In this document: piece by piece, positions 1 to 64,000 of the stretch | Layout: every line of letters begins with the position of its first letter | Numbering within the stretch: the stretch's first letter is position 1 | Source of the DNA: Robertkochia marina | Lineage (GTDB): Bacteria; Bacteroidota; Bacteroidia; Flavobacteriales; Flavobacteriaceae | Assembly (NCBI RefSeq): GCF_004799345.1 | Contig: NZ_SSMC01000001.1 | Location: 1,116,001-1,180,000 of the forward strand | Reading direction: 5' to 3' | Length of the DNA stretch: 64,000 nucleotides | The notes under the pieces: model-generated | What the model saw: only the letters and a program-made list of their open reading frames with translations | Told to the model about the DNA's origin: nothing | Databases searched by the model: none | Program-made: the position numbers and the translations under genes

Positions 1-537
1 GCGCGTTTAGCTCCTACATCGAGTGGCTTGCAACCTTTCGAAATCATTGTAGTTAAAAATCAAGAGATAAAAGAACAAATTAAACCAATAGCATGGAATC
101 AATCTGTAATAACAGACTGTTCTCACCTGCTGGTTTTTGCTGCCTGGGATACCTATACAGAAGATAGGATTAATTATATGTTTGATTTAACAAACGAGAT
201 TAGAGGCTTCAAAAATGAAGGTTGGGAAAACTACCGTCAAATGTTGTTGAAAATGTATCCGTCTCAGGATGAAGAAGTAAACTTTAATCACGCTGCCAAA
301 CAAGCTTACATTGCATTTTCACAAGCTATTACTGCTGCCGCCTACGAAGGGGTGGATGCAACCCCTCTGGAGGGTTTTGATCCTGATAAGTTAGATGAAA
401 TACTGGGTTTAAGAGCGAAAGGTTTGCGTAGTGCAGTAATGCTACCCCTTGGTTACAGAGATGCCGAAAACGATTGGTTGGTAAATCTCGTGAAGGTTAG
501 AAAAAGCACAGAAGATTTAGTAACAGTAATTGAATAA
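1..537 (+). CDS. Nitroreductase family NAD(P)H-dependent oxidoreductase (5' end cut by window)
   Basis: The reading frame is open from the first base of the window and ends at 537, so the true start lies upstream; about 178 residues are visible. The first residues include the APTSSGLQPF stretch typical of NfsB-type FMN nitroreductases, where the Ser/Gln region contacts the flavin. The C-terminal GLRSAVMLPLGYRD segment is the usual flavin and subunit-interface region. These cytoplasmic homodimers reduce nitro compounds, quinones or aldehyde-derived substrates with NAD(P)H. It lies 32 bp before a YqhD-type aldehyde reductase and is probably cotranscribed with it. The family is clear; the physiological substrate cannot be read from the sequence. 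Confidence 0.88.
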   Translation, partial: ARLAPTSSGLQPFEIIVVKNQEIKEQIKPIAWNQSVITDCSHLLVFAAWDTYTEDRINYMFDLTNEIRGFKNEGWENYRQMLLKMYPSQDEEVNFNHAAKQAYIAFSQAITAAAYEGVDATPLEGFDPDKLDEILGLRAKGLRSAVMLPLGYRDAENDWLVNLVKVRKSTEDLVTVIE

Positions 538-569
538 CTGATTTACTATAAAAAAATAGGGAAAGAAAG

Positions 570-1730
570 ATGAACAATTTTGAATTTAAAAACCCAACCA
601 AAATTATTTTTGGAAAGGATACCATAGAAAAACTAAAAGAAGAAATTCCTGCAGATGCTAAAGTACTATTACTTTATGGTGGAGGAAGTATTAAAGAGAA
701 TGGTATTTACGACGGGGTAAAAACGGCATTAGCAAATGTCGATTTCACGGAGTTTGGGGGGATTCCTGCAAATCCGGAATATGAAATATTAATGGACGCT
801 TTAAAAGTGATTAAAGCAAAAAATATCACCTATTTATTAGCTGTTGGTGGGGGTTCTGTAATTGACGGTACTAAGTTTTTATCAGCCGCAGCCGTATACG
901 AGGGTGATACGCCTTGGGATATTTTAACCCAAAATATCAGGACCGAAAAAGGAATGCCTTTTGGAACGGTGCTTACCTTGCCGGCAACAGGCTCTGAAAT
1001 GAATTCCGGAGCTGTAATTACCCGTAAGGAAACCAGGGAAAAGCTTGCTATGGGCGGGCCGGGTTTATTTCCAAAATTTTCAATCCTGGATCCGCAAGTC
1101 ATAAAATCGATTCCTAAACGTCAAATAGCAAATGGTTTAGCAGATGCCTTTACCCATGTATTAGAACAATACATGACCTATTCGGTAGATGCTAAACTAC
1201 AAGATCGTTTTGCAGAAAGCATCTTACTAACGTTGATTGAAATTGCACCAACCATGCTGAAGGAGGAATTTGACTATAAAGCAGCTTCGAATTTTATGTG
1301 GAGTTGCACCATGGCTTTGAACGGGTTAATTCAGAAAGGAGTGCCTACAGACTGGGCTATTCATGCCATGGGACATGAATTAACAGCTTTATATGGTATA
1401 GATCATGCGAGAACATTAGCGATCATAACACAAAGTCATTACAAATATAATTTTGAAGCTAAAAAAGAAAAATTAGCACAATATGGTGAACGCGTCTGGG
1501 ATATTAATGAAGGAAGTGTAGACGATAAAGCCCATGCCGCTATCGAAAAAACAACTGCATTTTTCAAATCTTTGGGAATCGACACGAAACTGTCTGATTA
1601 TACGAACGATTACGAAGGAACAGCAGAAGAAATTGCAAAACGTTTTACAGACCGTGGTTGGTTAGGTTTAGGAGAACATCAGTCATTATCGCCCGAAAAA
1701 GTCAGGGAAATTGTTGAAATGGCTTATTAA
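570..1730 (+). CDS. yqhD: YqhD-type iron-containing alcohol dehydrogenase / NADPH aldehyde reductase
   Basis: The 386-residue length matches E. coli YqhD (387), and the opening MNNFEFKNPTKIIFGKD resembles it closely. Visible family features are the nucleotide-binding GGGSVIDGTKF segment (about residues 93-103) and the metal-site histidines in GLADAFTHVLEQ and HAMGHELTALYGIDHAR. The family reduces short-chain and lipid-peroxidation aldehydes to alcohols in the cytoplasm. It sits between a nitroreductase (32 bp upstream) and a DJ-1/PfpI lipoprotein (8 bp downstream), forming what looks like an electrophile-detoxification operon. The metal and cofactor preference are inferred from the family. 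Confidence 0.92.
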   Translation: MNNFEFKNPTKIIFGKDTIEKLKEEIPADAKVLLLYGGGSIKENGIYDGVKTALANVDFTEFGGIPANPEYEILMDALKVIKAKNITYLLAVGGGSVIDGTKFLSAAAVYEGDTPWDILTQNIRTEKGMPFGTVLTLPATGSEMNSGAVITRKETREKLAMGGPGLFPKFSILDPQVIKSIPKRQIANGLADAFTHVLEQYMTYSVDAKLQDRFAESILLTLIEIAPTMLKEEFDYKAASNFMWSCTMALNGLIQKGVPTDWAIHAMGHELTALYGIDHARTLAIITQSHYKYNFEAKKEKLAQYGERVWDINEGSVDDKAHAAIEKTTAFFKSLGIDTKLSDYTNDYEGTAEEIAKRFTDRGWLGLGEHQSLSPEKVREIVEMAY

Positions 1731-1738
1731 CGTCAACT

Positions 1739-2557
1739 ATGCAGAGATTGAAAATAGTAGTGTTACTACTAATGTGTATTACAGCATCAAGCTGTAAAGA
1801 CACAAAAAAAGAAACATCTTCTGAAAAAGTTTCAGAAGAAAACATTGAATCACAAAAACCAAAAGAAATGAAAGTATTATTTGTATTAACATCTCACGAT
1901 AAGTTAGGAGATACAGGAAAAAAGACAGGATTTTGGGTGGAGGAATTTGCGAATCCATATTACACATTATTAGACCAGGGGGCAGATATTACCATTGCAA
2001 CACCAAAAGGAGGTGCTGCTCCAATTGATCCGAGTAGTGATTCGCCGGATGCCGCCACTGAAGATACAGAACGTTTTAACAATGACGCCGAAGCAAAGGA
2101 AAGAATTGCGAACACAAAAGTATTGGCAGATATGAATCCGGACGATTTTGATGCTGTCTTTTATCCGGGCGGACATGGCCCATTGTGGGATTTAGCAAAC
2201 GATAAGACTTCTATTGCTTTAATCGAAAAATTTAATAGCCAGGAAAAGCCTATTGCCTTTGTATGTCATGCCCCGGCTGCATTAAAGGAGGTTAAAGGTG
2301 TAAATGGAGATCCATTAGTAAAAGGTAAAAAAGTAACAGGATTCACAAATTCTGAAGAAGCAGCAGTGGGACTAACTGATGTTGTGCCTTTTTTAGTAGA
2401 AGATATGTTGATAAAGAACGGGGGTATCTACTCTAAAAAAGATGATTGGGCAGCGTATGCTATTGAAGATGGAAATTTAATTACAGGTCAAAACCCGGCT
2501 TCATCAGAATTGGTGGCAGAATTATTAGTAAAGAAAATAGACCATGTTAATGAATAG
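1739..2557 (+). CDS. DJ-1/PfpI-family lipoprotein (Hsp31 / glyoxalase III-like)
   Basis: The protein has 272 residues. The N-terminus is a lipoprotein signal with a lipobox ending in TASSC at about residue 19, followed by a charged linker. The rest is a class I glutamine-amidotransferase-like domain. The nucleophile elbow AFVCHAPAAL supplies the likely catalytic cysteine, and GFWVEE and YPGGHGPLWDL match Hsp31/YhbO-type proteins, which act as glyoxalases or deglycases on methylglyoxal. It should be membrane-anchored outside the cytoplasm, which is less common for the family. It follows the YqhD-like gene by 8 bp and is followed by a strong hairpin. Enzymatic activity is inferred. Confidence 0.85.
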   Translation: MQRLKIVVLLLMCITASSCKDTKKETSSEKVSEENIESQKPKEMKVLFVLTSHDKLGDTGKKTGFWVEEFANPYYTLLDQGADITIATPKGGAAPIDPSSDSPDAATEDTERFNNDAEAKERIANTKVLADMNPDDFDAVFYPGGHGPLWDLANDKTSIALIEKFNSQEKPIAFVCHAPAALKEVKGVNGDPLVKGKKVTGFTNSEEAAVGLTDVVPFLVEDMLIKNGGIYSKKDDWAAYAIEDGNLITGQNPASSELVAELLVKKIDHVNE

Positions 2558-2613
2558 CTATTTCAGCATACCGTAGCTAAACACGGTGAATAAATCATAA
2601 TTAAAATTTCTTT

Positions 2614-2662
2614 AGCTCGTTTACAGGCCCTCAAAACAGGCCGGGTAAACGAGCTTTTTTTA
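2614..2662. terminator. Hairpin with T-run, copy 1 of a three-copy element
   Basis: Arms agctcgtttac and gtaaacgagct (11 bp, perfect) enclose a loop with a second GGCC pairing and are followed by seven T residues. It lies 57 bp after the DJ-1/PfpI gene and before a decayed integrase. The same hairpin recurs at 5925 and 16402. The similarity to the third copy extends on both sides, so it is probably part of an inserted element as well as a terminator. Confidence 0.8.
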
Positions 2663-2732
2663 TGTTTCCCTTTTAAGGAAACCACCCAAACAAGCCAATC
2701 TTATAAAGGGTAAAAAATAAAAAGGATTCGGG

Positions 2733-2935
2733 TTATTTAGTAGCGTCATTGCTCTGATCGAGTGGCTTCAATTTTTCCTTGAGCAAACCTACGTCTTCTC
2801 CGAGCTTTCTCTCAATGATTTTAGCGTAATACTGGGTAGTTTTGTGGGTTAGATAACCTGGCATCCTACTTACGTATTTAAAAGGACCCCATTGGCCAGG
2901 GTTAGGTTGCTGACAAAAGTATTCCGGCCATTATG
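2733..2935 (-). pseudogene. Decayed C-terminal fragment of a tyrosine integrase
   Basis: Reading the minus strand from 2935 to the TAA at 2733-2735 gives a C-terminal tail (YYAKIIERKLGEDVGLLKEK and onward) nearly identical to residues about 365-411 of the intact integrase at 16520-17755. The nucleophile tyrosine region is kept, but the catalytic GHRS motif reads GYLT and the sequence becomes unreadable upstream of about 2880. About 200 bp survive. The flanking DNA, including the hairpin at 2614, is also shared with the DNA downstream of the intact integrase, so this is the relic of a related element. Confidence 0.85.
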
Positions 2936-3233
2936 AGGGGTGTTTTTTTAAGCTTTAGTGTTCTGTATTGTTAATGCTCAGTATGTTTTTTATAAGGGCA
3001 GTTTCGAAAAAAGTAAAAAGAAGGGAGCTAACTCTATGCAAGGATATCATTACTATATATCTAGCCCGACCATGCTATCCCTTTTTGTTGATATGAATAT
3101 TGTTGCTCTAATTATAGTATCTTACTTTTAAGAAAATTCTTAACCGAAAAACACCTAGAGCAAACCTAAGACCCCAACCGTTAGCAGTAATTTTAAGAAA
3201 GACGTTAAACAACCTGTAATAAAAATTAAAATC
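2936..3233. other. Gene-free interval between integrase relic and amidohydrolase
   Basis: I see no open frame of plausible length and no RNA gene here. The DNA is AT-rich and follows directly on the integrase relic. It probably holds the promoter of the amidohydrolase-porin pair, but no clear TAnnTTTG box could be picked out. Confidence 0.5.
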
Positions 3234-4562
3234 ATGAATAAAGTAACATTATTAGTAGCATTCCTACTGTCAATGAGTATGAGCCTCAGGGCACAGGACA
3301 AACAGCAGATATTAATCACAAATGCGAATGTTTTTGATGGCGTAAATGAAAAACTTCTGAACGAAGTAGATGTGCTGGTAGAGGGTAATTTGATTAAGGA
3401 AATTGGCAAAAATCTCAAGGCGCAAAATGCAGAGGTCATTGATGCAAATGGGAGAACCCTTATCCCGGGATTGATTGATGCTCACTGGCATACCATGTTC
3501 GCCTATCTCTCACAGGCCCAATTAATAACTTCGAATGTTGGTTTTATCAATATTGCGGCGGCCCAGGGGGCTGGAAAAACGCTCATGCGTGGATTTACAA
3601 CGACACGTGAGGCAGGAGGTAATGCCTTTGGCGTGAAAAAAGCGATCGATCTGGGGATGATTCCGGGACCCCGTATCTATCCTTCGGGTGCCCCGATCAG
3701 CCAGACCTCGGGTCATTTCGATTTTCGCGGGCCCAATGATGTCCCTGCCAATCCGGCCGATCCGTTGACATATCAAGAGCGCAACAGTATGCTTATGGTT
3801 GCTGATGGTGTGCCGGAGGTGACGAAGCGTGTACGCGAACAACTTCGGTTGGGTGCGTCACAAATTAAGTTAGCTGCTGGTGGTGGCGTATCCTCGACTT
3901 TTGATCCCGTTGATGTTTCCCAATACACCTACGAGGAGTTAAAGGCTGCTGTGGATGTTGCCAAGACCTGGAACACCTATGTGATGGTGCATGTATTTAC
4001 CGATGCTGGCGCTCAGTCTGCGTTAAAAGCCGGTGTTATGAGTATTGAACACGGTAATTTGATGACAGATGAAACCTTTAAAATGATGGCCGATAAAGGG
4101 GCATGGCTTAGCATGCAGCCGATTTTCAATGACGAAGATGCCATCCCTTTTCCAGCCGGATCTCCCAATCAGGCCAAGTTTGTTCAGGTCACAGATGGCA
4201 CGGCAAAAGGAATTGAGTTGGCAAAGAAGTATGGTGTTAAAACCGCTTTTGGTACAGACGTGATCTTTGATCCGGCACTTGCAGATAAACAAGGTAAGCT
4301 TTTGGCCAAACTAAAAAGCTATTACACGCCCTTTGAAGTTTTAAAAATGGCAACGCACGACAATGCACAACTAATTAAACTTTGTGGCCCACGTGATCCT
4401 TATCCAGGTGATTTAGGTGTTATAAAGGAAGGTGCTCTTGCTGACCTGATTCTCGTGGATGGTAATCCACTTGAGGATATTGAATTGGTGTCTGATCCGG
4501 AAAAGAATTTTGTTCTAATCATGAAAGATGGTGCGATTTATAAAAATTCGGCTAAAAACTAA
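3234..4562 (+). CDS. Secreted metal-dependent amidohydrolase (imidazolonepropionase/prolidase-like)
   Basis: The protein has 442 residues and a cleavable signal peptide of about 20 residues ending near LRAQ. The TIM-barrel amidohydrolase signature is complete: the HxH metal pair in GLIDAHWHTMFAY, a candidate bridging lysine in QIKLAAGGG, histidines in VMVHVFTDAG and SIEHGN, and the catalytic aspartate in FGTDVIF. The C-terminal GALADLILVDGNPLEDI closes the small beta domain. Relatives include Xaa-Pro dipeptidases and organophosphate- or toxin-hydrolysing enzymes. It should act in the periplasm. The stop codon is 2 bp before an outer-membrane porin gene, which suggests that the porin imports its substrate. 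The substrate is unknown. Confidence 0.88.
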   Translation: MNKVTLLVAFLLSMSMSLRAQDKQQILITNANVFDGVNEKLLNEVDVLVEGNLIKEIGKNLKAQNAEVIDANGRTLIPGLIDAHWHTMFAYLSQAQLITSNVGFINIAAAQGAGKTLMRGFTTTREAGGNAFGVKKAIDLGMIPGPRIYPSGAPISQTSGHFDFRGPNDVPANPADPLTYQERNSMLMVADGVPEVTKRVREQLRLGASQIKLAAGGGVSSTFDPVDVSQYTYEELKAAVDVAKTWNTYVMVHVFTDAGAQSALKAGVMSIEHGNLMTDETFKMMADKGAWLSMQPIFNDEDAIPFPAGSPNQAKFVQVTDGTAKGIELAKKYGVKTAFGTDVIFDPALADKQGKLLAKLKSYYTPFEVLKMATHDNAQLIKLCGPRDPYPGDLGVIKEGALADLILVDGNPLEDIELVSDPEKNFVLIMKDGAIYKNSAKN

Positions 4563-4564
4563 TA

Positions 4565-5845
4565 ATGAAAATCCTGCAAATAAGATTTTCCTTATTGCTC
4601 ATCTTGTTCCTGGGGTTTGTGGTAATTAGCAATGGGCAAACTATTGTGGTTAAAGATAGTATAGTAAGAGACTCCTTGAATCTGACCAAGAAAATCGTGC
4701 CCGAGGGTGACCGCAAAGAACAAAATGTACTCCATACCGGAGGCGATTTAGTTGATGAATTATTTTCAGGCTCTTGGCCTATGTTCGGCACTGACCTTAG
4801 AATGAAAATAGGGGGTTATGTGAAGGCAGACTTTGTGGCCGACCTGGATGGCACTTTGGATAATTCACAATTTCTGATGTCTACCATACCAGTGGAAGGT
4901 CAACCAGAATATGGCAATTCAGGTTATGTGAATTTCTTTGCTAAAGAAACCCGATTCAACATAGATGTTCGCAGAATTGAACAGGGTAAAGTGCCGCTTA
5001 AACTATTTTTAGAAGGTGATTTTTTTAATGATGAAACGCGTTTCCGCCTGCGCCATGCTTACATGGTAGTTGGTGATTTTATTATTGGACAAACCTGGAC
5101 TACACTTTCATTTTTGGAAGCGATGCCTGATATGCTTGATTTTGCCGCGGGTGATGCCTTGTATGGAGGTCGCACCGTTCAGGTGAGATACCAAAAAAAA
5201 GTCAATGAAAAAATTCTCTTTGCGGCAGGTTTAGAACAACTCAGTTTTCTGGGTATAGAGAATCCCGATACATTACCCGGCCAGGCAACAAGAAAATTGC
5301 CGCTTTTAGCATTAAGAATGGATTATAGTTGGAAAACGGGGGTGTTGTTTGCTGGTGGAAGCTTTGCGCAGCTTGCATGGGATGGCGGTATAAATGGACA
5401 AAACCATGAAGCCATTCAGCTTAATGGGGCAGTTGCCCTGAGACAATACTACCTTAAAAACAAGGGCTTCATTACAGCGGGAATAACCTATGGTATGGGC
5501 GCAGGAGAGAATATTATTGCTTTTGCAGGAAGCAATGCAAATGCAGTACTAAGCGATGAAGGCCTGAAAACCATACCCGCATTATCTGCCAGCGTAGGCT
5601 TGAATTTCAAATGGACTGAAAAATGGGCTTCGAACATTCATTACGCCTATGGCTGGTTGGAAGCACCACCCGAACGAGCACCTTTTTCCCTGAAAAGAGG
5701 CGGCATTGGACACCTCAACCTCATTTATAGCCCAATCAATCATATTTCAACAGGCCTGGAATATATATGGGGAGCCCAACGAACAACCAATGATGCATTT
5801 GGACGGGCTGAACGTATACAATTCATGACAAAGTTTTCGTTTTAA
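4565..5845 (+). CDS. DcaP-like outer-membrane porin
   Basis: The protein has 426 residues, with an N-terminal signal (MKILQIRFSLLLILFLGFVV, cleavage near SNG) and a short helical linker. It continues with alternating beta-strand sequence opening with MKIGGYVKADFVADLDGT and ending in a C-terminal phenylalanine (FMTKFSF), as outer-membrane barrels do. The KIGGYVKAD and FxxxETRFNxDVR stretches are characteristic of DcaP-family porins, trimeric channels for small anionic or dicarboxylic compounds. Only 2 bp separate it from the upstream amidohydrolase gene, so the two are almost certainly cotranscribed. A hairpin with a T-run at 5925 closes the unit. Confidence 0.82.
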   Translation: MKILQIRFSLLLILFLGFVVISNGQTIVVKDSIVRDSLNLTKKIVPEGDRKEQNVLHTGGDLVDELFSGSWPMFGTDLRMKIGGYVKADFVADLDGTLDNSQFLMSTIPVEGQPEYGNSGYVNFFAKETRFNIDVRRIEQGKVPLKLFLEGDFFNDETRFRLRHAYMVVGDFIIGQTWTTLSFLEAMPDMLDFAAGDALYGGRTVQVRYQKKVNEKILFAAGLEQLSFLGIENPDTLPGQATRKLPLLALRMDYSWKTGVLFAGGSFAQLAWDGGINGQNHEAIQLNGAVALRQYYLKNKGFITAGITYGMGAGENIIAFAGSNANAVLSDEGLKTIPALSASVGLNFKWTEKWASNIHYAYGWLEAPPERAPFSLKRGGIGHLNLIYSPINHISTGLEYIWGAQRTTNDAFGRAERIQFMTKFSF

Positions 5846-5924
5846 CCCGTTGAGAAGAGATGCTGAACTATAAAAAATAAAAGCTGCTAACAACCGTATC
5901 TATACTACAAGTAATAATTCCAAA

Positions 5925-5973
5925 AGCTCGTTTACAGGCCCTCAAACCAGGCCGCGTAAACGAGCTTTTTTTT
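5925..5973. terminator. Hairpin with T-run, copy 2 of a three-copy element
   Basis: Arms agctcgtttac and gtaaacgagct, with the loop core aggccctcaaaccaggcc, are followed by eight T residues. It sits 79 bp after the porin gene and can terminate it. Unlike copies 1 and 3, the flanks show no integrase remnant. Confidence 0.85.
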
Positions 5974-6162
5974 ACTGAATGTTTAATGATATTCTTTCTC
6001 CTCTTCCTTTCAGGGAGGGAGCCAGGCGATGCGTTGGACTGAGGGGGTCTTCCAGCACAGAAACCCATTTTGAAATCGAAATTATTCCCCTCCTTATGAA
6101 GGAGGGTAACACCTCAGGTGTGCAGTGATTCTGTAAGATAAAGTGTCTGAAGCCCGGGAGGA
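5974..6162. repeat. Intergenic DNA with pyrimidine/purine hairpin near 6088-6106
   Basis: No gene is visible. A ccctccttatgaaggaggg hairpin resembles the cccctccttttcaaggagggg hairpin near 7720, so it probably belongs to the same dispersed extragenic repeat family that fills 7.6-8.7 kb. Confidence 0.5.
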
Positions 6163-7518
6163 CTATTTCTTTTTTTTGCGATTGTTAGATCTTTTATCAC
6201 CTCTGGTTTTAGGCTTTTTATATTTCTGTTTGATGGTCCTGCGATAGGAGCCTCCCTGGTTGGTCTTCTGATTTTTTTCCTTTTTTTTATGGAATGCCGG
6301 TCCTGGGGCATCGCTATCAGTATAGGTCAATGGATTGTGGGCTTCTTTTTTATGTGGCCGTTCCTCGGGGCTGAGCTGGGTTGCGATCGTGATGTCTTCG
6401 GGCATCGCAATTTCAGGAATCTTGAAATCCATAAGGGTTTCGATGGCTTCTTTCAGGGGTTTTTCTTTTTCAGTGAACAGTAATATAGAGGTTCCCTTTT
6501 CTTTGGCCCTGCCGGTACGCCCTATACGATGAATGTAGTTTTCCGGATAATGCGGGGTGTCAAAATTGATCACATGTGAGATCTTATCGAGATCGAGTCC
6601 GCGGGAACTCACATCAGTGGTTACCAAAATGCGCAGTTCTCCTTTTTCAAATTGCTCTAAGGACCGCAGGCGGTAATTCTGGGTTTTATTTGAATGAATA
6701 ACTCCAAGCGATTCTCCAAAGGTGTCTTCCAGGGTTCCAGCCAGCAGGTCGGCACTTTTTTTATTGGAAACAAACACCAGCACCTTTCGATATTCATCCT
6801 CATCTGCAAGGAGATCACGCAGCAGATTTACTTTGGTGTAAAAGTTGGGAACGGCATAGGCTGTTTGGGTTATGTTTTCGAGAGGGGTTCCGCTTAGGGC
6901 TACCGAAACCTTGGTCACATTGGTGAAGAAATTCAATATAAAGGCTTCAATATCTTCAGTCATCGTAGCAGAAAACATAATGTTTTGTCTGCGTTCAGGA
7001 AGCAGATCAAAAATATTGGTAAGCTGAAAACGGAACCCGAGGTCCAACATAATATCCACTTCATCAAGTATGAATTTATTTATGGCACGTAATTGTACAG
7101 CCCGGGAAATGACCAGGTCGTATAGCCTTCCGGGGGTAGCTACCAGGATATCACAGCCAAAACTCAGCATTTCTTTTTGACGGTTGATATTGGTGCCTCC
7201 ATATACCCCAAGAACCATTAGATTCAGATCCTTGCATAGGGTCTCAGCAGTATCGGCAACCTGAACGACCAACTCTCTTGTAGGTACCACGATAAGTACC
7301 CTGGGATGCGGATCTTTAGAATATTTTAGTTGATCTAAAACCGGTAACAGGTAGGCCAGGGTCTTTCCGGTTCCTGTTTGTGCTATTCCGAGCATGTCAG
7401 ACCCGGACTTAATAACCGAAAATGATTTTTCCTGAATAGGGGTGGGTTTGGTAATCCCCTGTTCACTCAGGCCTTGCTGTAATCGTTTGGAAAAATTGAA
7501 TTCTTGAAAAGATGACAT
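6163..7518 (-). CDS. DEAD-box ATP-dependent RNA helicase (RhlE-like)
   Basis: The protein has 451 residues. The Q motif (TKPTPIQEKSF), Walker A (AQTGTGKT), motif Ia (PTRELV), motif II, motif III (SAT) and motif VI (HRIGRTGR) are all present in order. Motif II reads DEVD rather than DEAD, a variant that keeps the catalytic D and E. The last about 70 residues are a lysine/arginine-rich disordered tail suited to RNA binding. The family unwinds short RNA duplexes in ribosome assembly, mRNA decay and cold adaptation. It stands alone, with repeat-rich DNA on its upstream side. Confidence 0.93.
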   Translation of the reverse strand: MSSFQEFNFSKRLQQGLSEQGITKPTPIQEKSFSVIKSGSDMLGIAQTGTGKTLAYLLPVLDQLKYSKDPHPRVLIVVPTRELVVQVADTAETLCKDLNLMVLGVYGGTNINRQKEMLSFGCDILVATPGRLYDLVISRAVQLRAINKFILDEVDIMLDLGFRFQLTNIFDLLPERRQNIMFSATMTEDIEAFILNFFTNVTKVSVALSGTPLENITQTAYAVPNFYTKVNLLRDLLADEDEYRKVLVFVSNKKSADLLAGTLEDTFGESLGVIHSNKTQNYRLRSLEQFEKGELRILVTTDVSSRGLDLDKISHVINFDTPHYPENYIHRIGRTGRAKEKGTSILLFTEKEKPLKEAIETLMDFKIPEIAMPEDITIATQLSPEERPHKKEAHNPLTYTDSDAPGPAFHKKKEKNQKTNQGGSYRRTIKQKYKKPKTRGDKRSNNRKKKK

Positions 7519-7860
7519 GGTTTTGCTTTTTAATTGGAAGGATAAACGGAGCCCTCCGAAATGCAGGGCAAAGATAGCGAGACATTTAAAGAGACCGGCA
7601 GAAGAAAGTCTTTTTTGAAGTAGAATGCTCCATATTTATGAGATCTGTGATTTTTATTGGTGGAATCTTTGCCGGAAAGCCTTCCGGTACAAAAGCCTGT
7701 TTTGAAAACGTAATAACTCCCCTCCTTTTCAAGGAGGGGTGGCCATACGCCGGGGTGGTTCTAAAGGAGGGGTGTCTCATGGCTTTGCCATAGGACGGGG
7801 TGGTTAGCCGCAGGCGGGAGTTAGCTCCCTGCAGTCGCTGGATTCCCGGTGCGTCATGTT

Positions 7861-8330
7861 GAGAATACAAAGCCAAGCCCCTTCGGGTCTTACTTTTTTG
7901 TTTCCCTGCACTCCTTTGAAAGTAAGCCTGTCTGACGACAGTCAGGCTTTCGGGAGTTCCGAAAAACTCGTAACCCGTACCTCGTCCCCTGTGGCGGGAG
8001 TTAGCTCCCTTCTGCCCCCTCTCGCCGGCTGGCCCCTTCGCTAAAAAGGTCTACTAGACCTTTTTTTAACGCTCGGTCCTCCTGTGAACGTCATTCTGAG
8101 AATACAAAGCCAAGCCCCTTCGGGTCTTACTTTTTTGTTTCCCTGCACTCCTTTGAAAGTAAGCCTGTCTGACGACAGTCAGGCTTTCGGGAGTTCCGAA
8201 AAACTCGTAACCCGTACCTCGTAACTCGTCCCCTGTGGCGGGAGTTAGCTCCCTTCGGTCGCTGGATTCCCTTAACGTCATTCTGAGAATACAAAGCCAA
8301 GCCCCTTCGGGTCTTACTTTTTTGTTTCCA
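7861..8330. repeat. Three imperfect direct repeats of about 190-240 bp
   Basis: The block beginning gagaatacaaagccaagc starts at 7861, 8098 and 8285. The first two copies share about 150 nearly identical bases; the third is cut after about 45 bases. Each is preceded by a cgtcat-type sequence. The units carry the palindrome-like cctgtctgacgacagtcagg at 7927 and 8164. No coding function is apparent. Confidence 0.9.
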
Positions 8331-8372
8331 TCCTGCCTTTCAAAAGCAAGCTTTTGACGCCCGTCTGGAAAC

Positions 8373-8401
8373 AAAAAAGCCAGGACTTTCGTCCTGGCTT
8401 T
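8373..8401 (-). terminator. Probable original terminator of tRNA-Leu
   Basis: Read on the minus strand, gccaggac-gaaa-gtcctggc is a perfect 8-bp GNRA-loop hairpin followed by a run of T. It lies 11 bp downstream, in tRNA orientation, of the 15-bp tRNA-Leu-end copy at 8412-8426. That is where the terminator of an uninterrupted tRNA-Leu gene would be expected. Confidence 0.7.
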
Positions 8402-8411
8402 GTATTCATCT

Positions 8412-8426
8412 GTACTCGAGGTGGGA
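8412..8426. repeat. Distal attachment site (tRNA-Leu 3'-end copy)
   Basis: The 15 bases gtactcgaggtggga are identical to 17995-18009, the 3' end of tRNA-Leu. The match stops inside the T arm, so only the tRNA end is duplicated, as left by tRNA-targeting tyrosine integrases. The integrase gene lies at the other end, next to the intact tRNA. The crossover point itself cannot be located inside the 15 bp. Confidence 0.75.
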
Positions 8427-8871
8427 GTAGTTTGAAGGGGCTTCTTCCTAGTGTTTATAGATCTTTCCAGAGGTTGTTTTTGGAGTGCCACCGAATGCGA
8501 AACTTTTAACAAAGTTTAACTTCCTGGCGTTTGAATCCTGCTGCGATTTGGATGGATTTTCTATTAACTAAAACAAAATATGGGATCCCCGCCCTAGTTA
8601 GGGCGGGGTGGCTCAGGGTGCAACCCTGAGACGGGGAGGGTTGTTGCATAGATGATGCTTTCAACCCCCTTTCCATTCCCGAATTTGCTATGTATGCCCT
8701 CGCGCCGGCTGGCACCTGCGCTAAAAAGGTCCACGGGACCTTTTTTTAACGCTTGGTCCCCCCATATCTTCCATAACTAACCTATGCAATGTTTGGGATA
8801 AAATTGTGGTAAAAACGCTAATTCACATGTTCATGATGCAACATGCGATTTCTTCAGTAATGATAGGGGCT

Positions 8872-8931
8872 AAGGGGAATTATGGATAAAAGCAACGAGC
8901 TTCAGCGCGTTGCCCTCTTGCTATTCCCCTT
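8872..8931. other. Nested inverted repeat, possible structured element
   Basis: Outer arms aaggggaat (8872-8880) and attcccctt (8923-8931) enclose an inner pair caacg (8893-8897) and cgttg (8908-8912). The structure sits 117 bp before the first island gene. No T-run typical of a strong terminator is evident. It could be a small RNA, a regulatory structure or a repeat relic. Confidence 0.45.
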
Positions 8932-9047
8932 TTATTTCATTCAACATTCATAAATATGGTTAGTCACATTTAAACCATTTTTATTTTAGTTAAATTCAAG
9001 AGATTATTGCATTAAAATACATTTAGCTAAAATGCCTGAACTTTAAT

Positions 9048-9905
9048 ATGTTTGAAATATTCAGTAACCGTGAATGGGCCATTTTTTTATGGATTTCCAT
9101 TTTTCTAGCCTACTACATAACCAAACAAGGGGTGCGAAAATCTATGAAGAGGTTGATAAATGTTTTCTTTAGTGAAGGCATAATCGATATCGTCTTTTTT
9201 ATTATTCTTTATTTTGAAATTATAATTCTTGGATTAACTCTTATTGAATTTTGGGAAATATACCTTTTAAAAGATACTTTACTATTTGTAGCTTTTATCG
9301 CCTTTCCCCTAGCAATGAAACTTAGCTCCATAAATGATGAAGATCAATACCTGTATTCAATCTTGCAAAATAGCTTTAAAGGAATAATAATCATTGAATT
9401 TATTGCGAATGTTTATAGCTTTTCATTGTTGGTTGAACTCATTCTAATTCCAGTTATGACCATTATAGCATTTACTACATTATTGACACAAGAGAAGGAA
9501 AAAAATAAAGATCTTAAAAGGTTTCTAAATAGCTTGACTTTTATTTTCTCACTAATAATATTAGGCTATACGATGTTTAATATACTGCAAGGATTTAATG
9601 AATTCGCTAGTTTAAAAACATTGAAAAGTTTCTTACTGCCAATAATCCTAACATTATCATTTATACCGTTTTTATATTTCCTAAGTCTTTGGTCACTTTA
9701 TCAAATAATGCTTATTCGCATTGGAATCAGGATAAAAAACAAAAAAGATAGAAAACATCTTAAACGAAAATTGTTCTATTCTTTTAAATTCAACAGGAAA
9801 AAATTAAGACGATTTAGAAATGAACTAAGCTTTAAACCAATTTTAAATAAGGATGATATAAATGCAACAATAGAGAACTTTTTAAAGAAAGAAAAAGCAC
9901 TGTAG
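9048..9905 (+). CDS. Island membrane protein of unknown function
   Basis: I do not recognise a family. The 285 residues hold about six hydrophobic segments: near 12-25, 45-65, 75-90, 110-140, 165-180 and 195-220. A strongly basic cytoplasmic tail (KNKKDRKHLKRKL and onward) ends in a KKEKAL-type C-terminus. The DNA is very AT-rich with long A/T runs, unlike the core genes to the right, which fits recent acquisition. It is the first gene inside the island and has its own AT-rich leader. A membrane-acting effector of a defence system is possible, but nothing in the sequence proves it. Confidence 0.7.
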   Translation: MFEIFSNREWAIFLWISIFLAYYITKQGVRKSMKRLINVFFSEGIIDIVFFIILYFEIIILGLTLIEFWEIYLLKDTLLFVAFIAFPLAMKLSSINDEDQYLYSILQNSFKGIIIIEFIANVYSFSLLVELILIPVMTIIAFTTLLTQEKEKNKDLKRFLNSLTFIFSLIILGYTMFNILQGFNEFASLKTLKSFLLPIILTLSFIPFLYFLSLWSLYQIMLIRIGIRIKNKKDRKHLKRKLFYSFKFNRKKLRRFRNELSFKPILNKDDINATIENFLKKEKAL

Positions 9906-10068
9906 CTTTCATTGGCTATGCTTCATAGCTAGTTTATTACCTCAAAAAATAATAAATTCAAGAGCCTGGAAGGCTTTCAATCTTTGTCGGGTGAATTATC
10001 AATACTGCTCGCTACGAATAATAGCCCGACTAGTATAGAAAAAATTTAAACCATGAACAAACATCAAC

Positions 10069-10953
10069 ATGGCTAGGAAAGTTTATTATAGTAAGCCACT
10101 CAAATATTTTTGGGAGCATCTTTATCGAACACAAAAGAATTACACCCCAGAATATACGGATGATCAAATATTTGAAATAATAAGAAATAATATTTTGAAT
10201 AAGCCAGCAGCAGCTTTTGAGACAGCGGCATCAAAACAATTGATTGTTTCAGGGTGGGAAATGTGGAGGATGGACGCTAAAGGTGAACTTCTTCATGTAT
10301 TTTTTGTTGACAGAGACCTACAGGATTTCCTTGAAAACACGACTTTATCGGATTTAGAAGGTATTAAAGACTTCCTCCTGGAACAGGGCCATAACCGAAG
10401 TGTATTTCATTTATATTCAAATAAACAGAGTAAACACATAGTATTTCAATTTGCTTTACATATTCCATATGAATCTGAGGGATATGCTTTTTCTATAAGT
10501 GTAGAAGAAGATGGCAGCATAGAACTGTACTACTCCAGAGCAGAAAATGGAGGGCGTATGTCTGATAAGTTCTATAAAGACGTCAACAATAAAAATGACG
10601 AAATCTCATTAACACACTCCAAAATGTTTCGTCTGGCAATTAATACAATCACTTACATGAGTTGCTTCCCCGAATGTGTGGCTGATGGAGTTCCAAAGAA
10701 TTTGTTAGAACGAAGTGAAAATTTGTCGGCAAGGAATTTTTCGTTGCAATTATCGGATAAGGTCAAGGAAATAGAAGGTTCCAATCCCTCAAGAAGACCA
10801 CATTTCAGGAAAGGTCATTTTAGACACCTTCGATCTAAAAAATTTGTGAATAAACAGGGACAGGTGGTATTTGTATCTGAAACTATGGTTAAGGCTAAGG
10901 CAAAGACAGTATCAACTTCACCTGAGATAGATAGATTTGGAAAATCCGAGTGA
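10069..10953 (+). CDS. Island protein with AcrVA2-like C-terminal motif
   Basis: The protein has 294 residues and no signal or membrane segment. Near residues 240-270 it carries RRPHFRKGHFR followed by a VVFVSETMV strand. This pattern (RPHxRxGHxx, a short gap, then a hydrophobic VFV strand) recalls the C-terminal end of AcrVA2, the anti-Cas12a protein that acts on Cas12a mRNA during translation. An upstream Y-x-x-C...G-V-P stretch (TYMSCFPECVADGVP) also lines up loosely with AcrVA2. The match is by eye from remembered family features. The rest of the protein is not clearly similar. It stands alone in the island, flanked by an imperfect inverted repeat. Function could be anti-defence or something else. 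Confidence 0.6.
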   Translation: MARKVYYSKPLKYFWEHLYRTQKNYTPEYTDDQIFEIIRNNILNKPAAAFETAASKQLIVSGWEMWRMDAKGELLHVFFVDRDLQDFLENTTLSDLEGIKDFLLEQGHNRSVFHLYSNKQSKHIVFQFALHIPYESEGYAFSISVEEDGSIELYYSRAENGGRMSDKFYKDVNNKNDEISLTHSKMFRLAINTITYMSCFPECVADGVPKNLLERSENLSARNFSLQLSDKVKEIEGSNPSRRPHFRKGHFRHLRSKKFVNKQGQVVFVSETMVKAKAKTVSTSPEIDRFGKSE

Positions 10954-11032
10954 AAGTTCAAAGGATTAGTTTAAGCAAAATCGCCTCCCACGAGTCATAG
11001 CCAATCATTGAAAGAAAAAAGTAAAGAATCTT

Positions 11033-11929
11033 ATGGAGCTACCAAAATATCATGAAACCTTTATCCCGATTTTAGAAATTCTAAATACGGTAGAGTCTAT
11101 TAAAAGTCGTGACCTGGCTTCCAGGGTTCGTGATGAGTATTATGCATACTTACCAAAAGAGTTGTTATCTCAAAAAACTAGCTCCGGTGCTAACGTCCTT
11201 ATAGATAGAATACTTTGGGGTAAGTCATATTTGAAAATGGCAAAATTTGTTTCATATCCTAAAAGAGGAATGGTGCAAATAACCGAAAAAGGCAAAAATA
11301 AGCTGCACAAAGGTAGTTTACCCTTGGAAGAAGTTCAAAATGACCCGGATTTCATCAGTCATCGGAATGCGGTTAAAAGTGAAAAAGAATCGGAGATTGA
11401 AATTGATTCAATTAAAGTCGAGAATGCTTCTCCACAAGATTTAATCGACTCAGGATTTTCGACGATAGAAACGGAGGTGAAGACGGAATTGCTTGAAAAG
11501 CTTAAGGAGATAGATCCTTATTACTTTGAAAAGGTAATCCTGATCCTACTGAAAAAAATGGGCTATGGTGACTTCATTGAAACTTCCAAGTCAGGTGATG
11601 GTGGGGTTGATGGAATAATAAATGAAGACAAATTAGGGTTAGAAAAAATCTATACCCAAGCAAAGCGTTATAATGAAAACAAGGTCCGAGAGAAAGACAT
11701 CAGGAACTTCATTGGTGCTATGAGTGGTGATACAAGTAAAGGGGTGTTTATAACTACATCTACATTTGACGATTCAGCTATTAAAAAGGCAAGGGAAGCC
11801 CATCACTCAATTATTTTAATTGATGGTGCTAAACTGGTTGATTTAATGCATCAATATAATGTTGGGGTACAGGTGAAAACTGTTTATGAAGTTAAGGAAC
11901 TTGACAACGACTTTTTCGAAGAAAACTAA
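11033..11929 (+). CDS. mrr: Mrr-type restriction endonuclease
   Basis: The protein has 298 residues. The N-terminal about 90 residues match the Mrr winged-helix domain (HETFIPILEIL, and the ITEKGKNKL wing). After a charged linker, residues about 160-285 form the Mrr catalytic PD-(D/E)xK domain: DPYYFEKVILILLKKMGYG, then SGDGGVDGII, then the QAKRY active-site lysine, and GVFITTSTFDDSA. Such enzymes cut DNA with methylated or otherwise modified bases and defend against modified phages. No methyltransferase is adjacent, as expected for a type IV enzyme. It is cargo in the tRNA-Leu island. Confidence 0.92.
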   Translation: MELPKYHETFIPILEILNTVESIKSRDLASRVRDEYYAYLPKELLSQKTSSGANVLIDRILWGKSYLKMAKFVSYPKRGMVQITEKGKNKLHKGSLPLEEVQNDPDFISHRNAVKSEKESEIEIDSIKVENASPQDLIDSGFSTIETEVKTELLEKLKEIDPYYFEKVILILLKKMGYGDFIETSKSGDGGVDGIINEDKLGLEKIYTQAKRYNENKVREKDIRNFIGAMSGDTSKGVFITTSTFDDSAIKKAREAHHSIILIDGAKLVDLMHQYNVGVQVKTVYEVKELDNDFFEEN

Positions 11930-11980
11930 CTGTGCATAATGCTATGCCTTATTACGGGTGTAGTGCTTTATTAAAGGCAA

Positions 11981-13012
11981 ATGACTGAATTCCAAATAAA
12001 CGATCCTAGTTTAGAATCTCAATGGAGGGCATTAATTCTATTTGGGAAAAATTCAGCGACCTATAAATTCGCTTTCGCGAAAAGTCTTTTAGAATTGATT
12101 GAAAAAGAGACTACTTCCATCTCCTTAGAAGAATTAGCCAGGCCATTTTCCCGAAACATAACAGAACACCTAAAGCTTAGCGATAAACAAGGTAATTCCA
12201 GCTCAAGTAAGTTTTTAAACTTTTGCAGGAATTATAACAATGGGATTATTGATGAAGCTCAATTATTAAAACAGACTGAAAAGTTAGGCTTTGTAAACGT
12301 AGTTGACGCCTTTCAGAACGTGAATGGCGGACAAATTCCAAACTTATTTTATGAAAAGGATTATTCTAAAGGGGATAAGCGAATCGTAATTACAGACGAC
12401 CTGCTAAGACTTAAGGAAAGTTTTCACTTTCAAAACTTTGAAAACGAAACGGAAGCAAGGTGGAAATTAGTCGAAACTGCCTGGAATTTACAGATCAATC
12501 CCAACCTTCTCGAAGTGAAGTATGACGAAGCCGCTTCGCTCTTCTTTCTCGAAAATGATTTCATGAGAAGAGTAGATATCACCTCTGTTAGAGATTCTCT
12601 CAATGGATACCAAAAGGGCAAATGCTTCTACAGCTTTATGGACATTTCAATAATCCAGGGGAGCCCAGATATATGTCATGTGGATCACTTTCTACCTCAT
12701 GTAAATAAGCAATTTCATGCAGATGCCGGGGCAAACATCAATGGTGTTTGGAATTTGGTTTTGGCGCATTCATCTATGAATAGCACTAAGGAGAAGGGTG
12801 CGAAAGTTCCGGATCGTAAATTTCTGAAAAGGTTATTCAACCGCAATGAGTTTTATATAAGCAGTAAACATCCGTTAGCTGAAACGATCATCAATCAGAC
12901 TGGCAAATCAAAAGAGGTAAGGCGTGCCTTTTTAGAAAAACAATATAATATAGCACTGGAAAATTCCATCGTAACCTGGACGCCCAGTGAAGAACTTCAA
13001 GGAACATTTTAA
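11981..13012 (+). CDS. HNH endonuclease domain protein
   Basis: The protein has 343 residues. The first about 200 residues are not recognised and carry no membrane segment. The C-terminal part has a beta-beta-alpha HNH core: CHVDHFLPH (about residues 227-235), then NINGVWNLVLAHSSMNSTKEK, with the H, central N and final N in place. The zinc cysteines usually found around HNH cores are largely missing: KCFYS has one Cys where a CxxC is often seen. Its stop codon overlaps the start of the HIT gene by 1 bp (TAATG), so translation is coupled. A nuclease toxin or restriction role is inferred. Confidence 0.8.
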   Translation: MTEFQINDPSLESQWRALILFGKNSATYKFAFAKSLLELIEKETTSISLEELARPFSRNITEHLKLSDKQGNSSSSKFLNFCRNYNNGIIDEAQLLKQTEKLGFVNVVDAFQNVNGGQIPNLFYEKDYSKGDKRIVITDDLLRLKESFHFQNFENETEARWKLVETAWNLQINPNLLEVKYDEAASLFFLENDFMRRVDITSVRDSLNGYQKGKCFYSFMDISIIQGSPDICHVDHFLPHVNKQFHADAGANINGVWNLVLAHSSMNSTKEKGAKVPDRKFLKRLFNRNEFYISSKHPLAETIINQTGKSKEVRRAFLEKQYNIALENSIVTWTPSEELQGTF

Positions 13013-13377
13013 TGAGCGTATTTTTAACTATACCAGAAGACAAAAGGATCTATTCAGGGAAGCATTTCTTTTTGATCTATGACGGATACCCGGTATCTCC
13101 CGGACATATTCTAATCATTTCTAAAGAAGAGAAGCTAGATTATTTCTCGTTAAACAAAGAGGAGCAGAATGAGCTAACCTCCCTGATACAAGAGGCAAAG
13201 AGGATAATAGAAAAGGATCATAAACCGGACGGCTATAACATCGGGATGAATTGTGGTGAGGCAGCAGGTCAAACCGTTATGCATTTTCATTGTCATGTAA
13301 TTCCCAGGTTCTTGGGAGATATGGAGAATCCAAGAGGGGGCATTAGGCATTGTATAAAAGGCAAAGGGTATTATTAA
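13012..13377 (+). CDS. HIT-family nucleotide hydrolase/transferase coupled to HNH gene
   Basis: The protein has 121 residues, one complete HIT domain. The histidine triad reads MHFHCHVIPR (about residues 90-99), preceded by GYPVSPGHILIISK and followed by NPRGGIRHC. The PRGGxR tail is typical of HIT proteins that accompany DNA-processing genes, not of housekeeping HINT proteins such as the one at 47669. Family members cleave nucleoside phosphoramidates, dinucleotides or nucleotidylated products. The 1-bp overlap with the HNH gene implies a two-protein system. Whether it edits, protects from or activates the nuclease is not known. Confidence 0.88.
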   Translation: MSVFLTIPEDKRIYSGKHFFLIYDGYPVSPGHILIISKEEKLDYFSLNKEEQNELTSLIQEAKRIIEKDHKPDGYNIGMNCGEAAGQTVMHFHCHVIPRFLGDMENPRGGIRHCIKGKGYY

Positions 13378-13604
13378 AGGGGGGTCATGCTATTTGATCT
13401 ATTCAAATGCTTACATTTCTATAAGAATTAGAATATTTAATTTTAAGGCTATTACCAGAAAAGGAAAATTGCCCCTGCATTTCGGTTGCCGTCTCCGCCC
13501 CAACTGATGGTAGCAGGTACGTCAAAGGCCAAAAGGTCCGCCACTGGCCCTAATTATGCCTGCGGTTAGCCGGACCGTTGTAACTCATTTTTAGAAAATA
13601 CAAA

Positions 13605-13940
13605 CTAATCGAACCTTCTTAATTGCTCAGAAATAAGTTTTCTAACATTAAAATACTCTTCTTCTAAATACACCTTATTTGCTTCAATTTTTGCAATTGA
13701 AATTTGTTCAAATTTCACGTATTTATCTTCTATTTTAAAACTAGCTCCTTCGAATTTACAGAAAGATTTCTCTCTAATCCTTGTTGCAATGGTAGAATAC
13801 GATTGAATTGTGGCTTTATCAAATTGATTATAGATTTCCTTAAGGTTTGTGAAATATCCATTAAATCTTTTTAATTTTTTAATAGAGAATGTTTCTGGTC
13901 CTTCATTTAAAGAAACTCCCTTAACTATATAAATCTTCAT
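13605..13940 (-). CDS. Hypothetical island protein, 111 residues
   Basis: I do not recognise a family. The protein opens with MKIYIVKGVSLNEGPET, is lysine- and glutamate-rich, has no signal peptide or membrane segment, and looks like a small alpha/beta cytosolic protein. It is transcribed leftward from an AT-rich region that it shares with the membrane-protein gene at 14145. That region contains two identical 17-bp sequences. The composition is protein-like, which supports a real gene, but its role is open. Confidence 0.55.
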   Translation of the reverse strand: MKIYIVKGVSLNEGPETFSIKKLKRFNGYFTNLKEIYNQFDKATIQSYSTIATRIREKSFCKFEGASFKIEDKYVKFEQISIAKIEANKVYLEEEYFNVRKLISEQLRRFD

Positions 13941-13966
13941 AGCAATTATTTGTCAACAATTTTTGT

Positions 13967-14059
13967 AATATAACTATATATTATAGCATATTTTAACAGA
14001 TATCATTATTAATATATCAGGATAACCCAAAATTTCTATTAGAATATAACTATATATTA
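13967..14059. promoter_or_regulatory. Pair of 17-bp direct repeats in a divergent promoter region
   Basis: The sequence aatataactatatatta occurs at 13967-13983 and again at 14043-14059, start to start 76 bp. Both copies lie between the divergent genes at 13940 and 14145. Each copy is itself nearly palindromic (taatata...tatatta). This fits two operators for one regulator or duplicated promoter elements. Confidence 0.5.
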
Positions 14060-14144
14060 CAAAATCACGTTGATAACTATTCGACCAACAAGGTGGTTGT
14101 CAGCTAGTTATAAAATATTTTTACGTCAGTATTATTTGGGTAAT

Positions 14145-14447
14145 ATGGCTAAAAAAGGTAACATAGGAAAGTATATAAGTCTGCACAAAAAGGAGTTAGC
14201 GAAATGGGAGGTCAAAGTAAGATACTTGACTTTATTTATATTTTCGTGTTTTCTGATATTTTACATCCTCCATTTAAGAGAGGCTAATTGGAAAATTAAT
14301 CAATTAGTTCTGCCCCCAATAAACCCATATAAGTACTCAGTTTTATCCCCTATCATATTTTATCTCATTTTTGCAGTTAAACAGTTTAATTACCACAAAA
14401 AACAATTAGATCTTTATAGAATTAAAAACCTTGAATCGGATAAATAA
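14145..14447 (+). CDS. Small island membrane protein (about 100 residues)
   Basis: I chose the ATG at 14145 (MAKKGNIGKYISLHKKEL) because the frame further upstream has only a TTG start and overlaps the repeat-bearing promoter region. Two hydrophobic segments are visible (LTLFIFSCFLIFYILHL and YSVLSPIIFYLIFAV), with a basic N-terminus and a charged C-terminal tail, so both ends should face the cytoplasm. No family is recognised. It is AT-rich like the rest of the cargo and precedes the OLD-family gene by 220 bp. It could be the small partner of a defence module or an independent gene. Confidence 0.5.
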   Translation: MAKKGNIGKYISLHKKELAKWEVKVRYLTLFIFSCFLIFYILHLREANWKINQLVLPPINPYKYSVLSPIIFYLIFAVKQFNYHKKQLDLYRIKNLESDK

Positions 14448-14667
14448 ATATGATCTTAAATGTAAAACTTGTTGCAACTTCGGTTATACCCAAAGCTACT
14501 TTCCTGTAAGAATTAGACTATTTTCTTTATATTCATCAGCATTAATAACTAATGCTCTCGTACTTGTTGCCATAGCCCTTGCGAGAGGCAACGGCCAGTG
14601 TCACCTTACAAGGCCAGATACCCACGTCTGTGCATTGCCATACTGGTAGAAAACAGTTGATAGACCT

Positions 14668-16365
14668 ATGAAAATTAAAAGTTTAGAATTAAAAAATGAG
14701 CAAAGAATTGAATTGGGTAAAATCTCGGTACTTGTTGGTGCAAACAATGTAGGTAAATCCCAAACTTTAAGAGATATTCAAGGGAGAATGCAAGAGGGTT
14801 TGGCGAGTAAATTTGTTTTACTAGAGCATATTAATTTTGAAAAACCAGATAGTTTCGATGATTTATTATCCGCTTTGAAAGTATCTGACAGTCCACGACA
14901 CATAGGCAATAAAATAATCGTTGGAATTAATAAGAATCTAACTGAACAAGATAGTTTTGAATTGAATTATGATCATTCAAAAAATAGATTTGAACAGGAA
15001 GAAAACTTGGACTGGATTCTTGGAAATATTGCAAAGTTCAAAGTATCTCATTTAGATTCCTCGACCAGATTAAATTTAATTAAAACAACACACTCATTTA
15101 ATCCAGATTCAGAAGACCCTACTAATATTCTTCAAAATCTTTTTCTAAATAAGAAAAATGAGGAACTATTGAGACTTGCTTTCAATGAAGCCTTTAGTAT
15201 GCAAATTATGCTTGATTATAGTGGTTTAAAGGATTTTTGCTTAAGGGTTGCCAAAGAGTTTCCAGAAATACCTGAAGACCCACGCAAGGCTTATTTGATT
15301 ACAAAAGACTTTAATAAGATAGATAATCAAGGTGATGGTTTTAGAAGTTTTGTTGGCATTGTATTGAGCTTGCTATTTTCAAAAGATAGAATTGTATTAT
15401 TAGACGAGCCAGAGGCATTCCTACACCCAGCTCAAGCTCGTTATTTGGGCAAGTGGATTGCAGATAATTCAGATAAACTTTCTGGACAACTTATTGTTTC
15501 TACACACAATTCCAACTTTTTAAGTGGACTACTGCAAAGTGATAAATTAGTAGATATATATAGACTAAATAGAGTGGATGATGTTACAACATTCCAGTTA
15601 ATTCCACCAGATGCAACTGAAAATTTATCAAAATCGCCAATGCTGTCTAGTCAAAGAGTTCTTGAAGCTATTTTCCACAAAGCCGTAATTGTCTGTGAAG
15701 CTGATGCTGATAGAATTGTTTATCAGACTGTTTCTGCCCTACATCATAATAATCAAGAAATTCTTTTTGTCTATTCTCATAATAAGCAAACCCTTAAAGA
15801 TGTTGCCTCTTTACTTATTGCTACGAAAATTCCAGTAGGAGTTATTTCCGATATCGATATTTTGAATGATGAAACTGATTTTAAAAATCTTTATGAAGCC
15901 GTAACTAAATCAGTAACACCACCTGATTTACTTGCTTCTAGAAAGGAAATTGCTGAATCAGTTGATAATTCTTCTGAAGAAAAAGCATTAGAAAACTTAA
16001 AAGAAAATATCGCAGAATTCTATCAACAGTTAAATGATAATGAACATTCTTTTGGAGGGGCTAGAGGAGCATTAAATCGGATTAGAAAAGCAACTTCAAA
16101 ATGGAGCTTACCAAAAAAAAATGGGGTTGAGGGTTTCAGTGAAGAAATAAAACCAAAAGTGAATCAAATAATAGAGGAGCTCAATGAAAAGAATATTTTT
16201 ATTTTACCAGTTGGCGAATTAGAAGGTTGGATGGAATTGGGAACAAGTAGAAAAAATAAATGGATAGTACTAGCTTTGAATGAGATTTTTGATAAAAAGA
16301 CATCTAAAGAATTAGTTGAATTTGTTGCCATGATTCTTAAAAATGTAATAAAAAACGTTGCCTAA
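14668..16365 (+). CDS. OLD-family ATPase with TOPRIM nuclease domain
   Basis: The protein has 565 residues. The N-terminal ABC-type ATPase shows Walker A GANNVGKSQ (about 26-34), a signature-like GDGFRSFVGIVLSLL, Walker B IVLLDEPEAFLHP and the switch histidine in IVSTHNSNF. The C-terminal part is TOPRIM-like: VIVCEADADRIVY with the catalytic glutamate, then GVISDIDILND with acidic metal ligands. This is the architecture of the P2 OLD nuclease and of the nuclease subunits of several anti-phage systems. No UvrD-like helicase (GajB) or AriB-like partner follows, so it resembles a single-gene OLD system. The downstream gene is the convergent integrase. Confidence 0.88.
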   Translation: MKIKSLELKNEQRIELGKISVLVGANNVGKSQTLRDIQGRMQEGLASKFVLLEHINFEKPDSFDDLLSALKVSDSPRHIGNKIIVGINKNLTEQDSFELNYDHSKNRFEQEENLDWILGNIAKFKVSHLDSSTRLNLIKTTHSFNPDSEDPTNILQNLFLNKKNEELLRLAFNEAFSMQIMLDYSGLKDFCLRVAKEFPEIPEDPRKAYLITKDFNKIDNQGDGFRSFVGIVLSLLFSKDRIVLLDEPEAFLHPAQARYLGKWIADNSDKLSGQLIVSTHNSNFLSGLLQSDKLVDIYRLNRVDDVTTFQLIPPDATENLSKSPMLSSQRVLEAIFHKAVIVCEADADRIVYQTVSALHHNNQEILFVYSHNKQTLKDVASLLIATKIPVGVISDIDILNDETDFKNLYEAVTKSVTPPDLLASRKEIAESVDNSSEEKALENLKENIAEFYQQLNDNEHSFGGARGALNRIRKATSKWSLPKKNGVEGFSEEIKPKVNQIIEELNEKNIFILPVGELEGWMELGTSRKNKWIVLALNEIFDKKTSKELVEFVAMILKNVIKNVA

Positions 16366-16401
16366 TTCTGTATATAAAGCATAATTAAAACTTCCTTTCA
16401 T

Positions 16402-16439
16402 CTCGTTTACAGGCCCTCAAACCAGGCTAGGTAAACGAG
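16402..16439. terminator. Hairpin, copy 3, between OLD nuclease and integrase
   Basis: Arms ctcgtttac and gtaaacgag (9 bp) enclose aggccctcaaaccaggctag. The hairpin lies between two convergent genes and could terminate both, although the T-run is poor. Sequence on both sides matches the DNA around copy 1 at 2614. Confidence 0.7.
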
Positions 16440-16519
16440 CTATTTTATACTTCCCTTTTCAGGAAACCATCCAAACAAGCCAAACATAAAAGGGTGAAAA
16501 ATTAATAGGGAAAGAAGGG

Positions 16520-17755
16520 TTATTTGATAGCGGAGTTATTTTGGTCCAGTTGCTTCAATTTTTCTTTGAGCAGACCCACGTCTTCTCCCAACTTTCGGTC
16601 GATGATCTTGGCGTAATGCTGGGTGGTTTTGATGGATCGGTGACCTAGCATCTTACTTACCGATTCAATAGGTACGCCATTCGCCAGGGTTACCGTGGTG
16701 GCAAACGTATGACGGGCCATGTGAAAGGTAAGGTCTTTGGTGATGCCGCAGAGCACAGCGATCTCCTTTAAAAAGGCATTCGTCTTTTGATTGCTGGAAT
16801 AGGGTAGGAGGGCGTTGTTAGGGTATTCCTGTTCATTGTATTTCTCAATGATTTCCTGGGCCATTTCCAGTAAGGGGATGTTACTAATCGTTCCTGTTTT
16901 GGTTCGCTTCACCCTTAGCCATTGATCACCATCAATACCCAGAACAATATCGTCCGGGGTAAGTTTGCAGACATCGCTATAGGAGAGTCCGGTATAGCAG
17001 GAGAAAATAAACAGATCCCTTACCTGTTCCAGGCGCTTGTACCTTAATTCCTTTTGGATGATACTCACCAATTCTTTGCGGGTTAAAAACTCCCTTTCCT
17101 TTTGTTGAAGCCTCACCTTAAAGTTGTAAAAGGGATCCTGGTCGATCCATCCGTTACCATAGCATATCCGGACGATCTTTTTAAAGTATGCCAGGTATTT
17201 CATTGCCGAGTTATGTGCCAGGTGTTTCTCTGTTTTTAAGTAGTATATAAACGCATTGATAAAGGTGGTTTGAATGCGTTTGACATTGATGTCTTCAGCG
17301 TCGTAATTGGCCTGAATGAAGTCACTAAGATGGCTCTTGGTGGTCTTATAGCGCTGAAGGGTGCGGAAGGAGAATTCTTTGCCTACCAGTTTCTCCATCT
17401 TCTGATTGTGAACTTCTAAAACGTCAAGGATGTACCTGTGGGTCTCTTCAATACCGAGATATCTGTTCTTGATCCTTTTAGCTGTGATCTCCTCTTCCCG
17501 GTCTAATAATTCCTGATAGGTGATAAATACATGCTTTCTGATAATATCCAGATGGTGGTTTACATGTTTTGCCTCTGCTGAATGTCCCATCACCTTATTG
17601 GCCTTTGCATTCCATCTTTTGAGATTTGCAGAGAGGAAGGTGCTGGCTTCTGCACGCATGCCATTGTAGGTGATGCGTAAATAGATCATCCCTTTTTCCG
17701 GGTCTTTAAGCCTGTTTTTTCTGATGTAGAACAATATGGAAAGCAGATCTTGCAT
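16520..17755 (-). CDS. Tyrosine-type site-specific integrase
   Basis: The protein has 411 residues. It shows the usual Bacteroidota order: an N-terminal arm-binding domain (LSILFYIRKNRLKDPEKGMIYLRI...), a SAM-like core-binding domain (about 105-205), and a C-terminal catalytic domain. That domain has FSCYTGLSYSDVCKL, the HxxR box HMARHTFATT, GHRSIKTT and the nucleophile in QHYAKI. It lies 240 bp inside the tRNA-Leu 3' end, facing away from it, which is the normal position for an integrase of a tRNA-targeting island. Nested inverted repeats at 17842-17886 lie in its upstream region. A near-identical C-terminal fragment survives at 2733-2935. Confidence 0.95.
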   Translation of the reverse strand: MQDLLSILFYIRKNRLKDPEKGMIYLRITYNGMRAEASTFLSANLKRWNAKANKVMGHSAEAKHVNHHLDIIRKHVFITYQELLDREEEITAKRIKNRYLGIEETHRYILDVLEVHNQKMEKLVGKEFSFRTLQRYKTTKSHLSDFIQANYDAEDINVKRIQTTFINAFIYYLKTEKHLAHNSAMKYLAYFKKIVRICYGNGWIDQDPFYNFKVRLQQKEREFLTRKELVSIIQKELRYKRLEQVRDLFIFSCYTGLSYSDVCKLTPDDIVLGIDGDQWLRVKRTKTGTISNIPLLEMAQEIIEKYNEQEYPNNALLPYSSNQKTNAFLKEIAVLCGITKDLTFHMARHTFATTVTLANGVPIESVSKMLGHRSIKTTQHYAKIIDRKLGEDVGLLKEKLKQLDQNNSAIK

Positions 17756-17841
17756 AAAAAAGTGCCTGATTTCTAATTAAAGATAGACGAAAAGAATCTT
17801 AAAATAAAACGGGAGTGCCTTTGTTTTCAAGGGTTTGCGTT

Positions 17842-17886
17842 TAATTCGGTGGCGCAAGATCTGCGCTGATGATAGTCACCGAATTA
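17842..17886. promoter_or_regulatory. Nested inverted repeats upstream of the integrase
   Basis: Outer perfect arms taattcggtg (17842-17851) and caccgaatta (17877-17886) enclose inner arms gcgca (17852-17856) and tgcgc (17862-17866). They lie 87-131 bp upstream of the integrase start and about 110 bp from the att site. Candidate roles are integrase arm-binding sites or an operator. Confidence 0.5.
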
Positions 17887-17936
17887 GACACCTTTCAAGT
17901 GATATTTTTTGATATCAAATGAAATCAGTAAAAAAG

Positions 17937-17974
17937 AAAAACCCCGTAAACACTGGTGTTTTACGGGGTTTTGA
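17937..17974 (-). terminator. Replacement terminator downstream of tRNA-Leu
   Basis: The sequence aaccccgtaaa-cactggtg-tttacggggtt forms a strong hairpin with a T-rich minus-strand tail, 22 bp beyond the tRNA 3' end. It lies inside the island border, so it was probably brought in by the island to replace the terminator left at 8373-8401. Confidence 0.75.
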
Positions 17975-17994
17975 TGTGAATTGGAATTTTAAAA

Positions 17995-18009
17995 GTACTC
18001 GAGGTGGGA
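17995..18009. repeat. Proximal attachment site inside tRNA-Leu
   Basis: These 15 bases, identical to 8412-8426, cover the discriminator base, the acceptor 3' strand and part of the T arm of tRNA-Leu. Together the two copies define the island ends. Confidence 0.75.
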
Positions 18010-18077
18010 ATCGAACCCACACTCCCGAAAGAACTGGATTTTGAATCCAGCGCGTCTACCAATTCCGCCACTCGAGC
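17996..18077 (-). tRNA. tRNA-Leu (anticodon CAA)
   Basis: On the minus strand the 82-nt gene begins GCTCGAGTGGCGGAATTGG and ends CTCGAGTA. The anticodon arm CTGGA-TTCAAAA-TCCAG gives anticodon CAA. A class II variable arm (ttctttcgggag region) and the TTCGATTC T-loop are present. The acceptor pairs in seven positions, with a G-T wobble at the end. CCA is not encoded. It is complete despite an island inserted at its 3' end and a GIY-YIG cassette at its 5' side. Confidence 0.95.
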
Positions 18078-18078
18078 A

Positions 18079-18324
18079 TTATGTTTGATCTCGGAGAGAT
18101 CTTAATTTTTCTTTTCCAATTCCAGACTTCCAATATTTTTCACGAATTCTGGCCTCTTTTCTGTCCTTGCAAACTTCGTGATAAATTAGTTTAAAAGGAA
18201 GATAATGTCTGGTTGTTTTTTCCCTTCCTTTATTATGTCGCCGAATTCGTTCTTCAATATCCTTCGTTTGACCAACATAAATATAGTTGTGTTCCAAACT
18301 TGATATGGCGTAAACGTAAATCAT
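18079..18324 (-). CDS. GIY-YIG endonuclease embedded in tRNA-Leu sequence
   Basis: The protein has 81 residues, a single GIY-YIG domain. Residues: the first strand IYVYAISS, the YVGQT strand, the catalytic arginine in IEERIRRHNKG, and the catalytic glutamate in KEARIREKYWKSGIGK. The start codon takes its A and T from the anticodon-loop end of a duplicated tRNA-Leu 5' half, and the TAA stop ends one base before the intact tRNA. There is no independent promoter or Shine-Dalgarno site, so it is probably transcribed from the tRNA promoter within a tRNA precursor. Small GIY-YIG genes are common in Flavobacteriia. Here the arrangement suggests a homing-like cassette. Confidence 0.9.
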   Translation of the reverse strand: MIYVYAISSLEHNYIYVGQTKDIEERIRRHNKGREKTTRHYLPFKLIYHEVCKDRKEARIREKYWKSGIGKEKLRSLRDQT

Positions 18325-18405
18325 TTTGAATCCAGCGCGCCTGCCTGTCGGCAGACAGGTCTACCAATTCCGACCTGCCTGCCGACAGGCAGGCACTCGA
18401 GCATT
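18323..18405 (-). pseudogene. Broken duplicate of the tRNA-Leu 5' half with two palindrome insertions
   Basis: Read on the minus strand, the 43 bases from just before the tRNA start to the end of the anticodon loop are repeated here, interrupted by two 20-21-bp palindromic inserts at 18340-18359 and 18373-18393. Apart from the inserts the match to 18038-18080 is essentially perfect. There is no 3' half, so this cannot be a working tRNA. Confidence 0.92.
18340..18393. repeat. Two copies of a 20-bp palindromic repeat
   Basis: cctgcctgtcggcagacagg lies at 18340-18359 and cctgcctgccgacaggcagg at 18374-18393, separated by 14 bases, 13 of them tRNA sequence. Each can fold into an 8-bp stem with a 4-base loop. 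A third copy lies at 52746-52765, and diverged forms occur at 7927 and 8164. Confidence 0.85.
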
Positions 18406-18486
18406 GAGAGTGCAAAACTATAAAATATTTTTATTTGCAAAACTAAAATTACCAAGATTTATCCTTTACCACTACGAATAAATTTC

Positions 18487-18494
18487 TAAATTTG
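18487..18494 (+). promoter_or_regulatory. -7 box of the prs promoter
   Basis: TAAATTTG matches the TAnnTTTG box of the Bacteroidota primary sigma factor and lies 52 bp before the prs start. No convincing TTG -33 element was found at the usual distance. Confidence 0.55.
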
Positions 18495-18546
18495 CACCCT
18501 GTTTAAAACAACACAACATTAACGAACTACTAAACAGAACATTAAG

Positions 18547-19488
18547 ATGCCATATTCAGTACCGGATCCAAAGATTTTTGCCTGTACCCAGAGTGAGAAA
18601 CTCGGGCGAAAAATAGCCAAGGCTTTTGGGCAGGAATTAGGAAATGTAAAGTTTTCAAGGTATAGCGATGGGGAGTTTCAACCCTCATTTGAAGAGTCGG
18701 TGCGCGGTGCCCGTGTGTTTATCATAGGGTCTACCCACCCCAGCTCTGACAACCTCATGGAAATGTTACTGATGTTGGATGCAGCGAAAAGAGCTTCAGC
18801 ACGTCATATTACTGCCGTGATGCCTTATTTCGGATGGGCGCGTCAGGACAGAAAAGACAAGCCAAGGGTTCCGATAGGGGCCAAGATGATCGCTAAAATA
18901 TTAGAGGCGGCAGGAGCCACCCGTATTATTACGATGGACCTGCATGCCGATCAGATTCAAGGGTTCTTTGAAAGACCGGTCGACCATTTGTTTGCGTCTA
19001 CCATCTTTTTGCCTTATCTGGAAAGCCTGAAGCTGGAGAACCTTACGGTAGCTTCACCCGATATGGGAGGTTCGAAAAGGGCCTATGCCTACTCGAAATT
19101 CCTGGGTAGTGAGGTAGTGATCTGTTACAAGCAGCGTAAGCAGGCCAATGTGATTGACCATATGGAGCTTATCGGGGAAGTAAAAGGACGTCATGTGGTA
19201 TTGGTTGACGATATGGTAGATACTGCCGGAACCCTGACCAAGGCAGCCGACCTGATGATGGAGCGGGGTGCGCTCAGCGTAAGAGCAATTACCACCCATG
19301 CCATCCTTTCAGGAAATGCCTATGAGCGTATCGAAAACTCAAAGCTTACCGAGCTTATCGTTACCGATTCGATCCCGCTTAAACAGGAAAGTGAAAAGAT
19401 CAAAGTACTTACATGTGCCAATCTTTTTGCTGATGTGATGCACAGGGTGCACCACAATACTTCGATCGCCTCGAAGTTTTTAATGTAG
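18547..19488 (+). CDS. prs: Ribose-phosphate pyrophosphokinase
   Basis: The 313-residue length is normal for class I PRPP synthetase. Visible features are the ATP-binding FSRYSDGEFQPSFEESVRG region, the AVMPYFGWARQDRK flexible loop, the metal-binding DLHADQIQGFF and the PRPP loop VVLVDDMVDTAGTL. It makes PRPP from ribose-5-phosphate and ATP for nucleotide, His and Trp synthesis. It is followed after 23 bp by rplY and then pth, a common bacterial neighbourhood, and is probably cotranscribed with rplY. Confidence 0.97.
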   Translation: MPYSVPDPKIFACTQSEKLGRKIAKAFGQELGNVKFSRYSDGEFQPSFEESVRGARVFIIGSTHPSSDNLMEMLLMLDAAKRASARHITAVMPYFGWARQDRKDKPRVPIGAKMIAKILEAAGATRIITMDLHADQIQGFFERPVDHLFASTIFLPYLESLKLENLTVASPDMGGSKRAYAYSKFLGSEVVICYKQRKQANVIDHMELIGEVKGRHVVLVDDMVDTAGTLTKAADLMMERGALSVRAITTHAILSGNAYERIENSKLTELIVTDSIPLKQESEKIKVLTCANLFADVMHRVHHNTSIASKFLM

Positions 19489-19511
19489 AATATTAATTTA
19501 ATTTATATATA

Positions 19512-20114
19512 ATGAAGTCTATCACTATTGAAGGATCTCAAAGAGAAAGCGTGGGCAAAGCAGCGACTAAAGCCTTACGTAATGCTGGAAAGGTTCCTTG
19601 CGTGCTTTACGGAGGGGATAAGCCACTGCACTTTTCAGCAGATGAAATTGCATTTAAAGATTTGGTTTACACTCCAAATGCACACACTGTGGTGATCAAG
19701 TTGGAGGATGGTAAGGAGCAAAATGCGATCTTACAGGATATTCAATTCCACCCTGTATCTGACGAAATCCTGCACATCGACTTCTACAGATTGTTCGAAG
19801 ACAAAGAAGTTACTATCGACATTCCTGTTAGAAAGAAAGGAAACTCTCCGGGGGTTATTGCCGGTGGGGTTTTACGTATGAACCAGCGTAAACTGAAGGT
19901 AAAGGCACTTCCTGCCAACCTTCCTGATTTTATCGATGCAGACGTATCTGAGCTTCAGATCGGTAACAAACTTTATGTTACAGCTATTTCTCAGGAGAAC
20001 TTTAAGATCATGCACCCGGACAACACGGTTGTATGTCAGGTAAGAATCTCACGTGCGGCTATGAAAGCTGCTCAGGAAGCTGCCAAAGCAGAAAAAGAAG
20101 CTGCGAAGAAGTAA
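19512..20114 (+). CDS. rplY: 50S ribosomal protein L25 (Ctc/TL5 type)
   Basis: The 200-residue length fits the long Ctc/TL5 form: an N-terminal 5S rRNA-binding L25 beta-barrel ([32 protein letters not shown]), then the TL5 C-terminal domain ([16 protein letters not shown]...), and an alanine/lysine tail. It binds 5S rRNA on the large subunit. It follows prs by 23 bp and ends in a strong hairpin at 20134. Confidence 0.96.
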
Positions 20115-20133
20115 TTTCTTTAAAGTCTCAAAT

Positions 20134-20164
20134 AAAAGCACCCCTGAATTGGGGTGCTTTTTTA
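20134..20164 (+). terminator. Terminator after rplY
   Basis: AAAAGCACCCC and GGGGTGCTTTTTT pair around a 6-base loop, 19 bp after the rplY stop. A GTG inside it is in frame with pth but is not a credible start. Confidence 0.88.
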
Positions 20165-20184
20165 TTTTTGTTAAAAAACTACCT

Positions 20185-20808
20185 ATGTTCAACGCCCTTT
20201 TAGAGCGCTTGGGAATTATTAAAAAAGAAAGCGAGCCTGATATGAAAAAGTTTTTGATCGCCGGATTGGGAAATATCGGAGCTAAGTATGAAGAAACCCG
20301 TCATAATATAGGGTTTAAGGTGCTCGATGCCCTGGCTGAAGAAGAGGGGGTGAGTTTTGAGACCAGGAAATTAGGCGATATGGCCAGCTTCAGGTATAAA
20401 GGACGCACCTTTATCTTGCTTAAACCAAGTACCTACATGAACCTTTCCGGAAAAGCCATTCTTTATTGGATGCAGATGGAAAAGATAGCGCCGGAGAATC
20501 TGTTGGTGATCACTGATGATATCAACCTTCCTTTTGGTGCCATTCGTCTCAAAGGAAAAGGGAGCGATGGCGGACATAATGGATTGAAAGATATTCAGGC
20601 CAAGCTGAACACCACCAAATACAACCGGTTTCGTTTTGGGGTCGGGTCTGATTTTTTTAAAGGACGACAGGTCGATTATGTTCTTGGCGAATGGACCCCT
20701 GAGGAGGCTGATGTCTTGAAGGAGCGACTGAAACGCAGCGCTGCCCTGGTGCGATCCTTCGGTACAGCCGGAATGGCCAATACCATGAATACTTTTAATA
20801 ACACCTGA
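20185..20808 (+). CDS. pth: Peptidyl-tRNA hydrolase
   Basis: The protein has 207 residues from the ATG at 20185. I prefer this start because the frame further upstream runs into the rplY terminator; the ATG at 20242 is an alternative. Catalytic features are the N and H of FLIAGLGNIGAKYEETRHNIGF, the aspartate of DDINLPFG and the asparagine of GSDGGHNGLKDI. It releases peptides from tRNAs dropped by stalled ribosomes. Its stop codon directly abuts the stop of the convergent lipoprotein gene. Confidence 0.95.
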   Translation: MFNALLERLGIIKKESEPDMKKFLIAGLGNIGAKYEETRHNIGFKVLDALAEEEGVSFETRKLGDMASFRYKGRTFILLKPSTYMNLSGKAILYWMQMEKIAPENLLVITDDINLPFGAIRLKGKGSDGGHNGLKDIQAKLNTTKYNRFRFGVGSDFFKGRQVDYVLGEWTPEEADVLKERLKRSAALVRSFGTAGMANTMNTFNNT

Positions 20809-21510
20809 TCAATTGGCGGTTGCAAATTGAGATACCTCAGACGTTGAGCGGTTACCCGATTCATCGGTGGTGATGATTCTCCAGTAATAGGTGGTTCCAG
20901 GCTGCAATGCATTGACCATTAATGATTCTGCCGGACCATTACCTCCAATATTGGTCACCGGGGGGTCCTGGGTATCGAAAAGCACCTCATAGGCAGCGAT
21001 ATCGTTATCTACATCGGCGCCTTCCCATCTTAGTTCCAGGCTTCCCGAAGCATCCAGGTTTACTGTAGCACCCGATTTAGGATATATCAGGTCTGCCGGA
21101 AAAGGGGCATATGAAGTGACGCCGTCTCCTGCATTAAAGAATTTCCAGGTAGCACTTTCGGGAGAGCTGGTGGTTTCAGAATTTGCTCTTACACTCCATG
21201 CATAGGGTGTTCCTCTTATCAGTGTAACGGGAAAAGAGGTTGAAGTGGTCGATTCTGTAATGGTAACTCCTGAATTCAGATTTCTTATGGTCAGGGTATA
21301 ACCTGAGGCACCGGAAGATGCTTCCCAGCGGAACTGAATAGTGGATATATTGGGACTTTGTGCGCTTACTTCGCCTTCAAGGCATTCGCTGTTATTCTCA
21401 GGAAATACCAGCCGGGGTGACTCGGGCGGACCGGCAGGACTCTCATCCCCTCCACAGGAAAACAGGCTTAAAACCAATGCTAAAAGAAATATATATCCCG
21501 TTGTTCTCAT
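20809..21510 (-). CDS. FN3-like surface lipoprotein, partner of the metalloprotease
   Basis: The protein has 233 residues. A lipoprotein signal ends at LFSC (about residue 19), followed by a flexible glycine/proline/serine stretch. Two fibronectin type III-like beta-sandwich domains follow (about 35-125 and 135-230), with hallmark strands such as YTLTIRN, PYAWSVRA and TTYYWRIITTDESGN. It shares a 4-bp ATGA overlap with the upstream 1271-residue secreted protease and is therefore in one operon. It may be a surface-anchored binding partner or chaperone of the protease. No enzymatic motif is present. Confidence 0.8.
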   Translation of the reverse strand: MRTTGYIFLLALVLSLFSCGGDESPAGPPESPRLVFPENNSECLEGEVSAQSPNISTIQFRWEASSGASGYTLTIRNLNSGVTITESTTSTSFPVTLIRGTPYAWSVRANSETTSSPESATWKFFNAGDGVTSYAPFPADLIYPKSGATVNLDASGSLELRWEGADVDNDIAAYEVLFDTQDPPVTNIGGNGPAESLMVNALQPGTTYYWRIITTDESGNRSTSEVSQFATAN

Positions 21511-24500
21511 TGTTTTATCAGTTTGATCTTTTTATGGGTGTTGCCACCCTTCACTTCAAGAATATAGATGCCTCCCGACAAGAATGACATGTCTGAATCT
21601 GAGCGGCCGGAATCATTCGTGGTTACTTCTCCCTGCCAGATGCGTTGCCCGGTAACCGCATAGATGGCGAGATCAAGTTTAGTGTTTCGTTCCGCAGTTT
21701 GAAGTTGCAGACTGTTGTTAACCGGGTTGGGGTAAACTCTGAACAGGTCTCCTACCACAAACTCCTTGGTGAACACGCCCTGACACCCTTTGGTTGTGCT
21801 GACTTTTAAAGAATTCAGCCCGTCATTCAGGGTAAGGGTGATTTTGTTTTCAGTTGTTGAAGTTGTTACGCCGTTGAGCTCGATGAAATAAAGGGATGCT
21901 CCGTTGAGGTCCAGCTCAAGAGTTCTGTTCTCCAAATCTGGCTTTGACAATACTGAGAGGGGTTGTGGTTCCTGTATGGAGATCTCGAAACACTGCCGAT
22001 ATTCAGGCTGCCCTTCTACGGTAAAACAGAGCTCATAATTCCCTGCAGACAGCCCTTCAAAATTCGTAGAGGTAGTGAAGCTGCTGCTTAAGTTTGTGGA
22101 GGTACCCGTAAGTGTGGCAGTATAATTCAGGTTTTCTTCTGTATTGATCTCGATCAGGCCATCTTCATTGTTTATACAACTCTCTCCTTCTGTTCTTATC
22201 AGGTAGTTAGAGGCTGCTAAAGAGAACTGGGGGCAGCCGGTAATGTCAACCTTGGTTCCCGGGGGAGTGTTATCACAGGCATCATTGATGTCAAGAACAC
22301 CGTCTCCGTCTGAATCATTCTCAAAATTACCGTTCACGAAAATGTCAAGGCTAAAATTGTTGATCGACCCACCATCAAGATCAAACCCATCAATAACGGT
22401 CAGGGTCCACGTTCCCAGGATAGGTTCTCCTTTAAATGCTGAAAGCGGGTCGCGGGGTTTTATAATACCCCCCACGGCCGGGTTGTTACCACAGCTGAGA
22501 TCATTGCCTTCGTCATCAAAGATCGCATCGATGTTGTCATTCTCTCCGCAGGGCAGGTTTAACAGGGTGACGTTACGACCATTTGGCGAGGTCAGGGTTA
22601 CCGTCAGGTCTTGCACATAGGTATGTGAGATATTAACCCCTACCCTTAATTTGTTGAGATCGCCTTCCTGGTTGATCAAAATACTGGAAGAAACTATAGG
22701 AGTTCCGTTTTCTGAGATCTCGATCACCTCATTGTTTTCAAATTGCGCACTATTTATCGCTATGGTCGTAAAATTGAACACATTTGTATAAGCTCCTTGT
22801 CCGCAGTCGTTTTCAGGCCGTACTCTCCAGTAGTATTGGGTGCTGCCTTCAAGATTTTCAGGCAGGTAAACGGGATTGCTCACGTCGGCTGCTTCAATAA
22901 TGTTTGTAAAACCTGCGTCGGTAGCAATTTCAACCCTGTATCCTATCGTATTTGGAATGGGGGTCCAGATAAGCTCAGTTTCTACCAAAAGGTTGGTTGC
23001 ATTATTGGCTGGAGAGTTCAGGGTGATAGTTTCAAAGCTGCTGTCAAATACATTAACAGTAATGGGGTATTCTTTTACCTGGCCACCTGAGGCCGTAGCT
23101 ACCAGGGTAAAACCATTAGCCCCTGCTGCGGCATTAGCTGTACCGCTTACTGTGGCAACCACTGCCGTTTCATCAGAATTGGCCGTTGGGGTATTAAAGT
23201 CAATGGCCAGTCCGGGGCTGGGGTTCGCCACCGAAAAGGTGGTAGTCTCATTAAAACCTGCAAAGGCGCGATAGGTAAAGGGAATAAGCAGGTTGTCAGG
23301 TTGGCAGGCACTGTATTCCAGGGTACTCAATTCAAGAGCGAATTCAGATTGTCGTACTTCTAAGGGAGCCTTGTTGATGGCAAAAAAGATGTTGTCTGAA
23401 CCTCTTACCATGATCCGCGCATTGCTGGTGGTTATTCCGGCAGGAATCACCACTTCCTGGCTTCCGTCATTGGGTGTTTTTTCTTCTATGACCACCGGAT
23501 TGTCGAAATCACCGTCAACAATAAGGTAGATGTCAACCGCATTGGTGTTGATGGGTTCCATATTGGTTTCTCCTACCTCCCAGGTAATGGTTTGTACTTC
23601 ACTGGCTTCGAGTATGGTCGATTCATTTAAAGAAGTGACCCTGAAAGGGGTAGCTGTTTTAAAAACTTCGATCCTTGTATCGGCCCTGGCTCCTTGTCCA
23701 CCTACAGCGTTATTATCTCTTACCATGATAGAGAAATTAAGTTCTCTTGATACGGTAGGAATAGGTTCCCAGGTGGGTGCCAGGTTATTGGAAACATTGG
23801 TTGCCAGCAGTGCTTCGGGATTCGGAAAGAACCGGTTCGGACTTTCGCTGGGTGGTCGGGAACGAAATACCGGACCTTCACTTGCATTGGGCAGGGGAGG
23901 ATGGGTGGTGATCTCATTGTCTTGCTGCTCCCAGCTATAGGTCAAAATATCACCGTCGGGGTCTGTGGCGGTAGCCTCCAAAACGAAAGCAGTTCCTGCA
24001 GGAATAACATATTCCATGGGTTCGGCCAATACAGGAGGTGCATTTGCCAGGGTGGAAACAGCGCCGCATTGACTATTGCCTATGGTGATGTTCGTCCAGA
24101 TCTGTTCTATGCTGATGGCGTGGAAATATTCGTCACTTTGGCCCACAACATTGGGAGGACATATCCCGGAATAGGCCATAATGGTCGATCCGCTGCCGGG
24201 TTCTACAGCCGTAATATCAGTTCGGTTTCCTGAGCAGGAGTTGTTAAAGGTATGGGTGGCTCCAAACTGATGGCCCATTTCATGGGCTACAAAATCAATT
24301 TCAAACGTACGTCCTTCCGGCCTGGCCAGCCCGGTTACCCCTTTGGCTTTATTTGAAGTACAGGGAGAGGCTACCTGGGCGATTCCTCCTCCTCCGGTAC
24401 TGAATACATGTCCTATATCGTAACTGCTGGAACCTACGGCACTGTTTATTACAGTGGTGATTTCATCGAGTAATGTAGGCCCATCACTATTGGTCAGGCC

Positions 24501-25322
24501 GTCGGTTTGAGGGTCAAGAAATATAAGCTCATCATTATTGGATATGATCTCCATGGTGATCGAAAGATCGTTTTCAAAGATCCCGTTTACCCGAGTCATC
24601 GTCGTATTCATAGCCGCGAGAACCGCTGCTTTTTTTTCTGCGTCTGTACCACCGGTTACCCCGGCTTCCGAAATATGATAGTTTGCATATTCTCCTGTGC
24701 AGGCAAGTGCCAGCCGGAAGGTTCTCAGGGTGACATCGTTTAACAGACGTTGTTGTACCTGCGATTTTCGGGAAGCCTCCTTCACAATCTTGTCTTCCGT
24801 CAAACAGTTGAAGTCGGAAGGAGATAGTTGTGATTTTGAAGCCACTAAAATCCGGTCACTTCCGTAACTCTCAGGATCCAGGTACCAGGATCGTCCGGAT
24901 TCTCTGATCATCCCGTGAAAGCCTGATGGGTCAATGGTAAAGTAGATCTTCCTGGCCGGATTTTCTGCAGAAATACCGGTATAAGAGACCACCCCCGGAT
25001 ATTTGGCGGTTAATTCAGGAGCTATAACCCTGGTTTTGCTCACCACATAGGTTTCTGTTTTTCCTTCCGGGGTCGGAAAATTCATGAGAACCCCGTCCTT
25101 GTTAAAAACCCCTGATTTGATATTTCTGACCGGGGTTTGCTTCAGCGTATTTGTAAAACGATCGGTATTGAGTCTGAAACTGTTTACCGTGACTCCCTGC
25201 CTGAGGGTGGGATGTGCCGTCAGATCGCTGCTTTGTTGCCAGAAATTCTCATGCTGGGCATAGAAAAATTGTAAACTTAAAACAAGGGTAGTAAGTATAG
25301 TAAGGTGTAATTTCTTTTTCAT
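21507..25322 (-). CDS. T9SS-secreted reprolysin-like metalloprotease
   Basis: The protein has 1271 residues from the ATG at 25322, chosen because it places a clear signal peptide (KKKLHLTILTTLVLSLQFFYAQ region) at the N-terminus. In order: a propeptide; an M12B/reprolysin-like catalytic domain with the zinc motif HEMGHQFGATH and a distal methionine (IMAYSG); cadherin/FN3-like modules; a proprotein-convertase P domain (EVIEISENGTPI to INNFSLDI); a thrombospondin-type calcium loop (DSDGDGVLDINDACD); and a T9SS type A sorting domain (FRVYPNPVNNSLQL to KKIKLIKQ). It should be exported to the surface or medium to degrade protein. The lipoprotein gene downstream overlaps by 4 bp. Confidence 0.93.
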   Translation of the reverse strand: MKKKLHLTILTTLVLSLQFFYAQHENFWQQSSDLTAHPTLRQGVTVNSFRLNTDRFTNTLKQTPVRNIKSGVFNKDGVLMNFPTPEGKTETYVVSKTRVIAPELTAKYPGVVSYTGISAENPARKIYFTIDPSGFHGMIRESGRSWYLDPESYGSDRILVASKSQLSPSDFNCLTEDKIVKEASRKSQVQQRLLNDVTLRTFRLALACTGEYANYHISEAGVTGGTDAEKKAAVLAAMNTTMTRVNGIFENDLSITMEIISNNDELIFLDPQTDGLTNSDGPTLLDEITTVINSAVGSSSYDIGHVFSTGGGGIAQVASPCTSNKAKGVTGLARPEGRTFEIDFVAHEMGHQFGATHTFNNSCSGNRTDITAVEPGSGSTIMAYSGICPPNVVGQSDEYFHAISIEQIWTNITIGNSQCGAVSTLANAPPVLAEPMEYVIPAGTAFVLEATATDPDGDILTYSWEQQDNEITTHPPLPNASEGPVFRSRPPSESPNRFFPNPEALLATNVSNNLAPTWEPIPTVSRELNFSIMVRDNNAVGGQGARADTRIEVFKTATPFRVTSLNESTILEASEVQTITWEVGETNMEPINTNAVDIYLIVDGDFDNPVVIEEKTPNDGSQEVVIPAGITTSNARIMVRGSDNIFFAINKAPLEVRQSEFALELSTLEYSACQPDNLLIPFTYRAFAGFNETTTFSVANPSPGLAIDFNTPTANSDETAVVATVSGTANAAAGANGFTLVATASGGQVKEYPITVNVFDSSFETITLNSPANNATNLLVETELIWTPIPNTIGYRVEIATDAGFTNIIEAADVSNPVYLPENLEGSTQYYWRVRPENDCGQGAYTNVFNFTTIAINSAQFENNEVIEISENGTPIVSSSILINQEGDLNKLRVGVNISHTYVQDLTVTLTSPNGRNVTLLNLPCGENDNIDAIFDDEGNDLSCGNNPAVGGIIKPRDPLSAFKGEPILGTWTLTVIDGFDLDGGSINNFSLDIFVNGNFENDSDGDGVLDINDACDNTPPGTKVDITGCPQFSLAASNYLIRTEGESCINNEDGLIEINTEENLNYTATLTGTSTNLSSSFTTSTNFEGLSAGNYELCFTVEGQPEYRQCFEISIQEPQPLSVLSKPDLENRTLELDLNGASLYFIELNGVTTSTTENKITLTLNDGLNSLKVSTTKGCQGVFTKEFVVGDLFRVYPNPVNNSLQLQTAERNTKLDLAIYAVTGQRIWQGEVTTNDSGRSDSDMSFLSGGIYILEVKGGNTHKKIKLIKQ

Positions 25323-25466
25323 TCTGCATCGGTGTACGGTAAATTTAATAAAAATACCTTGGCGTAAAAGAGGCAATTCTTCACCCTCTCGTTGAAATAG
25401 TTATTTTTTCGGTTTATAATTTGTTAATTTGTGGTAGCTACCATGTTTTATTAAAAGAGCTTTTAA

Positions 25467-26402
25467 GTGATCGTAAAGCGTAACCTTTTTGAGATTAAAG
25501 ACAACCATCATACGGTGGTAACTATCGGGACTTTTGACGGGGTACATGTGGGGCACCGGAAGATCATTCGAAAATTGGTAGCCAATGCCAAGGCCAATAA
25601 TCTCAGGTCGACCATACTTACCTTTTTTCCTCATCCCAGAATGGTATTGCAGCAGGCCAGTGATCTGAAACTTCTTAATACCCTTGATGAGAAAAAGGAA
25701 ATTCTTGCAGCAACGGGCTTAGAGCAGCTCATTATTCATCCTTTTACCAAAGAGTTTTCGCGCATGACGGCTGAGGAATACGTAAAAGATGTGCTGGTAG
25801 GGGCTCTTCAGGCTAAAAAAGTGATCATCGGATACGATCATCGTTTTGGCAGAAACCGCACAGCCACTATTGAGGATCTGAAAGTTTACGGAGAACGATA
25901 CGGGTTTGATGTTGAGCAGATCTCTGTAGAAGAGGTTGACGAGGTGTCTGTGAGTTCTACGAAGATAAGGAAGGCGTTAGCGGTTGGAGATATTGAGACG
26001 GCCAACCAATACCTGGGGTATAGTTATATGTTGTCAGGGATTATAACACGAGGGAAAGGGCTGGGAAGGCAGTTGGAGTTTCCAACAGCAAACCTGCATA
26101 TCGAAGAGCCTTATAAACTGGTGCCTGAAAACGGGGTGTATGTCGTGAAGAGCCGGCTGGGCGATCGCGAAGTTTTTGGGATGATGAATATAGGGTATAA
26201 TCCAACGGTAGATGGAAAGCAAAAATCCATTGAAGTACATTTCTTTGACTTTGACGAAGACCTGTATGAAAAGCCGGTGAGGGTGTCCTTACTGCATCGT
26301 CTGCGCAATGAGACAAGGTTTGATTCGCTTGATGAATTAAAACAACAATTGCGTAAGGATAAAGAACGCTCTCTGGCCTACATTGCTCAATATTATGCTT
26401 AA
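25467..26402 (+). CDS. ribF: Bifunctional riboflavin kinase / FAD synthetase
   Basis: The protein has 311 residues with a GTG start. The N-terminal FMN adenylyltransferase domain shows TIGTFDGVHVGHRKI and VSSTKIRKAL. The C-terminal flavokinase domain shows GKGLGRQLEFPTANL and NGVYVV. It makes FMN and FAD from riboflavin. Its last codons overlap the start of the HTTM-domain membrane protein by 8 bp, so the two are cotranscribed. Confidence 0.96.
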   Translation: MIVKRNLFEIKDNHHTVVTIGTFDGVHVGHRKIIRKLVANAKANNLRSTILTFFPHPRMVLQQASDLKLLNTLDEKKEILAATGLEQLIIHPFTKEFSRMTAEEYVKDVLVGALQAKKVIIGYDHRFGRNRTATIEDLKVYGERYGFDVEQISVEEVDEVSVSSTKIRKALAVGDIETANQYLGYSYMLSGIITRGKGLGRQLEFPTANLHIEEPYKLVPENGVYVVKSRLGDREVFGMMNIGYNPTVDGKQKSIEVHFFDFDEDLYEKPVRVSLLHRLRNETRFDSLDELKQQLRKDKERSLAYIAQYYA

Positions 26403-27717
26403 TACGTGGTTATTTAAACGCATAGATAACAGTGCCCTGATCGTTTTTCGTATTTTTTTTGGTCTGCTGATCTTTCTGGAGTCAGTGGGCGCTATTTTTA
26501 CAGGATGGGTTAAGCGCACCCTTATCGACCCTGATTTCACCTTTAATTTTATCGGATTTGATTTCCTGCAACCCCTGCCCGGAAATGGCATGTATATTTA
26601 TTTCGCAGTGATGGGGCTTGCCGGCTTCCTGGTAATGCTGGGATACCGATACCGGTTGAGTATGCTGGTGTTTACGCTCATGTGGTGCGGGGTGTACCTG
26701 ATGCAGAAGGCCAGTTATAATAATCACTATTACCTGCTGATGCTGCTTTGCTTTATCATGCTTATACTTCCCGTACACAGGTATGCCTCTCTTGATGTGA
26801 AAAGAGATCCAACACTTAAGAGGTTATGGATGCCCAGGTGGTGTGCCTGGCTGATCATTATCCAGGTTTGGATCGTGTATACTTACGCCTCTGTTGCCAA
26901 GTGGTACCCTGACTGGCTTGATCTGACCTTTGCAGCCAACCTGATGAAATCGCGAGCCCATTTTCCTGTAGTTGGAGAAGTTTTACAGCAAACATGGGTG
27001 CATGCTGCCATTGCTTACACCGGCATATTTTATGACCTCCTTATAGTGCCTCTTTTGTTATGGAAGCCTACCCGTAAGTTTGCATTTTTGGTTTCTGTCT
27101 TTTTTCATCTTTTCAATTCCTTTGTGCTTCATATCGGGATCTTCCCGTATTTGGCCCTGGCCTTTACCCTGTTCTTTTTTGAACCGGAAACCATAAGAAA
27201 GATCTTCCTGAAAAGGAAGCCGGCCTACACAGCCGGAGAAGTGGTGTTGCCCAATTACAGGCCCTGGTTGCTTGGGGTTGGGGGTGTATACTTGTTGGTG
27301 CAGCTTCTTTTGCCTTTGAGACATTGGGCAATACCTGGTGATGTGTTATGGACCGAAGAAGGTCATCGGTTAAGCTGGAGGATGATGTTGAGAAGTAAAT
27401 CGGGGTACATTACTTTCCGGGTAAAGGATAAGGAAACGGGAATAGAATACAAGATAGAGCCAAAAGACTATCTTTCAAGGAAACAGCAGGGCATTATTGT
27501 AAGTAAGCCTGATGTGATCTGGCAATTTGCCCAACACCTCAAAGAGAAGTATGCAGCCCAGGGGAGGGATGTTGAAGTATATGTGAGCCGGAGTGGGGTT
27601 AGTGTTAACGGCAGGCCATATCAGCCATTTGTTGACCCTGAAACCGATCTTGCGGCCTCGTCCTGGTATTGGTGGAAACATCAACCCTGGATCCTGCCCT
27701 TTAAAAAAGAAGAATAG
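26395..27717 (+). CDS. HTTM-domain membrane protein (vitamin K-dependent carboxylase-like)
   Basis: I chose the ATG at 26395 (440 residues), 8 bp inside ribF; a TTG at 26383 in the same frame is less likely. The first about 270 residues hold several hydrophobic segments with motifs typical of HTTM domains: RIFFGLLIFLESV, NNHYYLLMLLCFIMLILP, YTYASVAKWYPDWL. After them comes a soluble about 130-residue domain (SWRMMLRSKSGYITFRVKD) found in gamma-carboxylase homologues. Bacterial members have no proven function in most cases. Glutamate carboxylation in this organism is conjecture. Confidence 0.85.
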   Translation: MLNTWLFKRIDNSALIVFRIFFGLLIFLESVGAIFTGWVKRTLIDPDFTFNFIGFDFLQPLPGNGMYIYFAVMGLAGFLVMLGYRYRLSMLVFTLMWCGVYLMQKASYNNHYYLLMLLCFIMLILPVHRYASLDVKRDPTLKRLWMPRWCAWLIIIQVWIVYTYASVAKWYPDWLDLTFAANLMKSRAHFPVVGEVLQQTWVHAAIAYTGIFYDLLIVPLLLWKPTRKFAFLVSVFFHLFNSFVLHIGIFPYLALAFTLFFFEPETIRKIFLKRKPAYTAGEVVLPNYRPWLLGVGGVYLLVQLLLPLRHWAIPGDVLWTEEGHRLSWRMMLRSKSGYITFRVKDKETGIEYKIEPKDYLSRKQQGIIVSKPDVIWQFAQHLKEKYAAQGRDVEVYVSRSGVSVNGRPYQPFVDPETDLAASSWYWWKHQPWILPFKKEE

Positions 27718-27742
27718 ATTTCCTAAAATGGCATATTGCCAT

Positions 27743-27750
27743 TAAATTTG
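27743..27750 (+). promoter_or_regulatory. -7 box of the serS promoter
   Basis: TAAATTTG, a TAnnTTTG match, lies 55 bp before the serS start. A GC-rich hairpin (caggccc-gcct-gggcctg, 27765-27782) sits between the box and the gene, within the expected leader. Confidence 0.5.
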
Positions 27751-27804
27751 TGGTCTTAATTCAGGCCCGCCTGGGCCTGGTCAATTTTTAAATCCCTTTA
27801 ATTT

Positions 27805-29076
27805 ATGCTTCAGGTACAATTTATAAGAGACCATAAAGAAGAAGTGATCAGCAAGCTGGCCAAAAGAAATTTGGAAGTGTCTGAACTGATCGAGCAGGTA
27901 TTGCAACTGGATGAAGAGCGTCGGGCTACCCAAACCCAACTTGACGCCACCCTGGCCGAATCCAATAAATTGTCTAAGGAGATAGGGATGCTTTTCAAGT
28001 CAGGGAAGGCAGCAGAGGCGAATGAGGTTAAAAAGAAAACCGCCGGTTTAAAAGAAGAATCTAAAGAACTTGGAGAACGGTTAAATGAGGTGTCGGCTCA
28101 ACTTACCGAATTGCTTTATACCCTGCCTAATGTTCCTCATGAATCTGTTCCGGAAGGGACTACAGATGAAGATAATGAAGTGGTCTTCGAAGAAGGCTCT
28201 GTGCCAGAGTTAGCAGAAGGGGCATTGCCACACTGGGAACTGGCAAAGAAATATGACATCATTGATTTTGACCTGGGGGCTAAGATCACAGGAGCCGGTT
28301 TTCCTGTGTACAAGGGCAAAGGCGCGCGATTGCAAAGAGCCCTCATCTCTTATTTCCTGGATAAGAATACCGATGCCGGTTACCGGGAATACCAGGTGCC
28401 GCATGTAGTGAACGAGGCTTCAGGTCTGGGAACAGGTTCGTTGCCTGATAAAGAAGGACAGATGTACTATATAGGTCAGGACGATCTGTATCTGATACCC
28501 ACCGCTGAGGTTCCGGTTACGAACTTTTTCAGAGATGAACTGCTTGCAGAAAAAGAACTTCCGAAGCTTTGTACGGCCTATACCCCTTGTTTCAGAAGAG
28601 AGGCGGGGAGTTATGGCGCTCATGTACGCGGTTTGAACAGGTTGCATCAATTTGATAAGGTGGAGATCGTTCGTATTGAACACCCTGATAGATCATATGA
28701 GGCGCTGGAAGGAATGGTTGATCATGTAAAAGGTATTTTAAGAGAGCTCCAGCTGCCTTATCGCATTTTGAGACTTTGCGGTGGCGATCTTACTTTTGCA
28801 TCGGCCCTTACCTATGATTTTGAAGTGTTTTCTACGGCCCAGGAACGATGGTTAGAGATCAGTTCGGTTTCTAATTTTGAAACCTTTCAGGCCAACAGGA
28901 TGAAACTCCGATTTAAAGATGCCGATGGCAATAAGAGTCTTGCGCATACGCTGAACGGAAGTGCTTTGGCCCTTCCAAGAGTATTGGCAGCGATCCTGGA
29001 AAATTATCAAACCCCTGAAGGTATCGTGATCCCTGAAGTGCTTAGACCCTACACCGGTTTTGATATGATCTCATAA
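27805..29076 (+). CDS. serS: Seryl-tRNA synthetase
   Basis: The protein has 423 residues. An N-terminal long coiled-coil arm (about residues 30-100) reaches the class II tRNA variable arm. The class II catalytic core follows, with TAEVPVTNFF, motif 2 FRREAGSYGAHVRGLNRLHQF and motif 3 NGSALALPRVLAAILENYQ. It charges tRNA-Ser. It forms its own unit, ending in the hairpin at 29106. Confidence 0.97.
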   Translation: MLQVQFIRDHKEEVISKLAKRNLEVSELIEQVLQLDEERRATQTQLDATLAESNKLSKEIGMLFKSGKAAEANEVKKKTAGLKEESKELGERLNEVSAQLTELLYTLPNVPHESVPEGTTDEDNEVVFEEGSVPELAEGALPHWELAKKYDIIDFDLGAKITGAGFPVYKGKGARLQRALISYFLDKNTDAGYREYQVPHVVNEASGLGTGSLPDKEGQMYYIGQDDLYLIPTAEVPVTNFFRDELLAEKELPKLCTAYTPCFRREAGSYGAHVRGLNRLHQFDKVEIVRIEHPDRSYEALEGMVDHVKGILRELQLPYRILRLCGGDLTFASALTYDFEVFSTAQERWLEISSVSNFETFQANRMKLRFKDADGNKSLAHTLNGSALALPRVLAAILENYQTPEGIVIPEVLRPYTGFDMIS

Positions 29077-29105
29077 GAGAAATAAGATATCCTCTATGAT
29101 ACATC

Positions 29106-29140
29106 AAGCCCGGGACTGCTCAGTTCCCGGGCTTTATATT
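29106..29140 (+). terminator. Terminator after serS
   Basis: AAGCCCGGGA and TTCCCGGGCTT form a near-perfect stem around ctgctcag, followed by a T-rich tail, 30 bp after serS. Confidence 0.85.
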
Positions 29141-29197
29141 TTTAAATTAACAGCAAGTTTGCAAGCTGTGAACTATCTTTGAGTAAGTGCGATAATC

Positions 29198-30988
29198 ATG
29201 AAAAGATTTTTTCTAACCCTTTTATTCGGCTGTGTATTTCTGGCGGGTTATGCCCAGGCAGAGGATGCGCTGGCTAAGACCTATCTCGATAAAGGACAAT
29301 ATGAAAAGGCACTTTATTACTACGAAAAACTCTACGATGGTAACCCGTACAATATGAATTACCTCCAATCGCTGGTTAAATGTTATCAGCAGCTGGAGCA
29401 GGCAGAAAAGGCAGAAGCCCTTTTATTGATGCAGCTGGAACGTCCCAGGGTGCATCCTGCTATTTATATAGAACTGGGATACAATTACCAGTTACAGAAC
29501 AAAGAAGAAGAGGCAGCCGCAGCCTATGAAAAGGCAATGCAGGCCATAGAAGAGGAGCCTTCTTATGCCTATATGGTCGGACAGGGATTTCGGTCAAAAC
29601 AACTGCTGGATCAGGCTGTTACCGCATTCAGAAGGGGTATGGAGTTAAACCCTAAACTGAATTTCAACTACGATCTGGCTTATATATATGGAGAACAGGG
29701 TGATCTGGAAAAGATGTATAATACCTATCTGGATCTTATCCTGATGCGCACCAACATGAAAGAAAATATTAAACGCAATATTGGAAGGTTTCTCTTTGAA
29801 GATGGTAATGAAAAAGGTAATGAGGTATTGCGTAAGGTGTTGTTGCAAAGGGTACAGGCCGACCCCAATATTATTTGGAACGAGTTGTTGAGCTGGTTGT
29901 TTATTCAGCAGAAGCTATACAGGAATGCTTTTACGCAGGAAAAAGCGATCTATAAACGCGCCGAAGAGCCTACCCTGGACGGGATTGCCGATCTTGGGTT
30001 GATAGCGTTTAATGATGAAGATTTTGAAGTGGCACGTGATGCCTATGAATTTATGGTGGTCAATTCTGCTGATCCTTCGCTGAAGATTCAGGCACATTAT
30101 TACCTGATGAAGATGGCAGTAATGGATGCCGGAAAGGATGATGAAGAAGAATTGATTGCAGAATTTGATAAGCTGCTGTCTACCTACGGTACCGAAGAGG
30201 AAACCATACCCATACAGGTGGAAAAGGCCAACTTTATGGCTTTTGTAATGAATAAGCCCGAGATGGCAGTCAAAGACCTCAGACGAATGTTGGAATTGCC
30301 TATGGACAGGTATAGCAGGGCGGCGGTAAAAATGGAGCTTGCAGATATTTTAGTCTACCAGGAGAATTTTAACCAGGCCCTGATCTATTACTCGCAAATT
30401 CAAAAGGAGCTGAAAAACGATGTGGTCGGACAGCAAGCCCGGTTCAAGGTGGCACAGACCAGTTTTTACAAAGGAGACTTTGATTGGGCAGAAGCCCAGC
30501 TTAAGGTGCTTAAATCATCGACCTCTCAGCTCATTGCCAATGATGCCTTGCAGTTGAAATTGGTGATCTCTGATAATTCTGTTCAGGATACCTTACAGCG
30601 AGCCTTGAAAAAATATGCGCGCGCCCATCTTTTGGCGTACCAGGGGCAGGATGATGCCGCTGCAGCACTGCTTGATGAGATCCTCGAGGTTCATAAGGGT
30701 GAAGCGGTGGAAGACGAAGCCCTTATGATGCAGGCCTCTCTTTTTTCAAAGAACAGGAATTGGGAAAAGGCAGTTATGAATTACAGGAAGGTTATAGAGT
30801 TTTACGCTGATGATATTTACATGGATGACGCCCTTTACAACCTTGCAGGTCTTTACCTTGATGAACTCAACCAGCCTGAAAAAGCAAAACCCTTGTTAGA
30901 ACGTATTATCTTTGACCACCCTGACAGCGTTTATTTCCCGGAGGCCAGGAAGAAATTCAGAGAGCTTCGGGGAGATGCGGTCAATTAA
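29198..30988 (+). CDS. Periplasmic tetratricopeptide-repeat protein
   Basis: The protein has 596 residues with a signal peptide (FFLTLLFGCVFLAGYAQA). It is built almost wholly of TPR-like helical hairpins, for example AKTYLDKGQYEKALYYYEKLY, AAAYEKAMQAI and ALYNLAGLYLDELNQPEKAKP. It resembles the large TPR proteins of Bacteroidota that scaffold envelope complexes, but it has no OmpA or enzymatic domain to fix a role. The next gene starts 31 bp after its stop and may be cotranscribed with it. Confidence 0.85.
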   Translation: MKRFFLTLLFGCVFLAGYAQAEDALAKTYLDKGQYEKALYYYEKLYDGNPYNMNYLQSLVKCYQQLEQAEKAEALLLMQLERPRVHPAIYIELGYNYQLQNKEEEAAAAYEKAMQAIEEEPSYAYMVGQGFRSKQLLDQAVTAFRRGMELNPKLNFNYDLAYIYGEQGDLEKMYNTYLDLILMRTNMKENIKRNIGRFLFEDGNEKGNEVLRKVLLQRVQADPNIIWNELLSWLFIQQKLYRNAFTQEKAIYKRAEEPTLDGIADLGLIAFNDEDFEVARDAYEFMVVNSADPSLKIQAHYYLMKMAVMDAGKDDEEELIAEFDKLLSTYGTEEETIPIQVEKANFMAFVMNKPEMAVKDLRRMLELPMDRYSRAAVKMELADILVYQENFNQALIYYSQIQKELKNDVVGQQARFKVAQTSFYKGDFDWAEAQLKVLKSSTSQLIANDALQLKLVISDNSVQDTLQRALKKYARAHLLAYQGQDDAAAALLDEILEVHKGEAVEDEALMMQASLFSKNRNWEKAVMNYRKVIEFYADDIYMDDALYNLAGLYLDELNQPEKAKPLLERIIFDHPDSVYFPEARKKFRELRGDAVN

Positions 30989-31019
30989 GAAGATTTTCCA
31001 AACGGTTAAACATAAGTTT

Positions 31020-31331
31020 ATGATTATTTATAACGTCACCATCAATGTTGAAGAAGCGGTAAAAGAAGAGTGGGTGCAATGGATGCGGGAACAGCATATA
31101 CCGGATATGATAGGCACGGGTAAATTTACCGGTGCACGCATGGTCAGGGTGCTGGTAGAAGAAGAAATGGGAGGTGTCACCTATTCAGTGCAATATTATA
31201 CCAGAGATAAAAATACCCTGGAGCGTTATTACCGGGAAGATGCCGAAAGGCTTCGTGCGGATGCTCTAAGGAAGTTTCCGAATAAATTCGTGGCTTTCAG
31301 GACGGAGCTGGAGGTCATAAGTGAACATTGA
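31020..31331 (+). CDS. DUF4286 family protein
   Basis: The protein has 103 residues from the ATG at 31020. Opening [18 protein letters not shown] and a conserved [16 protein letters not shown] segment mark the DUF4286 family, a small ferredoxin-like-fold protein widespread in Bacteroidota and commonly found next to rsmA, as here. It ends 1 bp before the rsmA ATG, so the two should be cotranscribed. Function unknown. Confidence 0.85.
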
Positions 31332-31332
31332 G

Positions 31333-32187
31333 ATGAAAAAGAACAAAAGTTCCCGCTCACATCCTGCCCGAACCGCTGCGGAGGGTGGTAAGGTAAAACC
31401 AAAAAAGCATCTGGGTCAGCATTTTCTCAAAGATGAGAATATTGCCCGTAAGATCGCTGACACCCTGACGCTGAATGGGTATGAACGGGTTCTGGAGATC
31501 GGGCCCGGTATGGGGGTGCTTACCAAGTACTTATTGGAAAAGTCGATAGACGTGTACGCCATGGACCTGGATACAGAGTCGGTAGCTTATCTCAAAGAAG
31601 AATTTACCCCCCAATACCAGGAGCTGCCCAAACGGGAAAAAGTTTTCAAGGTGCTCGAAGAAGATTTTTTAAAATGCGACCTTGCCGGGATCTTTGGCAA
31701 TGAGCCCTTTGCCATTACCGGGAATTACCCTTATAATATATCATCGCAGATCGTATTTAAGGCCCTCGAATGGCGGGAACAGGTTCCGGAGTTCACAGGA
31801 ATGTTTCAGAAGGAAGTGGCTCAACGTATCTGTGAAAAGGAAGGGAGTAAAACCTATGGTATTTTATCTGTATTAACCCAGGCATTCTATAAGGCGGAGT
31901 ATCTTTTTACAGTGCCTCCGGGAGTGTTTAATCCGCCTCCTAAAGTTGATTCGGGAGTATTGAGGCTGCAACGCAGGGAGAATTTTCATCTACCTTGTGA
32001 TGAACGATTGTTTTTCAGGGTGGTCAAACAGGCCTTTCAGCAGCGAAGGAAGACCCTTCGAAACAGCTTAAAAACCTTAGGGGTGCCCGATAATTTAAAA
32101 GAACATACTATATTTGGTCGGCGTCCGGAATCCCTAAGTGTCGATGAGTTCATCGAACTGGTTCAGATGCTGGAGGCAGAAAAGTAA
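31333..32187 (+). CDS. rsmA: 16S rRNA (adenine1518/1519-N6) dimethyltransferase
   Basis: The protein has 284 residues from the ATG at 31333; a GTG at 31321 would overlap the previous gene. Motifs: [15 protein letters not shown], the SAM-binding [12 protein letters not shown], the catalytic NYPY in [10 protein letters not shown], and [14 protein letters not shown]. It dimethylates two adenines at the 3' end of 16S rRNA. It is followed by mgtE after 70 bp. Confidence 0.96.
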
Positions 32188-32257
32188 CCCACGAAACCCC
32201 GTGAAACTACGCAGCAAGGTTTCACAGGGGTGAATCGTCCACAAAAAAATATTGCCA

Positions 32258-33616
32258 ATGACTCCTTTTAAGCTTAGTGATGAACTTCTTGAAGAAATCA
32301 GAAGTCTTGTGGAATCCAAGAGCGATCAGTCGCTCCTGGAGCTCATGAGTGAATTTCACTATGCTGATATTGCGGAGATCATTGACGAGCTCAACCTGGA
32401 AGAGGGGACCTACCTGATCAAACTTCTCGATACTGAACGCACCTCTGATGTGCTTACGGAACTCGATGAAGATAAACGGGAGCAGATTTTGGAAAGGTTA
32501 TCTGCCCGTGAGATCGCAGAGGAGATCGGGGAGTTGGATACCGATGATGCCGCAGATATTATTGCTGAATTACCTGAAGAGCGGGTAAGGGAGATCATCA
32601 GTCAGATCGATGACAGGCAGCATGCCCGTGATATTGTGGAGCTGCTGCGTTACGATGAGGACACTGCGGGGGGGTTGATGGCAAAAGAGCTTGTCAAAGT
32701 AAGAGAAAGCTGGAATGTACTTACCTGTGTGAAAGAGATGCGCCGACAGGCAGAAAATGTAACCCGGGTGCATTCTATCTATGTGGTTGATGACGAGGAT
32801 AAATTAAAGGGACGCCTGTCTCTTAAAGACCTTTTGACAACCTCGACCAAAACGCAGATCAGCGAGGTATACATTCCAAAGGTAGATTACGTAAGGGTAG
32901 AAGATAAAGCTGAAGAGGTGGCCAGGGTTATGTCTAAATACGACCTGGAAGCCGTTCCCGTGATCGACGAGATCGGCAGGTTGGTGGGTAGAATTACCAT
33001 TGATGATGTGGTGGATGTGATCAAAGAGGAAGCCGAAAAAGATTACCAGCTTGCAGCGGGTATTACCCAGGAGGTAGAGGCTGATGACAGTGTCTGGCAG
33101 CTTACCAAAGCGCGTTTACCGTGGTTGGTACTGGGCTTGTTAGGTGGTCTTGGAGCAGTGTTTATCATGGAAGGCTTTGAAGAGGTCATGTCGAATCCGA
33201 ATTATCGCAGCCTTTTCTTTTATACACCTCTCATCGCAGCGATGGCCGGAAATGTAGGGGTGCAGTCTTCTGCGATCATCGTGCAGGGACTTGCCAATGA
33301 TGCGGTGAAAGGTAGTTTATTGCAGCGTTTGATAAAGGAGGTGAGCCTGAGCCTGATCAATGGCGGCGCCCTCGCTTTGTTGGTGATTGCCTTCGGATTC
33401 TTGATCAATCAGCCTTTGGAGGTCAGTGCTACCATTGCCCTGTCCATGCTTGCGGTGATCGTTGTGGCCGCCCTTATCGGTACCTTTGTGCCTATCATTC
33501 TTGATAAAAGAGGGATCGACCCCGCCATCGCGACCGGACCTTTTATTACTACCAGCAATGATATTTTCGGGATCTTTCTTTTCTTTTATATCGCCAAAGT
33601 AATTTTAGGCTTTTAA
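32258..33616 (+). CDS. mgtE: MgtE-type magnesium transporter
   Basis: The protein has 452 residues from the ATG at 32258. Architecture: an acidic MgtE_N superhelix (about 10-130, with DTDDAADIIAELPEERV), two CBS domains (about 135-255), a plug helix, then five membrane helices carrying the PNYRSLFFYTPLIAAMAGNVGVQSSAI pore signature and a C-terminal GPFITTSNDIFGI. Magnesium binding to the acidic N and CBS domains closes the channel in this family. Confidence 0.95.
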   Translation: MTPFKLSDELLEEIRSLVESKSDQSLLELMSEFHYADIAEIIDELNLEEGTYLIKLLDTERTSDVLTELDEDKREQILERLSAREIAEEIGELDTDDAADIIAELPEERVREIISQIDDRQHARDIVELLRYDEDTAGGLMAKELVKVRESWNVLTCVKEMRRQAENVTRVHSIYVVDDEDKLKGRLSLKDLLTTSTKTQISEVYIPKVDYVRVEDKAEEVARVMSKYDLEAVPVIDEIGRLVGRITIDDVVDVIKEEAEKDYQLAAGITQEVEADDSVWQLTKARLPWLVLGLLGGLGAVFIMEGFEEVMSNPNYRSLFFYTPLIAAMAGNVGVQSSAIIVQGLANDAVKGSLLQRLIKEVSLSLINGGALALLVIAFGFLINQPLEVSATIALSMLAVIVVAALIGTFVPIILDKRGIDPAIATGPFITTSNDIFGIFLFFYIAKVILGF

Positions 33617-33724
33617 ACGAAGAGTTTCAGGGAGAATCACCTCATAATTACTAACTTTGAGATAAGTCCTCCGGAAGATCTTGCGTTGAACTTCTCATCC
33701 GCTTAATCCAGGAATATTTATTCG

Positions 33725-34690
33725 ATGAAAATACTTCACGTTGATAGCAATCATCCGTTGCTCAAGGAGCAGTTGGAGCAGCTCGGCACCATTAATCATG
33801 AAGATTACACCTCTTCAAAAGCTGAGATCATGAAAGTGATCGGCACTTATGACGGTCTGATCATACGCAGTCGGTTTCCTATAGACAGGGAGTTTCTCGA
33901 TGCAGCCAAAAACCTGAAATTTATTGGCAGGGTCGGGGCCGGCCTGGAAAATATTGATACGGAATACGCCAGGCAGCGCGATGTATTGTTGTTTAATGCG
34001 CCGGAAGGTAACCGTAATGCCGTAGGAGAGCATGCCCTTTGTATGCTGCTTATGTTGATGAATAAGATGGGCAAGGCACATACCGAAGTGAAGCAGGGAA
34101 TATGGCTTCGTGAAGAAAATCGCGGGGTAGAGCTCGAAGGTAAAACTATAGGGCTCTATGGCTACGGTAATATGGGGAAGGCCTTTGCCAGGAAACTGCG
34201 GGGAATGGATGCTGAGGTGATCTGCTATGATATTCTAGGCGGTGTTGGCGATGATAATGCAAGGCAGGTGGGTATCCTTGAATTCTGCAAAAATGCTGAC
34301 GTGGTAAGTCTGCATACCCCTCAAACACCTGAAACCCTGGGCCTGGTTAATAAAGAGTTTATAGACTCTTTTGCAAAACCATTTTGGTTCATTAATACGG
34401 CCAGGGGTAAAAGTGTGGTAACCGAAGACCTTGTAGAAGGCCTTAAATCCGGGAAGGTGCTCGGGGCGGCCCTTGATGTGCTGGAATACGAAAAAGCATC
34501 TTTTGAAAGCCTTTTTGAAGAAGGGGAGGCCCCTGAATCGTATCAGTACCTGGTTGATTCAGACAGGGTGGTACTTACACCTCATATAGCCGGATGGACG
34601 GTGGAGAGTAAGGAAAAGCTGGCCCAAACCATTGTTGATAAGATCAGAATATCCTTTTTTAAGAAAACATCGAAATCCCGTAGATCATGA
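33725..34690 (+). CDS. D-2-hydroxyacid dehydrogenase (phosphoglycerate dehydrogenase-like)
   Basis: The protein has 321 residues. The NAD-binding Rossmann motif is GLYGYGNMGKAFARKL (about 140-155). Catalytic residues: arginine in NTARGKSVV, a glutamate in the following segment, and histidine in LTPHIAGWT. There is no C-terminal ACT domain, so it resembles the short SerA-like enzymes of Bacteroidota. It overlaps the next gene by 4 bp (ATGA). With no serC nearby, 3-phosphoglycerate as substrate is only one possibility. Confidence 0.88.
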   Translation: MKILHVDSNHPLLKEQLEQLGTINHEDYTSSKAEIMKVIGTYDGLIIRSRFPIDREFLDAAKNLKFIGRVGAGLENIDTEYARQRDVLLFNAPEGNRNAVGEHALCMLLMLMNKMGKAHTEVKQGIWLREENRGVELEGKTIGLYGYGNMGKAFARKLRGMDAEVICYDILGGVGDDNARQVGILEFCKNADVVSLHTPQTPETLGLVNKEFIDSFAKPFWFINTARGKSVVTEDLVEGLKSGKVLGAALDVLEYEKASFESLFEEGEAPESYQYLVDSDRVVLTPHIAGWTVESKEKLAQTIVDKIRISFFKKTSKSRRS

Positions 34691-35142
34691 AATACGATGT
34701 GAATACCCCCGATGATTATATGAATTCTTTGCCGGAGGATCGTAAAGAGGTGATCGCACGGCTTAGACAACTGGCTGCGGATCATCTGCCGGAAGGATTT
34801 GAAGAAACCATGAGTTATGGTATGATCGGTTACGTGGTGCCTCATACACTTTACCCGGCAGGGTATCACTGTGATCCTCAACTGCCATTACCCTTTTTGA
34901 ATTTTGCTTCTCAGAAAAATCATGTGGCCGTATATCACAGTGGTGTTTATGCCAATGAGGCTCTTTATAAATGGTTCGTGGAGGAGTATCCAAATCATTC
35001 CGGCAGAAAGCTGGATATGGGTAAGAGCTGTATTCGTTTTAAAAGGATGGATGACATACCTTATGATCTGTTGGGAGAACTTTTTGGGAAAATGACTCCT
35101 GATGAATGGATAGAACTCTATGAAAAGAATGTAAAGCGATGA
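34687..35142 (+). CDS. DUF1801 domain protein (YdhG-like)
   Basis: The protein has 151 residues. The DUF1801 signature is visible: DDYMNSLPEDRKEVIARLRQL, EETMSYGMIGY, and a C-terminal SCIRFKRMDDIP strand. The family is a small alpha/beta domain, sometimes called iron-chaperone-like, with no confirmed enzymatic role. It overlaps the upstream dehydrogenase and the downstream VOC gene by 4 bp each, so all three are translationally coupled. Confidence 0.85.
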   Translation: MKYDVNTPDDYMNSLPEDRKEVIARLRQLAADHLPEGFEETMSYGMIGYVVPHTLYPAGYHCDPQLPLPFLNFASQKNHVAVYHSGVYANEALYKWFVEEYPNHSGRKLDMGKSCIRFKRMDDIPYDLLGELFGKMTPDEWIELYEKNVKR

Positions 35143-35519
35143 AAAAGAGGGTAACCGGCATTGGAGGTGTTTTTTTTATGGCCAAAGACCCGAAGGCGTT
35201 ATTGGATTGGTATAAGAAACATCTTGGTATTGACACCGACGAATATGGCTGGTCATTTAAATGGGAGAATGACACGATGCCTGCACAATTGACCCAGTTG
35301 GGGGTGTTCTCTGATACCTCCGATTATTTTAAGCCTTCAGAACAGCGGTGGATGATCAATTTCAGGGTAGAGGATCTCGATGCGTTGCTGGGGGTATTGA
35401 AAGAAGAAGGGGTAGAGATCGTGGGAAGCCCCGAGACGTTTAGCTACGGAAAATTCGGCTGGATTCTCGATCCCGAAGGGAATAAGATAGAATTATGGCA
35501 GCCTTTGAACGAATTTTAA
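35139..35519 (+). CDS. VOC-family (glyoxalase/bleomycin-resistance-like) protein
   Basis: The protein has 126 residues with paired beta-alpha-beta-beta-beta units. GVFFMAKDPKALLDWYKKHLGI starts the first and WMINFRVEDLDALLGVLKEEG the second; the end DPEGNKIELWQP carries the usual metal-ligand glutamate. Members bind a metal and act on small electrophilic compounds. It is the last gene of a three-gene coupled operon. The substrate is unknown. Confidence 0.88.
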   Translation: MKKRVTGIGGVFFMAKDPKALLDWYKKHLGIDTDEYGWSFKWENDTMPAQLTQLGVFSDTSDYFKPSEQRWMINFRVEDLDALLGVLKEEGVEIVGSPETFSYGKFGWILDPEGNKIELWQPLNEF

Positions 35520-35573
35520 GCGCAAAGATTTAATTTTTACTAATTTAGATAGGAGCAATCAACTTGAACACCC

Positions 35574-35948
35574 ATGACCGATAAGGAGGATAATCTTGGA
35601 GAAAAGGCCAGGAAATTCTTTAATGAAGCCGGAGAAGAGGCCAGGGAAACGGCAAGAGAGTTTTCTGAGAATGCAAAAGAGACCTTTGGTAACGGGGAGA
35701 ATAAAAGAATACTTGCCGGGGTGACAGCCCTGTTTTTAGGGGCTTTTGGAGTTCATAAATTTTTGCTGGGCTACACTAAAGAGGGATTGATCATGCTTGG
35801 GGTCACTTTGGTGTTGTCGCCTTTTACCTGTGGAATGGCTGCTTCTTTGGTTGCTATTTTAGGGTTTGTAGAGGGGGTGATCTACCTGACTAAAACCGAT
35901 ATTGATTTCTATAACACCTATGTTGCCGGCGATAAACCCTGGTTCTGA
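35574..35948 (+). CDS. TM2-domain membrane protein
   Basis: The protein has 124 residues. A charged helical N-terminus (about 1-42, many E/K/R) precedes a TM2 domain. That domain is two membrane helices joined by the GAFGVHKFLLGYTKEG turn, ending with CGMAASLVAILGFVEGVIYLT. Function unknown. It stands alone between the VOC gene and the ArsR-like gene. Confidence 0.85.
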   Translation: MTDKEDNLGEKARKFFNEAGEEARETAREFSENAKETFGNGENKRILAGVTALFLGAFGVHKFLLGYTKEGLIMLGVTLVLSPFTCGMAASLVAILGFVEGVIYLTKTDIDFYNTYVAGDKPWF

Positions 35949-35985
35949 AGGAACTCTTGACGGCATAAATTAAAACCTTGCTATT

Positions 35986-36309
35986 ATGGGACACACCAAG
36001 CGCATGGCTCATACCCTGGAACAAAATCAGCTTGCAGAACTTTTTAAAGCGTTCGGACATCCGGCAAGGATCGCAATTCTTCAGTATATATCTACCCAGC
36101 CTGACTCTATCTGTACCGATATGGTAGAGGAAATAGACCTGGCGCAATCTACGATCTCCCAGCATCTGATCGAGTTGAAAAAGACCGGCATCATTGAAGG
36201 GAAAGCCTATGGTAAAAAAATGTACTACCGTATCAATATCGATAAACTTTACGAGGTAAAACAGGTGTTGAATCACTTTCTGAATACCACCCACGAGAAC
36301 TGTTATTAA
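35986..36309 (+). CDS. ArsR-family transcriptional regulator
   Basis: The protein has 107 residues, one winged helix: FKAFGHPARIAILQYI, recognition helix AQSTISQHLIELKKTGII, and wing GKAYGKKMYYRIN. The CxC metal-binding motif of SmtB/ArsR sensors is absent; the cysteines are elsewhere (SICTDM and the C-terminal NCY), so it need not sense a metal. It is 3 bp from the acetyltransferase gene and very likely cotranscribed with it, possibly as its regulator. Confidence 0.9.
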   Translation: MGHTKRMAHTLEQNQLAELFKAFGHPARIAILQYISTQPDSICTDMVEEIDLAQSTISQHLIELKKTGIIEGKAYGKKMYYRINIDKLYEVKQVLNHFLNTTHENCY

Positions 36310-36312
36310 CGC

Positions 36313-36804
36313 ATGACGAGCCTGTCTGTACTGCCCATGATGCCTGAACATTGGAAGGAGGTAAGCCATATTTATCAGCTTGGGATGGATACAGGCATTG
36401 CAACTTTTGAAACCCGCGTACCCGATAAAGATTCCTGGTTTGCGAGGCACCTGGAATTTGCCCGACTGGTAGCTGTGCAGAATAATGCAGTGGTTGGGTG
36501 GGCTGCTTTAAGTCCGGTTTCAACACGGTTGGTATATCGCGGTGTTGCGGAAGTAAGTATTTATGTGCACCCAGCTACTGCCCGACAAGGCGTGGGAGAT
36601 GCACTTATGAAAACCCTCATAGATGAAAGTGAGAAGCACGGGGTCTGGACGTTGCATGCTGCTGTTTTTCCTGAAAATACATCCAGTTTAAGACTGCATA
36701 TTAAAAATGGTTTCAGGATCCTGGGCATAAGAGAGCGTATTGCCAAAAGAAAGGGTCAATGGTACGACAATGTGCTGCTGGAGCGCAGAAGCTCCAAATT
36801 CTGA
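36313..36804 (+). CDS. GNAT acetyltransferase (phosphinothricin/methionine sulfone-type)
   Basis: The protein has 163 residues. It shows IYQLGMDTGIATFETRVP near the N-terminus, the acceptor-site pattern of PAT/MddA/YncA-type N-acetyltransferases. The acetyl-CoA-binding ARQGVGDALMKTLI and a C-terminal NGFRILGIRERIAKRKGQWYDNVLLER follow. Relatives acetylate phosphinothricin, methionine sulfone or sulfoximine. It follows the ArsR-like gene by 3 bp. Confidence 0.88.
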   Translation: MTSLSVLPMMPEHWKEVSHIYQLGMDTGIATFETRVPDKDSWFARHLEFARLVAVQNNAVVGWAALSPVSTRLVYRGVAEVSIYVHPATARQGVGDALMKTLIDESEKHGVWTLHAAVFPENTSSLRLHIKNGFRILGIRERIAKRKGQWYDNVLLERRSSKF

Positions 36805-36850
36805 TCAAATTTTTTCGAAGGACTTCTCCTGAAAAAATAGCATACGATAT

Positions 36851-38683
36851 TTATTCTTTCTCCTTGGTCTTGCCTGATAACCGGTTTTCCAGTTCGATCT
36901 GAAATTCTTCCATGACCGGCTTGACGGTACTCTCCGGCAGATCGGCAATACGGATATACATCAACCCGTCTACAGAATGATTGAATAAGGGGTCTACATT
37001 GAAGGCAACACACTTGGCATTTTGCTTGATGTATTTTTTTATAAGCACAGGAAGCCTCAGTTCTCCCGGTTCTACCTCGTCTATCAGTCTGTCAAACTTG
37101 TTGAGGTCGGCTTTGGTCTCATCAAAAATGAATTCTTTGTCGGCGTCTTTGAGCTTTACCTTGAATTTTTTCTTCGGACTCACAAAATTGGCTACATAAG
37201 GATCCCAGTAGTGTGACTTCATAAATTCGATCATGAGAGATTTGGAGAAGTTGGAGAACTGGTTGCTGATGCTTACCCCGCCAATGAGGTATTTGTGATC
37301 CGGATGTCGGAGGGTGGTGTGCACAATGCCTTTCCACAGCAGGAATAAGGGCATGGGCTTTTGCTGGTATTCGTTGATGATAAAGGCCCGGCCCATCTCA
37401 ATAGATTCACTCATCATCTTGTAAAGTTCCGGCTCAAACCGGAATAGCTCACAGAGGTAAAAACCATCGATCCCATATTTTTCATAGATCTGCTTACCAA
37501 GTCCCATACGGTAAGCTCCAACCAATACCTTTTCATCACTATCCCACAAAAAGAGGTGGTGGTAATAATTGTCGTACTGGTCGAGGTCGATAGACTTGTT
37601 AGTACCTTCTCCCACTGCTCTGAAAGTGATCTCCCGCAGCCTTCCGATCTCTAACATGATATTCGGCATCAGGTCTGCTGTTGTTAGAAATACCTCGTAG
37701 TTCTTGCTTTGAAGCAATCGATGTCCGGCTTCCCTTAGATGATTCACCTCAGTCTCCATCAGTCCTTTTTTAACCGGAGTGGCGATCTCTTTCGGAGGAC
37801 GTGGTATTTTAAAATTGGTAGGTACCTTATCTAAGAGACTCTCTTTTTCAAATGCATTGGACAGCATATAGGTCTTTCTTCTGAGAAAATCTGTAAAGTC
37901 GCTCAACTCACTGATCTCCTGCTGGGCACTTACCGGAATGGGTCTTCCTATTCTTACTTTGATAACCCTGTTTCTTTGGGTAAGCAGTTCTGATGGAAGC
38001 TTTGCTGTACGTAAGGTGTCGTCAAGCTTTGATAAGCGATAGAACAATTTGCTGTTCTTGGCATGAAAATAAATAGGGACCACGGGTACTTCAGCCTTTT
38101 TGATCAATTTCATGGCGGCTTCTTCCCATGGACGGTCTACGATGAGTCTTCCATCACGATAGGTAGAAACTTCCCCGGCCGGAAATATCCCCAAAGGATG
38201 ACCATCTCTCAGGTGTTTGAGGCTTTGCTTAAATCCGGCAATACTGCTTTTGGCATCCTTGTGAGATTCAAAAGGGTTAACAGGCATGATAAAAGGTGCC
38301 AGGGGTTCTATACGATGTAATAGAAAATTGGCAATGATCTTATAGTCAGGACGGTTTTCAAGCAGCAGCTTCAGGAGTAAAACCCCGTCAATACCTCCCA
38401 GAGGATGGTTGGATATAGTAATGTATGCTCCGTCTTTTGGTAGTCGTTTAAGGTCTTCCTCGGGTATCTCGAACCTGATCTCGAATTCTTCAAGGATGGC
38501 ATTGAGAAATTCAATGTCTTTTTTATCCCGGTGCTTTTCATAGATGGTATTCAGGGTAGAGATCTTCAGGGCTTTCATGAGCATCCACCCCATAAACGTA
38601 CCCAAGGGGCCGTATTTGTCAGCTTTAATAACTTCGGCGACCTCTTTAGCGGTAACTAATCCCATGCGTTGGTTGTTTTTCAA
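36851..38683 (-). CDS. olsF: Fused PlsC/OlsB-type acyltransferase (OlsF-like aminolipid synthase)
   Basis: The protein has 610 residues. The N-terminal PlsC-like O-acyltransferase has TISNHPLGGIDG as its acyltransferase motif I and FPAGEVSTYRDG as motif III. The C-terminal half is a GNAT-like OlsB-type N-acyltransferase, with VLVGAYRMGLGKQIYEKYGIDGFYLCELFRF and EMGRAFI. This fusion corresponds to OlsF, reported in Flavobacterium and Serratia to make ornithine lipid from ornithine in two acylations. Glycine-lipid synthesis in this phylum uses related domains, so the amino acid headgroup is not certain. Membrane-associated, cytoplasmic face. Aspartate kinase is 35 bp upstream. Confidence 0.85.
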   Translation of the reverse strand: MKNNQRMGLVTAKEVAEVIKADKYGPLGTFMGWMLMKALKISTLNTIYEKHRDKKDIEFLNAILEEFEIRFEIPEEDLKRLPKDGAYITISNHPLGGIDGVLLLKLLLENRPDYKIIANFLLHRIEPLAPFIMPVNPFESHKDAKSSIAGFKQSLKHLRDGHPLGIFPAGEVSTYRDGRLIVDRPWEEAAMKLIKKAEVPVVPIYFHAKNSKLFYRLSKLDDTLRTAKLPSELLTQRNRVIKVRIGRPIPVSAQQEISELSDFTDFLRRKTYMLSNAFEKESLLDKVPTNFKIPRPPKEIATPVKKGLMETEVNHLREAGHRLLQSKNYEVFLTTADLMPNIMLEIGRLREITFRAVGEGTNKSIDLDQYDNYYHHLFLWDSDEKVLVGAYRMGLGKQIYEKYGIDGFYLCELFRFEPELYKMMSESIEMGRAFIINEYQQKPMPLFLLWKGIVHTTLRHPDHKYLIGGVSISNQFSNFSKSLMIEFMKSHYWDPYVANFVSPKKKFKVKLKDADKEFIFDETKADLNKFDRLIDEVEPGELRLPVLIKKYIKQNAKCVAFNVDPLFNHSVDGLMYIRIADLPESTVKPVMEEFQIELENRLSGKTKEKE

Positions 38684-38718
38684 TCAATACAAATATAGAA
38701 AAACCTGCCAATCGGGAC

Positions 38719-39969
38719 TTACTGCACTACCAACTGAATGGTTTCCTGGGTTCTTTGCTCCAGTAAAATTTTGTGTCCGTTCTGTAGTAATTTGATAGCC
38801 TCCTCATTGAAATGCCTTATGGTATAGAGGGATACGTTTTCGTAATGGGTCACCTTGAATTTTGATCGCAGGGTTTGCAGTAATTCTTCCAGTTTGTCGA
38901 ATTTGTTATCAATACAAACAGAAAAACTGATGGCAGAGTTCTGGATGAGGTCGACCTTCATGCGATAGTGGTGAAAAAGTTTGAAGATCTCACTGATATT
39001 TTCTTCTACCATAAAAGAAAAGTCAAGAGAAGAAAGTCGCATTAGTACCTGGTCTTTCTTGATGATAAAACAGGGCACCCGTGGTTCTATGCCTATGCCT
39101 TTGGCTACAGTAGTTCCCTTTTCTTCCGGATGAATGAATGAACGTACATGCAAGGGGATTTCCTTGCGCTGAAGGGGTTGCAGCGTTTTTGGGTGTATTA
39201 CCGAAGCCCCGTAAAAAGCAAGTTCGATGGCCTCGCGGTAGGAGATGTTGTTCAGGAGTTGGGTTTCACTGAAATGTCTCGGATCTGCATTTAAGACACC
39301 CGGTACATCTTTCCAGATGGTCACAGAATCTGCGTTCAGGCAGTAGGCAAAAATAGCGGCTGTGTAGTCAGACCCTTCTCTCCCCAGGGTGGTGGTGAAA
39401 TTGTTTTCATCACTGCCCAGGAATCCTTGCGTAATATTAAGGATGCCGGTGTTGATGTTTTTAGTGATAGATGATTGGGTAAGCTCCCAGTCAACCTTGG
39501 CATCTCGGTACTCACTGTTGGTCTTAATTGATTCACGAACATCCGTCCAATGATTAGGGATGCCTTGTTCCAACAGGTAGGCACTTACGATCGAGGTGGA
39601 GATCAACTCACCATAACCAACCACCTGGTCGTAAACAAAACTCTTTTTGGGCGATTTATTCCAGGCCAGAAAACCTTTTAATTCTCCAACAAGTTCGTGA
39701 AAGCGCTGATATACCGGGTGTTGATCGTTGTCGAACAGGTCGTTCATGATCGCCAGGTGATATTGAACCACCTCTTCAACAGCTTCATTAACAGCATTTT
39801 TGTTTTCAAAATAATTTTTTACCACCACTTCCATGGCGTTGGTGGTTTTTCCCATGGCAGAGATCACCAACAGGGTGTTCTCATAACCGGTTACCTGTAA
39901 AACCCTGACAACATTTCTTACGCCTTCTGCATCTTTTACAGAAGCTCCTCCAAACTTAAAGACCCTCAT
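38719..39969 (-). CDS. lysC: Aspartate kinase
   Basis: The protein has 416 residues. The kinase opens with FKFGGASVKDAEGVRNV, and TTLGREGSDYTAAIFA binds nucleotide and substrate. A shortened C-terminal regulatory region (about 300-416) carries ACT-like strands (VLMRLSSLDFSFM...). It phosphorylates aspartate at the start of Lys/Thr/Met synthesis. It lies in a run of leftward genes, GNAT-lysC-olsF, with 3 bp to the GNAT gene. Confidence 0.92.
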   Translation of the reverse strand: MRVFKFGGASVKDAEGVRNVVRVLQVTGYENTLLVISAMGKTTNAMEVVVKNYFENKNAVNEAVEEVVQYHLAIMNDLFDNDQHPVYQRFHELVGELKGFLAWNKSPKKSFVYDQVVGYGELISTSIVSAYLLEQGIPNHWTDVRESIKTNSEYRDAKVDWELTQSSITKNINTGILNITQGFLGSDENNFTTTLGREGSDYTAAIFAYCLNADSVTIWKDVPGVLNADPRHFSETQLLNNISYREAIELAFYGASVIHPKTLQPLQRKEIPLHVRSFIHPEEKGTTVAKGIGIEPRVPCFIIKKDQVLMRLSSLDFSFMVEENISEIFKLFHHYRMKVDLIQNSAISFSVCIDNKFDKLEELLQTLRSKFKVTHYENVSLYTIRHFNEEAIKLLQNGHKILLEQRTQETIQLVVQ

Positions 39970-39972
39970 AAC

Positions 39973-40449
39973 CTAGTTTGATAAATACTTTTTGATTCCT
40001 TCTTCATCCAATTGAACGGTATCCCAATCGCGAAGCACCCTGGCTCCATTACGTTCGTAAAACCGGATAGCCCCGTCATTCCAGTCGAGTACAGCCCATT
40101 CAATGCGTTTTACCCCTTGTTCATGACCGTAGGCAATAACTCTTGAAAACAAGGCGCTCCCCAGGCCTGTACCGCGCATAGACGCTCTTACGATCAGGTC
40201 TTCCAAATGAATGGTTTTTCCTTTCCAGGTAGAATACCTTGGATATACCAATGCCATTCCGGCCAAACGACCATTGGCTTCGGCTACGAAACAATGAAAA
40301 AGGGGTTGATCGCCGAATCCATCTCTGAGCAGATCCTGTTCTGTGAGGTCTACAGCATCAGGCTCCTTTTCAAAAATGGCCAATTCGTTTATCAACTCTA
40401 AAACCTGGCCCATGTCTTCCGGACGGGCATCGCGAATGATATACTCCAT
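39973..40449 (-). CDS. GNAT N-acetyltransferase (diamine acetyltransferase-like)
   Basis: The protein has 158 residues. [23 protein letters not shown] begins it, and the acetyl-CoA loop is [22 protein letters not shown], followed by [20 protein letters not shown]. These features match spermidine/diamine N-acetyltransferase-type GNATs. It is the first gene of the leftward lysC run. The acceptor is not known. Confidence 0.88.
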
Positions 40450-40564
40450 AACTGTTACAAATATAACATCAAGTTATAAAATCAAAAAATAGAAGTTTTA
40501 CTCAAACGTTGTAGTTTCACAAAAATACCGATATTTGTGAGCCAATACACAACATCAATCTTAA

Positions 40565-41575
40565 ATGTCAAGAAAAAATCAAACCCTGGGTGAGTTCATA
40601 ATCGAGAACCAGGCAGCTTTCAAGTATTCTTCCGGAGAACTTTCTAAACTGATCAATGCCATACGACTGGCTGCCAAGGTAGTTAACCACGAAGTGAACA
40701 AGGCTGGACTGGTTGATATTTTGGGTGCTGCAGGCGATACGAATATTCAGGGAGAGTCTCAGCAAAAACTGGATGTATTGGCCAATGAAAAGTTTATTCA
40801 CACCCTGGCCAATCGGGAGATCGTTTGCGGGATCGCTTCGGAAGAGGAAGATGATTTCATTCAGATCAACAGTGCAGATAATAACCATCAGAACAAGTAT
40901 GTGGTCTTGATAGATCCGTTAGACGGTTCAAGTAATATAGATGTGAATGTTTCTGTAGGTACCATCTTCAGCATATACCGAAGGGTTACCCCGATCGGAA
41001 CCCCGGTAACCCTTGAAGATTTCCTACAGCCGGGCCGTAAGCAGGTAGCAGCAGGTTACATCATTTACGGAACATCTACCATGCTGGTATATACCACGGG
41101 TCATGGGGTGAACGGATTTACCCTGAATCCCGCCATAGGTACGTTCTATCTTTCGCACCCGGATATGCAGTTCCCGGAAACCGGAAAGATCTATTCGGTG
41201 AATGAGGGGAACTATATTCACTTCCCGGAAGGTGTTAAACAGTATATCAAGTACTGCCAGCGGGAAGAAGAAGACCGCCCGTATACTTCGAGATATATTG
41301 GGTCTTTGGTTTCTGATTTTCACAGAAACATGATCAAGGGAGGAATTTATATCTATCCAAAGAGCAGTGCCAACCAGAACGGAAAGCTCAGGCTGCTCTA
41401 CGAATGCAATCCGATGGCATTTCTGGCAGAGCAGGCAGGGGGTAAGGCGAGTAACGGATTTACCCCGATCTTAGATGTGCAGCCGGAAGAGCTGCATCAA
41501 AGGGTTCCTTTCTTTTGCGGAAGTCGTAAAATGGTGGAGAAGGCAGAGGAGTTTATGCGAAACCATTCAGATTAA
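40565..41575 (+). CDS. fbp: Class 1 fructose-1,6-bisphosphatase
   Basis: The protein has 336 residues. The metal-binding [22 protein letters not shown] and the substrate-site [23 protein letters not shown] are intact. It catalyses the irreversible step of gluconeogenesis. The gene is monocistronic, diverging from the GNAT gene, with a bidirectional hairpin at 41585 shared with the convergent terB-like gene. Confidence 0.96.
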
Positions 41576-41584
41576 TAAAAAAAG

Positions 41585-41605
41585 AAGGCCGGGTATTCCG
41601 GCCTT
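41585..41605. terminator. Bidirectional terminator between fbp and terB-like gene
   Basis: AAGGCCGG and CCGGCCTT pair around gtatt, with A-runs on the left and T-runs on the right, suiting both converging genes. Confidence 0.88.
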
Positions 41606-41612
41606 TATTTAT

Positions 41613-42062
41613 TTATTTACTGTTTTTATGTACTTCTGTGAGGTATTTCATATTGTCCTTGAAGTGGTCGAGGGTAGCACCCTTGCTGATCAACACCATG
41701 GTCTTTCCGATGACCTCTTCAACCGAATCGAGCTTAAACCCGAGTCCGATACAAAGCCTTCGCATAATGCGCATTTCAGGTTCGTCGGCAATTTCATCTA
41801 CGAATACCATCCTGGCAATATCGTAAAGACGCTCTACCCGCCGCTCATGTGAGAGGGGAGGGTTGATCTCATAGATGAAAGGGTTCTCGAGGATCTTTTC
41901 ATAAGCTGCTTCTTCGATATCGAGATTTTTTGCCAACCGGCTAAGGAATTCCTGTTCATCAGGGGTGATCACACCGTCAGATAAGGCAACTCTGACGATT
42001 GCCGCGAAATGGTCGCGGTTTCTTTCTCGAAACCCACTGGAATAAAGATCAGATATAGACAT
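41613..42062 (-). CDS. TerB-like protein
   Basis: The protein has 149 residues, all helical. The TerB/DjlA-N-like signature is IVRVALSDGVITPDEQEFLSRLAKNLDI, repeated weakly as MVFVDEIADEPEMRIMRRLCIGLGF. Such domains bind calcium or other metals in tellurite-resistance and membrane-stress proteins. No other ter gene is near, so a tellurite role is not supported. Confidence 0.82.
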   Translation of the reverse strand: MSISDLYSSGFRERNRDHFAAIVRVALSDGVITPDEQEFLSRLAKNLDIEEAAYEKILENPFIYEINPPLSHERRVERLYDIARMVFVDEIADEPEMRIMRRLCIGLGFKLDSVEEVIGKTMVLISKGATLDHFKDNMKYLTEVHKNSK

Positions 42063-42641
42063 ACTTGCGGTTTATTATTACGATAATAAGTTCAAAAAAT
42101 CATTCTTCATGACAGTAAACACAGGCCTTGATCCTGTGAACTACCTGAGTTCAATTTACGTAAAAAAGGTTGTTTTTTGGTGGTCTGAAGCTAATATTTT
42201 GGAGGGAGTTTTGAGGGTTAAGCAGTTATCAGTTTGCCGTTTGCACTTTTTAGTAGGAGGACCATGCTAAACGATGGGACCTTGAATTATATTCTCGTAA
42301 TGAACAGTCAATCCCCTTCCGGTTTTACCTGGAAAAATGCCCATGTGCCTTCCGGTCCCTCACTATGAAAGATTCCCTGAACCTTTCACCCCCGTTCGGT
42401 CTCCCCACATCCCTACTTCCCCATATCCCCACCTCCCTGCGTCCCCAAAAAACCCGTTAATAACTCTTAACAATTCCCCTTTTGTCACCCCGATTTTCTG
42501 TTTAATTTTAACGCCTGCACCATGGTTAAAAGAAATCCCTGATACTTGTAGTTTTTTCTTTAAACTATGGTTGTATAAACCTTCATTATAAGGGTTTAAA
42601 TAGCATTTTAAGAAGTCCGAATCCAGCAATATACAGAGCCC
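42063..42641. other. Gene-free interval before dnaE
   Basis: No credible gene is visible. From about 42385 to 42455 there is a strongly strand-asymmetric C/T-rich tract with many cccc runs. The part nearest dnaE probably holds its promoter; a clear TAnnTTTG box was not found. Confidence 0.5.
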
Positions 42642-45600
42642 ATGTACCTGATCTTCGATACTGAAACTACCGGTTTACCCAAGCGTTGGGATGCCCCGAT
42701 TAGCGATACCGAAAACTGGCCGAGAGCCATACAGATCGCCTGGCAGCTCCATGATGAAATGGGTAACCTGGTTGATCAGCAGGATTATCTGATCAAACCG
42801 GAAGGATTTAATATTCCGTTCGATGCCGAGCAAATTCACGGTATCTCTACAGAGCTCGCCATGGAACAGGGAGTTGGGCTTGATGAGGTGCTGGAGAAGT
42901 TCAATGCAGCCCTTGATCAGACGAAATTCGTTGTTGGTCAGAACGTAGGTTTTGATGTGAATATCATGGGGGCCGAATTTTACCGTCAGGGAGTCTCCTC
43001 CAAAATGGAAGAATTACCGGTATTGGATACCTGTACCGAAGAAACGGCTTTACTGTGCCAGATACCCGGAGGTCGAGGGGGTAAATTTAAACTGCCTACC
43101 CTGACCGAACTTCATGAATATCTTTTTGGGGAACCCTTTGCAGAGGCACACAACGCAACGGCCGACGTAGAGGCTACCACGCGCTGTTTTTTCGAGCTGA
43201 TACGAAGAGGCAGGGGCTTTACTACAGAACAGCTGGATGTAGCTCCTGATTATTTCGACCGCTTTTCTAAAGAGAACCCTCAGACGATACAGCTGATCGG
43301 GTTAGAACATCTCAACCTAAAAGCCGAATCGGAAAAGATCAGGAAGCAGTTAAAGAAAACCGAACCTGCTGCAGGACTGTCTAATGAAGAGATAAAACAG
43401 AATATTGCAGAACTGGCTGACACCACTTTTGCACATTTACATAACCACTCCCAGTTCTCTATTCTTCAGGCTACCTCCAGTGTGCCTGACCTTGTACAGG
43501 CCGCTGCCAAAGCAAAAATGCCTGCTGTAGCCCTGACAGATATCGGGAACATGATGGGAGCTTTTCACTTTGTGAAAGAGGTTGGAGCGCACAACAAGGC
43601 TGCCGAGGCTCAGGCCAAAGAGGCTGCAGAGAAGGGAGAAGAGCCTGAGCTGCTGCCCATGAAACCTATCGTAGGGTGCACGCTGAATGTATGTGAAAAT
43701 CACCAGGATAAATCGGTAAAAGATAATGGTTACCAGGTGGTGTTTCTTGCAAAAAATAAAAAGGGGTACCACAACCTGGCAAAAATGTCATCAATAGCCT
43801 TTACGGAAGGATTTTACTATGTGCCGCGTATTGATAAGAAGGTGGTTCAGCAGTATAAAGATGATATCATTGTACTTACCGGTAACCTTTACGGGGAGGT
43901 GCCTTCTAAGGTGCTCAATGTAGGGGAGAACCAGGCTGAAGAAGCCCTCTTATGGTGGAAGCAGGAATTTGGCGAGGATCTGTATATGGAGCTCATGCGC
44001 CACGGACAGGAAGATGAAGACCGTGTGAACGAAGTCCTGGTTAAACTGGCTGAAAAGCATGAGGTTAAACTCGTTGCCACCAATAACACCTATTATATTG
44101 CGAAAGAAGATGCCAATGCACATGACATTCTTCTTTGTGTAAAAGACGGAGAAAAGAAAGACACACCCATTGGTCGCGGACGTGGGTACCGTTATGGCCT
44201 GCCTAACGAAGAGTATTACTTCAAGGATCAGGATGCCATGAAGGAGCTGTTTAAAGATCTGCCTGAAGCCATTACGAATATCAGTGAGATCGTTGATAAG
44301 ACAGAGCCTTTTGTTCTTGCCAGAGACGTACTGCTCCCAAAATTTGATATTCCCGAACAATTTCAGGTAGCCGAAGATGATGAAGATGGCGGAAAACGCG
44401 GAGAGAATAAATACCTGAGACACCTCACCTATGAAGGGGCTAAGGCCAGGTATGAAGAAATTACCGATGAGATACGAGAGCGGCTTGATTTTGAGTTAAG
44501 CGTTATTGAGAATACCGGATATCCCGGATACTTTTTGATCGTATGGGACTTTATCGATGCTGCCCGAAAAATGGGAGTATCTGTAGGACCGGGTCGTGGT
44601 TCTGCAGCAGGTTCTGCAGTTGCCTACTGTCTCGGGATTACGAATATGGACCCTATTGCCTATGATCTCCTCTTTGAGCGGTTCCTGAATCCTGACAGGG
44701 TATCACTTCCCGATATTGATATCGACTTTGATGATGAGGGTCGAAGCCGGGTAATGGATTATGTGATCGAGAAATACGGTGCCAACCAGGTTGCCCAGAT
44801 CATCACCTATGGTACCATGGCTGCAAAGTCATCGATCAGGGATACAGCAAGGGTACTCGACCTGCCTCTTAGCGATGCCGATCGAATTGCCAAGCTCATC
44901 CCCAATATGAAGCTGGGTAAGATCTTTGGCCTGGATGACAAGGGATTAAAGGAGAAGCTGAGATCTGAAGAACTTGAAAAGGTTAATGAGTTAAAGAATA
45001 TCTCTGAGGGAGACGATCTGGAGGCGCTTACCGTAAACCAGGCCAGGGTGTTGGAAGGTTCGGTAAGAAATACGGGAATTCACGCCTGTGGGGTGATCAT
45101 AACCCCCGATGATATTACCAAGTTCGTGCCGGTGTCTATCGCCAAAGACTCCGACCTTTATGTTACCCAGTTTGACAACTCGGTAGTAGAGAGTGCAGGA
45201 TTGCTTAAGATGGACTTCCTGGGGTTGAAGACGCTTACCCTGATCAAAGACACGGTAAAGCTTATTAAGTATAAACACGGGATCGAGTTAAATCCCGACG
45301 AGATACCTCTGGATGATGAGAAGACCTATGAGCTCTTCCAAAGAGGTGAAACCGTAGGTATTTTTCAATATGAATCTGCCGGGATGCAGAAACATATGAA
45401 AGACCTTAAACCTACCGTCTTTGCCGACCTTATTGCCATGAACGCCTTGTACCGTCCCGGTCCGTTAGAATACATTCCTTCCTTTATCCGTCGTAAACAC
45501 GGTGATGAAGAGATCGTGTATGACCTGCCGGCCATGGAGGAATACCTCAAAGAGACCTATGGTATTACCGTATACCAGGAGCAGGTAATGTTGCTTTCGC

Positions 45601-47027
45601 AATCGCTTGCCGGGTTTACCAAAGGTGAAGCCGATGTACTTCGGAAGGCCATGGGTAAAAAGATCTTCGCACTTCTGGAAGAGTTGAAGCCCAAATTTCT
45701 TGATGGAGGCGAGGCTAAAGGACATCCGAGAGATGTGCTGGAAAAGGTATGGAAAGACTGGGAAGCATTTGCGTCTTATGCATTTAATAAATCGCATTCT
45801 ACCTGCTATGCATGGATCGGTTATCAGACCGCCTATCTAAAAGCCAATTACCCTGCTGAGTATATGGCTGCCGTGTTGTCTAACAACATGAATGACATCA
45901 AGCAGGTTACCTTCTTCCTGGAGGAATGTAAGCGAATGGGTCTTACTGTATTGGGGCCTGATGTAAATGAATCTTTCTACAAGTTTACCGTTAACCAGGA
46001 CAACGCCATCCGTTTCGGAATGGGCGCTATTAAAGGGGTAGGTAGAGGTGCCGTAGACACTATTGTAGAATGCAGAAAGGACGGCCGTTACCGTTCGGTA
46101 TTCGATCTGGCCAAACGCATCGATCTGCGGGCTGCGAACAGGAAGGCATTTGAAAACCTTGCCCTGGCAGGCGGTTTTGACTCCTTTGGAGATACGCACA
46201 GAGCCCAGTATTTTCACCAGGAAGCAGACGGGATCACCTTTTTGGAAAAGGCGATTAAATACGGGGCAAAATACCAGGAAAATGCCAATTCATCTCAGGT
46301 GAGCCTCTTTGGGGAGGCCAGTGAAGTTCAGATTCCTGAACCGGTGGTGCCTCCTTGTGAAACCTGGGGAACCATGGAAAAGCTCAGGCAGGAAAAAGAA
46401 GTGGTGGGGATCTATATTTCCGGACACCCCCTGGATGACTTTAAGATCGAGCTGGATACTTTTTGTAACGGGAACGTTGGTATGTTTCACGATCTGCACA
46501 GTATCGTAAACCGGGAGATCGCCTTTGGAGGTGTGGTATCTGAGGTGCAGCACAGGGTGTCAAAAAATGGTAAGGGCTGGGCAGCTTTCTTTGTTGAAGA
46601 CTATAATGATTCGTATGAATTCCGGATGTTTGGAGAAGAGTATTTGAAGCTTCGACACTTCCTGGTGCCAAACAGTTTCGTATTCTTTAAGGTGTTTGTG
46701 AGAGAAGGGTGGACCAATAAGGATACCGGAAAGAAGGGAGAACCAAGGCTGCAGTTTAACAGCATGATGCAATTGCAGGATGTTATGGAATCTTTTGCAA
46801 AAAAGATTACCTTACACCTGAAACTGGAAGACCTGAAAGAGGAACAGGTTGCAGCATTAAAAGAGATCGTCTCTGAGCATCAGGGAGAGCTGCCCCTGTA
46901 TGTGACTGTTCATGGCATAGAAGATCAGATGATGATCAAAATGCCCAGCAGGAAACAAAAGGTGGCGATCAGTGTAGGGCTTTTAAATGCTCTCAAAGAG
47001 GCTGATGTACATTACAAGCTCAATTAA
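42642..47027 (+). CDS. dnaE: DNA polymerase III alpha subunit with N-terminal proofreading exonuclease
   Basis: The protein has 1461 residues. Residues about 1-190 are a DnaQ-like DEDDh exonuclease: IFDTETTGLP, VGQNVGFDVNIM, HNATADVEATT. After a linker comes the PHP domain (FAHLHNHSQFSILQATSS), then the C-family polymerase core with catalytic acids in LPDIDIDFDDEGR and the YRPGPLEYIPSF and YQEQVML segments. Helix-hairpin-helix and OB-fold regions follow. The fusion of epsilon-like proofreading with alpha is typical of many Bacteroidota. It is the main replicative polymerase. The gene is monocistronic. Confidence 0.96.
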   Translation: MYLIFDTETTGLPKRWDAPISDTENWPRAIQIAWQLHDEMGNLVDQQDYLIKPEGFNIPFDAEQIHGISTELAMEQGVGLDEVLEKFNAALDQTKFVVGQNVGFDVNIMGAEFYRQGVSSKMEELPVLDTCTEETALLCQIPGGRGGKFKLPTLTELHEYLFGEPFAEAHNATADVEATTRCFFELIRRGRGFTTEQLDVAPDYFDRFSKENPQTIQLIGLEHLNLKAESEKIRKQLKKTEPAAGLSNEEIKQNIAELADTTFAHLHNHSQFSILQATSSVPDLVQAAAKAKMPAVALTDIGNMMGAFHFVKEVGAHNKAAEAQAKEAAEKGEEPELLPMKPIVGCTLNVCENHQDKSVKDNGYQVVFLAKNKKGYHNLAKMSSIAFTEGFYYVPRIDKKVVQQYKDDIIVLTGNLYGEVPSKVLNVGENQAEEALLWWKQEFGEDLYMELMRHGQEDEDRVNEVLVKLAEKHEVKLVATNNTYYIAKEDANAHDILLCVKDGEKKDTPIGRGRGYRYGLPNEEYYFKDQDAMKELFKDLPEAITNISEIVDKTEPFVLARDVLLPKFDIPEQFQVAEDDEDGGKRGENKYLRHLTYEGAKARYEEITDEIRERLDFELSVIENTGYPGYFLIVWDFIDAARKMGVSVGPGRGSAAGSAVAYCLGITNMDPIAYDLLFERFLNPDRVSLPDIDIDFDDEGRSRVMDYVIEKYGANQVAQIITYGTMAAKSSIRDTARVLDLPLSDADRIAKLIPNMKLGKIFGLDDKGLKEKLRSEELEKVNELKNISEGDDLEALTVNQARVLEGSVRNTGIHACGVIITPDDITKFVPVSIAKDSDLYVTQFDNSVVESAGLLKMDFLGLKTLTLIKDTVKLIKYKHGIELNPDEIPLDDEKTYELFQRGETVGIFQYESAGMQKHMKDLKPTVFADLIAMNALYRPGPLEYIPSFIRRKHGDEEIVYDLPAMEEYLKETYGITVYQEQVMLLSQSLAGFTKGEADVLRKAMGKKIFALLEELKPKFLDGGEAKGHPRDVLEKVWKDWEAFASYAFNKSHSTCYAWIGYQTAYLKANYPAEYMAAVLSNNMNDIKQVTFFLEECKRMGLTVLGPDVNESFYKFTVNQDNAIRFGMGAIKGVGRGAVDTIVECRKDGRYRSVFDLAKRIDLRAANRKAFENLALAGGFDSFGDTHRAQYFHQEADGITFLEKAIKYGAKYQENANSSQVSLFGEASEVQIPEPVVPPCETWGTMEKLRQEKEVVGIYISGHPLDDFKIELDTFCNGNVGMFHDLHSIVNREIAFGGVVSEVQHRVSKNGKGWAAFFVEDYNDSYEFRMFGEEYLKLRHFLVPNSFVFFKVFVREGWTNKDTGKKGEPRLQFNSMMQLQDVMESFAKKITLHLKLEDLKEEQVAALKEIVSEHQGELPLYVTVHGIEDQMMIKMPSRKQKVAISVGLLNALKEADVHYKLN

Positions 47028-47103
47028 ATGTTCTATTGAGAACGCATATAATTGCATAACCAAAACATATCTGGGCGCTGTAAGGTTTGGTAAAATATTT
47101 GAC

Positions 47104-47111
47104 TAAATTTG
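47104..47111 (+). promoter_or_regulatory. -7 box of the trxA promoter
   Basis: TAAATTTG lies 48 bp before the trxA start. A TTG at 47087-47089 lies 14 bp upstream, shorter than the usual spacing. Confidence 0.5.
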
Positions 47112-47158
47112 CGTTTTGCAGGTTAAGATAAAACAACAATAAACTAAAATTATATACA

Positions 47159-47476
47159 ATGGCATTAGAAATAACCGATGCTACTTTTGACGAAGTAGTT
47201 TTAAAAAGTGATAAACCGGTAATGGTAGATTTTTGGGCAGCATGGTGTGGTCCTTGTAGAATGGTAGGACCAATCATCGATGAGCTCAGTAATGAGTTTG
47301 ATGGTAAAGCCGTGGTTGGTAAGGTCGATGTAGATGCCAACCAGGAGTTTGCTGCTAAGTACGGTGTACGTAATATCCCTACGGTATTGGTGTTCCAAAA
47401 CGGAGAGGTTGTTGGAAGACAGGTAGGAGTAGCGCCTAAGAACGTATACTCTGAGGCACTGGAAAAACTGATGTAA
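47159..47476 (+). CDS. trxA: Thioredoxin
   Basis: The protein has 105 residues, the size of thioredoxin 1. The active site is WAAWCGPCRM, the cis-proline is in NIPTVLVF, and there is no signal peptide, so it is cytoplasmic. It reduces protein disulfides, for example in ribonucleotide reductase. A hairpin follows at 47497. Confidence 0.96.
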   Translation: MALEITDATFDEVVLKSDKPVMVDFWAAWCGPCRMVGPIIDELSNEFDGKAVVGKVDVDANQEFAAKYGVRNIPTVLVFQNGEVVGRQVGVAPKNVYSEALEKLM

Positions 47477-47496
47477 GCACAGTATTATCTATATAG

Positions 47497-47530
47497 AAAA
47501 AGGTTTGGCCGTAGGTCAAACCTTTTTTAT
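47497..47530 (+). terminator. Terminator after trxA
   Basis: AAAAAGGTTTG and CAAACCTTTTTT form an 11-bp stem around gccgtaggt, 20 bp after trxA. Confidence 0.88.
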
Positions 47531-47668
47531 TTTTATACAGGTGCCCCCTGTGAAATACTGCTGCGCAATTTCACGGGGCCGGGTCATTCGCTGTATCTTT
47601 TTAAGCCTTGCTTAAAAAGGATGCCGCTACTACCCCTGGCACATAAATAACCTTTAAAACCACCGGCC

Positions 47669-48058
47669 ATGCCAAGTATTTTTACCCGCATCATTAACGG
47701 AGAGATTCCCTGTTATAAGATCGCTGAAGACGACAATTATTTTGCCTTCTTTGATATTAACCCCAATGCAAAAGGGCACACCCTGTGTATCCCTAAAAAA
47801 GAAGTTGATAAGATCTTTGACATGGAAGAGGACGCCTATATCGGGCTGATGGCCTTTTCACGCAAAGTAGCTCACGCCCTGGAGAAGGCGGTTGACTGTA
47901 AAAGGGTAGGAATAGCCGTAGTGGGTCTGGAAGTGCCACATACCCATGTGCATCTTATTCCCTTAAATGATATGAAGGAAATGACCTTTCAGCATAAGGT
48001 AAAAATGAGTCCGGAAGAATTTGAGGCTCTGGCCCAAAAGGTCAGGGAGCAGCTGTAA
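47669..48058 (+). CDS. HIT-family protein (HINT-like)
   Basis: The protein has 129 residues. FTRIINGEIPCYKIAEDD, FDINPNAKGHTLCIPKK and the triad VPHTHVHLIPL identify a housekeeping HINT-type nucleoside phosphoramidase. It is unlike the island HIT protein at 13012, which has a PRGGIR tail. The 3' end overlaps the convergent zinc-ribbon gene by 17 bp. Confidence 0.93.
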   Translation: MPSIFTRIINGEIPCYKIAEDDNYFAFFDINPNAKGHTLCIPKKEVDKIFDMEEDAYIGLMAFSRKVAHALEKAVDCKRVGIAVVGLEVPHTHVHLIPLNDMKEMTFQHKVKMSPEEFEALAQKVREQL

Positions 48059-48407
48059 ATAATTCAGGCTGCTGCCATACAAACCAGGAAGCAGTGGCTG
48101 CCAGCAGTAAAAGGATGATCACCAGGTAGGCTGTTTTCTTTATGCGGAAGACCTGTTTGGGTTTTCCCATGCTTTTCAGGTAGAAAGCCTTTACCCGCTC
48201 CAGGTCATCAGTATAGCGCACCGGATAGATGGGGGTTTCACATTTTTTACAGGTGATGTCTTCCGAGAGATCGGTAGAAAGTTTGTAGAACCAGAAGTTC
48301 TCGATCTCTTTTTGGTAAACCGTAAAAAGTAAGCTGTTACTGGCGTAACATTCAGGGCAATTGCTTGATAAGGTCGCTTCCTGAAAAACTTTTCGGCGAT
48401 GACTCAT
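48042..48407 (-). CDS. Zinc-ribbon protein with C-terminal membrane anchor
   Basis: The protein has 121 residues. Two CxxC pairs (NCPECYAS and TCKKCETP) form a probable zinc ribbon, and a single hydrophobic helix (AYLVIILLLLAATASWFVW) lies near the C-terminus. No known family is recognised. The start overlaps the stop of the histidine kinase gene by 1 bp (TAATG), so it is coupled to the kinase and may assist or modulate it. Confidence 0.75.
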   Translation of the reverse strand: MSHRRKVFQEATLSSNCPECYASNSLLFTVYQKEIENFWFYKLSTDLSEDITCKKCETPIYPVRYTDDLERVKAFYLKSMGKPKQVFRIKKTAYLVIILLLLAATASWFVWQQPELFTAAP

Positions 48408-49549
48408 TATTGGGCTGTTTTTAAGATGATTTGCATTGTTGTTCCTTTGTCTATCGCAGACTGTAACACCTTCACCTTTCCGTCATGATAATCTTCAATG
48501 ATTCTTTTAACAAGCGATAGTCCTAATCCCCATCCTCTTTTTTTGGTGGTGAATCCTGGTTCAAATATACGAGTATAATAATTTTTAGGAATTCCCTTAC
48601 CATTATCTGTGATATTTATGCGCACAAATTTCTCATCCCCTGAAATGGAGACCGCTAATTCTCCCTTTCCCTTCATGGCGTCGATAGCATTTTTTACCAG
48701 GTTTTCAATGGTCCAGCTGTATAGCTGACTATTGATCATTGAATAATACTCTTCCTTATCTGAATCGTAGTCTATTTGTACCTGCTTCGAGGTACGGGCA
48801 CCGAGATAATCAAGGGTGGTCCTGGTTTCATTTACCAGGTTTTTTCGTTCTAACGCAGGAACAGAGCCGATCTTGGAAAACCGGTCTGTAATGGTCTCCA
48901 GCCTGGAAATGTCTTTTTCTATTCCATAAGTGATCTCGGGGTTTACCTGTCCTTCACTTTTAAGGATCTCATTCCAGCCTATCAGAGAAGATATGGGAGT
49001 TCCTATCTGATGAGCCGTTTCTTTAGCCATTCCTGCCCATAATTTATTCTGCTCACTGATCTTGGATGTTCTGTAAAAGAAGTAAACAACAGCGGCAAAC
49101 AAGACGATGATCAATACCAGGGCTACCGGGTAATATTTCAGGTTGTTCAACACTTCAGAATTCCCGTAATACAAGGTGCCGTAAAGATCATTTTTGTAAG
49201 AGACCTCTATAGGGGCATTTTCCTGGGCATACTGTCTGATCTTTTTTCGGAGGTATACACTGTCATTAGCACGTTTTTCCGGAATGTTGTTTACTCTTAA
49301 CTCCCCATCGATGCCTAAATAGATCATAGGGGTGCTGTTGTTGGTTTTTAACACTTCAAAGGTGAGGTCGCCCAGATCACGATCAAGATCGGTGGTTTGC
49401 AGAAATTCGGCCTGTGCCTCTGCCCAGATCTTCATCTTTGTGCGCTCTTCTTCTTTGAATTTTTGGAAGAAGATGTAGGTGTTAAAAAGTATGGAAACAA
49501 CTATTGCGAAAGAAGAGACGATAAGTATCCAACGGGTGGTTTTATTCAT
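48407..49549 (-). CDS. Membrane sensor histidine kinase
   Basis: The protein has 380 residues. Two membrane helices (about 8-28 and 135-158) flank an about 100-residue extracytoplasmic sensor. The phosphoacceptor is the histidine in MAKETAHQIGTPISSL. The ATPase domain has the N box ENLVKNAIDA, DNGKGIP and GWGLGLSLVKRI. No response regulator is adjacent, so its partner is elsewhere. The downstream gene, a zinc-ribbon membrane protein, overlaps by 1 bp. Confidence 0.92.
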   Translation of the reverse strand: MNKTTRWILIVSSFAIVVSILFNTYIFFQKFKEEERTKMKIWAEAQAEFLQTTDLDRDLGDLTFEVLKTNNSTPMIYLGIDGELRVNNIPEKRANDSVYLRKKIRQYAQENAPIEVSYKNDLYGTLYYGNSEVLNNLKYYPVALVLIIVLFAAVVYFFYRTSKISEQNKLWAGMAKETAHQIGTPISSLIGWNEILKSEGQVNPEITYGIEKDISRLETITDRFSKIGSVPALERKNLVNETRTTLDYLGARTSKQVQIDYDSDKEEYYSMINSQLYSWTIENLVKNAIDAMKGKGELAVSISGDEKFVRINITDNGKGIPKNYYTRIFEPGFTTKKRGWGLGLSLVKRIIEDYHDGKVKVLQSAIDKGTTMQIILKTAQ

Positions 49550-49678
49550 GAATTGGCAGTAAAAAGGCTTAGCTTATTTATAAATATAAAAGAAAAACCC
49601 GGGAATTTATTGTTTGCCAGGTGGTAAAAACATTTTTTCACCTCTTGCAGAATGGCTATTTTTGTTCAAAATTTTACC

Positions 49679-50557
49679 ATGCTAACCATTGATCCTAAAG
49701 ACGTTTCTACCGCTAAGCTTCACGGGTATTTACTTGGGGCAGTCGGGCCCAGGCCTATTGCTTTTGCAAGTACCATAAGTAAAGACGGGCATGTTAATCT
49801 TTCTCCGTTCAGCTTCTTCAATGTGTTTAGTGCCAATCCACCGGTCATGATATTTTCACCGGCCAGAAGGGTTCGTGATAATACGACCAAACATACCCTT
49901 GAAAATGCCATGGCAACAAGGGAGGTTGTGGTGAATGTGGTTAATTACGATATCGTACAGCAAATGTCGCTCAGCAGTACTGAATATCCTGAGGGGGTTA
50001 ACGAGTTTGAAAAAGCAGGATTAACCATGCAGGCTTCAGAGGTGGTGACTCCTTTTCGGGTAAAAGAGTCGCCTGTACAGTTTGAGTGCAAGGTGCTGGA
50101 GGTAAAATCTCTTGGTGCTGAGGGTGGAGCCGGTAACCTGGTGATCTGTGAAGTGGTAAGGATGCATATTGATGAAAACATTCTTGATGCCGATGGCAGA
50201 ATTGATCAGCACAAGATTGACCTGGTGAGTCGTATGGGCGGTAATTGGTATTCCCGGGCCAATATGGGACTGTTTGAAGTACCCAAGCCTCTTTCATCGC
50301 TTGGTATTGGGGTTGACAGTATTCCTGAAGCTATTAGGCTGAGCAAGGTGCTAACCGGAAACGACCTGGGTAAGTTGGGAAATATCGAGCAATTGCCACA
50401 GGATGATGAGGTGGCCGCCTATTTAAAAGGATCGGTAGAGGCCAGGAAGGTGATCAGCTCCGGCGAAGAAACTGAAGTGCATGCTATGGCACACGAGTTA
50501 TTGAATGAAAATAAAATTGCCGAAGCCTGGAAACTGCTTTTGGCTGCAATGAAATAA
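49679..50557 (+). CDS. Flavin reductase-like FMN-binding protein
   Basis: The protein has 292 residues from the ATG at 49679, chosen because family members usually begin MLTIDPK; an ATG at 49652 adds nine residues. GAVGPRPIAFASTISKDGHVNLSPFSFFN and the ARRVRDNTTKHTLENA segment are the FMN-binding split-barrel signature. An unusually long C-terminal helical region follows (about 205-292). Members are FMN reductases or FMN-binding oxidoreductases. The DUF3127 gene starts 25 bp downstream. Confidence 0.88.
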   Translation: MLTIDPKDVSTAKLHGYLLGAVGPRPIAFASTISKDGHVNLSPFSFFNVFSANPPVMIFSPARRVRDNTTKHTLENAMATREVVVNVVNYDIVQQMSLSSTEYPEGVNEFEKAGLTMQASEVVTPFRVKESPVQFECKVLEVKSLGAEGGAGNLVICEVVRMHIDENILDADGRIDQHKIDLVSRMGGNWYSRANMGLFEVPKPLSSLGIGVDSIPEAIRLSKVLTGNDLGKLGNIEQLPQDDEVAAYLKGSVEARKVISSGEETEVHAMAHELLNENKIAEAWKLLLAAMK

Positions 50558-50581
50558 ACAGACTTTAATTTTAATTATTAC

Positions 50582-50956
50582 ATGGAAGTACAAGGAAGAA
50601 TCAAGATGATTGGAGAGACTAAGACCTTTGGCAGCAATGGTTTTAGAAAGAGAGAGGTTGTGGTAACCACAGAAGAACAGTATCCGCAGCACCTTATGAT
50701 CGAATTTGTTCAGGATAAAACAGATCTGCTGAATGCCTTTAGCGTAGGGCAAGAGGTAAAGGTGAGTATTAATCTGAGAGGGAGAGAATGGGTGAGTCCG
50801 CAGGGAGAAACCAAGTACTTCAACACCATTCAGGGATGGAGAATTGAAAACCTGGAACAGCAGGCGCCGTCAGGGATGCCTCCTGTACCGCCGGAAGATG
50901 CCTTTGAACCGGCAAACGATTTTAGAGAGGAAGATCATGACGATCTCCCTTTCTAA
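50582..50956 (+). CDS. DUF3127 protein (OB-fold-like)
   Basis: The protein has 124 residues. MEVQGRIKMIGETKTFGSNGFRKREVVV, then NLRGREWVSPQGETKYFNTIQGWRIE, mark DUF3127, an about 85-residue single-strand-binding-like beta barrel common in Bacteroidota. The disordered acidic tail ends DDLPF, closely resembling the C-terminal peptide of SSB that recruits repair proteins. A role in DNA or RNA binding is likely but unproved. It ends in the hairpin at 50978. Confidence 0.85.
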   Translation: MEVQGRIKMIGETKTFGSNGFRKREVVVTTEEQYPQHLMIEFVQDKTDLLNAFSVGQEVKVSINLRGREWVSPQGETKYFNTIQGWRIENLEQQAPSGMPPVPPEDAFEPANDFREEDHDDLPF

Positions 50957-50977
50957 AAAGATAGGTTATGATATAGA

Positions 50978-51006
50978 AAGGAAGGTTGTGTACCTTCCTT
51001 TTTTTA
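50978..51006 (+). terminator. Terminator after the DUF3127 gene
   Basis: AAGGAAGGT and ACCTTCCTT pair perfectly around tgtgt and are followed by a T-run, 21 bp after the stop. A second hairpin, tgtcccggc-ttttg-gccgggaca, lies at 51022-51044. Confidence 0.85.
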
Positions 51007-51208
51007 TTTGGACAAAAAAAATGTCCCGGCTTTTGGCCGGGACAAGATGTTGTGGTTTTAGGTTTTGCCTTTATGTAAACTCAAAAAGCAATGATGAAAA
51101 TAAGTGGTTTTTAAAGGCATTATAAAGTTGTCATAATTTTTTGGATATATCAAGAAAAAAATAAAAAAATTGACACATCATCAAATTTTGACGTTATAAT
51201 AATCAGAT

Positions 51209-51847
51209 ATGTATTTTCTTAACAAAGATCTCGTTTTCCCTCCGGTGAGTGCTGCTTCCCCTGAAGGAGTAGTGGCGGCGGGTGGTGACCTTCGCCCGGA
51301 CCGCTTGCTGCTGGCCTACCGGTCAGGGATCTTTCCGTGGTTTGAAGACGGGTCGCCTATTTTATGGTGGAGTCCCGATCCCAGAATGGTGCTTTTTCCG
51401 GAGGAGCTGAAGATACGTAAGAGCATGAGGCAGTTCATGAGAAACACCACCTGGAAGGTTACCAGAAACAAGGCTTTCAGACAAGTGATCAGGGAATGTG
51501 CCCTGATAAAACGCCCGGGGCAGGCCGGCACATGGATCACGGCCGAAATGATAGAAGCCTATACCCACTTACATGAAATGGGGTATGCGCAGTCGGTAGA
51601 GGTATGGGAAGAAGATGAACTTATTGGCGGACTCTACGGTATTGACCTCGGACATGTTTTTTGTGGTGAAAGTATGTTTGCCAGGAAAAGCAACGCCTCC
51701 AAACTGGGTTTCGTAAAGCTGGTTGAAACCTTAAGAGATGAGAACTATGCCCTTATCGATTGCCAGGTGTATACTGAGCATTTGGCCAGCCTTGGTGCCC
51801 GGGAGATCGATCGGGAGGAGTTTATGCAGATATTAAATAACGATTAG
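51209..51847 (+). CDS. aat: Leucyl/phenylalanyl-tRNA-protein transferase
   Basis: The protein has 212 residues. FPWFEDGSPILWWSPDPRMVLFPEELKI and the GGLYGIDLGHVFCGESMFARKSNASKL core are diagnostic. It attaches Leu or Phe to N-terminal Lys/Arg, marking proteins for ClpAP/ClpS degradation. Monocistronic. Confidence 0.96.
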   Translation: MYFLNKDLVFPPVSAASPEGVVAAGGDLRPDRLLLAYRSGIFPWFEDGSPILWWSPDPRMVLFPEELKIRKSMRQFMRNTTWKVTRNKAFRQVIRECALIKRPGQAGTWITAEMIEAYTHLHEMGYAQSVEVWEEDELIGGLYGIDLGHVFCGESMFARKSNASKLGFVKLVETLRDENYALIDCQVYTEHLASLGAREIDREEFMQILNND

Positions 51848-52011
51848 AACAGACCTCCCCATCCGTGATCGTTTTTTGAAGTTTGCAGTGAGCAGTTGGA
51901 GGTGTAAATTCGATATAATTCATATTTCCATGGGCGAAATAGCTAAGAGGTAAAGTGGTAAAAGGGTGAAAAAACAGCTTCGAAGGCTGAGCACAGTCAA
52001 TTGCCGACTAA

Positions 52012-52575
52012 CTAAAATATCCATCCCAGTTTAGCACTGAGCTCAGGATTGAGCAGCGGAGGGTCGTAGGTCTCAGTATCTACTGCGATATTCCGGTTAC
52101 CGCCCACACGAATACTTAAGCCGCTCCATGGGCCCAGGTAGAAGTGTTCTCCGAAAGAAAAGATGTACCCTGCACTGCCGTTTAAAAGATATGTACGGAA
52201 CCGGGTATCGGAATTTTGATCCGGTTGATCTTTAGTCTGAATGCTTCCATTCCAGAATGCCATGCCTCCTCCAGCCCACCAGCCGGTGAATTCCTTCTTT
52301 GGGAAATAATCAACTAAGAGGGCAAACGATCGGATCCTGTGATTGGTGAATTGATCAGGTGTTATAAGCTTTGGCATCTTGACGTAGGCGTATAAGCTTC
52401 GTATTCTGAAATGTCCTTTTCCCATCCATGCAGCCCCCATAAATCCTCCCAGGGCATAGGGCAGCACATCCGTCTCAATTCCGAATTTAACAGGAGGCTT
52501 TGACTCCTGCGCATGGCCGGTAAAGCAGCAAGCAAAAAACAACGTTAGGAGTAGTGGGGCATAAAATGTTCTCAT
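52012..52575 (-). CDS. Outer-membrane-type beta-barrel protein of unknown function
   Basis: The protein has 187 residues from the ATG at 52575, which gives a clean signal peptide (MRTFYAPLLLTLFFACCFTGHAQ region). The mature part is strand-rich, with FALLVDYFPKKEFTGWWAGGGMAFWNGSI and YLGPWSGLSIRVGGNRNI, and resembles small outer-membrane barrels. No family is recognised. It has no close neighbours. Confidence 0.72.
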   Translation of the reverse strand: MRTFYAPLLLTLFFACCFTGHAQESKPPVKFGIETDVLPYALGGFMGAAWMGKGHFRIRSLYAYVKMPKLITPDQFTNHRIRSFALLVDYFPKKEFTGWWAGGGMAFWNGSIQTKDQPDQNSDTRFRTYLLNGSAGYIFSFGEHFYLGPWSGLSIRVGGNRNIAVDTETYDPPLLNPELSAKLGWIF

Positions 52576-52745
52576 GGGCTTTTGAATACCTTTTAAAGGT
52601 ATGATTTTGTTTTGAAAGGTCACCTATCTTGTAATTAAACGGAATACAATAAGTAGTGTTAATTCTCAAAACGTCATCTTCCTCCATAAGAAATCAAATT
52701 TCAGGAAACTCGCAAAGACGATGTTAATTACCTTTCAAACTCAAA

Positions 52746-52765
52746 CCTGTCTGCCGATAGGCAGG
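52746..52765. repeat. Single copy of the 20-bp palindromic repeat
   Basis: cctgtctgccgataggcagg matches the palindromes inserted in the tRNA-Leu fragment at 18340 and 18374 with two or three changes, some compensated by G-T pairs. It lies 18 bp from the 3' end of the acyl-CoA ligase gene and could also act as its terminator stem. Confidence 0.7.
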
Positions 52766-52783
52766 CCCGTCCCTCAAACTCTT

Positions 52784-54595
52784 TTAAACCACAAACTCAG
52801 CCAGTTTAGCCGCGTACAATTCTTTTATGGCTTCTTCAAAGTGGGCCAAAATGATCTTACGTCTGATCTTCAGGGTTGGTGTGAGCTCCTCCAGTTCCTG
52901 GGAAAATTCCCTGGTGAGCAGCTTTACCTTTTTGATCTTTTCAAAATCGGCCAGCTCTTCTTGCAGGAGGTTGATCTTTTCCTTAAAAAAAGCTTTGATC
53001 TCATTGTGGTTAAGCAGGTCTCCCAGGTTTTGATACTCTAAAGACATCTGGGATGCGTATTTCTGAAGGGCCTCGAAATTGGGTACTACAAGGGCTGTTA
53101 CAAATGGTTTTCCTTCGGCAACCAGCATCACCTGTTCAATGAAACCGTCATTGGTTAATAAGCTTTCAGTTTGCTGGGGTACAATATATTTTCCCCCTGC
53201 CGTTTTCATCAGATCTTTGATCCTGTCGGTAATGTAAAGATTGCCTTCTTTGTCAATTTTCCCGGCATCTCCGGTTTTAAACCATTCACCTTCAAATACG
53301 GCTGCGGTTTCCTTTTCTTTATTGTAATATCCTTGCATGATAGTAGGGGCCTTTACCAGGATCTCGTCATCCTTTCCGATCTTTATCTCAATGCCTTCCA
53401 GGGGCGTTCCTACCGATCCGATCTTGTAATTGGATCTGGGGAAAGCGGTAACGGTAGCGGTAGATTCTGTAAGTCCGTATCCTATGGTGATCGGAATTCC
53501 CGCGGCGATCATGAAGTCCTGGATCTCTGCTGATAAAGGAGCTCCTGCAGTTGGCGTCATTTTTAATTGTCCGCCCGTTACTGCACGTATTTTTGCCAGA
53601 ACCAGTTTATCGGCAAGTTTTTTTCGGATCTTTAAGAGGAAAGGCAGCGGGGCCTTTCTGTTTAAAAATTCCTGGTAGGTTCTTCCCTGTTTGATCGCCC
53701 AGTGAAATATTTTTTTCTTTGATGCGGATGCTTCTTCCAGTCGGTTCAGAATTTCATTGTACATCTTCTCGTACAATCTTGGTACTGTGCAGAACAATGT
53801 TGGCTTCACCGCTTGCAGGGCCTCCAGGATATCTTTCGGATTGTGTAGTACAGAAACTTTTAGTCCTCTGTGCATGCAATAAAGACTCCAGGTGCGTTCA
53901 AAAACATGACTTAGCGGAAGAAAGGATAAAGAGTGGTCTTCATCAGTTAAAAAAGATAAATACTTATCGTGAATTTCAAAGGCAGCAACAATATTGGAAT
54001 GTGAGAGCATAACCCCTTTGGGTTCTCCGGTAGTTCCGGAAGTGTAGATGATGGTAGCCAGGTCATTCAGATCTGTGTTTTTAAACCTGGTTTCGAATTC
54101 AGTACTGATCTTGGGGGCAAAGGACTTCTTCATAAAATCAGAAAGTCTGATAACTGAATCCTCTCCTGTTTCGGCTGTGTTGTTAAAGGTCACCACGGTG
54201 TTCAGGAGGGTCGACTTCCGGTCTAATACCTCCCGGGTCTTGCTGAGTTGTTCCTCGCTTCCGGTGAAAATGAGTTTGATGCCTGCATCATTGATGATGT
54301 ATTCTGCCTGTTTTGAGGTGTTCGTGGCATATATGGGTACGGTAACCGCTCCAACGCTCATAATGGCCAGGTCGGCCAATATCCATTCCATAGAATTCTG
54401 GGCAAAGATGGCTACCCTTTCATGAGGGGCTACACCATGATCAATAAGTGCAAAGGCAATTTGTTTGATCCTTTTAAGGATCTCGCTGCAGCTAAGATCG
54501 GCCCATTTCCCGTTCTCATCTATATAGGCAAGCCCGGTACGTTTTGGGTTGGCTTGAAGGCTGTTTAATATGGTAACCGTGGTATGTTGATTCAC
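52784..54595 (-). CDS. Long-chain acyl-CoA synthetase (AMP-forming)
   Basis: The protein has 603 residues with a GTG start. Adenylation motifs: TIIYTSGTTGEPKGVMLSH, YGLTESTATV, the TGD in WFKTGDAGKIDKEGNLYITDR, and the lysine in TAGGKYIVPQ. The size and motifs match FAA/FadD-like long-chain ligases that activate fatty acids for phospholipid synthesis or beta-oxidation. It is a single gene; the 20-bp palindrome follows its stop. Confidence 0.94.
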   Translation of the reverse strand: MNQHTTVTILNSLQANPKRTGLAYIDENGKWADLSCSEILKRIKQIAFALIDHGVAPHERVAIFAQNSMEWILADLAIMSVGAVTVPIYATNTSKQAEYIINDAGIKLIFTGSEEQLSKTREVLDRKSTLLNTVVTFNNTAETGEDSVIRLSDFMKKSFAPKISTEFETRFKNTDLNDLATIIYTSGTTGEPKGVMLSHSNIVAAFEIHDKYLSFLTDEDHSLSFLPLSHVFERTWSLYCMHRGLKVSVLHNPKDILEALQAVKPTLFCTVPRLYEKMYNEILNRLEEASASKKKIFHWAIKQGRTYQEFLNRKAPLPFLLKIRKKLADKLVLAKIRAVTGGQLKMTPTAGAPLSAEIQDFMIAAGIPITIGYGLTESTATVTAFPRSNYKIGSVGTPLEGIEIKIGKDDEILVKAPTIMQGYYNKEKETAAVFEGEWFKTGDAGKIDKEGNLYITDRIKDLMKTAGGKYIVPQQTESLLTNDGFIEQVMLVAEGKPFVTALVVPNFEALQKYASQMSLEYQNLGDLLNHNEIKAFFKEKINLLQEELADFEKIKKVKLLTREFSQELEELTPTLKIRRKIILAHFEEAIKELYAAKLAEFVV

Positions 54596-54866
54596 GCTTT
54601 GATGTATTATGTGGTTTATCCCTGTTTTTTCCCTTATTACAGATTGTAGGGTTCATTTTTATGATACACAAACAGGGCGGTAATGACCGGGAAGTTATTG
54701 GAGTGTAAAATTATGAAATTGTTTTGGGTAAATGGGGTAAATAGGTGAATGGGTAAATGGACTAATAAGTAAAGAAGCAAAGGAGCGAAGGAGCAAAGAG
54801 GACCAGGCAGGGGTGCCACGTCTCTTCCCTCCTCGCAAAGACGAGAACCGGGAAAACCATCATTCA
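54596..54866. other. Low-complexity intergenic DNA
   Basis: From about 54720 to 54815 the plus strand is purine-rich, with repeated gggtaaat-like units and aaggagc units. No gene or RNA could be supported. Confidence 0.5.
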
Positions 54867-55436
54867 TCATTCATAATCCATAATCTCCTGATGACGAAAA
54901 CAATCGGTTACATGATCGTTCACCATGCCTGTGGCCTGCATATGTGCATAGACTACCGTAGTGCCTACAAACTTAAATCCACGTTTTTTCAGGTCTTTGC
55001 TGATACGGTCAGACAAGGGGGTGTTTGCCGGGACCTCCTTCATTGATGTGTGTTGGTTTTGAAGAGGCTTATGATCTGTAAAGCCCCAGATATAATTACT
55101 AAAGCTTCCGAATTCTTCCTGTACCTTCATAAAGGCTTTGGCATTGGTGATGGTAGCCCTTACCTTTAGTTTATTTCTGATAATGCCCCGATCGTTCAGC
55201 AGGTCTGCGATCTTATCTTCCCCGTAGGAGGCGATCTTTTTGTAATCAAACCTGTCAAAGGCATCCCTGAAATTTTCCCTTTTTCGCAATACCGTTATCC
55301 AGCTCAGTCCTGCCTGGAAGGTTTCCAGGATGAGGAATTCAAAGAGTTTCGCATCGTCTTTTACGGGAACTCCCCATTCGTTATCGTGATAGGATTCGTA
55401 CAAGGGGTCGCCCTCGCACCAGGAACATCGCTTCAT
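54867..55436 (-). CDS. tag: DNA-3-methyladenine glycosylase I
   Basis: The protein has 189 residues. MKRCSWCEGDPLYESYHDNEWGVP and ETFQAGLSWITVLRKRENFR are the family hallmark. The zinc ligands are Cys4, His17, and the C-terminal His and Cys in NDHVTDC. It excises 3-methyladenine from DNA. Monocistronic, diverging from the thioredoxin-fold gene. Confidence 0.96.
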   Translation of the reverse strand: MKRCSWCEGDPLYESYHDNEWGVPVKDDAKLFEFLILETFQAGLSWITVLRKRENFRDAFDRFDYKKIASYGEDKIADLLNDRGIIRNKLKVRATITNAKAFMKVQEEFGSFSNYIWGFTDHKPLQNQHTSMKEVPANTPLSDRISKDLKKRGFKFVGTTVVYAHMQATGMVNDHVTDCFRHQEIMDYE

Positions 55437-55527
55437 CTAAATGAAATATTTTTGAGTATTACAGGGTGAATCTCACGCTGTTGTAAGGTTTCGTTCTATT
55501 TACTACTAAGTTAGACAGATTATCTTA

Positions 55528-56169
55528 ATGGAAGTAAAAAATATGATCCTGGAAAACCAATTTGACGTTGCTGAAACTGTTTTGCAAGAAGCACTTTCTG
55601 AAGGTATGAGCTATGAGGAATTTCGTAAAGAGGTACAATACCTGTTTAGTACCAACAGGGTGACGGGAGCAGAACAAAGCGATGCTTTTTTACATTACAC
55701 CCTGATGAATGAAAAGCGGATGGATCGTTGGGAAAAGACCTTAAAGATTCCAGGGGAGGTTGCTGAGGTTTTTTATCAATTTAATGGTAGGGTAACCTGG
55801 TTGGTGATCACTGAGGGTTGGTGCGGTGACGGGGCTCATGCCTTACCGGTCATAAAAAAACTTGCTGATCTTAATGAAGGGATCACTCTTAAAATAGTGA
55901 TCCGGGATGAACACCCTGAGTTGATGGATGCGTTTCTTACTGATGGGGCGCGCTCTATCCCAAAATTGATCATGATAGATAACGAGACTTCAATGCCGAT
56001 AGCCACCTGGGGGCCAAGACCTTCAGAAGCCATGATGATGGTGGTTACAGAAAAGCGTCTTAAAGGGAAATTAAGTCCTGAGTTCAGGGCAGAACTTCAA
56101 AAATGGTACAATAAAGACAAAGGGCAGAATATTGCCCGTGACCTTGCCGGGTTAGTCTCCCTGAAATAA
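55528..56169 (+). CDS. Thioredoxin-fold protein
   Basis: The protein has 213 residues. A helical N-terminus (about 1-85) precedes a thioredoxin-like domain with ITEGWCGDGAHALPVI in the active-site position and SIPKLIMID as the cis-proline strand. The CxxC reads CGDG, so only one cysteine remains and disulfide reductase activity is doubtful. Similar CGDG/CGD proteins are common in Bacteroidota. The 3' end overlaps the convergent TonB-like gene by 18 bp. Confidence 0.85.
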   Translation: MEVKNMILENQFDVAETVLQEALSEGMSYEEFRKEVQYLFSTNRVTGAEQSDAFLHYTLMNEKRMDRWEKTLKIPGEVAEVFYQFNGRVTWLVITEGWCGDGAHALPVIKKLADLNEGITLKIVIRDEHPELMDAFLTDGARSIPKLIMIDNETSMPIATWGPRPSEAMMMVVTEKRLKGKLSPEFRAELQKWYNKDKGQNIARDLAGLVSLK

Positions 56170-56874
56170 ATAGGTAATACTTCCGGGCTGGCTGCTTTTG
56201 GCGGCATCGGCATTAAAACGGGCCTGTTGTGCATAGTAAATAGCATTTTCTACCAGGCATTTGTTTGTGGTTGTTGAGCTTTTGCTGTTAAAGCTCGCAT
56301 CGGTTACCTGCCCGTTGGCGTTCACTTCAATATTAATGACCACCTTCCCAAAACTTTCGCAGGTATAGATCGGGTTTGGGATCTCCAGTTTATAACGGTC
56401 TTTCAGGGAATAGGTGATGGTAGTGCGCCGCTTAATATTAGCCGGTTCCTTGTCCGGGTTTTGTTTTTCTTTTAATTTTTGCATGGCTTCCTTTTGTTTC
56501 TTCAGGCGCTCTGCAAATTCCTTGGCCAGGTTTAAATTTTCGGATAGTTCATTTATTTCTTCCCCCTCTTCCTGCTGTGCTTCCATTTCTTCGATCTCTG
56601 CCTGCAGTTCTTCCAGGGTCTTAAATTCTTCCAGTTCCTGGGCGTACCTGCTTTCATTGGCCTCATTAAAAGCCATGTGGGTTTCCAGTTCTGTCATCTT
56701 TGGAGGCATTTCCTCCGGGATCTCTTCTTCCAGTAATTCTTCATCGAAGGTAAGTTCATAGAGGTACTCTTCCTCCTGTTTGTCGCGAAGTTTCAGGTTA
56801 AAAGCAGTAAGCACAAAGATCCCCATCACGCAGAAGGTGATAATCAGAGATAATTGTTTATTATTCAGGTTCAT
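56152..56874 (-). CDS. TonB-like energy transducer protein
   Basis: The protein has 240 residues. One N-terminal membrane helix (LSLIITFCVMGIFVLTAF) leads into a long glutamate-rich coiled coil (about 55-150) and a C-terminal TonB-C-like domain: SFGKVVINIEVNANGQVTDASF, then NAIYYAQQARFNADAA. It lacks the classical proline-rich linker. Its likely role is energy coupling or TolA-like envelope spanning. It heads a leftward run with truB-uppP-DUF3098-ftsX upstream, 34 bp from truB. Confidence 0.8.
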   Translation of the reverse strand: MNLNNKQLSLIITFCVMGIFVLTAFNLKLRDKQEEEYLYELTFDEELLEEEIPEEMPPKMTELETHMAFNEANESRYAQELEEFKTLEELQAEIEEMEAQQEEGEEINELSENLNLAKEFAERLKKQKEAMQKLKEKQNPDKEPANIKRRTTITYSLKDRYKLEIPNPIYTCESFGKVVINIEVNANGQVTDASFNSKSSTTTNKCLVENAIYYAQQARFNADAAKSSQPGSITYLFQGD

Positions 56875-56908
56875 TTTTGAAGGGCTTGATATCTAAATAT
56901 AGTAATTT

Positions 56909-57613
56909 TTATAAATCCTGACTTTCCAGCATTTCCGGAAACCCGAGCGGATTTATAGCATTATCTACGTTGAAATCCCCTATTTTGGTTCTCCTAAGGG
57001 CTGAAAGATATCCGCCGCTGTTGAGGGCTTTCCCGAGGTCGTGCGCCAGGGATCGGATGTAAGTTCCTTTGCTGCAGACTATTCTGAATTCGAGCTGAGG
57101 AAGGTTGTATTTGGTTATTTCGAATTCATGCACTTCAACTTTCCTGGGTTCAATGGCAACATCCTCACCTTTCCTGGCAAATTCGTACAATCGTTTTCCA
57201 TCCTTTTTAAGGGCAGAGAATACGGGGGGGTATTGATCGATCTCTCCGCGGAATTGGTTCAGGGTTTCCTCTATGAGTTCGGGAGAGATATGATCCGTTG
57301 GAAATTCAGCGTCAATCTCGGTTTCCATGTCATAAGAAGGTCTGGTAGCGCCCAGGGTAATGGTACCGGTGTATTCCTTAATAAGTCCCTGAAGTTCGGG
57401 TATTTTTTTGGTGAATTTTCCGGTGCAGATCACCAATAAACCGGTGGCCAGCGGATCCAGGGTTCCAGCATGCCCCACCTTTATTTTTTTAAGTCTGTAA
57501 GCTTTCTTGATGGCCCATTTGATCTTGTTGACGGCCTGGAATGACGACCACTCTAACGGCTTGTCTACCAATAATATTTGACCTTGTTTAATAGCCTCTT
57601 CCGTATACTTCAT
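56909..57613 (-). CDS. truB: tRNA pseudouridine-55 synthase
   Basis: The protein has 234 residues. The catalytic aspartate is in KVGHAGTLDPLATGLLVIC, with KPLEWSSFQAVNKIK near the start and CSKGTYIRSLAHDLG later. It makes pseudouridine 55 in the T loop of tRNAs. It lacks a long C-terminal PUA domain, as in the short bacterial form. The gap to uppP is 40 bp. Confidence 0.96.
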   Translation of the reverse strand: MKYTEEAIKQGQILLVDKPLEWSSFQAVNKIKWAIKKAYRLKKIKVGHAGTLDPLATGLLVICTGKFTKKIPELQGLIKEYTGTITLGATRPSYDMETEIDAEFPTDHISPELIEETLNQFRGEIDQYPPVFSALKKDGKRLYEFARKGEDVAIEPRKVEVHEFEITKYNLPQLEFRIVCSKGTYIRSLAHDLGKALNSGGYLSALRRTKIGDFNVDNAINPLGFPEMLESQDL

Positions 57614-57653
57614 AGCAATGTCTCCTGAGCAGGAGTTTATTTAGGTTGCAAAG

Positions 57654-58451
57654 TTAGGTATAATAATACCCGAGTACAATGGCTATAAGTCCTACGATAA
57701 AGCAGTAAAATGAAAAGTATACCAGTTTACTTCTTCGTACCAGGGATATCATCCAGGTACAAGCTGCAATTCCGGCAATGAAAGCAGCAAGGAATCCAAC
57801 ACCCAGGATCTTGAATTGGGCGGCATCATAGCTAAGATCTCCGGAAAGAATATCCTTGCAGATCTTTCCCATGATCAGGGGTACAACCATCAAAAATGAA
57901 AATCGGGCCGCTTTTGTCTTGTCATTTCCAAGCAGTACAGATGTTGAAATAGTAGCTCCACTTCTGGAAATACCGGGAAGCATGGCAATGGCCTGGGAGA
58001 TGCCAATGACAAAGGCATTGGTATAGGTTACGTCTTTGCTGGTTGATTTCGCCTTGTCGGCAAGGTATAAAAGCAGTGCGGTAACAATAAGCATAAAACC
58101 TACCAGTAAAATGTTGCCGCCAAAAAGGGCCTCCAGCTGTTCTTCAAAGTAACTTCCTATAAGTGCTGCAGGTACCATAGATAGAATGATCTTTAAGGAA
58201 AACTTTTTTTCCTCGTTCCATTCGGTATTCATTAATCCGCTGAAGATCTCGCCAACATCCTTTCGGAACACCACAATGGTGCTCAGCGCAGTCGCAAAAT
58301 GGAGGATCACGGTAAACAGCAGGCTTTCTTCAGGAACCATTTGATCGCCCAGGATGGCTTTTCCAAGTTCAAGATGACCACTTGAAGAAACAGGCAGGAA
58401 TTCGGTTAAACCCTGGATGATACCAAGGATAATTGCGTCTAGAGCTTCCAT
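57654..58451 (-). CDS. uppP: Undecaprenyl-diphosphatase
   Basis: The protein has 265 residues and about eight membrane helices. The two active-site motifs are ILGIIQGLTEFLPVSSSGHLEL and MLPGISRSGATIS. It recycles the lipid carrier for cell-wall and surface polysaccharide synthesis. It is part of the conserved ftsX-DUF3098-uppP-truB run. Confidence 0.96.
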   Translation of the reverse strand: MEALDAIILGIIQGLTEFLPVSSSGHLELGKAILGDQMVPEESLLFTVILHFATALSTIVVFRKDVGEIFSGLMNTEWNEEKKFSLKIILSMVPAALIGSYFEEQLEALFGGNILLVGFMLIVTALLLYLADKAKSTSKDVTYTNAFVIGISQAIAMLPGISRSGATISTSVLLGNDKTKAARFSFLMVVPLIMGKICKDILSGDLSYDAAQFKILGVGFLAAFIAGIAACTWMISLVRRSKLVYFSFYCFIVGLIAIVLGYYYT

Positions 58452-58472
58452 GAATTTGGGGATGCGGAGTTA

Positions 58473-58760
58473 TTATTCAGACTTGCTCTTATGGGGGTTC
58501 AAAAGAATAGCGTAGATCTCGATGGCAAACCCTATCAGTACCAGGGTAGGAGCTAATCGTATTCTTCTGAAGCTGTAGATGTCAGGATTAAACACCTCCG
58601 GGTCATCACTGCCACCTCCGGTCATTAAAATGAACCCAAGGGCTATAACAGCAAGTCCGATGAACATAACCACATAGTTCTTGCGATGGAAAACAAAGTC
58701 TTTTTTGTCAGTGAGCGATGTCTTTTTCGATTTTTTTTCTTTGACCGAAGTACTTTTCAT
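58473..58760 (-). CDS. DUF3098 membrane protein
   Basis: The protein has 95 residues, with a lysine-rich N-terminus and two membrane helices (VMFIGLAVIALGFILM and LAPTLVLIGFAIEIYAIL) separated by GGGSDDPEVFNPDIYSFRR. The DUF3098 family occurs in Bacteroidota between ftsX and uppP, as here, with 9 and 21 bp gaps. A role in envelope assembly or division is inferred from context only. Confidence 0.9.
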   Translation of the reverse strand: MKSTSVKEKKSKKTSLTDKKDFVFHRKNYVVMFIGLAVIALGFILMTGGGSDDPEVFNPDIYSFRRIRLAPTLVLIGFAIEIYAILLNPHKSKSE

Positions 58761-58769
58761 AGGTGCTTA

Positions 58770-59648
58770 TTAGTAATAGAGATCATCTGTTCTGAGGTTG
58801 AGAAATCTCTGGGTTGCAATATAAGTGCTTATCCATGTAATTACAATCCCTCCCAGCAAAATTCCGCCAAATAGTATCATCAGCAGCTCCAAATCAGCCA
58901 GAAGTTGCAATTCCGGGTACTTTCCTGATAAATAATAGAGTAATCCTCCTACAGAGGCCAGGGCGATCAGGGCTCCGATAATACCCAATTGAACACTTTT
59001 TAAAATAAAGGGTTTTCGTATAAAACTTTTGGTCGCACCAACCATTTGCATAGTCTTAATTATAAACCGTTTGGAATAAATAGACAGTCTGATAGAACTG
59101 TTGATCAATAATACGGCTATAAGCGTAAAAACACCGCTGGCCACAAGGATCCAGAAACTGATACGTTTAACATTCTCATTAAGTAATGATACCAGGGGCT
59201 GATCGTACGATACCTCTGATACATAATCTTTGGCAGAGATGGTCTCGGCTATTTGTTGAATACTATCTGTAAGCACGTAGTCGGCCTTCAAATGAACATC
59301 AATGGAATTCTGCAGCGGGTTGTACCCAAGGAATTCCAGGAAGTTTTCTCCGATCTCCTTGCTATGGGCTTCGGCAGCAGCTTCTTTGGAAATGAATTCT
59401 GCACTCTTAGTGTAGGGAGCCATGGCCAGGCTCTTTTGTAATTGAGAAACCTCTACTTCTTTGGCATTATCTTTCAGAAAAACCGTTACAGCCACCTGCT
59501 CTTTGAAGTGGTTGGCCAGTTTTTTGGTATTGATCACCAACAACCCCAAAACTCCAAGTAAGAACAAAACAAGGGCAATGCTCAGAACCACAGAGAAATA
59601 GGATGAGATTAGTTTACGTCGCTGGTAGCGTTCGAAAGATCTGCTCAT
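58770..59648 (-). CDS. ftsX: Cell-division protein FtsX
   Basis: The protein has 292 residues: a short cytoplasmic N-terminus, one membrane helix (VVLSIALVLFLLGVLGLL), an about 110-residue extracytoplasmic domain, then three more helices. KTMQMVGATKSFIRKPF is the conserved FtsX/permease loop. With FtsE (not in the window) it activates cell-wall hydrolases at division. First gene of the leftward cluster. Confidence 0.95.
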   Translation of the reverse strand: MSRSFERYQRRKLISSYFSVVLSIALVLFLLGVLGLLVINTKKLANHFKEQVAVTVFLKDNAKEVEVSQLQKSLAMAPYTKSAEFISKEAAAEAHSKEIGENFLEFLGYNPLQNSIDVHLKADYVLTDSIQQIAETISAKDYVSEVSYDQPLVSLLNENVKRISFWILVASGVFTLIAVLLINSSIRLSIYSKRFIIKTMQMVGATKSFIRKPFILKSVQLGIIGALIALASVGGLLYYLSGKYPELQLLADLELLMILFGGILLGGIVITWISTYIATQRFLNLRTDDLYY

Positions 59649-59718
59649 GGATAGTAAAATTGGATGTGTAAAAGTAATAAAGTAAATTTAATCGTTATAA
59701 TCCTATAACCTTAAACTC

Positions 59719-60645
59719 ATGCGAATTATTGTTGTTGGTATTGGTGGCGTTGGGGGCTATTTTGGAGGTCGTCTCGCCCTTACTGACCATCAGGTGGAAT
59801 TTGTGGTAAGAGGCCCGCATGGGGACGCTATACGGAAGAACGGTCTTTTAGTAAAAAGTATCTACGGTGATTTTACTGCCCACCCTGATAGCGTGCACCC
59901 AGACCTGGGGTCGGTAGTAGATCCTGATCTTGTGCTTGTGTGCACCAAGTCCTGGCAGCTGGAGGAGGTGGCAAGAGGCTTAAAGGATAAGGTTTTACCC
60001 ACCACAAGAATACTTCCACTACAAAACGGAGTGAACAGCATTGAAAAATTAACCGGCTTCCTTCCCGAAAACCTGATTTTAGGCGGACTTTGTAAGATCA
60101 TCTCGAAGATAGATGCCCCGGGCGTGATCAATCACTTTGCTTTTCATCCGCAGATCATATTCGGCGAAGTCAACGGTAATGAATCGGAGAGTGCGAGGGA
60201 GGTGCGTAAGGTTTTGGAAGGTGCAGGAATTGATGTGGTTCTCTCTGATGATATCCGATTGGATGTGTGGCGTAAATTTTTATTTATCTGTACGATTAGC
60301 GGACTCGGCGGGGTATGCAGGCAAGAGATCGGGGTTATGCGTGAAGATCCGGGGTTACGGGAGTTAATGATGCAGACGGCCCGGGAGATTTTGGCCCTTG
60401 CCGGTAAAAAAGAGATCGGGCTAACGGTTAATGATATTGAAAAAACTTTTCAGGCCATTGATAAGCAGGCCTATCATTCTACTGCTTCAGTGCAGCGCGA
60501 TCTCATGGAGGGAAGGCCCTCTGAGATTCATGATTTTAATGGTTATGTTGTTAGTGAATCAGAAAAGTACGGGTTAGAAGCCCCGGTAAATAAATTTATA
60601 TATTACTCCTTACGTCCTATGGAGGATCACGCAAGAAAGAATTAA
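59719..60645 (+). CDS. panE: 2-dehydropantoate 2-reductase (ketopantoate reductase-like)
   Basis: The protein has 308 residues. The NADP-binding GIGGVGGYFGGRLA begins it, then VCTKSWQLEEVA, LQNGVNSIEKL, and the catalytic lysine region DIRLDVWRKFLFICTISGLG. C-terminal SEIHDFNGYVV is also typical. It reduces ketopantoate for CoA synthesis. The stop overlaps the DUF58 start by 1 bp. Confidence 0.92.
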   Translation: MRIIVVGIGGVGGYFGGRLALTDHQVEFVVRGPHGDAIRKNGLLVKSIYGDFTAHPDSVHPDLGSVVDPDLVLVCTKSWQLEEVARGLKDKVLPTTRILPLQNGVNSIEKLTGFLPENLILGGLCKIISKIDAPGVINHFAFHPQIIFGEVNGNESESAREVRKVLEGAGIDVVLSDDIRLDVWRKFLFICTISGLGGVCRQEIGVMREDPGLRELMMQTAREILALAGKKEIGLTVNDIEKTFQAIDKQAYHSTASVQRDLMEGRPSEIHDFNGYVVSESEKYGLEAPVNKFIYYSLRPMEDHARKN

Positions 60646-61586
60646 TGAGCAGGTATTTAAATATTCAAAAAGAGCTGCAGAAGGTGCAGCTGTTTTCCAA
60701 TCTTGAGCTTCTGGCAAAACAGGTGGTTGAGGGATTTATAAGCGGACTTCACAAGAGTCCTTTTCATGGGTTTTCTTCAGAATTTGCAGAGCACAAGATC
60801 TACAACCAAGGAGAGAGTACGAGGCATATAGACTGGAAGTTGTTTGCGAAAACAGATAAACTCTACACCCGTAAATACGAAGAAGAAACCAATCTCAGGT
60901 GTCACCTGATCATTGATAATTCGTCATCCATGCACTTTCCGGAGGTGAAAGATCAGACCGTCGAGAATTTGAATAAGATCGGGTTTTCAGTGTTGGCGGC
61001 AGCGGGTTTGATACAACTGTTTAAACGGCAGCGTGATGCCGTGGGTCTGAGTGTTTTTTCAGATACCTATGAGCTTTATACCCCTGAAAAAGGCAGTGAA
61101 CGGCATTTTCATCAATTGTACGCCCATCTTGAGAGTCTTGCCCATCCAAAGCCGGTTGGTTCAGGTACCCGGACTTATACCTTTCTACACCAGATAGCCG
61201 AGAAGATTCACAGAAGGAGTATGATCTTTCTGTTTACCGATATGTTTCAGGTAGAAACAGAGCGAAAGGAATTGTTTAATGCGCTCAGGCATCTTAAATA
61301 TAATAAGCATGAGGTGATTCTTTTTCATGTGATGGATAAGGCAAAGGAAGTAGATTTTGATTTTGACAATACCCCGCGAAAATTTAAAGATCTTGAAACC
61401 GGAGAAGAGTTGGAACTTTTTGCCGGAAACGTAAGGGAGGCCTACCAAAAACAGGTGCATAATTTCTTTTCTGAGATAAAATTAAAGTGCGCTCAATACC
61501 GCATAAAGTACGTTGAAGCTGATACAGCAAATGATCTTCAAAAAATATTGATGACTTATTTAATTGAGCGGCAGAAGTTTGCTTAG
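60645..61586 (+). CDS. DUF58 domain protein
   Basis: The protein has 313 residues. The DUF58 signature is GESTRHIDWKLFAKTDKLYTRKYEEE, followed by a vWA-like fold with a MIDAS-like DNSSSM (LIIDNSSSMHF). DUF58 proteins usually accompany MoxR ATPases and vWA proteins. Here it is coupled instead to panE by a 1-bp overlap (TAATG), and no MoxR gene lies in the window. Function not defined. Confidence 0.88.
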   Translation: MSRYLNIQKELQKVQLFSNLELLAKQVVEGFISGLHKSPFHGFSSEFAEHKIYNQGESTRHIDWKLFAKTDKLYTRKYEEETNLRCHLIIDNSSSMHFPEVKDQTVENLNKIGFSVLAAAGLIQLFKRQRDAVGLSVFSDTYELYTPEKGSERHFHQLYAHLESLAHPKPVGSGTRTYTFLHQIAEKIHRRSMIFLFTDMFQVETERKELFNALRHLKYNKHEVILFHVMDKAKEVDFDFDNTPRKFKDLETGEELELFAGNVREAYQKQVHNFFSEIKLKCAQYRIKYVEADTANDLQKILMTYLIERQKFA

Positions 61587-61625
61587 CAGTCCTTGAAAAA
61601 AGTTATATTTTTTTTCGCAAAACGT

Positions 61626-61655
61626 TTGCGGTATTAAAAATGGGGTGTATATTTG
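61626..61655 (+). promoter_or_regulatory. Promoter of tRNA-Asp
   Basis: TTG at 61626-61628, a 19-bp spacer, and TATATTTG at 61648-61655 match the Bacteroidota TTG/TAnnTTTG promoter. The tRNA begins 19 bp after the -7 box. Confidence 0.75.
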
Positions 61656-61673
61656 CAACCGCAATCAAGCAAC

Positions 61674-61750
61674 GGTCTGGTAGTTCAGTTGGTTAGAATA
61701 CATGCCTGTCACGCATGGGGTCGCGGGTTCGAGTCCCGTCCAGACCGCCA
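61674..61750 (+). tRNA. tRNA-Asp (anticodon GTC)
   Basis: The gene begins GGTCTGGTAGTTCAG and ends CCAGACCGCCA; acceptor GGTCTGG pairs with CCAGACC. The anticodon loop in ATGCCTGTCACGCAT gives GTC, and the T loop is GGGTTCGAGTCCC. CCA is present in the DNA, unlike tRNA-Leu at 18.0 kb. Confidence 0.97.
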
Positions 61751-61773
61751 ACAAACCGGGAAACCGGGAGCTG

Positions 61774-61804
61774 AAAAGCCTCGAAAACACCGAGGCTTTT
61801 TTTA
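61774..61804 (+). terminator. Terminator after tRNA-Asp
   Basis: AAAAGCCTCG and CGAGGCTTTT form a 10-bp stem with a T-run, 24 bp after the tRNA. Confidence 0.9.
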
Positions 61805-62044
61805 AAGCTTTTAAAATTAGTTGTGTTGTTTGATCGCACTAGTTTGCGATCGTGGTTTAGTAGTTAAACCAATGAAAGGCTTTCCTAATTTGGAAGGCTT
61901 TTTTTGTTTCCGGTAACTACATAACTATGTCTTTTTCTTGTTTTTAAAAAAAGAGCCTGAATACTAGGCTTCTACGTCATTTTTTTTACTTTTGCCCGGA
62001 TTTCTTGAATACCTCAGATCGAGAACTTAAACAAACTAATACGG
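61805..62044. other. Intergenic DNA with a second hairpin near 61874
   Basis: A gctttcc-taattt-ggaaggc hairpin with a T-run (about 61874-61910) could be a second terminator. An inverted repeat gatcgca...tgcgatc lies near 61831. No gene is visible. Confidence 0.5.
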
Positions 62045-63259
62045 GTGGAGCAGAAGTGGCTGAAATTGTTATGGGTAATGATCCTGTTTTTTACGGGAGC
62101 CTCGGGGTTTTCACAATCAGACCAATTAAGTGCTGCAGATAGTCTCTTCTATTTTGAAATAAAGAGCAAGGCAGATCATTTTATGCAAAAGGATCTGGAT
62201 TCTGCTCTTTATTATTTCGATCAGCTCAATACCTACCTATTGGAAAGAGATTACCCGAGGAAGCGGCTAAGAGTGCTTTTAGATATGGGGAATGCCTATC
62301 TGTCAAAGGGACAGGCCGATCGGGCACTTGAAACCTAACTGGAGATCGCATCAGATTCTGCTATTACAGATGCGTCAGACTTTAAGCGTTATGCAGAGAT
62401 CAGCATTGCCGGTATATATCTGAATTCAAAAGATTATCAAAGGGCTTTAGATCAATACAAAAAGATCAGGTCACGCTATGTGGTAAAAGACTCCACCTAC
62501 ATTGATCTGTTACCCTATTGTGTGATCTCAAATAATGAGGGTATTGCGAACGAAGAACTTGGGCGGTTGGAAGAAGCTGAGCGGCTTTATCGGCAAGCCA
62601 TAAAGATTTCAACAAAGATCTCAGCCTTTTACGACCTGGCGACTGCCTATAGTAATATGGGGTCGCTTAAAGAACATACAGGGGATTATCGTGCGGCCCT
62701 GGAATGGCATGAAAGGGCAATGGCCATCAGGAAGGAGAATAGCCTTGTACTGGGTATTGCTCAATCTCATAATCATATAGGAGGTCTCTATCATGTGTTG
62801 GGTGATCTGCAACAGGCCGAATATCATATGGCTGAATCTTTGGACATTTCAAAGGAGAATGGATATGCTCAACTTATTCTGGAGACGGCAGAGCCTCTTA
62901 AAATGATCTATGCCGGGAAGGGTGACTATGCAGGGGCTTATGAGGTACAGGAGCTCCAAATGCAGGCAAGTGAGGAGATCCTCAATAAGGAAAGCTTGAA
63001 AAATCAGGAACGACTCAAGGCAAAATATGAGTATGAGCTCGAAAAACAGATAGAGGTAAAGAACCGAAGATTTCGTGAAACGGTATATCGATTTATTTTT
63101 GTGGGGCTATTGCTCTTGTTTGTCATTGCATTGATCTTGTTTTTATTGCAAAAAAGTAAAACGCGCCAAAGTGAGCTCGAAAATGAAAATATTCAGAAGG
63201 AGAAACTTTTGTTGCAAAAGGAGCTGGATTATAAGAACAAAAAATTGATGTCGACTTAA
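62045..63259 (+). pseudogene. Interrupted TPR signalling protein, 3' end missing
   Basis: A GTG start gives a signal peptide (LLWVMILFFTGASGFSQ), then TPR-like repeats. The frame is stopped by TAA at 62336-62338 (GAA ACC TAA CTG GAG) and continues in the same frame with clear TPR sequence (EEAERLYRQAIKIS, AALEWHERAM). A membrane helix (FIFVGLLLLFVIALILFLL) and a coiled coil (ENIQKEKLLLQKELDYKNKKLMS) follow. Relatives continue into a LuxR-type HTH or a kinase; here the protein ends at LMST. So it has one nonsense change and a lost 3' end. A short N-terminal fragment or reinitiated product could still be made. Confidence 0.85.
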
Positions 63260-63260
63260 A

Positions 63261-63893
63261 CTTGGTGTTACTATGTTGAGTCTTAAAGGTCTGGATAATC
63301 GCGGAGGCGAAGCTGACGTTACCTTCGAGGTAGAAGTAATAAACACAAATACGGCTCCTGAGGTATCTCCGATCGTAGATCAGACCTTGAACCTTTACAC
63401 TGATCTCTTTGAAGTGTTCTGGGAAGATGTGTTCTCTGATCCTGATGGTGATGCAGTTACTTATGAGGCCTATACCGACAATATCGAAACCGTTGAATTG
63501 TTCTATAAGGATGGTTCTGTACTGGTTAAGCCACGAAGACTTGGGAAAACTCAAGTTACTCTAAAAGGTATGGACCCTCGTGAGGGTGAGGTTACCACCT
63601 CTTTCACAGTAAGGGTAGTAGGTAATATCACTACCGATCAAGCCTTGAGTGAAAGCTGGAAGGTTCACCCTAACCCGGTAGATGAGGTTATGAATATTAA
63701 AATGTACAGCCCTGTTATTGAAGAAATGACCATTAACATTTACAATGCAATGGGGGTATTAATTAAAACAGCTGTGTCTGCAGGATCTGATGATACTATT
63801 CAGGTACCCGTTGATAATTTACAAGCGGGGATCTACTTTGTGGAGATCGCTACAGATAATGCTAAATCGGTTAAGAAAATTGTGAAGCAATAA
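63261..63893 (+). pseudogene. 3' remnant of a T9SS-secreted beta-sandwich protein
   Basis: Two Ig/cadherin-like repeats are recognisable: LGVTMLSLKGLDNRGGEADVTF at 63261 aligns with LGKTQVTLKGMDPREGEVTTSF. A T9SS sorting domain follows (WKVHPNPVDEVMNIKM ... GIYFVEIATDNAKSVKKIVKQ). The homologous frame reaches back to about 63261, before the only ATG (63273), and there is no signal peptide. The sequence is therefore the end of a larger secreted protein and cannot be exported as it stands. It abuts the truncated TPR gene. Confidence 0.85.
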
Positions 63894-63920
63894 CTTAAAG
63901 TCACCTACAACCATTAACCG

Positions 63921-63953
63921 AAAGCCCGGCTCAGTTATGAGCCGGGCTTTTTT
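63921..63953 (+). terminator. Terminator after the T9SS protein remnant
   Basis: AAAGCCCGGC and GCCGGGCTTT pair around tcagttatga with a T-run, 28 bp after the stop. Confidence 0.9.
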
Positions 63954-64000
63954 ATGGGTTTATGTTGTATTTTGATTTTCAGTATAATAGGTGAGTTAGT

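Follow-up and report, generated by a model that had tools for sequence, protein, structure and literature searches.

Integrative elements with tyrosine integrases use tRNA genes as insertion sites and make them whole again with a segment that they bring along. Free-standing homing endonucleases, mostly LAGLIDADG but once GIY-YIG, have been described as mORFs from fungal mitochondria (Glomus sp. and the atp6 gene of Allomyces; PMC3630166), and in phage T6 cutting by the endonuclease SegB causes a tRNA segment to be amplified in tandem through recombination (PMC13096335). Short palindromic repeats with a CGTC tag are reported, in the portion of the source drawn on here, without a dedicated transposase (PMC3733652). 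An arrangement in which a cassette sits in a tRNA gene and carries one half of it was not found described among the open-access articles listed as matches, as far as their titles and the beginnings of their abstracts go. Here we compare with these systems a locus from Robertkochia marina, which lies in a window of 64,000 nucleotides (the whole stretch of DNA that was analysed). Genome labels (G followed by a number) and locus labels (L followed by a number) are those of the analysis; G000 is the window's own genome.

The initial annotation had described, on the minus strand, a tRNA-Leu 5' half running into a GIY-YIG ORF that is followed by an intact tRNA-Leu, and the sequence, ARAGORN, Rfam and PF01541 agree with it. 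The parts of the locus are:

18413..18441, minus strand: promoter-like TTTG, 17 nt, TAGTTTTG (read from the sequence), apparently the ancestral tRNA's promoter, now heading the whole cassette
18323..18402, minus strand: tRNA-Leu(CAA) 5' remnant, made up of 40 nt of tRNA and two palindromes, with its anticodon-loop end at CAAAAT
18374..18393, no strand: palindrome 1, type T1, 20 bp, at tRNA index 8-9, ahead of the D-stem
18340..18359, no strand: palindrome 2, type T1, 20 bp, at tRNA index 23, the 3' edge of the D-loop
18079..18324, minus strand: GIY-YIG nuclease ORF of 81 aa (PF01541, E 8.3e-19), whose ATG at 18324 overlaps the end of the remnant
17995..18077, minus strand: intact tRNA-Leu(CAA), restored by the cassette (ARAGORN; Rfam tRNA, E 8.2e-13)
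17935..17971, minus strand: terminator-like hairpin and T-run, 3' of the intact tRNA (read from the sequence)

The combination of TTTG, 17 nt and TAGTTTTG is one that we take to be the Bacteroidota-type promoter consensus. A duplicated tRNA half is present as claimed, but it is not the uninterrupted 43-nt copy of the earlier description: it holds 40 nt of tRNA, into which two 20-bp palindromes are set. The ORF stop (TAA) is followed on the minus strand by one base and then by the start of the intact tRNA-Leu(CAA), a sequence present once in its own genome, where the other match in a DNA search is tRNA-Leu(TAA), at 75%. Directly past the intact tRNA lies a tyrosine integrase gene (17755-16520), and positions 14668-17755 of the window also hold a gene for an OLD-like ATPase (PADLOC Old, E 1.3e-19); the intact tRNA-Leu may also serve a defence island as its attachment site.

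The ORF matches PF01541 at 68.1 bits (curated cut-off 22.6), and this is its sole domain: it is not the HUH tyrosine transposase gene of a REPtron. Y5, Y16, G18, R26, H30 and E62 are all present in the window protein; among 19 aligned proteins Y5, Y16 and E62 are invariant, and R26 is found in at least 90%. The conserved Tyr, Arg and Glu are presumably the GIY-YIG active-site residues. The nearest sequences with solved structures are those of UPF0213 (1zg2 and 1ywl), then SLX1; intron-associated endonuclease 1 is also among the relatives of this kind (E 0.029). Both SLX1 and intron-associated endonuclease 1 act on DNA.

With the window protein as query, relatives at E<=1e-12 were found in 42 of 249 genomes of the same family; a profile of 19 members detected them, at the same threshold, in 134 of 296 genomes of the phylum. 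On named contigs this profile gave at least 543 confirmed stretches, of which the best 80 of 543 were used. Loci are the best-scoring matches to a set built from tRNA-adjacent members: because the set was seeded in this way, the fractions given here describe this family, not GIY-YIG genes at large. In a first pass, 136 of 166 loci had a same-strand tRNA 0-400 bp away, and at 125 of these 136 at least 14 nt of that tRNA were repeated across the ORF (control, 3/136). Deduplication by identical protein starts left 148 loci: 132 adjoin a same-strand tRNA (Leu 86, Arg 25, Ser 7, Ala 6, Met 4, Cys 4) and 16, by that rule, do not. The 132 take two mirror forms, with the ORF before the tRNA (DN, 98 loci) or after it (UP, 34 loci).

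With a clear remnant taken as a tRNA fragment across the ORF that reaches a score of 28, such a fragment is present at 121 of the 132 tRNA-adjacent loci (91/98 DN, 30/34 UP) and in 2 of 396 control windows; these 121 loci thus have a duplicate gene end, one copy intact and one a remnant, beside an endonuclease ORF, as mORFs do. Because of this recurrence the arrangement is not due to chance, and the search for GIY-YIG ORFs between a partial and a full tRNA, which the initial annotation had proposed as a check, has come out in its favour. The two patterns that it had named as contrary do occur in part: the gene without the duplication at the 11 of 132 loci that have no clear remnant by the score used, and the duplication without the gene at L013, L103 and L056, each with a second partial tRNA that has no ORF of its own. 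We read both as decayed or nested cases. Inspection by eye of the 16 non-adjacent loci finds pieces of tRNA at seven, where an array or a contig ends (L025, L073, L123, L137, L139, L143, L151), and places eight at protein-coding genes (L002, L044, L047, L051, L081, L083, L085, L086); L003 shows neither setting.

Named hosts outside the Bacteroidota include members of the Ignavibacteriota, Balneolota, Nitrospirota, Omnitrophota, Doudnabacteria, Paceibacterota, Parcubacteria and Saccharibacteria and one Pseudomonadota MAG, several of these hosts being MAGs, in which binning errors are possible. A viral collection gave three confirmed relatives among 80 pattern matches, and plasmids gave no relatives at 1e-5. 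That related cassettes, most of them marked by short palindromes, occur in many tRNA genes of many bacteria points to a mobile element of a widespread kind.

In the loci read, the unit consists of remnant, ORF and tRNA, and the cassette holds only the small ORF. At 65 of 98 DN loci the end of the remnant lies between -6 and +5 relative to the first anticodon base; the remnant of UP loci has a scattered start, from -34 to +33 around the anticodon, with 13 of 34 within 10. A promoter motif, TAnnTTTG, was sought in 69 DN loci of single copy whose remnant starts at base 1. It stands no more than 60 nt before the remnant in 43/69 (upstream control windows, 5/69), with its end 10-13 nt before the remnant in 26 of those 43, and between ORF and tRNA in 9/69; in the empty sites L055 and L057 (see below) it directly precedes the tRNA. 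That the cassette lies behind the tRNA promoter, as had been claimed, is thus borne out by the position of the motif, from which transcription of the cassette would be predicted.

At L122 a native tRNA-Leu 5' part (with the acceptor strand GCTCAAG) is followed by a complete foreign tRNA-Leu, terminator-like sequence, the ORF and the native 3' end, and the acceptor strands of the two native parts are complementary. Of all the loci, this one demonstrates insertion into a tRNA gene most plainly. A 5' remnant before the intact tRNA is also found in 9 of 34 UP loci, and a further tRNA 3' fragment past the intact tRNA in 8 of 98 DN loci; at one of these eight, L113, the further stretch (index 11-83, with an alignment score of 108) amounts to an almost entire second tRNA-Leu-like copy. 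Two or more family ORFs share one strand at 22 of 148 loci, and G483 has five family copies 450 bp apart. The tandem units of some loci could arise because the target, once rebuilt, may be cut again.

The place orthologous to the window locus was found via the prs-side flank in seven genomes, with one genome per species in the comparison. It is filled at L054, L056, L058 and L059 and empty at L055 (G223) and L057 (G251), both of the same genus, and at L060 (G013): in the empty sites the promoter leads straight into the tRNA. Among the five genomes of the genus examined, three are filled (G000, G249, G250) and two empty (G223, G251). The comparison of relatives with and without the cassette at this tRNA-Leu, likewise proposed earlier, therefore shows one site both with and without the cassette in closely related genomes, as for a homing element. 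The window's intact tRNA has the same sequence as the tRNA at the empty site of G223, with a different upstream flank; a recognition site within the tRNA would therefore survive insertion. The empty sites could also arise by precise loss via recombination between the repeats.

A quick tree of the 148 proteins was built from 80 columns, and 8 of its 145 inner branches are starred. One of these (SH-aLRT 99) unites the tRNA-Leu type, with 95 proteins that include three of Ser and two of unassigned target, and within it DN and UP forms, several phyla and five Leu anticodons stand side by side. Most Arg(TCG) proteins group apart (branch 89), as do the Met, Ala and Arg(ACG) types together with two Arg(TCG) proteins (branch 90), so that Arg(TCG) stands in two branches; the epimerase-gene type forms a separate branch (87). 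Target labels are clustered on the tree, where they need 57 changes, as against 94.9 on average for shuffled labels and as few in 0 of 200 shuffles, and the target tRNA family is largely predictable from the protein clade. The claim that the cassette landed in a tRNA gene and restores the tRNA by the half it carries thus gains comparative support, from the empty sites of congeners, from the remnants at 121 of 132 loci, from the promoter motif ahead of the remnant and from the broad agreement of protein clade with target. The window protein is 75% identical to that of Marixanthotalea and 74% identical to that of a congener (recorded as R. marina); the corresponding values for the prs protein are 79% and 95%. 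Proteins from Flavobacteriaceae (L143) and Paceibacterota (L160) share 77% identity at a dS of 1.04, and dN/dS, where computable for close pairs, is 0.03-0.29, with dS saturated in many pairs. From the intermingling of phyla in the tree, and from protein against flank identity within the genus, we infer horizontal spread, as for a homing element.

Palindromes are a regular part of the remnants. A filter detected a hairpin insert in 111 of the 121 clear remnants, mostly at the D- or T-loop, and 8 of its 10 misses have one by eye (L013, L068, L076, L103, L117, L152, L154, L158), which leaves L071 and L079 without. DN inserts lie at tRNA index 22-23 (67), 8-9 (20) and 14-17 (16), and 21 UP inserts at index 56-69, around the T-loop. 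Palindromes are stacked at one site in L101, L102, L126, L132 and L144. The stacks of L144, L132, L126 and L101 hold two or three palindromes at a single T-loop or D-loop site and look like recurrent insertion. In the window's own genome the palindromes belong to a dispersed family: a pattern search that allowed up to 1 mismatch matched 43 sites in forward and 49 in reverse orientation, and the reversed pattern, as a control, matched 0. As in a REPtron, dispersed palindromes match those beside the gene. By eye, the dispersed copies lie within simple tandem repeats in 8 of 20 stretches.

Nuclease clades (among them C2, with the motif SAAGRR) and palindrome types (T1, T2) were defined after the sequences had been seen; so defined, palindrome type tracks nuclease clade more than host. 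Among 42 Flavobacteriaceae loci with a passing insert, T2 is found at 11/11 C2 loci and at 2/31 loci of other clades, and G226, G212 and G144 hold both types, each beside the matching clade. Genome-wide pattern searches covered 28 genomes, with clades taken from the loci read only. T2 was found in 7/8 C2-only, 2/3 mixed and 0/14 other-clade genomes, T1 in 2/8, 2/3 and 14/14, respectively; the three empty-site genomes have T1, and G013 also T2. These counts include the cassette's own copies, which are the sole T1 in G102, the sole T2 in G232 and in G144, and 3/4 in G212. Across the phylum T1 occurs in 25 of 296 genomes, and 22 of these 25 are family-positive as against 112 of the 271 others (Fisher 8e-6, kinship not controlled). 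A role of the palindromes at the RNA level is not supported: sense hairpins are not favoured (34 sense, 59 antisense and 15 equal among 108 distinct inserts). On the idea that the inserts guard against mispairing, ViennaRNA gave a mean acceptor-stem probability of 0.046 with inserts, 0.011 without and 0.967 for the tRNA alone (48 filtered loci), values that we distrust because the multiloop parameters may favour enclosing pairs.

The family extends to protein-coding genes. The window genome's own paralogue L002 (G000:C2:415330-415548) and L044, L051, L085 and L086 each stand behind the duplicated 5' end of a gene that we assume, from its GGAGF motif, to be epimerase-like, with the full gene next. 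This subfamily has similar ends, around CCCGTGAAAT and ATTTCACAGGT. Small GIY-YIG cassettes also split integrase-like genes (named by reading) at L081 and L083, where a restored copy is not evident. Among 28 further small GIY-YIG loci, 10 lie between inverted repeats (score of at least 13, above every control; one additional locus was excluded as too short). Another own paralogue, L004 (L239; G000:C1:677149-677343), is flanked by the inverted repeat GGAGATCGCCACG, which is matched 48+40 times in its own genome with up to 1 mismatch (control, 1+0). Many of 16 stretches around these copies read CGTCTTCGCGA...CGTGGCGATCTCC, repeats resembling, by eye, the CGTC-tagged repeats as given in the part of the source drawn on (PMC3733652).

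We consider it likely that the locus represents a GIY-YIG cassette of the homing type, which enters tRNA genes close to the anticodon arm and rebuilds the tRNA from a half that it carries. The small GIY-YIG protein would cleave a tRNA gene within its anticodon arm or close by, and the break would be repaired from a cassette-bearing copy, with the tRNA sequence on either side of the nuclease gene as portable homology. The outcome, visible in the anatomy of the loci, would be a split host tRNA from which a carried 5' half (DN), 3' half (UP) or whole foreign tRNA (L122) makes an intact one. In DN loci the ancestral tRNA promoter, placed by its motif, would drive remnant, nuclease and restored tRNA in one transcript. 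The palindromes, present and of clade-linked type, disrupt the leftover D- or T-arm and may thereby block self-cutting or precise loss by repeat recombination. Several points count against this account: the restored tRNA looks like a complete target, from whose continual cutting the host would have to escape; UP junctions are scattered; 11 of 132 loci lack a clear remnant; precise loss could also have produced the empty sites; the 80-column tree has 8 of 145 inner branches starred, with Arg(TCG) loci in two branches and three Ser loci in the Leu branch; and hairpins in the sense RNA are not favoured among the palindromes. If the account is true, many genes annotated only as small GIY-YIG (at least 543 stretches) may be tiny selfish tRNA-gene cassettes of little cost to the host, and the unit would be a very small one of the homing type (about 0.3 kb, one domain) whose choice of target is largely readable from the protein.

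A second reading overlaps with the homing-type cassette and differs in what is primary: the palindromes would be the mobile units, made or spread by the small GIY-YIG nuclease, and the tRNA cassette an autonomous copy at a safe site. That palindrome type follows nuclease clade, both at the loci (including those of G226, G212 and G144) and in the genome-wide distributions of T1 and T2, speaks for this, as does the inverted repeat of L004 with its many matches. Clade-specific palindromes could, however, pass by descent within the cassette; part of the genome-wide copies are the cassette's own (G102, G232, G144, G212); types and clade motifs were set with the sequences in view. Moreover, two C2 genomes, G200 and G226, have no T2, G013 has T2 but no close C2 match, T1 is missing from G144, and G125, G032 and G354 have palindromes without a family match at 1e-12, though more distant small GIY-YIG ORFs occur there. 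We therefore hold this reading tentatively, as possible but rather doubtful.

The rough match of clade with tRNA family and the DN break near the anticodon would also suit a protein that acts on tRNA rather than DNA, as an anticodon-type RNase or toxin whose gene stays at the cognate tRNA for regulation or immunity; yet the split tRNA gene of L122, the two mirror geometries, the tandem units and the protein-coding-gene subfamily point to insertion at the level of DNA, as do the DNA-acting SLX1 and intron-associated endonuclease 1 (E 0.029) among the solved-structure relatives, and we regard such a protein as unlikely. It is more improbable still that tRNA-targeting tyrosine-integrase islands carry the cassette as a passenger. 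The integrase gene just past the window's tRNA and the extra tRNA 3' fragment of eight DN loci, perhaps an integrase attachment repeat, are in keeping with a passenger, but the DN break lies near the anticodon and the units read comprise remnant, small ORF and tRNA only. Anticodon loops of bacterial tRNA-Leu are known intron sites, and the ORF has a weak match, below cut-off, to TIGR01453 (the NCBIfam model of group I intron endonucleases); against a group I intron or its relic stand the completeness of the restored tRNA, for which splicing is not needed, and the Rfam searches, in which positions 17850-18560 of the window matched no intron up to E 1 and 12 further loci, at the gathering threshold, matched tRNA only. 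With no Rfam match to an intron core we rejected the intron, which we find barely credible.

Beyond the homing-type cassette, a broader proposal makes small GIY-YIG nucleases the dedicated mobilisers that have been missing for short palindromic repeats, in the Bacteroidota and other phyla and including repeats like the CGTC-tagged ones: each clade would make and spread its own palindrome, and the tRNA cassette would be the form found in an essential gene, which it rebuilds. We offer this as a conjecture, with doubt outweighing confidence. If it is true, the link between nuclease clade and palindrome type makes testable a question raised by the part of PMC3733652 considered here: what moves repeats without a known transposase. 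In that source REPtrons (REP plus RAYT) resemble the cassette in having short dispersed palindromes beside the gene of a presumed mobiliser; their enzyme is an HUH tyrosine transposase, whereas that of the cassette is GIY-YIG and its palindromes lie inside tRNA remnants. Integrative elements share the insertion in a tRNA gene and its restoration; unlike them, the cassette has no integrase and its unit is about 0.3 kb.

To judge from the portions of the reports cited, the cassette is nearest in kind to the mORFs of fungal mitochondria and to SegB. Like the cassette, SegB is a free-standing GIY-YIG homing endonuclease adjoining a tRNA gene; it is phage-borne, and the part of its description drawn on mentions neither a split or regenerated tRNA half nor palindromes, whereas the cassette is found in cellular hosts (PMC13096335). 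The mORFs, as that source presents them, share with the cassette the insertion in an essential gene, the replacement gene end carried along and the native end left as a remnant (PMC3630166). They belong to organelles, protein genes and C-terminal ends; the cassette belongs to bacterial chromosomes and tRNA genes, of which it can carry either half, and unlike the mORFs it combines an enzyme of 81 aa with clade-specific palindromes in the remnant.
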